Source: Hydrogenophilales bacterium CG_4_10_14_3_um_filter_63_21
Lineage (GTDB): Bacteria > Pseudomonadota > Gammaproteobacteria > Burkholderiales > Thiobacillaceae
DNA length: 39,671 nt
NCBI GenBank assembly: GCA_002784045.1
Contig: PFJX01000132.1
Span: 1-39,671 of the forward strand
Direction of reading: 5' to 3'
Of this stretch, positions 1 to 39,671 are shown in pieces. Each line of letters begins with the position of its first letter. The stretch's first letter is position 1. A program made the translations under genes and the position numbers. The notes below the pieces were generated by a model. It searched no databases, had not been told where the DNA came from, and was given only the letters and a program-made list of their open reading frames with translations.

Positions 1-19
1 CCAACTCAAGACCACACCC

Positions 20-667
20 ATGAACATCACGCCCGAACAGATCAACGAATTCCTCAAGCTCAACCCGGATTTTTTTCTGGGCCACCCCGAACTTCTGACG
101 GAAATCACCGTGCCGCACCCTTACAGCGGCCAGGCGATTTCTCTGGGCGAGCGGCAGGTGCTGGCGCTGCGCGACAAGTCGCGTGGGTTGGAGATCAAAT
201 TGCGCGAGTTCATCCAGTTCGCCGAGGAGAACGACGCCATCGGCGACAAGCTGCACAAGCTTTCGTTGGACCTGATGCGCGCCAAGACCCTGGATGCGGC
301 CTTGCAGTCGTTTTACCTGAGGCTGTCCGAGAGCTTCTCGGTGCCACACACCGCCTTGCGTATCTGGACGGCGAATGCGCCGGATATGCCTGAATTCGCC
401 AAGGTGAGTGTGGACATTCAGGTGCTGGTCGAAGGGCTGAGCCAGCCGCAATGCGGCCCCGACGTGCCGGAGGAAGTGCGCGCCTGGTTCGGCGAGGTGG
501 GTGCGCATCAGAAGTCCTTCGCGCTGGCGCCGCTCAAGGAAGGCAATCTGACCGGCCTCATGGTGCTGGCCTCAGAAGACAGCAAGCGTTTCTATCCGGA
601 AATGGGCACCCTTTATTTGACCTGGCTGGCGGAACTGGGCGGCGCCGCCTGCGCCCGCTTCCTGTAG
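20..667 (+). CDS. DUF484 family protein
   Basis: This 215-residue protein matches the DUF484 family in length and layout. The N-terminal part (about residues 5-30, with NPDFFLGHPELL) is the family's typical start. A short helical stretch of about residues 45-85 follows, and the rest looks like a GAF-like domain. The biochemical role of the family is unknown. In many proteobacteria it lies between dapF and the recombinase gene xerC. Here the window opens just upstream, so dapF cannot be seen, and xerC does not follow: the dcw cluster does. The ATG at 20 is the first in frame. The stop codon TAG (665-667) lies inside a REP-type palindrome, so the extreme C-terminus may have been set by that repeat. 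I am confident of the family but not of any function. Confidence 0.85.
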   Translation: MNITPEQINEFLKLNPDFFLGHPELLTEITVPHPYSGQAISLGERQVLALRDKSRGLEIKLREFIQFAEENDAIGDKLHKLSLDLMRAKTLDAALQSFYLRLSESFSVPHTALRIWTANAPDMPEFAKVSVDIQVLVEGLSQPQCGPDVPEEVRAWFGEVGAHQKSFALAPLKEGNLTGLMVLASEDSKRFYPEMGTLYLTWLAELGGAACARFL

Positions 668-690
668 GAGCGGACCCTGTCCGCGCCTAC
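664..690. repeat. REP-type palindrome, GTAG class
   Basis: GTAGGAGCGGAC (664-675) and GTCCGCGCCTAC (679-690) form a 12-bp stem with one mismatch around a 3-base loop. A leading GTAG tetranucleotide next to a GC-rich hairpin is typical of REP elements moved by RAYT (TnpA-REP) proteins. It overlaps the stop codon of the DUF484 gene. A related core (GCGGAC-CGC-GTCCGC) occurs at 39440-39454. No RAYT gene is in the window. It could also help end transcription, but there is no T tract. The stretch 691-828 holds no gene that I can support, only short weak inverted repeats such as ACTTAA/TTAAGT near 714-734. Confidence 0.7.
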
Positions 691-828
691 CTCTCCCCCA
701 ATTCCCTCCTTCACTTAAAGTGGAACATTAAGTTCAGCTTCTAGGCTGTTCATTCAAAACAAACATTAGGCTATCCAGCCTGTCCTTCGTAAGTCCTTGA
801 GCCGATTGAAATTTTTCCCATTGCGTCC

Positions 829-858
829 TTGACGGTGGGGATTTGTGTTCTCTATAGT
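829..858 (+). promoter_or_regulatory. Sigma70-like promoter of the dcw cluster
   Basis: TTGACG at 829-834 is a good -35 box. TATAGT at 853-858 is a good -10 box at 18-bp spacing; read as CTATAG at 852-857 the spacing is 17. It lies about 65 bp before the mraZ start and is the only strong promoter-like pair seen between the DUF484 gene and mraZ. The -10 box abuts the MraZ-type repeats, which fits autoregulation. Only sequence inspection supports it. Confidence 0.65.
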
Positions 859-882
859 GGGAGTAAGTGGGAAATGGTGTGG
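836..882 (+). promoter_or_regulatory. MraZ operator: TGGGN direct repeats
   Basis: TGGGA at 858-862, TGGGA at 868-872 and the degenerate TGTGG at 878-882 stand at an exact 10-bp period, that is 5-base boxes with 5-base spacers. A further TGGGG lies at 836-840. MraZ of E. coli is known to bind TGGGN repeats separated by 5 bases upstream of its own operon and repress it. The spacing match and the location just downstream of the -10 box make this a convincing operator. Confidence 0.8.
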
Positions 883-922
883 ATTAGTGTCGCCCAGTGG
901 CCCACGGAGGAGAATACAAGGC

Positions 923-1396
923 ATGTTTACGGGATCAACGCAGATGGCGCTGGACGGGAAGGGCCGCTTGGCCATTCCCGCGCGCCTGCGTGAGCGCCTG
1001 GCTGGCATTTGCGGCGGGCATCTCGTCTTGACGGCGGACCCAACCAGCGGTTGCCTGCTGCTTTACCCCTATCCCGAGTGGGAAAAAATCGCGGCCAAAC
1101 TCAATGCGCTGCCTAGCCTGGATCCCATCGCCAAGGAGTTGAAGCGGCTGGTGATTGGTTCCGCCGAGGAAGTGGAGCCGGACGGCGCCGGCCGCATTCT
1201 GATTCCGCCGATGCTGCGCCGCTTCGCCAAGCTGGAAAAAAGCGTGGCGCTGGTGGGCCAGGGCGAAAAGTTCGAGCTTTGGGACGATGCCTCCTGGCAA
1301 GGCCGGCTCGAACAAGCCGCGCACTTTCCCGAACAACTGGCGGTGGCCGCGCGTGACGGCACCTTGTCCGAAGGCCTCAAAGGCTTTTCTCTGTGA
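923..1396 (+). CDS. mraZ: Transcriptional regulator and cell division protein MraZ
   Basis: MraZ is a SpoVT/AbrB-fold DNA-binding protein that represses the dcw operon it heads. The 157-residue product opens MFTGSTQMALDGKGRLAIPA, the canonical first domain, and repeats the fold in the second half (DGAGRILIPPMLRRFA, about residues 90-105); each half carries a D-x3-R-x2-IP type motif. I chose the ATG at 923 although the frame stays open upstream to 845, because it gives the conserved N-terminus and has GGAGGAG at 906-912. Its stop TGA at 1394-1396 overlaps a GTG at 1393, which was probably the ancestral rsmH start. The TGGGN operator upstream supports autoregulation. Confidence 0.95.
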   Translation: MFTGSTQMALDGKGRLAIPARLRERLAGICGGHLVLTADPTSGCLLLYPYPEWEKIAAKLNALPSLDPIAKELKRLVIGSAEEVEPDGAGRILIPPMLRRFAKLEKSVALVGQGEKFELWDDASWQGRLEQAAHFPEQLAVAARDGTLSEGLKGFSL

Positions 1397-1467
1397 ACGT
1401 GGAGGCCGTCCATGCCCGGCGCCGGGCCGTCCCAAGCCGGGCATTGCGCCCCCTCGGGGGGCAGTGA
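1393..1467 (+). other. Leader ORF: old rsmH start cut by a repeat
   Basis: A GTG at 1393 overlaps the mraZ stop and is in frame with rsmH. Its first seven codons read VNVEAVH. The bases that follow in rsmH today (LPVLL, from 1558) would continue this into a normal RsmH N-terminus. Instead the repeat array begins at 1414 and an in-frame TGA at 1465-1467 ends a 24-codon peptide. A second GTG at 1471 opens a similar 23-codon peptide ending at TGA 1537-1539, and a third GTG at 1543 opens rsmH. This looks like a broken leader left by repeat insertion; whether it is translated is inference. Confidence 0.5.
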
Positions 1468-1557
1468 AACGTGGGGGCCGTCCATGCCCAGCGCCGGGCC
1501 GTCCCAAGCCGGGCATTGCGCCCCCTCGGGGGGCAGTGAAACGTGGGGGCCGTCCAT
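1414..1557 (-). repeat. Two tandem 72-bp palindromic repeat units
   Basis: Units at 1414-1485 and 1486-1557 are each exactly 72 bp and appear to differ at one base (GCCCGGC versus GCCCAGC at their starts). Read on the minus strand each has hairpin A (GCCCCC-CGA-GGGGGC) and hairpin B, whose 15-base loop is TTGGGACGGCCCGGC between the arms ATGCCCGGC and GCCGGGCAT. The same loop and the same 72-bp length recur in murC. Each unit ends (plus strand) with GTGGGGGCCGTCCAT, nearly a copy of the host sequence at 1399-1413, so host flank has been duplicated with it. Each unit carries one TGA in the rsmH frame. Confidence 0.9.
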
Positions 1558-2481
1558 CTTCCCGTGTTGCTGGGGGAAGCCGTCGCCGCCCTCGATTTGA
1601 AGGCCGACGGGATTTACCTGGATGCCACCTTCGGGCGTGGCGGCCACAGCCGGGAAATTCTCAAGAAACTGGGGCCACAGGGCAGGTTGATCGCGCTGGA
1701 TCGCGATCCAGCGGCGGTGGCTGTAGGCAAGGCTTGGAGCGACGCGCGTTTCCAGATGGTGCATGCGCCGTTCTCGGACTTGGGCCGCGCGGCAAATGCG
1801 GCCGGCGTGGCAAAAGTGGACGGGGTGTTGTTCGACCTAGGGGTGTCCAGCCCACAGTTGGATGAGGCCATCCGGGGCTTCAGCTTTCGTTTCGACGCCC
1901 CGCTGGATATGCGCATGGATACCAGTTGCGGCATGACCGCCGCGGAGTGGTTGAACCAGGCGCCGATAGAGGAGATTGCCCAAGTTGTCAGGGACTATGG
2001 CGAAGAGCGGTTTGCTAAGCAGGTTGCGCGGGCGATTGCGCAAGCAAGAGCAATTGCGCCGATCACAACGACCCGCCAGCTCGCCGTCGTGGTCGCCGGC
2101 GCCGTGCGCACCCGCGAGCGTGGCCAAGACCCGGCGACGCGGACCTTTCAAGCTGTGCGGATTTTCATTAACCGCGAGCTTGAAGAGATTGAACAGGCGC
2201 TACCGCAAGGCGCCGCTTTGCTGAAGACGGGCGGACGCCTGGTAGTGATCAGCTTTCATTCCCTGGAAGACCGAATGGTGAAACAGTTCATGCGCCGCGA
2301 ATCGGCGGGCGAGCAGGTGCCGCTGGAGATTCCCTTGCCCGCCTCCGCCCTGCGCGGCGGCTGCTTGGCGCTGATCGGCCGGGCGGTGAAGCCCGGTGAG
2401 CGTGAATCCAGGGAAAACCCGCGCGCGCGCAGCGCCACCCTGCGAGTGGCCGAGCGCACGGAGGTGCCATGGTCAAACTGA
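1543..2481 (+). CDS. rsmH: 16S rRNA (cytosine(1402)-N(4))-methyltransferase RsmH
   Basis: RsmH (MraW) methylates N4 of C1402 in the 30S decoding centre with S-adenosylmethionine. The 312-residue product has [10 protein letters not shown] at the start, the SAM-binding motif [14 protein letters not shown] at about residues 28-41, [14 protein letters not shown] at about 96-109, and the C-terminal family motif [13 protein letters not shown]. The GTG at 1543 is the only in-frame start that preserves the HLPVLL region without crossing a stop, and it lies inside the second 72-bp repeat unit. The ribosome site is poor (a G run at 1528-1533). Expression may rely on coupling from mraZ or the leader peptides. 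The gene overlaps ftsL by 13 bases. Confidence 0.95.
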
Positions 2482-2744
2482 ACCTGATCCTGGTCGCGGT
2501 GTTGGTCGCCGGTGCACTCTTCGTCGTCTCGGCGCGCCACCAGGCACGCAAATTGTTTATGGCGTTGCAGACGGAACAGGCGCGCGCCCGCGCCCTGGAT
2601 GTGGAATGGGGCCAGTTGCAACTGGAGATTTCTACCTGGCTGATGCACAACCGCGTGGAAGAAGTGGCACGCGACCGCTTGAAAATGGCGGTACCCGACC
2701 CGAAGCGCATTTATGTCCTGCATGCGCAGGGAACGCAGCCGTGA
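2469..2744 (+). CDS. ftsL: Cell division protein FtsL
   Basis: FtsL is a small bitopic membrane protein that joins FtsB and FtsQ and helps activate FtsWI at the septum. The 91-residue product has a short cytoplasmic start, one membrane segment at about residues 5-22 ([17 protein letters not shown]) and a periplasmic coiled coil with spaced leucines (residues 28-65), ending in the family's [11 protein letters not shown]-type tail. The ATG at 2469 lies inside the rsmH 3' end. The gene stops before a 142-bp repeat-filled gap that separates it from ftsI, unusual in a cluster where most neighbours overlap. Confidence 0.92.
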
Positions 2745-2886
2745 GCGTTCCGCGCGGCCGCCCGAAGCAACACGAAGCCCCCCTCGGTGGGGTGAAGCGG
2801 GGGTTTCGCGGAGGACTGCTCCGCGCCCGTGGAACGGGCCGGCTGTGCCAAGCCGGCCCGGGTTCGCGTAGCGCAAGGGGGGCCAA
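2745..2886. repeat. Composite palindromic repeat between ftsL and ftsI
   Basis: This 142-bp gap holds no gene but several hairpins. CGGGCCGGCT (2835-2844) and AGCCGGCCCG (2851-2860) are a perfect 10-bp stem with a 6-base loop. CGCGGAG (2807-2813) and CTCCGCG (2819-2825) are a perfect 7-bp stem. C and G runs near 2778-2803 can also pair. The minus strand reads GCCCCCCTTGCGCTACGC, resembling GCCCCCACGCTACGC of the 72-bp family, so it may be a relative or a mosaic. It leaves only the G run at 2877-2882 as a ribosome site for ftsI. Transcription presumably reads through. Confidence 0.7.
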
Positions 2887-4632
2887 ATGATTCCGCTGCG
2901 CAAGAGCCACCCCCTGCTGCACCTGGACCTGCAACGCTGGCGCATGCGCCTGGCCTTGGCGCTGTTGTTCGGAGGTTTTGCCGCCTTGTCGATGCGCGCG
3001 GTCTACCTGCAAGCCTGGAACAACGATTTCCTCAACGAGGAAGGTGAAAAGCGGGTACAGCGGGTGGCGCCCATTCCCGCTTATCGCGGCGTGATCAGCG
3101 ACCGCCGTGGTGAGCCGGTGGCGGTGAGCACCCCGGTGGAAACGATCTGGTTCAACCCACGGCAGGCCAATCCCAGCCCGGCGCAAATCCAGTCGCTGGG
3201 CAACATTCTGGAGCGCGATCCCGCCCAGATCGCGCGTCTGTTTACCGACAAAAGCCGTGGTTTCATCTATCTGGAACGACAGCTTCCGCCGCCCAAGGCG
3301 AACCAGATCATGGCGCTCAATATGGCCGGCGTGTTCGGCAAGCCGGAATACCGCCGCTACTACCCGGCCGGTGAGGTCATGGCGCACGTGCTGGGCATGA
3401 CCGATCTCGACGACCGTGGCCAGGAAGGCATCGAACTGGCCTTCCAGTCGTGGCTGGCCGGCGAGGAGGGCAGAAAGCGCGTGGTGCGCGACCGCCTCGG
3501 CAACGTGGTGGAAGTGCTGGAGCAGATCAAGCCGCCAAAGCCGGGGCGAGACCTGGTGCTGAGCCTGAATCAGCACATCCAGTATCTCGCCTATCGCGAA
3601 CTCAACGATGCGGTGGAGAAGAACCGCGCCCGCGCCGGCTCCGTGGTGGTGCTCGACGCGCGCACTGGCGAGATCCTGGCGCTTGCCAACACCCCCAGCT
3701 TCAATCCCAACAGCCGATCGACCTATACCCCGGAGCGGGTACGCAACCGCGCGGTCACCGATGTGTTCGAGCCCGGTTCCACGATGAAGCCGCTAATGGT
3801 CGCCGCCGCCCTGGATGCGCATGTCGTCGCCCCGCAAACCCCCATCGACACCGGCCCGGGCTGGTTCATCATCGGCGACAAGAAAATCACCGACACCCAT
3901 CCCAAGGGCGTGCTGACCGTCGCCCAGGCCATCCAGCTTTCCAGCAACGTGGCCGCCGCCAAAATCGCTCTGGAAATGCGGGGTGAGGACTACTGGCGAT
4001 TGCTCACCCGCGCCGGCCTCGGGGCGCCGCCACAGTCCGGCTTGCCCGGCGAGGTCAATGGTCGTCTGCGCCCGTTCGCCACCTGGCGGCCGATCGAGAA
4101 AGCCACGATGGCTTACGGCTACGGGCTCTCCGTCAGCCTGTTGCAACTGGCACATGCCTATACCGCCTTCGCCAACGCGGGCGTCATGCCCGCGCTGACC
4201 ACGCTGCGCCGCGAAGGCACCGCCAGCGGGGTGCGCGTCATGACCGCTGATACCGCCCGGGAAGTGCTGGCCATGCTGGAATTGGTTACCCAGAACGGCG
4301 GCACCGCGCCGATGGCGCGCGTGGCGGGTTACCGTGTCGCTGGCAAGACCGGCACCGCGCACAAGTTCAGGATCAACGGTGGCGGTTATGAGCCGGACAA
4401 ATACGTGAGTTCCTTCGTCGGTCTGGCGCCGGCCTCCAATCCGCGCCTGGTGGTGGCGGTGATGATCGACGAGCCGGGTGGCCGCGATTACTACGGCGGC
4501 CTGATTGCCGCCCCGGTGTTCTCACGGGTCATGGCGGGTGCACTGCGCTTCATGGCGCTGCCGCCGGATACCTCATTCGACAGCGACAGCGCCCCGCCGG
4601 GCGAGGCGCCCGTGGTGGCGGAATCGGTGTGA
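2887..4632 (+). CDS. ftsI: Septal peptidoglycan transpeptidase FtsI (PBP3)
   Basis: FtsI is the class B penicillin-binding protein that cross-links septal peptidoglycan with the FtsW glycosyltransferase. The 581-residue product has a short cytoplasmic start, one membrane anchor (about residues 20-38), a pedestal domain with R-G-x-I-x-DRRGEPVAVS near residues 67-80, and a transpeptidase domain. The three active-site motifs are visible: SxxK at S298-K301 (GSTMK), SSN at 352-354 and KTG at 487-489. The length is normal. The ATG at 2887 follows a G-rich stretch that belongs to the upstream repeat. The stop TGA overlaps the murE ATG by one base. Confidence 0.96.
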   Translation: MIPLRKSHPLLHLDLQRWRMRLALALLFGGFAALSMRAVYLQAWNNDFLNEEGEKRVQRVAPIPAYRGVISDRRGEPVAVSTPVETIWFNPRQANPSPAQIQSLGNILERDPAQIARLFTDKSRGFIYLERQLPPPKANQIMALNMAGVFGKPEYRRYYPAGEVMAHVLGMTDLDDRGQEGIELAFQSWLAGEEGRKRVVRDRLGNVVEVLEQIKPPKPGRDLVLSLNQHIQYLAYRELNDAVEKNRARAGSVVVLDARTGEILALANTPSFNPNSRSTYTPERVRNRAVTDVFEPGSTMKPLMVAAALDAHVVAPQTPIDTGPGWFIIGDKKITDTHPKGVLTVAQAIQLSSNVAAAKIALEMRGEDYWRLLTRAGLGAPPQSGLPGEVNGRLRPFATWRPIEKATMAYGYGLSVSLLQLAHAYTAFANAGVMPALTTLRREGTASGVRVMTADTAREVLAMLELVTQNGGTAPMARVAGYRVAGKTGTAHKFRINGGGYEPDKYVSSFVGLAPASNPRLVVAVMIDEPGGRDYYGGLIAAPVFSRVMAGALRFMALPPDTSFDSDSAPPGEAPVVAESV

Positions 4633-6185
4633 TGGACCCCAACGCCGTGATCTCGCACCTCATTGCCCAGTTGCGCGCCCTGGCCCCCGCCGCCCGCGGC
4701 ATGTGCGCCGACAGCCGGCGCCTGGCGGCGGGCGACGTATTTCTCGCCTACCCTGGCGGCGTCCATGACGGCCGCGCGCATATCGCCGCCGCGATTCGCG
4801 CCGGCGCCGCCGCCGTGCTGTGGGAACCGGCTAACCATATCTGGCAAGCCGGAGCGATTGCCAACCTGCCCGTCGCCGGTTTGCGGGAACAGGCCGCCGG
4901 TCTTGCCGCCGCCTGGTACGGTCAGCCCTCGCGGCACTTGTGGATGACTGGCATCACCGGCACCAACGGCAAGACCTCGGTCGCGCACTGGCTGTCCGCC
5001 GCCTGGACCCGGCTCGGGCGCAGGACGGCGGCCATCGGCACCCTCGGCAACGGCTTCCCCGGCGCATTGCAAGTCGCTAGCCACACCACCCCCGACGCGG
5101 TCAGTCTGCAAGTCCTGCTGGCCGGTTATCGCGATCTCGGCGCCGAAGGCGTGGCGATGGAAGTCTCCTCGCATGGCCTTGAACAGGGCCGCGTCGAAGG
5201 CGTGGCGTTCGACGTGGCGGTACTGACCAACCTGACACAGGATCATCTCGACTACCACGGTGACATGGCCAGCTATGCCGCCGCCAAGGCGCGCCTGTTC
5301 GCCTGGCCCGGCCTGAAGTGGGCGGTGCTCAACGCGGATGACGAACTCGGTGTTTCCCTGGAACGGCAACTGCGTGGCGGCGCGACTCGGGTGCTGAGCT
5401 ACGGGTTGGATAGGGTGCCCCCACGCTCGCAAAACCCGCTCGCTGCTCCCCGAGGGGGCGCAATGCCCGACTTGGGGCGGCCCGGCGCCGGGCATGGCGG
5501 CGACCTCCGCGCACGAATCCTGCGCGCCGACCGGAATGGGCTGCGCATGGAAATCGTCAGCCCTTGGGGCATGGGTGAATTGGCAAGCCCTCTGCTCGGT
5601 GAGTTCAACGCTTACAACTTGCTCGCCGCGCTCGGCGCCCTGCTCGCCGGTGGTGTGAAACTGGATGACGCGCTGGCCGCGCTGGCGAAGGCCGAGGCGG
5701 TACCGGGGCGGATGCAAAAGCTGGCAAGTGGAGCTGGGGAGCCCACGGTGATCGTCGATTTCGCCCATACCCCGGATGCCTTGGACAAGGTGTTGGCGGC
5801 GCTCAAGCCGCTCACCCGCGGCAAGCTGGTATGCGTGTTCGGCTGTGGCGGCGGCCGCGACCGGACCAAGCGGCCGTTGATGGGCGCGGCGGTGGCGGCG
5901 CGCGCCGATGTGGCCATCGTCACCAGCGACAACCCGCGCCATGAAGACCCGGCGGACATCATCGCCGACATCCTCGCCGGCATGCCGCCCGCCCAGTCCG
6001 CCAGCGTCGATCGCCGCGCGGCGATCCGCGCGGCGATCCAGGACGCCGGCCCGGAAGACATCGTCGTGCTGGCCGGCAAAGGACATGAGTCCTACCAGGA
6101 AATCAATGGCGTGAAGTACCCCTTCTCGGATCTGGAAGAAGCGCAAAAAGCGCTTGCGGAAAGGAACACCCATGCGCTTGCATGA
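4632..6185 (+). CDS. murE: UDP-MurNAc-tripeptide synthetase MurE (meso-DAP adding)
   Basis: MurE adds meso-diaminopimelate to UDP-MurNAc-L-Ala-D-Glu using ATP in the cytoplasm. The product is 517 residues from the ATG at 4632; a GTG one codon earlier is an alternative. The P-loop GTNGKTS begins at residue 110 (K114), and the DNPR motif of DAP-specific enzymes is present (SDNPRHEDP). Family members are nearer 490-500 residues: an extra stretch of about 27 residues (near residues 262-289, containing SQNPLAAPRGGAMPDLG) coincides with a palindromic repeat at 5417-5495. It lies between YGLD and ARILRADRNG, probably a surface loop in the central domain, so the enzyme could still work. The 3' end overlaps murF by 14 bases. 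Confidence 0.95.
   Translation: MDPNAVISHLIAQLRALAPAARGMCADSRRLAAGDVFLAYPGGVHDGRAHIAAAIRAGAAAVLWEPANHIWQAGAIANLPVAGLREQAAGLAAAWYGQPSRHLWMTGITGTNGKTSVAHWLSAAWTRLGRRTAAIGTLGNGFPGALQVASHTTPDAVSLQVLLAGYRDLGAEGVAMEVSSHGLEQGRVEGVAFDVAVLTNLTQDHLDYHGDMASYAAAKARLFAWPGLKWAVLNADDELGVSLERQLRGGATRVLSYGLDRVPPRSQNPLAAPRGGAMPDLGRPGAGHGGDLRARILRADRNGLRMEIVSPWGMGELASPLLGEFNAYNLLAALGALLAGGVKLDDALAALAKAEAVPGRMQKLASGAGEPTVIVDFAHTPDALDKVLAALKPLTRGKLVCVFGCGGGRDRTKRPLMGAAVAARADVAIVTSDNPRHEDPADIIADILAGMPPAQSASVDRRAAIRAAIQDAGPEDIVVLAGKGHESYQEINGVKYPFSDLEEAQKALAERNTHALA
5417..5495 (+). repeat. Palindromic repeat inserted in frame in murE
   Basis: The order is GCCCCCACG, then CTGCTCCCCGAGGGGGC (hairpin A with one T-G pair), then hairpin B: ATGCCCGAC, loop TTGGGGCGGCCCGGC, GCCGGGCAT. 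The loop differs by one base from that of the rsmH and murC units, and one arm is degenerate (GAC for GGC). It is a single copy with an extra CTCGCAAAACCCG-like stretch after the first block, and no unit-sized tandem copy follows. It contains no stop in the murE frame. The exact ends are uncertain because the uninserted ancestor is not known. Confidence 0.8.
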
Positions 6186-7515
6186 AGCCGCTTTGGCCCT
6201 CGATGCGCGCGCCGTGGGCGAAGACGTGGAATTCCACGCGGTATCCAGCGACAGCCGCGCGCTACCCGCCGGCTGCCTTTTCGTGGCCCTGAAAGGGCCG
6301 CGCTTCGATGGCCACGCTTATGCGGCTCAAGCACTTCGAGAAGGTGCCGCCGCCGTGATGGTGGCGGCCAGCGCCAATCTCGATGCTTCGCCCGCGCTGG
6401 TGGTCGATGACACCCGCATCGGCCTGGGGCGGCTCGCCGCCTGGCAGCGCTCGCGGATGCCAGCGCGGCTGGCTGCCATCACCGGCAGCAATGGCAAGAC
6501 CACGGTGAAGGAAATGCTCGCCGCCATCTGCGTGGCGGCGGCCGGGGAGAGCGCCGTGCTCGCCACCGCCGGCAATCTCAATAACGACATCGGCATGCCC
6601 CTCACCTTGTTGAAGTTGGCGCCCCAACACCGCTATGCCGCCATCGAAATGGGCATGAACCACCCCGGCGAAATCGCCACCCTGAGCGAGATTGCCCACC
6701 CCGATGTGGCCTTGGTCAACAACGCCCTGCGCGCCCACCTGGAAGGCCTCGGCAGCGTCGCGGCGGTGGCGCGCGCCAAGGGCGAAATCTACGCCGGCCT
6801 GAAAGAGGGCGGCATCGCCATCGTCAACGCCGACGACCCCCATGCCGATCTGTGGCGAAAAATGGCCGGCGGCCACCAGGTGCTGAGCTTCGGCTTCGCG
6901 GAAGGCGCCGACGTGCACATCACCCCTGACGCCTCACGCCTCACGCTCAAAACGCCTGCCGGGCGCATCGAAACCACCTTGCGAGTCCCCGGCATCCACA
7001 ACCTGCGCAACGCCGCCGCCGCCGCCGCCGCCGCGCTGGCGCTGGGCATATCGGTGGACGCGGTGGCGCGCGGCCTGGCTGCCTATGCCGGCAGCAAGGG
7101 GCGTCTACAAGTTCATCCCTGCATCCTCGGTGCCACCCTGATCGACGACACCTACAACGCCAATCCCGATTCCGTGGCCGCCGCCATTCAGGTGCTGGCG
7201 GCGCGGCCGGGCCTGCGCATCCTGGTGCTGGGCGATATGGGCGAACTCGGGGCCACCGCCGCCGCGTTGCATCGGGAAGTGGGCGAGCGTGCTCGCGCCG
7301 CCGGCATCGACCGCCTGCTCTGCCTGGGCGAACTGTCGCTCAACACGGTTCAAGGGTTCGGCAAGGGGGCGATGCACTTCGAACGCATCGAGGAACTGCT
7401 GGCGGAAATCGAATGCGCTCTTGATGTGGATGTGACCGTGCTGGTCAAGGGCTCTCGGTTCATGAAGATGGAACGGGTGGTGCAGTCGTTCATGGAGAAC
7501 CAAACATGCTCCTGA
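6172..7515 (+). CDS. murF: UDP-MurNAc-pentapeptide synthetase MurF
   Basis: MurF adds the D-Ala-D-Ala dipeptide made by Ddl to UDP-MurNAc-tripeptide, the last cytoplasmic precursor step. The product is 447 residues, usual for the family. The P-loop GSNGKTT is at residues 105-111 (K109). [12 protein letters not shown] and the C-terminal [10 protein letters not shown] and LGDMGELG motifs are typical of MurF. I chose the ATG at 6172 rather than the in-frame start at 6154 because GGAAAGGA ends about 8 bases upstream of it and the N-terminus [10 protein letters not shown] fits the family. It overlaps murE by 14 bases and mraY by 10, so translation is probably coupled. Confidence 0.95.
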
Positions 7516-8591
7516 TGCTCGCCAAGTGGCTCGGCCAGGACATCCGCCTGTTCAACGTCTTCAATTACATCACCCTGCGCGCGGTGTTGGCGGCGCTGAC
7601 CGCGCTACTCATTTCCTTCGCCGTCGGCCCCTGGATGATCCGCAAGCTCACCCAACTGAAAGTCGGCCAGCCGGTGCGCGACGATGGCCCGCAAACCCAC
7701 CTGGCCAAGGCTGGCACGCCGACCATGGGCGGCGCCCTGATTCTCGCCGCGGTCGCGATCACTACCCTGTTGTGGGCGGACCTGGCCAACCGCTACGTCT
7801 GGATCGCCCTGCTGACCCTGGTCGGCTTCGGCGCTATCGGCTGGGTGGATGACTGGCGCAAGGTGGTGGCGAAGAACCCCCGCGGCCTGGCTTCGCGCTG
7901 GAAATATTTCTGGCAGTCGCTGCTCGGCTTCGCGCTGGCCGGCTGGCTGGCCTGGTCGGCGCATCTGCCGGCGCAGACCGAGCTGATCGTGCCGTTTTTC
8001 AAGCATCTGGTGATCCCTCTGGGAGTAACGGGCTTCGTGCTGCTGGCCTATTTCGTCATCGTTGGCAGCAGCAACGCGGTGAACCTGACCGACGGCGCTG
8101 ATGGCCTGGCCATTCTGCCCACGGTGATGGTGGCGGGTGCCCTGGCCATCTTCGCCTACGTGGCGGGCCACGCGGTGTTTTCCAAATACCTGGGGCTGCC
8201 GCACATCCCCGGCGCCGGTGAACTGGTGGTGTTTTGCGCCGCCCTGGTGGGCGCGGGCCTGGCCTTCCTCTGGTTCAACGCCTACCCCGCGGAAGTGTTC
8301 ATGGGCGACGTCGGCGCCCTGGCCCTGGGGGCGGCCCTGGGGGTGGTAGCGGTGATCGTGCGCCAGGAAATCGTGCTGTTCATCATGGGCGGCCTGTTCG
8401 TCGCCGAAACCATCTCGGTCATGGTCCAGGTTGGCTCGTTCAAGCTGCGCGGCAAGCGGGTGTTCCTGATGGCGCCGATCCACCATCACTTCGAGAAGAA
8501 GGGCTGGAAGGAGACCCAGGTGGTGGTCCGCTTCTGGATCATCAGCATGGTGCTGGTGTTGATTGGCCTGTCGACGTTGAAACTACGATGA
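7506..8591 (+). CDS. mraY: Phospho-MurNAc-pentapeptide transferase MraY
   Basis: MraY moves phospho-MurNAc-pentapeptide from UDP onto undecaprenyl phosphate, making lipid I in the inner membrane. The 361-residue product has the usual ten or so membrane segments. Conserved cytoplasmic motifs are visible: KAGTPTMGG near residue 70, the Asp pair in [29 protein letters not shown] and the histidine cluster [13 protein letters not shown] near the C-terminus. The length is normal and no repeat insertion is seen, unlike several neighbours. The ATG at 7506 lies inside the end of murF. Confidence 0.97.
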
Positions 8592-8601
8592 GGAGCGCGG
8601 C

Positions 8602-10134
8602 GTGAGGGCTGAGGGGTTGAATCTTTCGGGATGCCGGGCGCTGGTCGTCGGCCTTGGCGACACGGGTGCCGCCTGTGTGCGCTGGCTGCTGGAACACGAT
8701 GCCCTGGTGCGCGGCACGGATACCCGTGACGAGCCCCCCCATGCACAGCACCTGCGCGAGGCCTTCCCGGAAGTAGCGCTGAGCCTGGGCGGATTTGACC
8801 CGGCGGATTTTGCCTGGGCCGATCTCATCGTCGCCAGCCCCGGCGTGCCGCTTGCGTCCTCGGAACTGCAAACCGCGATCAAATTCGGCAAGGAAGTGGT
8901 GGGCGACGTAGAACTGTTCGCCCGTGCGATTGCTGGAAAAAACGCGGGCAAGCAGCCCAAGGTCATCGCCATCACGGGTTCCAATGGCAAAAGCACGGTG
9001 ACCAGCCTGGTCGGCCATCTGTGTGCCGCCGTGGGATTGGAAACCGCGGTGGCCGGCAACATCGGCCTGCCGGTACTGGATGCGCTGGATAACTGCGAAA
9101 CCCTGGGATGCGACCCCGACGTGTGGGTGCTGGAACTGTCCAGCTTCCAACTGGAAACCACCCACAGCCTGCGGCCCGATGCCGCTACCGTGCTCAATAT
9201 TTCGCAGGACCACATGGACCGTTACGCCAGTCTGGACGACTACGCGGCGGCAAAGGCGCGGGTGTTCGGGGTAGAGGTCAAGGGCAAGGGGCCAGGGGCC
9301 AGGGAAAAACCCTGTATCCAGGTGTTGAACCGGGATGACCCGATGGTGATGGCGATGGCCATTCCCGGCCAACCGCAGTGGACCTTCGGCATCATGGACA
9401 AGCCTCCTCTTGCCCCTGGCTTCTTCGGCCTGGCCACCCACAAAAACCGCCTCTGGCTGAGCGAGGGCGACGAAGTTCTGTTGCCGGTGGACAAGTTGCC
9501 CATCGCCGGCCTGCACAACGCCGCCAACGCCCTGGCGGCGCTGGCGCTATGCCGCGCCATCGGCCTGCCTTACGCCGGCCTGATCCCCGCCCTGAAAACC
9601 TTCACGGGCCTGCCGCACCGGGTGCAGCGGGTAGGCGAGGTGGCGGGACGCATCTTCTACGACGATTCCAAGGGCACCAACGTCGGCGCGACAGCGGCCG
9701 CCTTGCTCGGTTTCACCGTGCCGGTGGTGCTGATCGCCGGCGGCGATGGCAAAGGCCAGGATTTCTCGCCGCTGAAGGAGGCCGTGAAAAACGCCCGCGC
9801 CGTGGTGCAGATTGGCCGCGATGGGCCACTGATTGAACAAGCCATTGCCGGCGCCTGCCCGGTCTATCGCGCGGAGAGCATGGAGGAGGCCGTGAATCAG
9901 GCCTTCCAGCTAACGAAGTCGGGCGACGCGGTACTGCTGTCGCCGGCCTGTGCCAGTTGGGACATGTTCCGCAACTATGAACATCGTGCCGAGGTTTTCA
10001 TCGGCGCCGTGGAAGTACTGAAGGTTCTGCGTGGCGAGAGCCGCCGCCAGCAGGAACGGCGCTTCCGCAGCGCCGCGATCCTGAGCGAAGAGCGGAGGCA
10101 ACGGGATCGCCGGAGTAAACAGCATGTTTCATAA
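8602..10134 (+). CDS. murD: UDP-MurNAc-L-alanine-D-glutamate ligase MurD
   Basis: MurD adds D-glutamate to UDP-MurNAc-L-Ala. The product is 510 residues, longer than the usual 440-470. The nucleotide-binding motif GSNGKST, the ELSSFQLE motif and the C-terminal SPACASWDMFRNYEHRAEVF motif are all present. Two stretches look inserted: VKGKGPGARE near residue 230 and PPLAPGFFG near residue 270, whose DNA is a pair of inverted low-complexity blocks. The C-terminus carries an Arg-rich tail of about 35 residues overlapping the start of ftsW. I chose the GTG at 8602 because AGGAG at 8591-8595 lies 6 bases upstream and it gives the Rossmann start CRALVVGLGDTG. Confidence 0.94.
   Translation: MRAEGLNLSGCRALVVGLGDTGAACVRWLLEHDALVRGTDTRDEPPHAQHLREAFPEVALSLGGFDPADFAWADLIVASPGVPLASSELQTAIKFGKEVVGDVELFARAIAGKNAGKQPKVIAITGSNGKSTVTSLVGHLCAAVGLETAVAGNIGLPVLDALDNCETLGCDPDVWVLELSSFQLETTHSLRPDAATVLNISQDHMDRYASLDDYAAAKARVFGVEVKGKGPGAREKPCIQVLNRDDPMVMAMAIPGQPQWTFGIMDKPPLAPGFFGLATHKNRLWLSEGDEVLLPVDKLPIAGLHNAANALAALALCRAIGLPYAGLIPALKTFTGLPHRVQRVGEVAGRIFYDDSKGTNVGATAAALLGFTVPVVLIAGGDGKGQDFSPLKEAVKNARAVVQIGRDGPLIEQAIAGACPVYRAESMEEAVNQAFQLTKSGDAVLLSPACASWDMFRNYEHRAEVFIGAVEVLKVLRGESRRQQERRFRSAAILSEERRQRDRRSKQHVS
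9281..9420. repeat. Inverted low-complexity blocks within murD
   Basis: AGGGCAAGGGGCCAGGGG at 9281-9298 (with a second GGGGCCA overlapping it) and CTCTTGCCCCTGGC near 9407-9420 are inverted with respect to each other: the complement of the second reads GCCAGGGGCAAGAG. Both fall where the MurD protein appears longer than its family. They keep the frame open. They could be two independent insertions of a purine-rich minisatellite or the ends of one event; the sequence between them reads as ordinary MurD. Confidence 0.4.
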
Positions 10135-11284
10135 CGCGGCGCTCAAGCGCACCGCGCTGACCCCTTATGACTGGGGCCTGGTGTTTGTCGTCACTGGCCT
10201 CCTGATGATTGGCCTGGTGATGGTGTTCTCGGCATCGTCCAGCGTGGCCGAAACCCGCTCCGCCGCGCACGAGCACACCTATTATCTGGTGCGCCATAGC
10301 GTATACATGGTCATCGGCCTGGCCGCGGGTTATGCCGCCTTCCAGGTGCCGACGCCGCTCTGGCAGAAACTGTCACCGAGCCTGTTCATCGCCGGGGCGG
10401 TGGTACTGCTGCTGGTGCTGATCCCCTTCATCGGCAAAGAAGTGAACGGCAGCCGGCGCTGGATTCCGCTGGGGCCACTGGGCAATTTTCAGCCCTCCGA
10501 GTTCATGAAGTTCGCCACCATTCTCTACGCGGCCGACTACACCGTGCGCCGGGCGGCGCACATGCAGAACCTGGCCAGAGGCTTCCTGCCGATGTTCCTG
10601 GTGATGCTGGGAGTGGGCGGTTTATTGCTGGTGGAACCCGACTTCGGCGCGCTCGTGGTGATCTTCGCCATCGCCCTGGCCGTGCTGTTCCTGGGCGGCT
10701 TCAATGCCCGTCTGTTCTTCGGCCTGTTCGGCCTCCTGATGGTCGGTTTCGTGCTCATGGTGGTGCTGTCACCCTACCGCATGGCGCGGGTTACCAGCTA
10801 TTTCTACCCCTTCGATGACCCCTACGGCGCCGGCTATCAACTGTCCAACGCCCTGATCGCCCTGGGCCGCGGCGAGATCATGGGGGTTGGTCTCGGCGAC
10901 AGCGTCGGCAAGCTGTTTTACCTGCCCGAGTCTTATACCGACTTCCTGCTCGCGGTGATCGGCGAGGAGCTGGGGTTGCTCGGCGTGCTCGCGGTGATCG
11001 GCCTGTTCGCCTGGCTGACCTGGCGCGCCTTCTCGATCGGCTGGCAGGCCAGCTTGATGGGGCGCAATTACGCCGCCCTGGTGGCGCAAGGCGTCGGTGT
11101 CTGGATCGGCCTGCAATCGTTCATCAACATGGGCGTCAACCTGGGACTGCTACCCACCAAAGGCCTCACCCTGCCGTTGATGAGCTACGGCGGCTCCGGC
11201 ATCGTCGCCAATTGCCTGGCGCTGGCACTGTTGCTGCGGGTGGATTACGAGAACCGCTGCCTGATGAAGGGGAAGAAAGCATGA
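10124..11284 (+). CDS. ftsW: Septal peptidoglycan glycosyltransferase FtsW
   Basis: FtsW is the SEDS-family glycosyltransferase that polymerises lipid II at the septum with FtsI. The 386-residue product has about ten membrane segments. Typical motifs are [10 protein letters not shown] in the first segment, [34 protein letters not shown], and the C-terminal [26 protein letters not shown] region. The ATG at 10124 lies within the murD 3' end. The stop TGA overlaps the murG ATG as ATGA. No repeat insertion is visible here. Confidence 0.96.
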
Positions 11285-12399
11285 GTAGCGAGTCGCGAGT
11301 CGCGGGAGGCAAGGCATGTGCTGCTCGCCATTCACGCACCGCACTCGTCATGGCCGGGGGCACCGGCGGCCATGTGATGCCCGCGCTGGCGGTGGCGGAA
11401 GCCCTGCGCGGCGACGGTTGGCGCGTGGTGTGGCTGGGTACCCATGCCGGCATGGAAGCGAAGCTGGCGGTGGCCAGGGGTTTCGAGATGGCCTGGGTGA
11501 AAGTGGCCGGGGTGCGCGGCAAGGGGCTGGCCACCAAACTGCTGCTGCCATACAACCTGCTGATCGCTTTCTGGCAGGCGGCGCGAGCGATCTTCCGCGA
11601 GCGCCCCGATGTCGCCTTGGGGCTGGGCGGCTATGTCGCCTTCCCTGGCGGCATGATGGCTGTGCTACTGAACAAGCCGCTGGTGATCCACGAACAGAAC
11701 GCCATCGCCGGGTTGACCAACAAAATCCTGGCGCGCCTCGCCGACCGCGTGCTGCTGGGTTTGCCTCTCGCCATCCCGCTTTCTTCCAACGAAGAATGGG
11801 TCGGCAACCCGGTGCGTCCCGAGATCGCTGCCTTGCCGGCACCGGAACAACGTCTGGGCGGGCGCGAAGGCCCGCTGCGTTTGCTGGTGATCGGCGGTTC
11901 GCTGGGGGCGGCGGCGCTGAACCAGATGATTCCGCAAGCGTTGAAGTTGCTGCCGGTGGCGCGGCGTCCCGTGGTGCGCCACCAGTCCGGCGCGCGGCAC
12001 CTGGAAGTGCTCAAGCGCAACTATGCCGACGCGGGGGTCGTGGCCGAACCGCTCGCCTTCATCGACGACATGGCCGCCGCCTACGCCTGGGCGGACGTGG
12101 TGATCTGCCGCGCCGGTGCTTTGACGGTTGCGGAAATCGCGGCCGCCGGCCTGGCCGCGCTGTTCGTGCCGTTCCCGTTCGCGGTGGACGACCATCAGAC
12201 CGCCAACGCCGCCTTCCTCGCCGATCAGGGCGCGGCCTGGCTGATACAGCAGCAGGACCTCAGCCCGGAAAAGCTGGCCGCGTGGCTACGTGGCCTCACC
12301 CGCGAGGAACTGCTCGGCCACGCGGTGAAAGCGCGCGCGCTGGCGAAGCCGGATGCGACCTCGCGGGTGGCGGAAGTCGTCAAGGAGTTGGGGAAATGA
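11281..12399 (+). CDS. murG: Lipid II synthase MurG (GlcNAc transferase)
   Basis: MurG transfers GlcNAc from UDP-GlcNAc to lipid I, giving lipid II on the inner face of the membrane. The 372-residue product has the N-terminal [15 protein letters not shown] glycine-rich loop, [12 protein letters not shown], and the C-terminal sugar-nucleotide-binding motifs [17 protein letters not shown] and [15 protein letters not shown] chose the ATG at 11281, which overlaps the ftsW stop, over an earlier in-frame start inside ftsW. The 23 residues before MAGGTGGH ([17 protein letters not shown] and more) are longer than usual. Their DNA contains GAGTCGCGAGTCGCG, a short direct repeat, suggesting a small insertion at the gene start. 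Confidence 0.95.
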
Positions 12400-12554
12400 A
12401 ACACAAGGTCAACCGCATCCACTTCGTCGGCAAAGGCGGAGTCGCCACGAGCAGGGAGCAGTGCCTGCCGCCTGGCGGCAGGTGCGACCGGCCACGAGTG
12501 GCGCGGGCCGCCGATGACCGCTGCAGTCTGATCGGAGTGGGCCGTGAAGCATAA
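12396..12554 (+). pseudogene. Duplicated murC 5' fragment
   Basis: An ATG at 12396 overlapping the murG stop opens a 52-codon frame whose first 12 residues ([12 protein letters not shown]) equal the MurC N-terminus. Bases 12405-12432 are identical to 12553-12580 inside murC, and the similarity extends over about 44 bp. After FVGKGG the frame runs into unrelated sequence (12440-12543), which contains the near-perfect hairpin CCTGCCGCC-T-GGCGGCAGG at 12464-12482, and it ends at TAA 12552-12554, 11 bases into murC. This is probably the original murC start, disconnected by an insertion that duplicated the gene start. It might still serve as a coupling leader. Confidence 0.75.
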
Positions 12555-14181
12555 GGTCAACCGCATCCACTTCGTCGGCATCGGCGGCGCCGGCATGAGC
12601 GGTATCGCCGAGGTACTGGTCAATCTGGGCTACCAGGTTTCCGGCAGCGATGGCGCCACCAACGCGGCCACCCAGCGGCTGGCCGACATGGGCGCGACCG
12701 TGTTTCAGGGCCATGCCGCCGAGCACATCGCGGGCGCGAGTGTCCTGGTGATTTCCAGCGCCATCAAGGAAGACAACCCGGAGGTGCAAGCCGCGCGCGC
12801 GGCGCACATTCCGGTGGTGGCGCGCGCCATGATGCTGGCCGAGTTGATGCGTTTCAAACAGGGCATCGCCATCGCCGGCACCCACGGCAAGACCACCACC
12901 ACCAGCCTGATCGCCAGCGTGCTGGGCGAGGCCGGGCTGGACCCCACTTTCGTGATCGGTGGCAAGCTCTTGGCGGCCGGCGTGAATAGCCCCCACGCTA
13001 CGCTGCCCCCCGAGGGGGCGGCACGCCAGCCTTGGGACGGCCCGGCGGCTGGCGTGAACAGCCCCCACGCTACGCTGCCCCCCGGGGGGGCGGCACGCCA
13101 GCCTTGGGACGGCCCGGCGGCTGGCGTGAACAGCCCCCACGCTACGCTGCCCCCCGAGGGGGCGGCACGCCAGCCTTGGGACGGCCCGGCGGCTGGCGGC
13201 AACGCGCGCTTGGGGCAAGGCAAATGGCTGGTGGCGGAAGCCGACGAATCGGATGCCTCGTTTCTGCATCTGTCGCCGGTGGTGTCCATTGTCACCAACA
13301 TCGACGCCGACCACATGGAAACGTATGGCCATGACTTCGAGCGCCTGAAGTCGGCCTTCGTCGAATTCCTCCATCGCCTGCCGTTCTGGGGCATGGCCAT
13401 CCTGTGCGCCGACGATCCCGTCGTGCGCGCCCTGCTGCCGCGCATCGACAAGCCGGTGATGACTTACGGCACGGGCGAAGACTGCGCCATCCAGGCGGTG
13501 AATATTCGTGCCGAGAACGGCCGCATGGCCTTCACCGCCCTGCGCAATGGGGTGCGCTCGCCAGTGGACATCACCCTTAACCTGCCAGGCCAACACAACG
13601 TGCTCAATGCCCTGGCGGCGGTCGCCGTGGCCTGGGAACTGCAAGTGCCGGATGCCGCGCTACAACGCGCGCTGGCCAATTTCAGCGGGGTGGGGCGGCG
13701 CTTCCAGCGCTATGGAGAGATCACCTTGCCCGCTGGCGGGAAAACCGGGGCAAAGCGCCGTTTCACCCTGATTGACGACTACGGCCATCACCCGGTGGAA
13801 ATGCGGGCCACCCTTGACGCCACGCGCGGCGCCTTCCCCGGCCGCCGTTTGGTGCTGGCGTTCCAGCCGCACCGCTATACCCGCACCCGTGACCTGTTCG
13901 AGGACTTCGTGCAGGTGTTGTCGCAGGCCGACGCGGTACTGCTCACCGAGGTCTATGCGGCCAGCGAACAAGCCATCATCGCCGCCGATGGCCGCGCCCT
14001 CTCTCGTGCCTTGCGCGTGGCCGGCCACGTGGAACCGGTGTTCGTGGAAGACGTGAATGATCTGCCCGCCGCCCTGGCCGATTTCGTGCGCGACGGCGAC
14101 GTGGTGCTAACCATGGGCGCCGGTTCCATCGGCCAGGTGCCCGGGAAACTCGTGGAGCTGGCGTGCGGGGGGGGCACATGA
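12544..14181 (+). CDS. murC: UDP-MurNAc-L-alanine ligase MurC with 72-residue repeat insertion
   Basis: MurC adds L-alanine to UDP-MurNAc, the first peptide step. The product is 545 residues against about 465-490 for relatives. It begins at a GTG in the second copy of the duplicated gene start, because only this copy continues into [17 protein letters not shown]. The P-loop GTHGKTT is at residues 112-118 (K116). Next come [10 protein letters not shown] (to residue 148), then three tandem 24-residue repeats (149-220), then ARLGQGKW and the conserved [14 protein letters not shown]. Removing the repeats restores a normal MurC length and alignment. The insertion sits in the central ATPase domain loop before the EADESD motif. 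The stop overlaps the murB ATG, preceded by a run of eight G. Confidence 0.95.
12982..13197 (+). repeat. Three tandem 72-bp palindromic units inside murC
   Basis: Units start at 12982, 13054 and 13126, each exactly 72 bp (24 codons) and almost identical: unit 1 has GTGAATAG for GTGAACAG, and unit 2 has G for A in the hairpin A loop (Glu to Gly). Each contains GCCCCC-CGA-GGGGGC and the hairpin CACGCCAGCC, loop TTGGGACGGCCCGGC, GGCTGGCGTG. The loop matches the rsmH-leader unit exactly, while the stem differs at several paired positions. All units are open in the murC frame. The bases before unit 1 (GGCCGGCGTGAA-like) resemble the end of each unit, as expected if host flank was duplicated with the element. 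Confidence 0.95.
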
Positions 14182-15119
14182 ACGCACCGCGCGGAACCCT
14201 GGAACGGGCGGCCGACATGCGCCGCTTTACCAGTTGGCGCGCGGGCGGCAGCGCCGAGCGGCTCTATACGCCGGCCGACCTGGATGACTTGTGCGCCTTC
14301 CTGAAGTCCCTGCCAAAAGGCGAGCCGATCCATTTCATCGGCCTCGGCAGCAATCTGCTGGTGCGAGACGGCGGCCTGCCGGGCACGGTGATTCATCTGC
14401 ATGGCGCGTTGAAACAGTTGCGTGTCGAGGAGCGCCGGATGGCGTGCCGGCCGGGCCATGCGGAACCGCGTTTCGGCGTGGTTTATGCCGAGGCCGGCGT
14501 GGCCAGTCCCAAGGTGGCGCGTTTCGCCGCCAACCACAATCTTACCGGCGCGGAATTTCTCGCCGGCATTCCCGGCACGGTGGGGGGCGCCCTGGCGATG
14601 AACGCGGGTTGCTACGGCCAGGAAACCTGGTCCACGGTCTCGCAGGTACTGACCGTGGATGCGCGGGGCAACACCCATAAACGCTCACCGCGCGAATTCC
14701 GCGTGGCTTACCGCCATGTCGATGCCCCCGAGCGGCGCGAGGAATGGTTCCTGGCCGCCTGGTTCCTGTTCCCGAAAGGCGATGGCGAGGCCGGGCGCGC
14801 GGAAATCAAACGCCTGCTGGAACGCCGTGTCGCCAGCCAGCCGCTCGACCTGCCCAACGCCGGCTCGGTGTTCCGCAACCCGCCGGGCGATTACGCCGCG
14901 CGCTTGATCGAATCCTGTGGCCTGAAAGGCGCCCGCGAGGGCGATGCCCAAGTGTCGCAAAAACACGCCAATTTCATCGTCAACCTGGGCCATGCCACGG
15001 CGAGCGACATCGAAACCCTGATCGAACGGGTGCGGGAGACAGTGAAAGAGAAAAACGGCGTCGAACTGATCCGGGAAGTGCGGATTCTGGGGGAACGTAT
15101 AGCAGGAGAAGGGCGATGA
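14178..15119 (+). CDS. murB: UDP-N-acetylenolpyruvoylglucosamine reductase MurB
   Basis: MurB is the FAD-dependent reductase that makes UDP-MurNAc from the enolpyruvyl product of MurA, using NADPH. The 313-residue product has the FAD-binding motif [12 protein letters not shown], the [26 protein letters not shown] block, the catalytic-serine region NAGSVFRNP and the C-terminal Glu in [11 protein letters not shown] chose the ATG at 14178, which overlaps the murC stop (ATGA); an upstream in-frame GTG at 14163 would add only five residues. A G8 run at 14167-14174 provides the ribosome site. The placement between murC and ddlB is standard. Confidence 0.95.
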
Positions 15120-16039
15120 CTGGCTTCGGCAAAGTCGCGGTGATGTTCGGTGGCGCCTCCGCCGAGCGCGAGGTCTCGCTCAAAAGCGGTGCCGCCGTGC
15201 TGGCCGCGCTGCAAAGCCGGGGGGTCGATGCATTGGCCTTCGACCCGGCCGCGCGGCCGCTGGAGGACTTGCGGAATGAGGGCTTCCAGCGCGTGTTCAT
15301 CGCCCTGCATGGCCGCGGCGGCGAGGATGGCACCCTGCAAGGCGCGCTGACCCTGATGCGCATTCCCTACACCGGCAGTGGCGTGCTGGCTTCTGCCCTG
15401 GCGATGGACAAGTGGCGCAGCAAGCTACTCTGGCAGGCCGCCGGACTGCCGATTCCGGACTATGCGCTGCTGACGGAAACCAGCGATTTCACGGCGGTGG
15501 CCGCGCGCCTGGGCCTGCCCCTGTTCGTGAAGCCGGCGCGCGAAGGTTCCAGCATCGGCGTGATCAAGGTGAAACAGGCCACCGATCTGCCCGCCGCCTT
15601 TCGCGAGGCGGCGCGCCACGACGATCTGGTGTTGGCGGAACAGGCCATGAGCGGCGGCGAGTTCACCGTGGCGGTGCTGGGCGAGGGCAGCCAACTGAGG
15701 GCCTTGCCGTCGATCCGCATCGTCCCCGCCACCGAGTTCTACGACTACGAAGCGAAATACTTTCGCGATGACACCCGTTATCTCTGCCCGAGCGGCTTAT
15801 CCGACGTGGCGGAAACAGAAATGCGCGATCTCGCATTGCGTGGCTTCCGGGCGCTGGGCTGTCGCGGCTGGGCGCGGGTGGATTTCCTGCTTGACGCGGC
15901 GGGGCGGCCTTTCCTGCTGGAAGCCAATACCGCGCCGGGCATGACCAATCACAGCCTGGTACCCATGGCGGCGCGCGTGGCCGGCCTGGAATTTCCTGAT
16001 CTATGTCTACGCATCCTGGAGTTGGCCCATGTGGAATGA
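15116..16039 (+). CDS. ddlB: D-alanine-D-alanine ligase DdlB
   Basis: Ddl joins two D-alanines with ATP to make the dipeptide used by MurF. The 307-residue product equals the usual DdlB length. It opens [19 protein letters not shown], the family signature, and has the ATP-grasp features [13 protein letters not shown], and at the C-terminal end [31 protein letters not shown] with metal-binding residues. The same frame stays open far upstream inside murB, but the ATG at 15116 has AGGAGAAGG just upstream and overlaps the murB stop. It overlaps ftsQ by 11 bases. Confidence 0.96.
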
Positions 16040-16823
16040 CCCCACCGCCCTCAACCGCCTGACCCGCCTGATTTTGCTCGCCACCCTGTTGTTCACCCTG
16101 TGGACGGTGGGACGTTCGGCAGCGGAGCGCTTGGCGCCGTTCTGGCAAGTGAGCGTGAATGGCGCCAGCCACGAGGAAACCCGCTTGGCGGCGCATGACG
16201 CCTTGGCCAAGCTGCGCGGTGGCTTCTTCACGCTCGACCTGAAGGCGGTTCGCGCCGAGTTCGAACGCCTGCCCTGGGTGCGGCACGCGGAGGTTCGCCG
16301 GGTCTGGCCGGGACGCATGGCCATCGTGCTGGAAGAACATCGGGCGGCGGCGGCCTGGAACGACCGCGCTCTGCTTAATACGCGCGGCGAGGTGTTCACG
16401 GTGGCGGCACTGGAGCGCTACCTCGGCTTGCCGCGCCTCTATGCCCCGGAAGGCACCGAGCGCGAGACCGCGCGCCGCTATGGCGAGTTCGTGGCGCAGG
16501 CGCGGCCGCTCGGCCTGCGGGTGGAACAGATCGTGGTGACGGCGCGGCAATCGTGGCGGGTGCGCCTGCATGGCAACGAGGTTGGCAACGGCGGTGGCAA
16601 CGGCGGTGGCAACGGCAGCGTGGTGGTGGAACTGGGGCGCGAGCACCTCTTCGAGCGGCTCGCGCGTTTCGCCCGCTTCTACCCGCAAGCGGTGGCGACA
16701 CTGGGGCCCATCGCCCGCGCCGACATGCGCTATCCCAATGGGTTTGCGGCGCAGGTGAGGGGTGGCACGGTGGGAGGCCCATTCATGGGCCGAAAAATGG
16801 CTAAGGACGTAGGCAAGGCATGA
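16029..16823 (+). CDS. ftsQ: Cell division protein FtsQ
   Basis: FtsQ is a bitopic inner-membrane protein that links FtsA/FtsZ-side factors with FtsB, FtsL and FtsWI. The 264-residue product has a short cytoplasmic start, one membrane segment (about residues 10-28), a POTRA domain (about 36-105, with the [25 protein letters not shown] signature spread over its end) and the beta domain. Within the beta domain a Gly/Asn tract (GNGGGNGGGNG, about residues 186-196) is encoded by a 12-bp repeat and is not expected in FtsQ. The stop overlaps the ftsA ATG. Confidence 0.93.
16584..16619 (+). repeat. 12-bp minisatellite in ftsQ
   Basis: GGCAACGGCGGT is present twice in perfect tandem (16584-16607), followed by a third copy ending AGC (16608-16619). 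The 12-bp period keeps the frame and encodes Gly-Asn-Gly-Gly repeats. Copy number could change by slippage without breaking the gene. Confidence 0.85.
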
Positions 16824-18058
16824 GCAAGATTCGTGAAAACAAGGATTTGATCGTCGGCCTCGACATCGGTACGTCGAAGATCGTCGCCCTGGTGGCGGAG
16901 GCGCTGCCGGAGGGCGGCATCAACATCATCGGCATGGGATCGGCACCCTCGCGCGGCCTGAAAAAGGGAGTGGTGGTGGACATCGAGGCGACCGTCGCGG
17001 CGATTCAGCGCGCCCTGGAAGAAGCTGAACTGATGGCCAACTGCAAAATCACGCAGGTCTACACGGGCATCGCCGGCAGCCATATCAAGGCGCAGAACTC
17101 CAGTGGCATGTTGCCGATCCGCGACCGCGAGGTGAGCCAGTCAGACAAGGACCGAGTGATCGAGATCGCCCGCGCCCTCAACATCCCGGCCGATCAGCAG
17201 GTGCTGCACGTGCTGCCACAGGAATACATCATCGACGGCCAGGACGGCGTGCGCGAACCGCTGGGCATGTCCGGCGTGCGCCTGGAAGTGAAGGTGCACA
17301 TCGTCACCGGCGCCGTTTCCGCCGCCCAGAACATCGTCAAGTGTGTGCGCCGCTGCGGACTGGAAGTGGAGGATTTGGTGCTGCAACCCCTGGCCTCCAG
17401 CAAGGCGGTGCTGAACGACGACGAGAAAGACCTGGGCGTCTGTCTGGTCGACATCGGCGGCGGCACCACCGACATCGCCGTCTACACGCGCGGCGCCATC
17501 CAGCATGTGGCGGTGATCCCCATCGCCGGTGACCAGATCACCAACGACATCGCCATGACCCTGCGCACCCCGACGCGCGAGGCGGAAGACTTGAAGATTC
17601 AGCACGGCATCGCGCTGCGCCAGTTGGCCGATCCCAAGGAAATGATCGAGGTGCCGGGCATCGGCGAACGCGGCCCAAGGATGCTCTCCAAGCAGTTGCT
17701 CTCGGAAGTGATCGAGCCGCGCGCCGAGGAACTTTACAGCCTGGTGCAGGCGGAACTGCGGCGTTCCGGTTTCGAGGAGCAGATCTCCTCCGGCATCGTC
17801 CTCACCGGCGGCAGCAGCCAGATGCGCGGCATGGTGGAGCTGGCCGAGGAGGTGTTCCACATGCCGGTGCGTATCGGCGTGCCGGACTATATCGGCGGTT
17901 TCTCCGAGCGGGTGAAGAACCCGCGCTTCGCCACCAGCGTCGGCCTCCTGCTGACGGGCCTGGAGAAGCACGAGAGCGACCAGGCGGCGCGCATCCAGGG
18001 TGCGAGCTTCAAACAGATTCTGGAAAGGATGAAGTCGTGGTTTCAACAGAATTTCTGA
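16820..18058 (+). CDS. ftsA: Cell division protein FtsA
   Basis: FtsA is the actin-like protein that tethers FtsZ to the membrane and recruits later division proteins. The 412-residue product shows the actin-fold phosphate loops (VGLDIGTSKIVALVAE at the start, LVDIGGGTTDIAVYTRGAI near residues 210-230, and GIVLTGGSSQMRG near 322-334), the SHMA/1C-domain region, and a C-terminal amphipathic helix (FKQILERMKSWFQQNF) that is the membrane anchor. The length is typical. It overlaps ftsQ by 4 bases and is followed by a hairpin-T tract before ftsZ. Confidence 0.97.
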   Translation: MSKIRENKDLIVGLDIGTSKIVALVAEALPEGGINIIGMGSAPSRGLKKGVVVDIEATVAAIQRALEEAELMANCKITQVYTGIAGSHIKAQNSSGMLPIRDREVSQSDKDRVIEIARALNIPADQQVLHVLPQEYIIDGQDGVREPLGMSGVRLEVKVHIVTGAVSAAQNIVKCVRRCGLEVEDLVLQPLASSKAVLNDDEKDLGVCLVDIGGGTTDIAVYTRGAIQHVAVIPIAGDQITNDIAMTLRTPTREAEDLKIQHGIALRQLADPKEMIEVPGIGERGPRMLSKQLLSEVIEPRAEELYSLVQAELRRSGFEEQISSGIVLTGGSSQMRGMVELAEEVFHMPVRIGVPDYIGGFSERVKNPRFATSVGLLLTGLEKHESDQAARIQGASFKQILERMKSWFQQNF

Positions 18059-18060
18059 TT

Positions 18061-18095
18061 CGGAAAGGTGGGCCGCGCCCACCCGACCGTTTTTT
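18061..18095 (+). terminator. Terminator-like hairpin between ftsA and ftsZ
   Basis: GGTGGGC (18067-18073) and GCCCACC (18077-18083) form a perfect 7-bp stem with a CGC loop. CGG (18061-18063) and CCG (18087-18089) can extend it across a 3x3 internal loop. Six T follow directly at 18090-18095. This is the form of an intrinsic terminator placed inside what should be a continuous operon, just before the strong ftsZ ribosome site. It may act as a partial terminator that sets the ftsA to ftsZ ratio, or it may end the upstream unit if ftsZ has its own promoter in ftsA. Confidence 0.65.
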
Positions 18096-18123
18096 GTGTA
18101 AGTCACCGTAGGAGGGACGCAAC

Positions 18124-19308
18124 ATGTTGTTCGAACTGGAAGACCTGAATACCCAGGAAGCCGTGATCAAGGTCATCGGCGTGGGCGGCTGCGGCGGCAA
18201 CGCCGTGGATCACATGATCGGCCGTGGCATGGCGGGGGTGGAGTTCATCACTATCAACACCGATGCCCAGGCATTGCGGCGCAACCGCGCGCCGGTGCAA
18301 TTGCAGATCGGCAACTCGGCCACCAAGGGCCTTGGCGCCGGCGGCAAGTGGGAAGTGGGCAAAGAGGCGGCACTGGAAGACAAGGAGCGCATCGCCGCGC
18401 TGATCGACGGCGCCGATATGCTGTTCATCGCCGCCGGCATGGGCGGCGGCACCGGCACCGGCGCCGCGCCGGTGGTAGCGGAAGTGGCGAAAGACCTGGG
18501 TATCCTGGCGGTGGCCGTGGTGACCAAGCCTTTCGTGTTCGAGCAGAACAAGCGCATGCGTTCCGCCGAACAGGGCCTGAAAGCCCTGTCCGAACATGTC
18601 GACAGCCTGATCGTGATCCCCAACGAGAAGCTGATCCAGGTGCTGGGCGGCGGCACCAAGCTGACCGAGGCTTTCATCGCCGCCAACGAAGTGCTGCACA
18701 GCGCGGTGTCCGGCATCGCCGAAATCATCAGCCACCCGGGCATGATCAACGTCGACTTCGCCGACGTGAAGACGGTGATGAGCGAAGTCGGCATGGCCAT
18801 GATGGGTTCCGCCCTGGCCGAGGGCGAAGACCGTGCTCGCGTCGCGGCCGAGCAAGCGGTCGCCAGCCCGTTGCTGGAAAACGTGGATCTCAAGGGCGCG
18901 CGCGGCGTGCTGGTGAACATCACCTCCAACGACAGCCTGACACTGGACGAGTACTACGAGGTAATGAACACCATCCAGGGCTTCGCCGCCGAGGAAGCCA
19001 CCGTGATCGTCGGCACCGCGCTGGACGACACCATGGGCGATGGCCTGCGCGTGACCATGGTGGCGACCGGCCTGGGAAACCCGGTGAAAGCCACCAGGAA
19101 GCCGGAGATCCGCATCGTCGAACCGATGGTGATGCAGGCCACCGGTACCGACAACCCGCGCCCGTTCAGCAACCCTTATGAAAGCGACATCGACACGCCC
19201 ACCGTCATCCGCAACCGCCGCAGCAGCCAGGCCGCGGTGGAAGTCGCGCAGTCAGCGGGCATCGACAAGCTGGACATCCCGGCCTTCCTGCGCAAGCAAG
19301 CGGACTGA
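18124..19308 (+). CDS. ftsZ: Cell division protein FtsZ
   Basis: FtsZ is the tubulin-like GTPase that forms the Z ring. The 394-residue product has the N-terminal GVGGCGGNAVDHMI, the tubulin signature GGGTGTGAAPV near residue 107, the T7 loop region INVDFADVKTVM near 213, a low-complexity linker from about residue 325, and the conserved C-terminal peptide LDIPAFLRKQAD that binds FtsA and ZipA. AGGAGGG at 18110-18116 is 7 bases before the ATG, the strongest ribosome site in the cluster, fitting the high level of FtsZ needed. Confidence 0.98.
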   Translation: MLFELEDLNTQEAVIKVIGVGGCGGNAVDHMIGRGMAGVEFITINTDAQALRRNRAPVQLQIGNSATKGLGAGGKWEVGKEAALEDKERIAALIDGADMLFIAAGMGGGTGTGAAPVVAEVAKDLGILAVAVVTKPFVFEQNKRMRSAEQGLKALSEHVDSLIVIPNEKLIQVLGGGTKLTEAFIAANEVLHSAVSGIAEIISHPGMINVDFADVKTVMSEVGMAMMGSALAEGEDRARVAAEQAVASPLLENVDLKGARGVLVNITSNDSLTLDEYYEVMNTIQGFAAEEATVIVGTALDDTMGDGLRVTMVATGLGNPVKATRKPEIRIVEPMVMQATGTDNPRPFSNPYESDIDTPTVIRNRRSSQAAVEVAQSAGIDKLDIPAFLRKQAD

Positions 19309-19360
19309 GGCCGCTTTGGGTACGGCAGGTGTGCCACAAATCCTTGTTTTATTTGATGAT

Positions 19361-19400
19361 TATCCCGGCCTGGCGCCATCCCTTCCGCCTCGCCGGGATA
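19361..19400. promoter_or_regulatory. Inverted repeat upstream of lpxC
   Basis: TATCCCGGC (19361-19369) and GCCGGGATA (19392-19400) are perfect 9-bp arms around a 22-base loop in the 132-bp gap between ftsZ and lpxC. There is no T tract after it, so it is a poor intrinsic terminator. It could be an mRNA structure near the lpxC start, an operator, or a repeat remnant. I see no clear promoter in the gap. Confidence 0.4.
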
Positions 19401-19440
19401 CCATTCGGCATCCCTGCCTCGGTCAAAGCATTACGCCACC

Positions 19441-20352
19441 ATGATCCGCCAAAGAACCATCAAATCCCTGGTACGCGCCACCGGCGTCGGCCTGCATACG
19501 GGCGAACGGGTCACTCTGACCCTGCGCCCGGCGGCGCCCGGCAGCGGCATCTGGTTTCGCCGCACCGACCTGGACGAACCGCGTGAATTTCGCGTGTCGC
19601 CGGAAGCGGTCGTTGATACCCGCCTGTGTTCCGCGCTGGAAGGCAACGGCGCCCGCGTGGCGACCGTCGAACATCTGATGTCGGCGCTGGCCGGGTTGGG
19701 CATCGACAACCTCTACATCGACCTGGATGGCCCGGAAGTACCCATCCTGGACGGCTCTGCGGCCCCCTTCGTGTATCTGCTGCAATCCACCGGTATCGAG
19801 GTTCAGCATGCCGCCAAGCGGTTCATCCGGGTGAAGCACCCGGTGCGCGTGGAAGACACTGGCAAATGGGCCGAGGCCACCCCGCATGAGGGCTATACCC
19901 TGGCCTTCCGCATCGACTTCGATCACCCCGTGTTCAAACATTCCGCGCACGAAATCAAGCTGGACTTCGCACGCCAGTCCTACGTCCAGGAAGTGAGCCG
20001 GGCGCGCACGTTCGGCTTCATGCGGGAAGTGGAATATTTGCGCAGCCATGGCCTGGCTCTGGGAGGTACCCTGGACAACGCCATCGTCATGGACGAGTTC
20101 CGTGTGCTCAATAGCGACGGCCTGCGCTATGTCGATGAGTTCGTGAAGCACAAGGTGTTGGATGCGGTGGGCGACCTCTACCTGGCCGGGCACCCCATCC
20201 TGGGCGCATTCGCAGCCTACAAATCCGGCCATGGCCTCAACAACAAACTGCTACGCGCCTTGCTGGCGGACGCCACGGCTTGGGAATGGGCGGAGTTCAA
20301 GGACGCCGCCGTGCCCCAGAGTCTGCTCAACCTGTATCCCCTGCCGGCCTGA
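19441..20352 (+). CDS. lpxC: UDP-3-O-acyl-GlcNAc deacetylase LpxC
   Basis: LpxC is the zinc-dependent deacetylase that commits UDP-3-O-acyl-GlcNAc to lipid A, so it links outer membrane synthesis to the division cluster. The 303-residue product matches the family length. It opens with [20 protein letters not shown], and the metal-site motifs are [15 protein letters not shown] (first His, near residue 79), [12 protein letters not shown] (His and Asp, near 238-242) and the catalytic [13 protein letters not shown] (His near 265). The location just after ftsZ is common in beta- and gammaproteobacteria. Confidence 0.97.
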
Positions 20353-20365
20353 CGGAGAGCCGAAG

Positions 20366-20551
20366 ATGCTGGGCGTGCGCATTCTCCTGATTCTGATCGG
20401 CATCTTTCTGGTGATCAGCCTGCTCGGCTACGCCATCAACCGCGACCCACGCTGGCTACGGTTCGCAGGCCTGGGCCTGAAAGGCGGCCTCGCGTTGGCC
20501 ATTCTGATCATGCTGGCCTATCTGGTGGAACGGTTGGTCATGGTGATCTGA
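20366..20551 (+). CDS. Small two-segment membrane protein
   Basis: A 61-residue frame starts at the ATG 20366, 13 bases after the lpxC stop, with a GGAGAG ribosome-site-like stretch at 20354-20359. The product has two hydrophobic segments (about residues 4-22 and 37-57) separated by NRDPRWLRFAG, so it is probably an inner membrane hairpin with a positively charged loop. I do not recognise a characterised family. The spacing suggests co-transcription with lpxC. It converges on grxC with a 44-bp gap in which I see no clear terminator. Confidence 0.65.
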   Translation: MLGVRILLILIGIFLVISLLGYAINRDPRWLRFAGLGLKGGLALAILIMLAYLVERLVMVI

Positions 20552-20595
20552 GCCGCCGCCGCGCATCACGCCAGACGGGCACCGCGTTTACCGAT

Positions 20596-20853
20596 TCAGG
20601 CCAGCAGCAGCGGCTCCAATTCGCCGCCGGCATCCAGGGCGGAGAGGTCATCGAAGCCGCCAATATGGCGTTCTCCGATATAGATTTGCGGCACGGTGCG
20701 GCGGCCGGTGATGCGCATCATTTCTTGCATCTGGGCGGGTTCGAGATCGACGCGGATTTTCTCGATGTGGGTGATGCCTTTGTTGGCCAATAACTTCTCG
20801 GCCATGACGCAATAGGGGCAAGTTGCGGTGCAGTACATCTTGACGTAGGGCAT
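20596..20853 (-). CDS. grxC: Glutaredoxin 3
   Basis: GrxC is a small dithiol glutaredoxin that reduces protein disulfides and glutathione mixed disulfides in the cytoplasm. The 85-residue product has the active site CPYC at residues 12-15 and the glutathione-binding TVPQIYIGERHIGGFDDL stretch. It is the last gene of the minus-strand run, 30 bases after the rhodanese gene. A rhodanese-grxC pair, often with secB, is common in proteobacteria; secB is not here. Its place at the end of a run with a putative thiol-sensing regulator suggests a role in thiol repair, but it may have its own promoter. Confidence 0.95.
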   Translation of the reverse strand: MPYVKMYCTATCPYCVMAEKLLANKGITHIEKIRVDLEPAQMQEMMRITGRRTVPQIYIGERHIGGFDDLSALDAGGELEPLLLA

Positions 20854-20883
20854 GGTCGTAGCAGGTGAGAAAAGTGAGGGGGG

Positions 20884-21294
20884 TTAGCGTTCTTTCGGCA
20901 ATCCGGCCTGTTCCCAGGCTTGCATGCCGCCGGCGAGGTTGTGCAGATTCTCGAAACCGGCCTTCTTGAGGACGCCGCAGGCACTACCGGAGCGGTTGCC
21001 GCTCCGGCAGACGGCGATGATCGGCTTATCCTTGAATTTCTCGAGCTCGGACAGGCGATCCTTCAGCTTGCCCATGGGGATGTGTTTGGCTTTGGCGATA
21101 TGGCCGTCGCTCCATTCCGACGGCTCGCGCACGTCCAGGACCAGGGCATCTTCGTGGTTGAACAGCTGCACCGCCTCCTGCGGGCCGACCTGCTTGACCC
21201 CGGACAGACGCCCGAACAGGCCACCGCCCAGCAACATGAAGCCGGAAACGGCGGCCAGCAGAATCAGCCAGATGTTTTGGAGTACGAAATCCAT
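20884..21294 (-). CDS. Membrane-anchored rhodanese-like protein
   Basis: The 136-residue protein has an N-terminal membrane segment (about residues 8-30) and one rhodanese domain (about 36-132). The active-site loop CRSGNRS begins at C96, which would carry the persulfide, and LDVREPSEWSDGHI is the conserved N-terminal rhodanese motif. Rhodaneses transfer sulfane sulfur to cyanide, thiols or proteins. The domain would face the cytoplasm if the short N-terminus is outside. It sits 11 bases after the Uma2 gene and before grxC. A rhodanese plus a DUF2892 membrane segment recalls E. coli YgaP, in which the two are fused. Confidence 0.92.
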   Translation of the reverse strand: MDFVLQNIWLILLAAVSGFMLLGGGLFGRLSGVKQVGPQEAVQLFNHEDALVLDVREPSEWSDGHIAKAKHIPMGKLKDRLSELEKFKDKPIIAVCRSGNRSGSACGVLKKAGFENLHNLAGGMQAWEQAGLPKER

Positions 21295-21305
21295 TGCGTT
21301 CCTTC

Positions 21306-21878
21306 TCAGTTGGGGAAAACGGACCAGTCCACGGTGACGCCGGGAAGCACGCCAACCGCCAGACTGCCTTGCATTTCACTGATCTCCGGGCGGCCGTATT
21401 GGCCGTTGACCAGGCGATAAACCGAGACCAGGCGGTCGGTGGGGTGCAGCAGCCAGTATTCCAGCACACCGGCGCGTTCGTAGACCGCCAGTTTGACGAT
21501 CAGATCGCGCTTGGCGGAACTAGGCGAGAGCACTTCCGCCACCCAATCCGGCGCGCCGCGCACGCCATACTCATCGAGCTTGGTTTCGTCGCACACGACC
21601 AACACATCCGGCTGCACCACCGTATCCACCTTGTCATCACGCTCGTCGGTGTGCGGCAGGCGCACGTCGAAGGGCGCGACAAAGGCCTGGCAGGGTTTGC
21701 CTTTCAACGCCGTGGCAACCTGGCGGAACAGCTCACCCACCAGATGCTGATGCGTCCGCGTCGGCGCGGGCGCCATCGCGTAAGCCACGCCGTCGATCAA
21801 CTCGTAACGGGCCTCCTCCGGCCAGGATTGGTAATCAGCGTAGGTGTAGTACTCGGTTTTGTGTTGCGGCAGGCCCAT
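21306..21878 (-). CDS. Uma2 family (DUF820) nuclease-like protein
   Basis: The 190-residue product matches the Uma2 family, a PD-(D/E)XK nuclease-fold family very abundant in cyanobacteria and scattered elsewhere. Visible motifs are YELIDGVAYAM near residue 25, VVQPDVLVVCD near 87-97 (the Asp of the core) and PDWVAEVLSPSSAKRDLIVK near 110-128 (Glu, then the RD-x-K segment), giving an apparently complete catalytic set. The biological role of the family is unclear; a mobile or selfish role has been suggested. It interrupts an otherwise sulfur-related run between DUF2892 and the rhodanese, with short gaps of 36 and 11 bases, so it is probably co-transcribed. Confidence 0.88.
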   Translation of the reverse strand: MGLPQHKTEYYTYADYQSWPEEARYELIDGVAYAMAPAPTRTHQHLVGELFRQVATALKGKPCQAFVAPFDVRLPHTDERDDKVDTVVQPDVLVVCDETKLDEYGVRGAPDWVAEVLSPSSAKRDLIVKLAVYERAGVLEYWLLHPTDRLVSVYRLVNGQYGRPEISEMQGSLAVGVLPGVTVDWSVFPN

Positions 21879-21914
21879 GGCGATCTCCCGGAGTGCGTCG
21901 GGGCGGATTATCGC

Positions 21915-22142
21915 TTACTTGCAGCAGGCGCCGCCGCCTTCCTGGAAGCCCATTTTCTTGAGCAGTTTTTCCGGCGGGCAGATGCCGGTGAAGCCGGATT
22001 GCAGGAGATTGAGGCCGATGAAGGCGGTCAACCAGAGCCAGGACACGCTCGTCAGGTCAATTTGGCCGGTGAAGTGGGCGAGACCGAGGGACAGCAGGAT
22101 GAAGGCGCCGGCCAGGATGCGGATGAAGCGTTCGATGGTCAT
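21915..22142 (-). CDS. DUF2892 (YgaP-like) membrane protein
   Basis: The 75-residue product opens MTIERFIRILAGAFILLSL and has two hydrophobic segments (about residues 8-25 and 32-50), the conserved GLNLLQSGFTGICPPEKLLKKMG stretch split by the family's CP motif, and a C-terminal tail GGGACCK with two adjacent cysteines. DUF2892 is the membrane part of E. coli YgaP and also occurs with the BigR/SqrR persulfide sensors. It begins 12 bases after the RND gene. The extra cysteine pair at the end could bind sulfur or metal; that is inference. Confidence 0.9.
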   Translation of the reverse strand: MTIERFIRILAGAFILLSLGLAHFTGQIDLTSVSWLWLTAFIGLNLLQSGFTGICPPEKLLKKMGFQEGGGACCK

Positions 22143-22154
22143 GAGAACCCCTTT

Positions 22155-25100
22155 TCAGTTGGAAGCAGTTTTCCGCTGCCATAAGTAATACATCAGTGGA
22201 ATAACGACCAGGGTCAGTGCGGTGGAGGCGAAGGTACCGAAGATCAGGCTGACCGCCAAGCCGCCGAACACCGGGTCGGTGATCATGATGGCGGAGCCAA
22301 GAATGATCGCCAGGGCGGTGAGCAAAATTGGGCGGAAGCGCACGGCGCCGGCTTCGATCACGGCCCGCTCCAGGCCATAACCCTGTTTGCGGTAATCCAG
22401 GATGAAGTCGATCAGCAACAGCGAGTTGCGCACGACGATGCCGGCCAGGGCGATGGCGCCGATCATCGAGGTGGCGGTGAACGCTTGGGCTGTGGCCCAG
22501 TGGCCGGGGAACACGCCGACCAGGGTAAGCGGAATGGCACCCATGACGATCAGCGGCAGCATGAACGACTTGTAGTAGGCCACCAGCATCAGGTAGATCA
22601 GGATCAAGGCGAGGATGAAGGCCGAGCCCAGGTCGCGGAACACGTCCAGGGTCAGACGCATCTCGCCGCCCCAGAGCAGGGTGTTCTCGACCACATCTTT
22701 CGGGCTGGCCTGGGTGAAGCCGAGGTTGCCGGTGGTGAAGGTGGCGCCCTTGCCGTTGCCTATCGCCAGTTTCTTGCCGTCGAGCATCTCGTCCAGGGCC
22801 AGCACGGCGTAAACCGGGCTGGATTTGAGCAACTCGCCGCCGACCATGGCCATGGGATGCTGATCGCGGTCGTAGATCGGCTTGGCCTCGGTGACCCGCT
22901 CGACCCTGGCGATGGCGGACAGCGGCACCCGCATGCCCCGCGGGTTGGTGATGGCGAGATTCATCAACGTTTCCGGGCCGGCGCGCAGTTCGCGCGGCAG
23001 TCGCACCTTGATGTCGATCGGCTCGCGCGCGCTGTCCACATGCAGGGTGCTGATGGTGAAGCCGCTGACGTAATCGCGCAGTAGCTTGGCCACCTGGCCG
23101 GGGGCGACCCCGGAGAGCAGCGCCTTCTCGCTATCGACATGGATATGGAAGCTGTCGGCGTTGGCGGTGACCGAATCGTCGACGTTGGCCATCCCGTAGA
23201 TCTGCTTGAAGGCGGCGTCTACTGCCGGCGCCGCACCGCGCAAGGCCTCATAATCCGGGCCGTACAGCTCGGCCAGGATCTGCGCCTGCACCGGCGGGCC
23301 GGGTGGCGTTTCATAGAGCTTGATGCGGGCGTCGGAAAACTGCCGGCGCACCTCCCGCAGCGATTCATCGAGCTGAATCGCGATGGTGTGGGAAGCCTCG
23401 CCACGATGATGTTTGTCGACCAGGTTGACGCGAATCTGCGCCAGATTGCCGCCGCGCTTGATCATGTCGCCGCGCACCAGGGCGGCGAAGTCAATCGGCG
23501 CGGTCAGCCCCAGGAAAGTCTGGTAGTCGGTGACGCGCGGATGCCGGCCAACCACTTCTCCCACCGCGCGCGCCACCTGATCGGTGGCGGCGAGCGCCGT
23601 GCCGGCCGGCATGTCGACCTGCAACAACAGGGTGTTGGTGTTGTCGTTGGGCAGCATCTTCAGTTCGACGCCGAACAGCGACAGCGGGCCATTGAGGCCG
23701 GACGGGCGGATGAACTGCCAGGCCGGCATCAAGATGGCGCCGACCAGGAGAACGAGAACCACCAGGAAGGTGAGGTTGCGTTTGCGGCTGGAGTGGATCA
23801 ACGGCGTCAGCACCGAGATATAGGCGCGTTGCAGGGCGTCCTGCTTCTGGGCGCCCTTGTCTTCCATGCAGGGGGTGCGTTCCAGTTCCTCACGCGCGGC
23901 CTTTTTCGCCAGCCACAGCCTGGACGCCCACGGCACCACCATGTAGGCGATGACGATGGAAGCGATCATCGCCACCGGCACGTTGAAGGGAATCGGCCGC
24001 ATGAACGGGCCCATCATGCCGGTGACGAAAGCCATCGGGATGAACGCCAGGATCACCGCGACGGTGGCGACGTTGGTGGGGTTGCCAATCTCGTTGGTGG
24101 CGATCACCAGGGTTTCCGCGAACGGTCTTGTCGAGCCGTGGTGTAGATGGCGGTGGATGTTTTCGATGACCACGATGGCGGCATCGACCAGCAAGCCCAG
24201 CGACAGAATCAGCGCGAACAGGGTGATGCGATTGATGGTCTGGCCCGCGGCCAGGCCGACGGCCAGCACCACGAACAGGATCAAGGGCACGGTCAGGGTA
24301 ACGATGCCAGCCTCGCGCCAGCCGAGGAACAGCACCAGGATAACCACCACCGAGGCAATGGCGATGCCTAAGTGCATGACCAGTTCGTTCACCGCCGCGT
24401 CGGCCTTGGCGCCATCGTTGCGGGTAACGGTGGCCTCGATGCCGGTGGGCATCGCCTGTTTCTTCAGTTCTTCCAGTTTGGCCAGCACCGCGTCGGCCAC
24501 CACCACGGCGTTGCTGCCGGCCTTCTTGGCGATGGCCAGGGTGACGGCGGGGTGTTCGCCAGGCATTTTCCCGATACTCGCCGGACCGAAAGCGAAGCGC
24601 GTGGTTTCCTCGATTTCCGCCGCGCCGTCCTCGATCTTCGCGATGTCTTTCAAATAGACCGGGACACCGGCGCCGGGTTTGCCAACGGAGGTGCCTACCA
24701 CGATCTTGCCGACTTCCTCGGCGGAACCGAGAAAGCTGGCCAGGCGCAGGGGCACGCTCCGGTTGCCGCGCACCAGTTCGCCCAGGGGAGCGGCGATATT
24801 GGCGCCGCGCAGCATCTGGTCGATGTGGTCGAGCGTGAGGCCGGCCGCTTCCAGGCGCTGCGGGTCGATCCAGACGTTCACCGCCTGGGCGCGCCCGCCG
24901 ATGAGCTGGGTGAAGGAGACGCCGGGCACGTTGCGCAGTTGCTCCAGCAGGCGCTGTCCAACCTGGCGTAGCCGATAGTCGTCATATCTGGCGGACGCCA
25001 GGGTGAGCGTCATGATCGGCACGTCGTCGACATTGATCGGCTTGACGATGGGTTGCATGGCGCCAGGCGGGATGCGGTCCATGTTCTGCATCAACTGGTT

Positions 25101-25457
25101 GTACAGCTTGACCAGGCTGTCTTCCTGGTTCTCGCCGACCTTGAACTGCACGGTGACCAGGCCGAAGTCGTTGCTGGCGTAGCCGAAGGTGTGATCGACG
25201 CCGGACTGCGCGTTCATGATCGCTTCCAGCGGCTTCACCACCAGGTTCTGGATTTCGGTCGCGGAGGCGCCCGGCTTGGCGACGATGATGTTGGCCACCG
25301 GCACCACGATCTGCGGGTTGTATTCGCGCGGGGTAACCCCCAGCGCGAGCAGGCCGGTCAGCGTCACCGCCAGGATGAACAGGGCGGTGAGCTTGGAGGT
25401 AAGAAAGCCGCGGGCGAGCTTGCCCGCCAGGTTCATGGGGGTCTCGTGTGCATTCAT
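22155..25457 (-). CDS. RND superfamily efflux permease
   Basis: The 1100-residue product is a full RND pump with 12 predicted membrane segments and two large periplasmic loops (about residues 40-360 and 600-900). It would use the proton gradient to drive export through the adaptor and TolC-like partners encoded just upstream. The relay site is unusual: where AcrB has two Asp (LVDDAIVVVEN) this protein has D425-A426 (GLLVDAAIVVIEN), and where AcrB has Lys940 it has R1010 (GIVVRNSLLLID). The D-A pair recalls CusA, but the C-terminal Arg does not. The substrate is unknown. The start chosen is the ATG at 25457, 4 bases after the adaptor gene; Met8 is an alternative. Confidence 0.95.
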   Translation of the reverse strand: MNAHETPMNLAGKLARGFLTSKLTALFILAVTLTGLLALGVTPREYNPQIVVPVANIIVAKPGASATEIQNLVVKPLEAIMNAQSGVDHTFGYASNDFGLVTVQFKVGENQEDSLVKLYNQLMQNMDRIPPGAMQPIVKPINVDDVPIMTLTLASARYDDYRLRQVGQRLLEQLRNVPGVSFTQLIGGRAQAVNVWIDPQRLEAAGLTLDHIDQMLRGANIAAPLGELVRGNRSVPLRLASFLGSAEEVGKIVVGTSVGKPGAGVPVYLKDIAKIEDGAAEIEETTRFAFGPASIGKMPGEHPAVTLAIAKKAGSNAVVVADAVLAKLEELKKQAMPTGIEATVTRNDGAKADAAVNELVMHLGIAIASVVVILVLFLGWREAGIVTLTVPLILFVVLAVGLAAGQTINRITLFALILSLGLLVDAAIVVIENIHRHLHHGSTRPFAETLVIATNEIGNPTNVATVAVILAFIPMAFVTGMMGPFMRPIPFNVPVAMIASIVIAYMVVPWASRLWLAKKAAREELERTPCMEDKGAQKQDALQRAYISVLTPLIHSSRKRNLTFLVVLVLLVGAILMPAWQFIRPSGLNGPLSLFGVELKMLPNDNTNTLLLQVDMPAGTALAATDQVARAVGEVVGRHPRVTDYQTFLGLTAPIDFAALVRGDMIKRGGNLAQIRVNLVDKHHRGEASHTIAIQLDESLREVRRQFSDARIKLYETPPGPPVQAQILAELYGPDYEALRGAAPAVDAAFKQIYGMANVDDSVTANADSFHIHVDSEKALLSGVAPGQVAKLLRDYVSGFTISTLHVDSAREPIDIKVRLPRELRAGPETLMNLAITNPRGMRVPLSAIARVERVTEAKPIYDRDQHPMAMVGGELLKSSPVYAVLALDEMLDGKKLAIGNGKGATFTTGNLGFTQASPKDVVENTLLWGGEMRLTLDVFRDLGSAFILALILIYLMLVAYYKSFMLPLIVMGAIPLTLVGVFPGHWATAQAFTATSMIGAIALAGIVVRNSLLLIDFILDYRKQGYGLERAVIEAGAVRFRPILLTALAIILGSAIMITDPVFGGLAVSLIFGTFASTALTLVVIPLMYYLWQRKTASN

Positions 25458-25461
25458 GGTG

Positions 25462-26529
25462 TTACTCGGAAACCTGGTCGCCGTTATTCACCGCCTGGAC
25501 GTTGCCGGTGACCACCCGCTCGCCGGGGTTGAGCCCGGATAGCACTTCCACCTGGCCGTCGGATTCCTGGCCCAGCCGCAGCATGCGGTAGTGCGCCGTC
25601 CCCCGTGCATCGACCACGAACGCGCCGGTAATCCCGGCGCGATCCAGCACAGCCGCGCGCGGCAGCGCCAGCACACCGCGGCGGCCGGTAGGGAACAGGA
25701 CGCGGGCGAAGGCGCCGCTTCTGAGGCCAGGCGCGGCGAGGTCGAGTTTGACGCTGTAGGTATGGGTTATCGGGTCGGCGGCGGGGTTGAGGCGCGCGAC
25801 TTTTGCGCTTACCGGCTGGTCGAGGCCATCGATTTCCACCATCACGGCGTCGCCCGCTTTAATGCCCCGATACAACGCTTCCGACACCGCGGTCTGCACT
25901 TGCAGGCGCGCCGGGTTTTCCAGCAACAGCACGGGATGGCCAGGCGAGGCGATGTCGCCTTCATTGGCCAGTTTGCGGGTGATCACACCGGCAATCGGCG
26001 CGGTCACCGTGGCGTAGCGCATTTGTCCTTGGGCGGTCGCGAGGCCGGCTTTGGCCTGGGCCGCGCGTGACAGGGCGATGTCGTGGTTGAGCTTCATCTT
26101 CTCGTACTGCTGGCGGCTCACCACTTCATCCTTGTACAGGCTCTCGAAGCGGTCGAAATCGGCCTTGGCGTCACGCATTGCGTCCTCGGCCTGGCGCAGC
26201 CCCAGGCGGGCCTGTTCCAGCGCGCCTTCGAGGTCAAGTGGATCAATGGTGAACAGGCGCTGGCCTTTTTTTACCGTCTGCCCCTCCACCACCGCGATGT
26301 CGCGCGGATAACCCATTAGGCGCGAGGCGACCTGCACCGATTCCAGAGCCACGACGCTGCCGGTGGTGGCGGTGGTAGAGGTGGCTTCGTTGGTTTGTAT
26401 CACGCGGGTCTGGGCCTGGACGGCGCGTTGTTGCGCCTGGGGTGCCGGGGCTTTTTTATCGCCGGAACAAGCGGCCAGGGAGAGGAAGAGGGCGATCAGC
26501 AGGGATTTCACGAGTGCGACCGGGTTCAT
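25462..26529 (-). CDS. RND efflux periplasmic adaptor lipoprotein
   Basis: This is the membrane-fusion (adaptor) subunit of a tripartite RND pump. From the ATG at 26529 it has 355 residues with a lipoprotein signal ending LSLAAC (lipid Cys at residue 21), a barrel-lipoyl region split by a helical hairpin (about residues 95-160, LDLEGALEQARLGLRQAE onward), and the C-terminal barrel and membrane-proximal domain with LNPGERVV near the end. I took 26529 rather than the earlier in-frame start because AAGGAG lies just upstream and the lipobox is then correctly placed. It is 10 bases after the TolC-like gene and 4 before the pump gene. Confidence 0.94.
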   Translation of the reverse strand: MNPVALVKSLLIALFLSLAACSGDKKAPAPQAQQRAVQAQTRVIQTNEATSTTATTGSVVALESVQVASRLMGYPRDIAVVEGQTVKKGQRLFTIDPLDLEGALEQARLGLRQAEDAMRDAKADFDRFESLYKDEVVSRQQYEKMKLNHDIALSRAAQAKAGLATAQGQMRYATVTAPIAGVITRKLANEGDIASPGHPVLLLENPARLQVQTAVSEALYRGIKAGDAVMVEIDGLDQPVSAKVARLNPAADPITHTYSVKLDLAAPGLRSGAFARVLFPTGRRGVLALPRAAVLDRAGITGAFVVDARGTAHYRMLRLGQESDGQVEVLSGLNPGERVVTGNVQAVNNGDQVSE

Positions 26530-26539
26530 GCCGGGCTCC

Positions 26540-27919
26540 TTAAAGCGTGTCGGCGGCGAGCACGCCAACGGCGCGCTTCAGTTCCGCCCGATTGATGGCG
26601 AGTTCGTATTGGCTGGCGACCAGGTTGGCGTTGGCCTGGTCGAGCTGGGCTTGGGCGGCGAGCAACTCGACCAGCGTGCCCATGCCATTCTCGTAGCGCT
26701 TCTTGATCAGGCGTTGGGCCTCCTTCGCCTGTTCCAGATTGGCGGCGCGGGCGGCAACTTTGTCCTCGGCTTCCAGCGCTTCGCGGCGCGCGTCGGTGAC
26801 CTGGAAGGCGATGCCGTCCTCGGCCTGGCGCAGCTTGGCGGCCAGTTCGGAACGGGCCGCCTCGGCACGGTCGATACCGGCGTGGGCGACGCCACCGTCG
26901 AAAGCGGTCCACGACAGTACCCCGGCCGCCGTGTAGGCGGGCGCGGACAGGCCCAGCCGGCTGTCGTTCCAATCCTGCCGCAGCATCACGTTGAATTGCG
27001 GCTGGTTGCCGGCGCGCGCGGCGCCGACCTGAGCAGCGGCGCCTTCGAGCTGATTGCGTAGCGCGCGCAGGCCAGCGTGGTTTTCGCGCGCTTGGCGGCG
27101 CAGTTCATGGTCGTTGCCGGCGAGCAGAGCTGGCGCGACCGGGGCGCCGACATCAAGTGGCTCCTCCAGCGGCTTGCCCATCATCATGGCCAACTGGTCG
27201 AGCGCGCGGGCCTCGGCGTTGCGGGCTTCGATCGCCTTCACTTTGACGTCTTCCAGATTGACCTTGGCCGAGAGCACATCGCTTTTCACCACCATGCCCT
27301 GCTTGTGCAGTTTCTCGGTGATGCGCACGTATTCCTCGGCGGCGGCACGCGCTTCATCGGTGACCTTGATGTTGGCACGAGCGGTGTGCACCCCCTGGTA
27401 GGCCATCAAAATATTTTTGGCCAGTTGCTGGCGTGCCGCCTGGTCGCCGGATTGCGCCGCGCGCACATTGGCTTTTGCGGTGTCGATATGGCTTTGCACC
27501 AGGCCGCCGTTGTAGACGGGCACTTGCAGCTCGATCCGGGAATTGAAGTTGTTGACAGCGTCGGGGTGGTTCAGATTGTGCGGGGCGACGCTCAAATCGG
27601 CCGGGTTGAATTCACCCGCACCAAAATCATTGAAACTGGCGCCACGCTGTCCCAACTTCATGCCGAAGGCATTCAGCGCATCGTTGCTTCGGGTTCCGGT
27701 CAGCGACAGGTTCAGGCGCGGCAGCCGGTTGCCCTGGGCCTGCCGCACGCCCGCTTCCGCCTGGTCGATCTGGGCGCGGCTGATATCCATATCCGGGTTC
27801 TGCGTCAGCGCCGTTTCGACGCACTGCTTGAACTCCAGTTTATCCGCCCAGCCGGGAGAGGCGACCCATACCGCGGCCAAGGTGATTGCGACCCGCTGCG
27901 ACCACTTGCGATTGTTCAT
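26540..27919 (-). CDS. TolC-family outer membrane efflux protein
   Basis: The 459-residue product has a Sec signal peptide (cleavage near SPGWA-DK, residue 25) and the two repeated helical halves of TolC-like outer membrane factors (LEFKQCVETALTQNPDMDISRAQIDQAEAGVRQAQGN region at the start, and the second repeat near residue 265 onward). It forms the outer membrane channel of the pump whose adaptor and permease follow. It is the first gene after a promoter with a palindrome over the -10 box, downstream of and co-directional with arsR. The length is normal. Confidence 0.94.
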   Translation of the reverse strand: MNNRKWSQRVAITLAAVWVASPGWADKLEFKQCVETALTQNPDMDISRAQIDQAEAGVRQAQGNRLPRLNLSLTGTRSNDALNAFGMKLGQRGASFNDFGAGEFNPADLSVAPHNLNHPDAVNNFNSRIELQVPVYNGGLVQSHIDTAKANVRAAQSGDQAARQQLAKNILMAYQGVHTARANIKVTDEARAAAEEYVRITEKLHKQGMVVKSDVLSAKVNLEDVKVKAIEARNAEARALDQLAMMMGKPLEEPLDVGAPVAPALLAGNDHELRRQARENHAGLRALRNQLEGAAAQVGAARAGNQPQFNVMLRQDWNDSRLGLSAPAYTAAGVLSWTAFDGGVAHAGIDRAEAARSELAAKLRQAEDGIAFQVTDARREALEAEDKVAARAANLEQAKEAQRLIKKRYENGMGTLVELLAAQAQLDQANANLVASQYELAINRAELKRAVGVLAADTL

Positions 27920-27972
27920 GACAACGCTCCTTGTTGAGACGCTGACCCCACGGCCAACAAGGCGCGCAGAGA

Positions 27973-28016
27973 ATATTAGTGGCGGCTAATATACATGATT
28001 AGATTTTCTTATGCAA
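27973..28016 (-). promoter_or_regulatory. Promoter and palindromic operator of the efflux operon
   Basis: On the minus strand TTGCAT (28016-28011) and TATATT (27993-27988) are -35 and -10 boxes with exactly 17 bases between them. A perfect inverted repeat ATATTAG-N6-CTAATAT (27973-27992) covers the -10 box and the likely start point. A repressor bound there would block the polymerase. The ArsR-family gene ending at 28057 is the natural candidate. AT-rich inverted repeats of this form are typical operators of ArsR/BigR-type proteins. The rest of 27920-28056 holds no gene. Confidence 0.7.
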
Positions 28017-28056
28017 GGATAAGCAGAACCATCAACCTGGCGCGGAGCCACGCGCG

Positions 28057-28374
28057 CTATTTCGCGAAACCGCAAAAAACGTCGCGCATCATGCTGATGA
28101 GTTGCAGGGTACGGGTATCGCCGACCCGGTAGTAGACGCGGTTGGCATCCTTGCGGGTGCGCAGCACGCCCTTGTCACGCAGGATGGCCAGATGCTGGGA
28201 AATGTTGCTTTGCGAAGTACCGACGCTTTCCACGATGTCCTGCACGCTCACTTCCTTGTCGCCCAGCACGCAGAGAATTTTCAATCGCAAAGGGTGCGAC
28301 ATGGCCTTGAGTGCGCGCGAGGCCTGTTCGATGTGTTCGTCCTTGTCGATGAGTTCGATGGACTCGGTAGTCAT
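28057..28374 (-). CDS. ArsR/SmtB-family regulator, SqrR/BigR-like cysteine pair
   Basis: The 105-residue protein is a winged-helix ArsR-family repressor: helix-turn-helix VQDIVESVGTSQSNISQHLAILRDKGVL near residues 44-70 (broken by natural turns) and wing RTRKDANRVYYRV. It lacks the ELCVCDL metal site of classic ArsR. It has only two cysteines, C35 (LKILCVLG) and C101 (DVFCGFAK), 66 residues apart. The persulfide sensors SqrR (C41/C107) and BigR (C42/C108) have the same spacing and positions. I infer that it senses reactive sulfur and controls the efflux operon that follows after 137 bp. An alternative is a metal or oxidant sensor. Confidence 0.9.
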   Translation of the reverse strand: MTTESIELIDKDEHIEQASRALKAMSHPLRLKILCVLGDKEVSVQDIVESVGTSQSNISQHLAILRDKGVLRTRKDANRVYYRVGDTRTLQLISMMRDVFCGFAK

Positions 28375-28440
28375 GTTGGGCTCCGTGGTGCCGGTTATGT
28401 ATAAACGCCGTCAGCGCCGTTAGAATTCGTGGCGCGCGCC

Positions 28441-28480
28441 AGTATAGGTCGTAAAGTATTCAAATATTCTAAAATACGAC
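28441..28480 (-). promoter_or_regulatory. Inverted repeat in the arsR-gpmI divergent region
   Basis: GTCGTA (28448-28453) and TACGAC (28475-28480) are perfect 6-bp arms flanking an AT-rich core that also contains GTATT/AATAC. On the minus strand TATACT (28446-28441) is a fair -10 box for arsR, with no good -35 at 17 bases. The repeat would lie over the -35 region, so it could allow autoregulation. The 141-bp gap between arsR and gpmI also must hold the gpmI promoter; I see only weak candidates such as TAAAAT near 28470 and 28503. Confidence 0.4.
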
Positions 28481-28515
28481 ATGAAAAAGATTGTCAGAGA
28501 CGATAAAATCCACTA

Positions 28516-30063
28516 ATGCCTCCTGCTCCCATCAAGCCCATTCTGCTCGTCATCCTCGATGGCTTCGGTTGTCGCCACGCCGATTCCGATAACGCCATCA
28601 CCAATGCCCACAAACCGAATTTCGACCATTTCTGGAAAGACTATCCGCACACCCTGATCCAGGCCTCGGAAGCGGCTGTGGGTCTGCCGGCCGGGCAGAT
28701 GGGCAACTCGGAAGTCGGCCATCTCAACATTGGCGCCGGCCGCGTGGTGTACCAGGAATTCACCCGGATCGAGCGGGCCATCCACAACGGCCATTTTCCC
28801 AGCAACCCGGCACTCAAGGGCGTCATCACCAAGCTCAAGGCCAATGGCGGCGCGCTGCACATCTTCGGTTTGCTCTCCGATGGGGGGGTGCATAGCCATG
28901 AAAACCACATTCACGCCATGCTCGACCTGGCTTTGCACGCGGGACTTAAAAAAGTCTATGTGCATGCTTTCCTGGATGGCCGAGATACCCCGCCGAAGAG
29001 CGCGGAAGCTTATATCCGTTGCCTGCAGGACAAGATGGATGGACTGCGCGGCGGCCAGATCGCCAGCATCGTCGGCCGTTATTTCGCGATGGACCGCGAC
29101 AAACGCTGGGATCGGGTGAAGGTTGCCTTCGATCTGCTGACCCTGGGCCGCGCCGAGTACCACGCGCCGAGCGCGGACCTGGGCCTGGAAATGGCCTATG
29201 CGCGTGGAGAAACCGACGAGTTCGTGAAGCCCACCGCCATCGTCGCGGCGGGTGCCGAGCCGGTGCGGATGCGGGACGGCGATGCCATCGTGTTCATGAA
29301 CTTCCGCTCCGATCGTGCCCGAGAAATCACCAAGGCGTTCATCGAGCCAGGGTTCAAGGAATTCGAACGCGACTATGTGCCAAAGCTGTCCAGCTACTGC
29401 ACCCTTACCGGCTACAGCAAAGAATTTGATGTGCCCGTCGCCTTTCCGCCGGAACGGGTGCGCAACGGCTTCGGCGAATACATCGCGAAGCTGGGTCTGC
29501 GCCAGTTGCGTATCGCCGAAACCGAGAAGTACCCGCACGTCACTTATTTCTTCAACGGCGGCGATGAAACGGTCTACGCCGGCGAGGATCGCATCATGGT
29601 GCAGTCACCCAAGGTGGCGACCTACGATCTCCAGCCCGAGATGAATGCGTTCGAACTCACCGACAAACTGGTCGAGGCGATTGAGAGCCGCAAGTACGAC
29701 GCCATCATCTGCAACTATGCCAACTGCGACATGGTCGCGCACAGCGGCATCATGGCCGCCGCCGTGCGGGCGGTGGAGGCGGTTGATTCCTGCCTGGGAC
29801 GCGTGGCGCAAGCCGTGCAATCCGTCGGCGGCGAAGTGCTGATCACTGCTGACCATGGCAATGCCGAAACCATGCGGGACACCACCACCCACCAGCCGCA
29901 TACCGCCCACACCACGAATCTGGTGCCTTTTCTGTACCTCGGCCGGCCGGCGCACATGGAACATCGCGGCGCCCTGGAAGACATCGCGCCCACCATGCTG
30001 AAGCTGATGGGTTTGCCGCAGCCCAGGGAAATGACCGGCCACGCGCTCATCGAATTCGAATGA
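28516..30063 (+). CDS. gpmI: Phosphoglycerate mutase, 2,3-BPG-independent
   Basis: GpmI interconverts 3- and 2-phosphoglycerate in glycolysis and gluconeogenesis using two manganese ions and a phosphoserine. The 515-residue product has the first metal motif LLVILDGFG (Asp15), the catalytic serine S65 in GQMGNSEVGHLNIGAGR, HAFLDGRDTPP, and the C-terminal metal motifs NYANCDMVAHSG and TADHGNAE. The length is normal. The ATG at 28516 has no clear ribosome site. The stop overlaps the envC ATG as ATGA, a pairing frequent in betaproteobacteria. Confidence 0.97.
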   Translation: MPPAPIKPILLVILDGFGCRHADSDNAITNAHKPNFDHFWKDYPHTLIQASEAAVGLPAGQMGNSEVGHLNIGAGRVVYQEFTRIERAIHNGHFPSNPALKGVITKLKANGGALHIFGLLSDGGVHSHENHIHAMLDLALHAGLKKVYVHAFLDGRDTPPKSAEAYIRCLQDKMDGLRGGQIASIVGRYFAMDRDKRWDRVKVAFDLLTLGRAEYHAPSADLGLEMAYARGETDEFVKPTAIVAAGAEPVRMRDGDAIVFMNFRSDRAREITKAFIEPGFKEFERDYVPKLSSYCTLTGYSKEFDVPVAFPPERVRNGFGEYIAKLGLRQLRIAETEKYPHVTYFFNGGDETVYAGEDRIMVQSPKVATYDLQPEMNAFELTDKLVEAIESRKYDAIICNYANCDMVAHSGIMAAAVRAVEAVDSCLGRVAQAVQSVGGEVLITADHGNAETMRDTTTHQPHTAHTTNLVPFLYLGRPAHMEHRGALEDIAPTMLKLMGLPQPREMTGHALIEFE

Positions 30064-31268
30064 AGTGCGCTCATTTGCGCTCAGTTACGTTTACTCGCAT
30101 CTTTCTCCTGTTTCTTGCCTTCTCGCCATCGGCCCTGGCCGGGCCGGATTCCGGCAAGCAACAGGAACTCAAGGCCTTGCGCGGGCGCATCGAAGCCCTG
30201 CAACAGGAACTGGAACAGGCCAGCGAAGACCGCGTGGAAGCCGCCGACGGCCTGAAGAAATCCGAGCGAAGCATTTCCAATGTGGCGCGCAGCCTGCGTG
30301 GCCTGGAAGCTAAGCAACGCCGGCTGGCGCGCGAACTCAGGCAATTGGAAACTGAAACCCAGGTGGCCAACGGCGAGATCGTGGGCCAGCGGAAGCGCCT
30401 GGCCACGCTCCTGCGCGAGCGTTATGTGCAAGGCGGCAACGACGCCTTGAAGCTGATGCTCAACGGCCAGAACCCCGGCGAGGTGGCGCGCAACCTGGCG
30501 TACTACGGCTACATCGGCCGTGCCCGTGCCGAAATCATCCGCGACTATCAGAATTCACTCGCCCGTCTCGGGGCACTCAAGGACAAGGCACGGGTTCAAC
30601 GCGATGGCCTGAGTCAGGTCAAGATCGAGCGGGTGGCGCAGAAAAAAGCGCTGGAAGACGAAAAAGGCGCGCGCCAGCAGGTGCTCTACCAGCTCTCCGA
30701 GCAGATCCGCCAGCAGCGCAAGGAAATCGATTCCCTGGTGCGCAATGAGAAGCGCCTGGCTCGCTTGATCGAGCGACTCGCCCGCCTGGCCGCCACGGCG
30801 AAGCCGCAGGCCACCTCCAAGCCCGGCCAGAAAGTGAACCGGGTGGCCGATGCCAGCCTGGCCAGCCTCATCTTCGATCGTCTCAAAGGCAAGCTCGCCC
30901 TGCCGGTGGCGGGTGAAATCCTGCACCGCTTCGGGCAGAACCGTGAGGGCGGCGGGCCCGCCTGGAAAGGCCTGTTCATCCGTGCCCGGCAAGGCCAGGA
31001 GGTGCGCGCCGTAGGCAGCGGCCAGGTGGCGTTCGCGGACTGGTTGCGCGGCTTCGGCAACCTTCTGATCATCGACCACGGCAACGGTTTCCTCAGCCTG
31101 TACAGCAATAATGAAAGCTTGTATAAACAGCCGGGCGACGCCGTTCGCGCGGGTGATGTGGTGGCGGCGGTGGGCGCCACCGGGGGCCAGGATGAGCCCG
31201 GCCTCTACTTCGAACTGCGGCGTCAAGGCAAACCTTTCGACCCACTTACCTGGGTCAATCTCAAATAG
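30060..31268 (+). CDS. envC: Murein hydrolase activator EnvC
   Basis: EnvC activates amidases that split septal peptidoglycan; FtsEX controls it in the periplasm. The 402-residue product has a signal peptide (cleavage near SALA-GP, residue 27), two long coiled-coil stretches (about residues 30-115 and 165-240) and a C-terminal LytM (M23) domain from about 285. The domain is degenerate in the way EnvC is: SLYSNNESL replaces the usual Y-x-H and GLYFELRRQG replaces H-x-HFE, so zinc cannot bind normally and the protein is an activator, not a peptidase. It overlaps gpmI by 4 bases and precedes ctpA by 11. Confidence 0.93.
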   Translation: MKCAHLRSVTFTRIFLLFLAFSPSALAGPDSGKQQELKALRGRIEALQQELEQASEDRVEAADGLKKSERSISNVARSLRGLEAKQRRLARELRQLETETQVANGEIVGQRKRLATLLRERYVQGGNDALKLMLNGQNPGEVARNLAYYGYIGRARAEIIRDYQNSLARLGALKDKARVQRDGLSQVKIERVAQKKALEDEKGARQQVLYQLSEQIRQQRKEIDSLVRNEKRLARLIERLARLAATAKPQATSKPGQKVNRVADASLASLIFDRLKGKLALPVAGEILHRFGQNREGGGPAWKGLFIRARQGQEVRAVGSGQVAFADWLRGFGNLLIIDHGNGFLSLYSNNESLYKQPGDAVRAGDVVAAVGATGGQDEPGLYFELRRQGKPFDPLTWVNLK

Positions 31269-31279
31269 CCAGAGGCAGC

Positions 31280-32692
31280 ATGGTCAGCAAATTCAAGCAA
31301 ATCAGCCTGGTGAGCATGGGCGTCCTGATCGGCGCGGCGCTTACCCTCAATTATTCGGCCATCGCGGAACGCGAGCCCGAGCCCTTGCCCCTCGAAGATC
31401 TCCGCGCGTTCAGTGAAATTTTCGGCAAGATCAAGAGCGACTATGTCGAGCCGGTGGAAGACAAGAAACTGATCACCGAAGCCATCAACGGCATGCTCTC
31501 CGGGCTCGATCCGCATTCCGCCTACCTCGACAACGATGCCTTCAAGGAACTCCAGGTCGGCACCCAGGGCGAGTTCGGCGGCTTGGGCATTGAAGTCGGC
31601 ATGGAAGACGGCTTCGTGAAGGTGGTTGCCCCAATCGAAGACACTCCCGCCTTCAAGGCCGGCGTGAAAAGCGGTGATCTGGTCATCAAACTGGACGACA
31701 CCCCGGTCAAGGGGATGACCCTGAACGACGCGGTCAAGCGCATGCGCGGCAAGCCCGGCACCGACATCATCCTCACCATCATCCGCAAGGGTGAAAGCAA
31801 GCCGCTCACCCTGACGATCACGCGCGCGGTCATCAAAATCAAGAGCGTCAAGTACAAGCTGGCCGAACCCGGCTTCGGCTATGTGCGGATCACCCAGTTC
31901 CAGGAGCGCTCGGGTGAGAACCTGGTAGAAGCGCTGAAGGATCTGGGGGAACAGAACAAGGGCGCGCTCAAGGGCCTGGTTCTGGATCTGCGTAACGACC
32001 CAGGCGGCCTACTCAATACCGCCGTGTCCGTTTCCGGTGCCTTCCTCAAGCCGGGCGACCTGGTGGTCTACACCGATGGCCGTATTGAGGACGCCAAGAT
32101 GCGTCTGACCAACGCGCGGGAAAACTATCTGCGCCCCGGCGAGGCCGACTACCTCAAGAACCTGCCGGCCTGGGCCAAGACCGTGCCGCTCGTGGTGCTG
32201 GTGAATGGGGGTTCGGCTTCCGCTTCGGAGATCGTCGCCGGTGCGCTGCAAGACCACAAACGCGCCCTGATCGTCGGCACCCAGTCTTTTGGCAAAGGCT
32301 CGGTGCAGACCATCCTGCCGCTCAATAACGGCACGGCCATCAAGCTCACCACGGCACGCTATTTCACACCCAATGGCCGTTCCATCCAGGCCAAAGGCAT
32401 CACCCCGGACATCACGGTGGAAGAGGCGACAGTTTCCTCAAGTGACAAGGCGCCCAAGCTGGAAGTGCATGAGGCGGACCTTGAACGGCATCTCAGCAAT
32501 GGCAATGAAGAAGACGCGACCAAGTCGCCACATGCGCCCAAAGACCTGAAGTCCAAGGACGATAGCGCCAAGGGTGGCAAGGGCAAGCCCGCGCTGGAAC
32601 CCGGCGAGATCGTCAGCAAGAGCGACTATCAATTCAGCCAGGCGCTCATCCTGCTCAAAGGCCTCAATCTCCTGCAAGGCCACAAGGAATAA
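31280..32692 (+). CDS. ctpA: Carboxyl-terminal processing protease CtpA (S41)
   Basis: CtpA is a periplasmic serine protease that trims protein C-termini and often degrades cell wall hydrolases. The 470-residue product has an N-terminal signal or anchor (about residues 7-27), a PDZ domain (about 90-175, GGLGIEVGMEDGFVKV) and the S41 core. The Ser-Lys dyad is visible: S314 in GGSASASE and K339 in SFGKGSVQ, 25 residues apart as in E. coli Prc. After the core comes a charged, Lys/Asp-rich linker (about residues 390-440) before a short helical tail. It follows envC, so one transcript may make both wall-splitting activator and protease. Confidence 0.96.
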   Translation: MVSKFKQISLVSMGVLIGAALTLNYSAIAEREPEPLPLEDLRAFSEIFGKIKSDYVEPVEDKKLITEAINGMLSGLDPHSAYLDNDAFKELQVGTQGEFGGLGIEVGMEDGFVKVVAPIEDTPAFKAGVKSGDLVIKLDDTPVKGMTLNDAVKRMRGKPGTDIILTIIRKGESKPLTLTITRAVIKIKSVKYKLAEPGFGYVRITQFQERSGENLVEALKDLGEQNKGALKGLVLDLRNDPGGLLNTAVSVSGAFLKPGDLVVYTDGRIEDAKMRLTNARENYLRPGEADYLKNLPAWAKTVPLVVLVNGGSASASEIVAGALQDHKRALIVGTQSFGKGSVQTILPLNNGTAIKLTTARYFTPNGRSIQAKGITPDITVEEATVSSSDKAPKLEVHEADLERHLSNGNEEDATKSPHAPKDLKSKDDSAKGGKGKPALEPGEIVSKSDYQFSQALILLKGLNLLQGHKE

Positions 32693-32695
32693 GTC

Positions 32696-33091
32696 GTGTC
32701 GGCGGCCTGCGACGTCGACAAACTGCGGGAGATTGTTTTTCATCCCCTCCCCCCCGACCAGATCGAGCGCGCCCTCGATCTGCTCGCCGACATAGCGGGG
32801 CTGCAAGTCAACCAGACGGGGCCGCAGACCTTGCAAATCGCCTATTGCATCACGGACCACACCTTGCAGGACGTCGAAACCCTGCTCGGCCTGCAAGGTT
32901 TTCACCTGGAAGCCACCCTGCTGATCCATCTCAAACGTGCCTTGGTCTACTACTGCGAGCATGTCCAGCGGGAGAACCTGCATAAGCCGGAAGTGCAGAC
33001 CAAGAAATACAAGCCGCACATGGCAGCCTGGGGGAAAAACCCACACGGCGACCACGACGAAACGCCGGCGGAGTGGCGGCAGTACAAGTAA
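32696..33091 (+). CDS. Uncharacterised small protein downstream of ctpA
   Basis: A GTG at 32696, 3 bases after the ctpA stop, opens a 131-residue frame that ends just before a terminator, so it is very likely a real last gene of this operon. I do not recognise a named family. The N-terminal two-thirds (to about residue 85) alternates predicted strands and helices, including DQIERALDLLADIAGLQV and DHTLQDVETLLGLQGFHLE, a layout resembling ferredoxin-like small domains of the HMA type but without a CxxC metal motif. The tail is rich in His, Lys and Asp (HMAAWGKNPHGDHDE). It has three cysteines. No signal peptide, so it is probably cytoplasmic. Confidence 0.75.
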   Translation: MSAACDVDKLREIVFHPLPPDQIERALDLLADIAGLQVNQTGPQTLQIAYCITDHTLQDVETLLGLQGFHLEATLLIHLKRALVYYCEHVQRENLHKPEVQTKKYKPHMAAWGKNPHGDHDETPAEWRQYK

Positions 33092-33101
33092 GGAATGTAG
33101 C

Positions 33102-33157
33102 GCCGGCTTTATGTTCCGAGGGGACGGTATCCTTTAGGGCCAGCCGGCTTTTTTTTT
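33102..33157 (+). terminator. Intrinsic terminator after the ctpA operon
   Basis: GCCGGCT (33102-33108) and AGCCGGC (33142-33148) are perfect arms, and nine T follow at 33149-33157. The loop is 33 bases, longer than usual, and contains its own short pairing (CCG-CGG near 33117-33127). It lies in the 111-bp gap before the E1-like gene and closes the gpmI-envC-ctpA transcript. The long structured loop leaves open a small regulatory RNA ending here. Confidence 0.7.
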
Positions 33158-33202
33158 GGCCATCCCACGTTCCTCACGCGACTTTCACGGTAACGCCTCT
33201 CG

Positions 33203-33970
33203 ATGAACGACTCTCAACTCCTCCGCTATTCCCGCCATATCCTGCTCGACCAGGTGGGCATCGACGGGCAGGAAGCCCTGCTCGCGGCGCGCGTCCTGAT
33301 CATCGGCGCCGGTGGCCTCGGATCCCCGGTGGCACTGTACCTGGCGGCGGCGGGTGTGGGGCGGATCACCCTGGCGGACCACGACGTGGTCGACCTCACC
33401 AACCTGCAACGCCAGATCGCCCACGACCTCTCCAGCGTCGGGCAGAACAAAGCGCACTCTGCCGCCAGGCGGATGCGAGCGATGAACCCGGATGTTCAGG
33501 TGATCGAGTTGCCCACCCGCTTGCAGGGCGAACCACTCGATGCCGCCGTTGCCGCTGCCGATGTGGTGCTCGATTGCTCTGACAACTTCGCCACCCGCCA
33601 TGCCGTCAACCGCGCCTGCGTGGCGCACCAAAAACCCCTGGTATCCGGCGCGGCGGTGCGTTTCGATGGGCAGATCGCGGTATTCGATCTGCGCCGCGAG
33701 GAGGCCCCCTGCTACGCCTGCCTGTTTCCCGAGCAGGCGCAGGATGCGGAAATGCGTTGCGCGGAATTCGGGGTATTCGCACCCCTGGTCGGCGTGGTGG
33801 GCGCCATGCAGGCGCTGGAGGCACTGAAACTTTTGATCGGCATCGGCGCCAGCCTGTCTGGCCGCCTGCTCCTGTTCGATGCCCTCGCCGCCGACTGGCG
33901 CGCCATCCGGCTAAAGCGAGATCCGGGCTGCGAGGCGTGCCGTTCCGATACGGGCGCGAAAGCCTCCTGA
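33203..33970 (+). CDS. E1-like HesA/MoeB/ThiF family protein
   Basis: The 255-residue product is an E1-like adenylating enzyme: it would activate the C-terminal Gly-Gly of a sulfur-carrier protein (MoaD or ThiS type) with ATP for molybdopterin or thiazole synthesis. Visible are the start RYSRHILLDQVGIDGQ, the nucleotide loop VLIIGAGGLGSPVALYLAAAGVG near residues 30-52, DLTNLQRQ, the Asp in DCSDNFATRH, and zinc-binding pairs CYAC near 172 and CEAC near 245. It is shorter than MoeB fused to rhodanese and has no such domain. MoeB and ThiF cannot be told apart by sequence alone here. No carrier gene is adjacent. It lies after a terminator, so it has its own promoter. Confidence 0.93.
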   Translation: MNDSQLLRYSRHILLDQVGIDGQEALLAARVLIIGAGGLGSPVALYLAAAGVGRITLADHDVVDLTNLQRQIAHDLSSVGQNKAHSAARRMRAMNPDVQVIELPTRLQGEPLDAAVAAADVVLDCSDNFATRHAVNRACVAHQKPLVSGAAVRFDGQIAVFDLRREEAPCYACLFPEQAQDAEMRCAEFGVFAPLVGVVGAMQALEALKLLIGIGASLSGRLLLFDALAADWRAIRLKRDPGCEACRSDTGAKAS

Positions 33971-34065
33971 AGATGGACGCACCGTCAAGCCTCACCTGAC
34001 GACGGCTATTCAGCCACACCTCGGCGTTCTCGATTCTCCCCGCCAGCCTGGCCCGGGTGGGATGC

Positions 34066-34084
34066 ATAAGCCGTCGCTTATAAT
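34066..34084 (+). promoter_or_regulatory. Promoter with palindrome upstream of exbB
   Basis: TATAAT at 34079-34084 is a perfect -10 box about 34 bp before the exbB start; no good -35 box stands 17 bases upstream. ATAAGC-CGTC-GCTTAT (34066-34081) is a perfect 6-bp inverted repeat that overlaps the -10 box. Weak -35 plus an overlapping palindrome suggests a regulated promoter. It does not match the Fur consensus. The rest of the 147-bp gap from 33971 holds nothing recognisable. Confidence 0.5.
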
Positions 34085-34117
34085 CTGGTCGCCTTCCCTA
34101 GCCCGCGCGTGCCCCCC

Positions 34118-34771
34118 ATGTTCCATTTCTCCACTTCCACCGCCGTCAACCTGGCGCTTCTTGTCCTCATCCTGTTCTCCCTGATCACCTGGACGATGAT
34201 CATCGCCAAGGGCTGGCTGCAATGGCGGCAGCACCTGTCCAATGCGGCTTTCACCAAACGCTTCTGGCAGGCGCCTGATCTGGCGGCGGCGGAGTTTGTT
34301 GCCAAACAGGGCGACAGCCCGCTGGCGCGGCTGGCCAAGGCGGGCTTTGACACCCTGCGCTCGCTGGACGATCGACAGACCCTCGCGCATACCGGCGACC
34401 GCCAGGCGGTCATGGAACGCGGCCTCTCGCAGCAGGTGAAGAAGGAACAGCACAAGCTGGAAGCCGGCCTCATGCTGCTCGCCAGCATCGGCAGCACGGC
34501 GCCCTTCGTGGGCCTGTTCGGCACCGTCTGGGGAATCATGAATGCGATGCAGAATATTGCGCTTTCCGGCGGTTCCGGCCTGGAAGTCGTGGCCGGACCG
34601 GTGGGCGAGGCGCTGCTCTCCACCGCCATCGGTATCGCCGCCGCGATTCCCGCCGTGCTCGCTTACAACTACGGCGTGCGCGTCACCCGCCTGATGGTTT
34701 CCGAAATGGAAGGCTTCGCCAACGACTTTCTGCGCCTGGCCCGCACGACCCAAGCTGGAAAGGAGTCCTGA
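34118..34771 (+). CDS. exbB: ExbB/TolQ-family proton channel protein
   Basis: ExbB forms the pentameric inner-membrane motor that, with ExbD, drives TonB. The 217-residue product has three membrane segments: about residues 8-28, a pair around 118-140 (GLMLLASIGSTAPFVGLFGTVWGIM, the conserved proton-path region) and 160-185 (EALLSTAIGIAAAIPAVLAYN). The ATG at 34118 gives a normal N-terminus; an in-frame GTG at 34109 would add three residues. Neither has a clear ribosome site. The exbB name rather than tolQ rests on the TonB-type gene two places downstream and the absence of tolA, tolB and pal. Confidence 0.93.
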   Translation: MFHFSTSTAVNLALLVLILFSLITWTMIIAKGWLQWRQHLSNAAFTKRFWQAPDLAAAEFVAKQGDSPLARLAKAGFDTLRSLDDRQTLAHTGDRQAVMERGLSQQVKKEQHKLEAGLMLLASIGSTAPFVGLFGTVWGIMNAMQNIALSGGSGLEVVAGPVGEALLSTAIGIAAAIPAVLAYNYGVRVTRLMVSEMEGFANDFLRLARTTQAGKES

Positions 34772-34772
34772 A

Positions 34773-35207
34773 ATGGCGATCCGCCAGGATTCCGATTTCC
34801 AGCCCATGAGCGAAATCAACGTCACGCCGCTGGTCGACGTGATGCTGGTGCTGCTGGTGATTTTCATGGTCACCGCGCCGTTCATTCTGCAATCGGTCAA
34901 GGTGCGCCTGCCGGAAACCTCGCCGGTGGCCGCGCTGAAACCGGCGCCCGCGCTGGTGGTCAGCGTGCAGCCGGACGGCCGCGTCTACCTGGGCCGCGAT
35001 GCCATCGAACTGCCGCAACTGGAAGCCCGCCTCAAGGGCGAGATGCGGCGCGGTGACCAAGCCGGCAGCGGCGAACTCACCCTGCAACTGCGCGCCGATA
35101 CCGGCGTGCCCTACGGCCGCATCACCGAAGTCATGGCCGCCGCCAGCCGCGCCGGCGTCGCCAAACTCACCTTCGTCACCGCCGCCGCCCCGCAGGGGAA
35201 GAAGTGA
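34773..35207 (+). CDS. exbD: ExbD/TolR-family protein
   Basis: ExbD is the single-pass partner of ExbB whose membrane Asp carries protons. The 144-residue product has a short cytoplasmic start (SEINVTPLVDVMLVLLVIFMV), in which the Asp of PLVDVML at about residue 22 is the conserved ionisable residue, one membrane segment, and a periplasmic domain of about 95 residues with the family's PYGRITEVMAAASRAGVAKLTFV end. It starts one base after the exbB stop and its own stop overlaps the next gene's GTG. Confidence 0.94.
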   Translation: MAIRQDSDFQPMSEINVTPLVDVMLVLLVIFMVTAPFILQSVKVRLPETSPVAALKPAPALVVSVQPDGRVYLGRDAIELPQLEARLKGEMRRGDQAGSGELTLQLRADTGVPYGRITEVMAAASRAGVAKLTFVTAAAPQGKK

Positions 35208-37330
35208 TTCCAGCCATCCTCGCCCGCGCGGCCGCCGCGCTGGCCCGCCTGGAGCCGCGCCACTGGGTCGCCCTGGCCGGCAGCGCCGCCCTGCATCTGG
35301 GCGTGCTGCTCGGTCTCAGCCAGGCGCCGCCACCATCCCTGCCGCCACCCATGACCTTCGAGGTCAAGCTGGAACCGCCGCCCGCGGCCAAGCAGGCCCG
35401 ACCGCGTCATGCCCAAGCCAAGGCCACCAGGACGAAACATCGCGTGGCCAGGAAAAAATCCGGCAAACCTCAGGTTCGCGAGCCGCACACCCTGCAAGCG
35501 GAATGGCAAGGCGAAAAAAAACCGGCCAAGGACGCCCCAACAGTCAGCCTGCCGAATGCGCGCGACATGGGCGTCAACGTTGCCACACCCATTGCCACCG
35601 CGGCCGCGACCGGCGGGCTAGCGAAGGCGGCGAAGCGTCCCGCCAACTCAGGTGAGCCGGTCGTGGACGGCGGCGCCACGAGCGAACCAGGTGGCACCGC
35701 TGCCGGCTCCGCTTCCGGCGGTGACCCCGGCATCACCCTGGCTGCCGCGCACGGGCTTGGCAAGTCCCCGGTGGCTAAAACCAGCGCCGGCGCCCAGGGT
35801 AGCGATGCACTGACCGGTAGCGCCGCCGCTACTGGCAACCTCGTGGCCACCTCGCTCGCCGCCAGTGCCGCCGGCGGCAGCCTCAATCGTGTCGCTGGTG
35901 GGGGCGGCCACAGCGCGCAGGCCAGCGATTTCAGTTCACAAAGCCCCGGGGCCAGGGCGGACGTCGAACCCAGCGGCGTCCGCCTGGCCCTGGCCGGCGT
36001 CCTTTCGAACCAGCCGGCGCTTCTCGCCGGCAACAACAGCCTCACCGGCGGCCAGTTCAACGGGGCGGCTGGCACTAGCGCGGCGAGGGCTGGCCAGGGC
36101 AACCAGGCCGCACTGGCAACCGCCGCCAGCAGCGGACTACCCACCGTGGTGAACGCCGCCGGGCCGACCCAGGCGGGCGGCGGCGAAACCAGCACGGCTG
36201 GCGAACACGGCGCGGCGGCCCGTGGCGGCTCAGACCTGGCCAATCTGGCCAGGGCCGCCACCGCTCGCGTGGTTCCGAGCGGCAAGCCTGGCAGCGGCGG
36301 CGGAGCCCACGACGGCGGCAATCTCGCCACCGGCGCGGTGGACAGCGCCATCCCCCCCCCGCGCGCGAGCAACAGCGCCCTGGCGCGCAGCGGCGGCGGC
36401 GATAGCGCAGGCCAGGCGCCGAGGCCACGCACGAGCCGTTCCGGCGGGGCGGACCCGAGTGGCAGCGGTGGCATTCCGCGCAGCCTGCCCGGCGCTGGCT
36501 ACGCCGGCGGCACGGGCAGGCTTGTCGCCCGAGCTGACCTGAGTGCTGGATTACCGGGGCAAGCAACGGTTGGCGCCGGGCTGGCCAGTGGCCACACCGC
36601 GTCCGCCGCCCTCGCCCCGGGAGAACCCGGCAGTACGCCGCGCCTGGCGCTGGCCATGCACACGGTACCCGCCATTCTGGAAATGCGCCCCGGCGGGGCG
36701 CGCTCGGCTTTCCACTCCAGCGCCGGCATCGACGACGGCGGCGCCGAGCGCACCGTGGCGACGACGCTGGCCGTGGCCGGCAAAGGCGACGGCGCGCCCC
36801 TGCAAGGCCGCGTAGCCGCTTCTTCTTTGCTGAGCACCCCCACTCGGCTCGCCAGTCTTGGCGGCGGTGGCGCCAGATCGGACGGCGCTGGCAAGCTGCA
36901 ACTCGTTAAAGTGGCGGCGGTGCGGGAGATGCGCGCGGATAGCCAGGTGCAGCCACTCGACGTGCTGGCGCCCGCCACCTATTGTCCGTTGCCGGGTCAC
37001 GCGCAACCGGACAACCGACCGCGCGAAACCACACAAGACATCACCGAGAAGCCGGCCTATGCCAGCGACAACCCCAGCTTTGCCTTTCCGCTCCGCGCCT
37101 GGGCCTATGGCCACGAGGGCCGCGTCACCGTGCGCGTGCAAGTGATGGCCGATGGCGCGCCTGGACAGATGTGGATTAAACAAAGCAGCGGCTCCGGTAT
37201 CCTCGATGTGGATGCGCGGGAACAACTGGCAAAATACCGTTTCAAACCCGCCCGCAAGAACGGCCAGCCGGTTACGGCCTGGATCGACGTTCCGGTGGAT
37301 TACCGCCTGAACGCCGCAAAATCACCTTGA
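35204..37330 (+). CDS. tonB: Giant TonB-like energy transducer
   Basis: The product is 708 residues; ordinary TonB has about 240-280. The N-terminus has one membrane segment (residues 20-40) with S27-x3-H31, the SxxxH motif TonB uses to contact ExbB-ExbD, followed by PPPSLPPP and a Lys/Arg-rich stretch (60-100). The C-terminal 90 residues are a clear TonB domain (FPLRAWAYGHEGRVTVRV and YRFKPARKNGQPVTAWIDVPVDY). Between them lie roughly 500-550 residues of Gly/Ala/Ser-rich low complexity instead of the usual short Pro-rich spacer. A C9 run lies at 36352-36360. Base composition resembles its neighbours. The GTG at 35204 overlaps the exbD stop. It probably energises outer membrane receptors encoded elsewhere. 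Confidence 0.88.
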   Translation: MIPAILARAAAALARLEPRHWVALAGSAALHLGVLLGLSQAPPPSLPPPMTFEVKLEPPPAAKQARPRHAQAKATRTKHRVARKKSGKPQVREPHTLQAEWQGEKKPAKDAPTVSLPNARDMGVNVATPIATAAATGGLAKAAKRPANSGEPVVDGGATSEPGGTAAGSASGGDPGITLAAAHGLGKSPVAKTSAGAQGSDALTGSAAATGNLVATSLAASAAGGSLNRVAGGGGHSAQASDFSSQSPGARADVEPSGVRLALAGVLSNQPALLAGNNSLTGGQFNGAAGTSAARAGQGNQAALATAASSGLPTVVNAAGPTQAGGGETSTAGEHGAAARGGSDLANLARAATARVVPSGKPGSGGGAHDGGNLATGAVDSAIPPPRASNSALARSGGGDSAGQAPRPRTSRSGGADPSGSGGIPRSLPGAGYAGGTGRLVARADLSAGLPGQATVGAGLASGHTASAALAPGEPGSTPRLALAMHTVPAILEMRPGGARSAFHSSAGIDDGGAERTVATTLAVAGKGDGAPLQGRVAASSLLSTPTRLASLGGGGARSDGAGKLQLVKVAAVREMRADSQVQPLDVLAPATYCPLPGHAQPDNRPRETTQDITEKPAYASDNPSFAFPLRAWAYGHEGRVTVRVQVMADGAPGQMWIKQSSGSGILDVDAREQLAKYRFKPARKNGQPVTAWIDVPVDYRLNAAKSP

Positions 37331-37346
37331 ACTGAGAGGACACGCC

Positions 37347-38849
37347 ATGAAACTTCGCACCCTGCCCCTGCTGCTCGCCCTGCACGCAGCCCCCCTGCTG
37401 GCCGCCGGCCCGGTCGTGCCCGATCCCATGCAGGCCATGCAAATGGCGCTGCGCTATTACCAGATGGCCGCCAGCGCCGGCGATGCCGAGGCGCAAACCA
37501 AGATGGGCTGGCTGTTCGAACAAGGCATGGGGGTGGCCAAGGATTTCACCCAGGCCGCCAAGTGGTATGAACTCGCCGCCAAACAGAACGAGCCGATCGG
37601 CCTTTACAACCTGGGCCTGCTGTTCCTGCGCGGCGACGGCGTCACCAAGAACGCCGACCAGGCCGCGCGGTTGATGACCGGCGCGGCCGAACTCAACCTG
37701 GCCGCCGCCCAGTCGCAACTGGCCACCATGTACGAGAAAGGCCTCGGTGTCCCGGTCAACCTGGAAGCCGCCTTTGCCTGGAACAAGCGGGCAGCGGAAC
37801 TTGGCGACGTGCCGGCGCAGAACAATCTGGGCATCAAATACGCCTATGGCCTGGGCACCCCGACGGCTTACCCGGAAGCGGTGAAATGGTTTACCAAGGC
37901 CGCCGAGGCCGGCAACGCCGAAGCCCAGGGCAACCTCGGCCTGATCTACAAGGACGGCCTCGGCGGCGTGAAGCAGGATCTGCCCACCGCCGCCAACTGG
38001 CTGGCCCTGGCGGGCAGCCAGGGCCATGTCGCTTCGCAGAACCGCCTCGGCTGGATGTTCGAGAAAGGCCAGGGCATTCCGAAAAACCTGGTGGAAGCCG
38101 GCCGCTGGTTCCGCCTGGCCGCCGAAGCCGGTGACGCGCCTTCCGCCACCCACCTGGGCTGGCTGCTGGAAACCGGCGCCCTGGGCCAGGACAACGTGAG
38201 CGCCAACATCGCCGCCGCCCTGCCCTGGTATGAGCGCGCCGCCGCCGCCGGTGACGCCGCCGCCCAGAACAACCTGGGCCGCCTCTACCGCGAAGGCCAG
38301 GGGGTGGCCGCCGACTACGCCAAGGCGCGCGAGTGGTTGCTGAGGGCCAGCGCGAAGAACGAACCGCTCGCCTGGTACAACCTGGCGCTGATGGCGGAAC
38401 AGGGGCAGGGCCAGGAACGCAACGAATCCGAAGCCCTGGCGCTTTACGCCAAGGCCGCCGAACAAGGCGTGGTGCTGGCGCAAAGCCGCCTCGGCTGGCT
38501 ATTGCAGAAGAACGGCAAGATCGAGGACGCCGTGCGCTGGCTCGGCAAGGCCGCCGAGGCCGGCGACATCACCGCCCAGAACAACCTGGGGGTGATCCTG
38601 GAACAGGGCCAGGGCATGGCCAAGAACCTGAACGAGGCCGCGCGCTGGTATCGCAAGGCAGCCGAAGCCGGCGACAAGGTGGCCCAGCACAACCTGGGCG
38701 TGCTCTACCGCGACGGCCTCGGGGTGGAAAGGAACGAAAATGAAGCCCTCGCCTGGTTCCAGAAATCCGCCGAACAAGGCTATGCCAAGGCGCAACTCAA
38801 CCTCGGCCAGTTGTATGAAAAACTAGCGACGCAGAAGGAAGCGAAGTAA
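37347..38849 (+). CDS. Sel1-repeat (SLR) periplasmic protein
   Basis: The 500-residue product has a Sec signal peptide (MKLRTLPLLLALHAAPLLAA) and then about 13 Sel1-like repeats of roughly 36 residues that fill residues 28-495. The consensus is EAxxWYxKAAEAGDxxAQNNLGxxYxxGxGV; repeat 10 is shortened. Such solenoids bind proteins and act as scaffolds, often at the cell envelope. It begins 16 bases after the tonB stop with AGAGGA upstream, so it is likely co-transcribed with exbB-exbD-tonB. No enzyme domain is present. A role with the long TonB in the periplasm is suggested by position only. Confidence 0.93.
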   Translation: MKLRTLPLLLALHAAPLLAAGPVVPDPMQAMQMALRYYQMAASAGDAEAQTKMGWLFEQGMGVAKDFTQAAKWYELAAKQNEPIGLYNLGLLFLRGDGVTKNADQAARLMTGAAELNLAAAQSQLATMYEKGLGVPVNLEAAFAWNKRAAELGDVPAQNNLGIKYAYGLGTPTAYPEAVKWFTKAAEAGNAEAQGNLGLIYKDGLGGVKQDLPTAANWLALAGSQGHVASQNRLGWMFEKGQGIPKNLVEAGRWFRLAAEAGDAPSATHLGWLLETGALGQDNVSANIAAALPWYERAAAAGDAAAQNNLGRLYREGQGVAADYAKAREWLLRASAKNEPLAWYNLALMAEQGQGQERNESEALALYAKAAEQGVVLAQSRLGWLLQKNGKIEDAVRWLGKAAEAGDITAQNNLGVILEQGQGMAKNLNEAARWYRKAAEAGDKVAQHNLGVLYRDGLGVERNENEALAWFQKSAEQGYAKAQLNLGQLYEKLATQKEAK

Positions 38850-38865
38850 TCGGCCCACAGCCATA

Positions 38866-38909
38866 AATCGCGGTAGGGATGCCCATTACTGGACACCCCT
38901 ACCGCGATT
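38866..38909. repeat. 20-bp near-perfect palindrome with 4-base loop
   Basis: AATCGCGGTAGGG (38866-38878) and CCCTACCGCGATT (38897-38909) are perfect 13-bp arms. The inner bases continue the pairing to a TTAC loop (38886-38889), with two mismatches in 20 pairs. On a minus-strand transcript both mismatches become G-U pairs and the loop is GUAA, a GNRA tetraloop, so the structure seems built for minus-strand RNA. It is followed by few T, so it is a weak terminator for the Sel1 gene. A REP- or MITE-type dispersed element is the likelier reading. Confidence 0.75.
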
Positions 38910-38955
38910 AATAGGGTTCGCAATCGGCAGGACCACCCACCACAGGAGTTCCAAC

Positions 38956-39387
38956 ATGAAACGTTTGCTATTTGCGGCGGCACTGGCCGCTGTCACCGCG
39001 CCGGCAGTCGGCGCCGACGTCGGCGTCTCGATCAGCATCGGCCAACCCGGCTTCTATGGCCGTATCGACATCGGTGACTACCCGCAGCCGCAAGTGATCT
39101 ACCGGAGACCGGTGGTCATCGAGCGGGTACCCGTTGCGCGCCCACCGATCTACTTGCACGTGCCGCCAGGCCACGCGAAAAACTGGCGTAAACACTGCCG
39201 TGAGTACAACGCCTGCGGCGAGCGGGTCTACTTTGTGCGGGACAACTGGTACGACCGCGAATACGTTCCGCGTTACCAGGATCGTCATGGTGATCGCCGC
39301 GATGATCGTCGAGACGGACGCGGGGATGATCGTCATGAAAACCAGAATGACCGCCATGGCAACGATCGTGGCCATAGCCGCCACTAA
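38956..39387 (+). CDS. Small secreted protein with Arg/Asp/His-rich tail
   Basis: The 143-residue product has a signal peptide (MKRLLFAAALAAVTAPAVGA, cleavage near residue 20), a middle part with GVSISIGQPGFYGRIDIGDYP and many Tyr, Pro and Arg residues, two cysteines (CREYNACG) that could form a disulfide, and a tail of about 40 residues made almost only of Asp, Arg, His and Asn. Similar small periplasmic proteins are common in betaproteobacteria but have no known function that I can name. AGGAG at 38942-38946 precedes the ATG. The polar tail could bind metal or nucleic acid; that is inference. Confidence 0.8.
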   Translation: MKRLLFAAALAAVTAPAVGADVGVSISIGQPGFYGRIDIGDYPQPQVIYRRPVVIERVPVARPPIYLHVPPGHAKNWRKHCREYNACGERVYFVRDNWYDREYVPRYQDRHGDRRDDRRDGRGDDRHENQNDRHGNDRGHSRH

Positions 39388-39671
39388 CCTCCGCCATGGC
39401 CGGATGGCCGCCCCCGAGTAAGGAACCCTGCGCGTGGGGGCGGACCGCGTCCGCGATTGCAACGGTAACGGTAACTATTGCGGGCTCGGTTCGCTCCCAT
39501 GGCAAGCCAGGGTTTCACGTTAACCGCGCATTCCACCACCAGGAAAGCCGGCGTCATTGGCGGGTATCCCGATTATCCTAGAAACCTCAGTTGGACGCGC
39601 CCGAGTGTGCGGTTTTCGGTCTGCCTGGCAAGGCGCGCTCAGTGGCCAATGAGCGCGGCGGGGCTGGCCCC
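39388..39671. repeat. Gene-free tail with REP-like palindromes
   Basis: No convincing gene is seen in these 284 bases. CCGCCCCC (39408-39415) and GGGGGCGG (39436-39443) are perfect 8-bp arms with a 20-base loop. Overlapping them, GCGGAC-CGC-GTCCGC (39440-39454) is a 6-bp hairpin preceded by GTGGGG, a relative of the GTAG-class REP at 664-690. The stretch 39460-39671 holds only weak inverted repeats and is cut by the window end, so a gene start or mobile element end there cannot be excluded. Confidence 0.5.

Follow-up and report, generated by a model that had tools for sequence, protein, structure and literature searches.

A mobile-looking hairpin repeat, very probably the Beta-proteobacterial repeat element, in murC, murE and the rsmH leader of a Hydrogenophilales bacterium

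Introduction

The Beta-proteobacterial repeat element (BRE) was named by Hot et al. in 2011. In the accessible part of that account, its full copies are 75-91 bp long, GC-rich and arranged in tandem with a variable number of units, and its hosts are Bordetella, Polaromonas, Rhodoferax, Acidovorax, Delftia and Azoarcus, with mobility suspected (PMC3110155). The phrase "beta-proteobacterial repeat element" was found in the literature in PMC3110155 only. Three other groups of small repeats are relevant here, and are summarized from the accessible parts of the papers cited. The palindromic elements of Rickettsia (RPE) are small palindromic repeats that are located in frame in conserved protein genes and are tolerated there (PMC2229807). 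ERIC and similar MITEs are small, have no gene of their own, and are known in in-frame fusions (PMC2229807). The REPs tagged with GTAG or CGTC, and the REPtrons, are palindromic and mostly intergenic, although sometimes they lie within genes (PMC3733652).

The repeat units described here are located in a window of 39,671 nucleotides (the whole stretch of DNA that was analysed) from Hydrogenophilales bacterium CG_4_10_14_3_um_filter_63_21. Their family very probably is BRE, a match made by description. The family as such is not new: the accessible text already describes a repeat of Betaproteobacteria that agrees in size, tandem arrangement and hosts, and that sometimes lies within coding sequences (PMC3110155).

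Results

Structure of the repeat units

The element body is roughly 70-90 bp long and contains hairpin A (CCCCC-nA-GGGGG) and hairpin B, which is formed around a near-constant 15-base loop. The units in the window are as follows.

1414..1485, minus strand: repeat unit in the mraZ-rsmH leader; loop at 1421-1435; TGA at 1465-1467 in the rsmH frame
1486..1557, minus strand: repeat unit in the mraZ-rsmH leader; loop at 1493-1507, with one stem pair broken; TGA at 1537-1539
5417..5495 (approximate), plus strand: single, divergent copy in murE; loop TTGGGGCGGCCCGGC at 5472-5486
12982..13053, plus strand: murC repeat unit 1; loop at 13032-13046; arms ACGCCAGCC/GGCTGGCGT
13054..13125, plus strand: murC repeat unit 2; loop at 13104-13118; one base changed in hairpin A
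13126..13197, plus strand: murC repeat unit 3; loop at 13176-13190

The original prediction of two 72-bp units on the minus strand in the rsmH leader, three on the plus strand in murC, and a divergent copy in murE was borne out by sequence reading, a repeat search and TRF. Its description of hairpin A and of the 15-base loop also holds, the loop being exact at 1421, 1493, 13032, 13104 and 13176, and carrying one mismatch in the murE copy (at 5472). The stems of hairpin B differ by locus and still pair, as had been claimed, except for the one broken pair at the loop at 1493-1507 (3′ arm GCTGGGCAT). The tandem units of one locus are 95-97% alike, and local duplication has therefore certainly occurred.

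With three mismatches allowed, the loop is counted 10 times in the window, a number reached by 8 of 100 shuffles and hence not beyond chance. The case therefore rests on the exact copies. A search of the window against Rfam gave no matches at the gathering score, and the predicted folding energy of a murC unit is not unusual when compared to GC-rich shuffles (z of -1.33 as RNA and -0.43 as DNA).

Host genes

The genes and the overlap associated with the units are as follows.

1393..1396, plus strand: GTGA overlap, combining the TGA stop of mraZ (1394-1396) with the GTG start codon of the first leader mini-ORF (VNVEAVHARRRAVPSRALRPLGGQ, then stop)
1543..2481, plus strand: rsmH (MraW), downstream of the leader units
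4629..6185, plus strand: host gene of the single copy, with Mur ligase domains by Pfam; presumably murE, the letter E being assigned from gene order
12544..14181, plus strand: murC, the only strong full-length MurC among the matches listed for this genome

The units had all been proposed to lie in frame. This holds for the inserts in murC (216 bp) and murE (84 bp), but not for the two units of the rsmH leader, each of which has an in-frame TGA. These two units are therefore read as a chopped leader, likely extending between the mraZ stop and the likely restart codon GTG at 1543, which is spanned by the unit at 1486..1557.

In MurC, the insert corresponds to residues 144-215 (approximately) and is modelled as an unstructured loop within the ATPase domain, with pLDDT values below 50 for residues 140-223. 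The 72 extra residues are thus predicted to be floppy and to be tolerated by the enzyme.

Distribution of the family

A search of the source genome, a 3.03-Mb draft of 174 contigs, found the loop pattern TTGGG[AG]CGGCCCGGC 37 times, compared to once for the backwards control; this greatly exceeds chance and is consistent with the dispersed family that had been proposed. Of 399 genomes of the order, 30 contain the full-element pattern, as do 13 of 398 genomes in a sample of the phylum, and the backwards control gave none. All 13 belong to the same order, and among the sampled genomes the element was seen in this one order only. The search pattern itself accounts for part of the constancy of the loop and hairpin A across these hosts. 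Within one genus, the number of exact-pattern copies ranges from 0 to 83.

The units are in tandem and are 72 bp long in the window, 81 bp in C125, and 75-77 bp in Bordetella. There are 15 full copies in Bordetella genomosp. 4. In 9 genomes of the genus of this species, lexA was found at 8 of 9 loci, and the 330 nt covered on either side of it contain no copy at any of the 8, so that the lexA neighbourhood speaks neither for nor against identity with BRE. No match was observed among 50,697 phage records.

Empty and filled sites in relatives

The insert in murC (three units of 72 bp, in frame) is absent from all 22 genomes of the same genus, 21 of which were aligned as DNA. The in-frame insert in murE (84 bp net) is absent from 17 of 17 relatives. 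The site in mpl is filled in 2 of 20 genomes, with an insert of 84 bp in the source genome and 129 bp in the relative G013, and is empty in the other 18. Other positions of the same gene cluster carry copies in relatives, including in-frame inserts in murF (81, 81 and 84 bp, the last in G006) and murD (78 bp).

Two of the gene junctions at which the element forms a mini-cistron (see below) have a single, empty ATGA in relatives. At the murG-murC junction, a bare ATGA is present in 6 of 21 genomes, compared to ATGA-element-ATGA in 2. A target-site duplication of a constant kind was not found, with ATGA on each side of the element at two junctions and none visible at mpl. At the amrS junction, the element or a remnant is present in 3 of 23 genomes. 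The copy there is missing in G011, while the less similar G019 and G017 keep it in altered form, and some of the site differences could reflect loss or conversion instead of gain.

The presence and absence at orthologous sites support the proposal of a mobile-looking family whose loop is conserved and whose stem covaries. The observations that were to count against it, a motif found nowhere else or the same sites occupied in distant relatives, were both looked for, and neither was made. On the sequence comparisons, the units in the window belong to a dispersed family.

Covariation of the hairpin B arms

The arms of hairpin B vary by lineage and by copy, yet remain complementary. With 145 distinct arm pairs, the observed pairing is 5.78 of 7, as compared to 2.97 (sd 0.10) when the arms are dealt among the copies. 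The original prediction attributed this covariation to selection on structure. That is still the likeliest source, but it is not the only one, as hairpin-templated mutation (quasi-palindrome correction) could have produced the covarying arms instead. Mutation of this kind keeps inverted repeats matched, and the arms are similar inside a lineage and different between lineages. By itself, however, it explains neither a fixed loop beside changing arms nor the new insertions, and we regard it as a rather unlikely origin of the covariation.

The possibility that the arms are copied from the target was also considered. It was hinted at by murC and a gene of C125 (by eye, we take this gene to be cobC), in both of which the left flank resembles the 3′ arm, and by mpl of G013. 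It was rejected as a general rule, since unrelated sites share similar arms and the arms appear to be specific to a lineage.

Search for a RAYT partner

The element could be a REP or REPIN moved by a RAYT, a Y1 tyrosine transposase. The repeats are short and palindromic, and the genus also bears palindromes of the GTAG type. Moreover, there are three Y1_Tnp matches in the source genome, and Y1_Tnp is found in 6 of 8 further many-copy genomes (in 5 of these 8 with a score above the curated cut-off). However, the predicted RAYT partner did not emerge from the 10 Y1_Tnp loci of 7 genomes. Neither hairpin A nor the left end flanks any of them within the roughly 1.5 kb covered on each side (less at contig ends), and the sole trace in the flanks is a loop match with two mismatches at L316, which lacks hairpin A. 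In addition, genomes with 15 and 34 copies show no Y1_Tnp match, although the latter genome is 92% complete. In the copies inspected by eye, the hairpin showed no foot of the GTAG or CGTC type. Mobilization by a RAYT seems improbable.

Mini-cistrons and regulation

A class of mini-cistrons is a new observation of this analysis. Among 229 distinct copies, 25 form a mini-cistron of 25-38 codons with stop-start coupling to a gene at each end, compared to 0-1 of 213-226 in the shifted controls and 7 of 229 in antisense. Among the papers listed on translational coupling with repeats, none deals with such mini-cistrons, judging by the title and the opening of the abstract. As a tentative reading, the element may be a module fit for translation, which enters ATGA stop-start overlaps and ends up flanked by ATGA, with its own short ORF running from the old start codon to the new one. 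In one subfamily, the 3′ arm would provide a ribosome-binding site and the 5′ arm the complementary anti-site. Insertion into an operon could then be silent, or tunable by hairpin B.

Alternatively, the element might be kept for regulation, as a terminator, a leader peptide or a sequestered ribosome-binding site, and would not be selfish DNA. Arms with a T-run give a terminator-like hairpin A followed by TTTTT in 54 of the 229 copies (30 of these 54 are from Bordetella loci), and of the 12 copies whose arms contain GGAGG, GGGAG or AGGAG, 11 have an ATG no more than 14 nt away, as compared to 35 of 217 others. In the accessible text of PMC8386462, an RNase III mutant shows a change in bprJ, a B. 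pertussis RNA with BRE in it. On the other hand, a selected function at a site needs conservation, whereas the sites differ between close relatives. The arm-ATG class has no significant tie to a left ATGA or GTGA (6 of 11, compared to 48 of 177; p 0.08), and the murC copy is modelled as a disordered insertion. Retention for regulation is thus improbable.

Discussion

Origin of the copies

The units in the window probably represent a mobile, non-autonomous hairpin repeat that occurs in Betaproteobacteria and very probably is BRE, and the surviving copies would be the insertions that keep translation going. We infer that a trans-acting enzyme recognizes the folded hairpin B through its loop, which would leave the loop fixed and the arms free to change while they pair. 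Insertion would be broad in target, and the visible copies would be survivors of three classes: in-frame copies, stop-start mini-cistrons, and intergenic copies (often terminator-like, with a T-run). Tandem units would arise afterwards, through slippage or unequal exchange.

It is very improbable that the copies instead arose by old local duplication or are diverged remnants of vertical inheritance, as the likeness of tandem units and the copies shared among relatives in murF (G007 and G013) and at amrS (G006, G019 and G017) might suggest, since exact loops are dispersed over many loci, the copy number varies so widely inside one genus, and the clean empty sites (22 of 22 in murC, 17 of 17 in murE and 18 of 20 in mpl) appear to largely refute this reading.

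With the mobile repeat as the preferred explanation, a repeat named in 2011 without a function gains an anatomy, a host range, and empty sites in essential genes. It also provides a rule, which can be tested, on how repeats may spread through operons and leave them intact, and the natural in-frame insertions mark tolerant places in MurC, MurE, MurF, MurD and Mpl. To find what mobilizes such gene-less repeats, one would then look for a protein able to recognize the 15-base loop.

Comparison with known systems

A text search of the literature for the motif strings of the element gave no match, none was found on palindromic repeat elements in Comamonadaceae, and the accessible part of the R. ferrireducens genome paper has nothing on the element. 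The closest described system is BRE. The element shares its GC-rich, tandem organization with a variable number of units, the 72-bp units of the window being slightly short. Matches are present in Bordetella, Polaromonas, Rhodoferax, Acidovorax and Delftia, and copies lie inside murC and murE. The accessible BRE account does not include variable arms around a fixed loop, stop-start mini-cistrons, or in-frame comparisons of empty sites (PMC3110155). It describes chromosomal copies only (PMC3110155), whereas a piece of the element is found here in 6 of 72,556 plasmid records.

The proposed likeness to the Rickettsia elements is seen in the placement of the copies, as in-frame inserts in conserved genes that are absent from orthologues (murC, murE and mpl, and murF and murD in relatives). 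The RPE are 105-146 bp long and belong to Rickettsia; the element here differs in size and hosts, and is set apart by description. In comparison with the GTAG/CGTC REPs, inspection by eye showed no such foot, and none of the tyrosine transposase loci examined is flanked by the element. In comparison with MITEs, the hairpins are internal and the target duplication is not constant, and no terminal inverted repeats were noticed in an unsystematic look.

The attC sites of integrons are recombination sites recognized on a folded strand whose letters vary but whose pairing is preserved, and they conserve boxes and extrahelical bases. The likeness to attC is in the manner of working only: the element here has a fixed loop and varying arms.

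Repeat units in the window

The 72-bp units of the original prediction were recovered in the window by reading, a repeat search and TRF:

1414-1557, minus strand: two 72-bp units
12982-13197, plus strand: three 72-bp units
about 5417-5495: one divergent copy

Each unit contains hairpin A (CCCCC-nA-GGGGG) and hairpin B, in which variable arms surround a 15-base loop. The loop is found exactly at five places and with one mismatch at 5472; at three mismatches, the number of loop matches in the window is not above that in shuffles. As predicted, the stems of hairpin B are unlike between loci yet pair, with one broken pair around the loop at 1493-1507. The predicted folding energies of a murC unit are not beyond those of shuffles.

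Contrary to what had been proposed, the units in the rsmH leader are not in frame. The frame from GTG 1393 (62 protein letters) gives two short ORFs before rsmH, which probably restarts at GTG 1543. The same-genus relative G019 has one copy of the element at the same place. Elsewhere in the window, imperfect repeats at 37874-38813, partly 108 bp apart, read approximately EAAEAGDxxAQxNLG, and we take them to resemble Sel1-type repeats.

Distribution of the element

The source genome (3.03 Mb in 174 contigs, the window being contig C86) contains 10 occurrences of TTGGGACGGCCCGGC. With G allowed at position six of the loop, the count is 37, compared to 1 for the backwards control (the reversed motif). 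At up to two mismatches, 105 loop matches (37 exact and 17 with one mismatch) are found versus 79 backwards, and therefore the signal resides in the exact and near-exact copies. Three sub-types were distinguished by eye: T1, with variable arms, to which the window's copies belong; T2, with arms CAAGTCGTTC/GAACGACTTG; and T3, with arms CAAGAAACAC/GTGTTTCTTG. Of 41 copies in the genus that match the full pattern, 12 are T2 or T3.

A scan of named genomes finds at least 118 stretches with the element. Hosts among the matches listed (80 titles) include Burkholderia, Variovorax, Hydrogenophaga, Polaromonas, Rhodoferax, Acidovorax, Delftia, Achromobacter, Bordetella genomosp. 4, Pigmentiphaga, a Rhodocyclaceae bacterium and several uncultured betaproteobacteria. 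In a sample of the window's order, 30 of 399 genomes, from 21 of the 159 genera, have the full pattern; a phylum sample yields it in 13 of 398 genomes, all 13 from that order; the backwards control gives 0 in both. We infer that this order contains the named Betaproteobacteria. Copy numbers in one genus of the order sample are 83, 80 and 34 in three genomes, 2 in one and 0 in eight. The element is found in none of 50,697 phage records, and a piece of it in 6 of 72,556 plasmid records; two of the three plasmid copies with nearby annotation lie inside an annotated gene (one for phosphoglycerate kinase, the other for a Fic family protein).

Over the seven loop-proximal positions of 145 distinct arm pairs, the mean number of Watson-Crick pairs is 5.78, compared to 2.97 (sd 0.10, maximum 3.24) in 500 deals of the arms among copies. 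The arms look lineage-specific, for example TTTTTGCC/GGCAAAAA in Bordetella and GCCCGCC/GGCGGGC in the window's genus. The constancy of the loop and hairpin A across hosts is partly a product of the search pattern.

Empty and filled sites in wall genes

The murC insert is absent from all 22 other same-genus genomes, whose MurC matches residues 1-148/149 and 216 onward of the window's protein. At the DNA level, none of 21 relatives examined has the 216 extra bases. The window's MurC is the only strong full-length MurC among the matches listed for its genome. In an AlphaFold2 model from 15 sequences (mean pLDDT 70.7), residues 140-223 have pLDDT below 50, with one three-residue strand as their only regular structure; the remainder is mostly folded. 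The best Pfam Mur_ligase_M stretch begins past the insert, at 237. The simplest reading of the model is that the insert would form a flexible loop within the ATPase domain.

The letters E, F and G of the mur genes are our assignment, based on gene order and on Mur-ligase domains. The window's murE has 84 extra bases, and the element is present there in none of 17 relatives; one of these, G019, carries a different 96-nt in-frame insert (the ERPDANMHALVAQASRLHSALGAGEDACATAGQ region, locus L222) at the same codon. A MurC paralogue (about 30% identity), presumably Mpl, has the element at the same codon in two of 20 genomes, the source genome and G013. Relatives also have copies in murF (81 bp in G007 and G013, 84 bp in G006), in murD (78 bp in G017), at the murG-murC junction (G002 and G004), and, in minus orientation, near residue 400 of murC (G021, locus L205). 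Four other loci (L214, L220, L221 and L225) have different repeat-rich inserts in this last region, such as CCCCTTGCCCCTTG runs. The region near residue 400 is a permissive site. The net lengths of all measured in-gene inserts (216, 84, 84, 129, 81, 81, 84 and 78) are divisible by three, as survival would demand.

Mini-cistrons at stop-start junctions

The least expected part of the findings is a class of mini-cistrons, ORFs of 25-38 codons running through the element, whose ends meet the stop of the upstream frame and the start of the downstream frame (each at least 60 codons). They are found in 25 of 229 distinct full copies, a non-random sample (128 of 234 from the named-genome scan), compared to 0 or 1 of 213-226 at each of eight shifted positions and 7 of 229 antisense. 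With only the right end considered, the numbers are 35 of 229, 1-5 shifted and 12 antisense. Of the 25, 14 have an ATGA/GTGA overlap of stop and start on the left and 13 on the right. Among all copies, 63 of 229 have [AG]TGA on the left, an enrichment over the shifted positions (14-22 of about 220); on the right there is hardly any enrichment (31 versus 13-26). The motif stands on both sides in 20 copies, versus 1-4 at shifted positions. A spacing of 2 mod 3 between the two motifs, by which the mini-ORF terminates at the next start, is observed in all seven copies with long frames on both sides; without this demand, 12 of 20 are spaced 2, six 0 and two 1 mod 3. Of 12 copies with a ribosome-site motif in the arm, 11 have an ATG in the next 14 nt, versus 35 of the 217 others (Fisher p 8e-8); such arms show no significant association with a left ATGA/GTGA (6/11 versus 48/177, p 0.08).

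The murG-murC ATGA junction is an insertion hot spot: in 21 genomes (loci L205, L213-L232), it is bare ATGA in six, ATGA-element-ATGA in two and filled by other inserts in 13. These are 53-170 nt net and include palindromes of GTAGGTTGGGCAAAGCGC type, of TGTAGCGCAGGC type and of other kinds. In the window, the start of murC is partly duplicated at the junction (12397-12600), the two copies lying 148 bp apart. The junction before a radical-SAM-like gene, by eye presumably amrS, is filled in G006 and is a single ATGA in G011, with a 95% identical protein. Altered copies are located there in G019 and G017, so that the element or an altered copy is present in three of 23 genomes within the 140 nt inspected. 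One altered copy (of loci L345 and L347) has different sequence inside; the other has apparently lost part of the stretch from hairpin A to the right end.

Survival bias alone, with no special insertion rule, may explain the mini-cistrons. Literature searches, few of them with terms aimed at this habit, found no account of it in the listed results and the papers cited here, a silence that is weak evidence of novelty.

Search for a mobilizing enzyme

A search for a RAYT or other transposase gene flanked by the same hairpin had been suggested. The source genome has three Y1_Tnp genes, and six of eight other many-copy genomes have seven more, one below the cut-off. In the flanks examined, neither hairpin A nor the element's left end occurs at any of these 10 loci, which runs against a RAYT partner, and a two-mismatch loop match lies beside just one. 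Y1_Tnp matches are absent from two genomes that contain 34 and 15 copies. The flanks of two Y1 transposase genes (L316 and L319, in two high-copy genomes) show by eye AAGACCTGACCCC-type motifs, possibly the transposases' own repeat family.

Comparison with known repeats

Hot et al. 2011 (PMC3110155) named the Beta-proteobacterial repeat element (BRE), with full copies of 75-91 bp in Bordetella, tandem arrays of variable unit number, some copies within coding sequences, up to 29 copies in other Betaproteobacteria (Polaromonas sp. JS666), and suspected mobility. By that description, the window's repeat matches BRE in its hosts and its size, in its tandem arrays and in having copies within coding sequences. 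To judge by these features, it is very probably BRE; in the genus of Bordetella genomosp. 4, no copy lies in the 330 nt on either side of lexA in the eight of nine loci where lexA was found, which speaks neither way. Other repeats too are known in frame inside genes, namely the Rickettsia RPE and further MITEs (PMC2229807) as well as GTAG/CGTC REPs (PMC3733652). The repeat belongs to a known kind, here at new places and with better anatomy.
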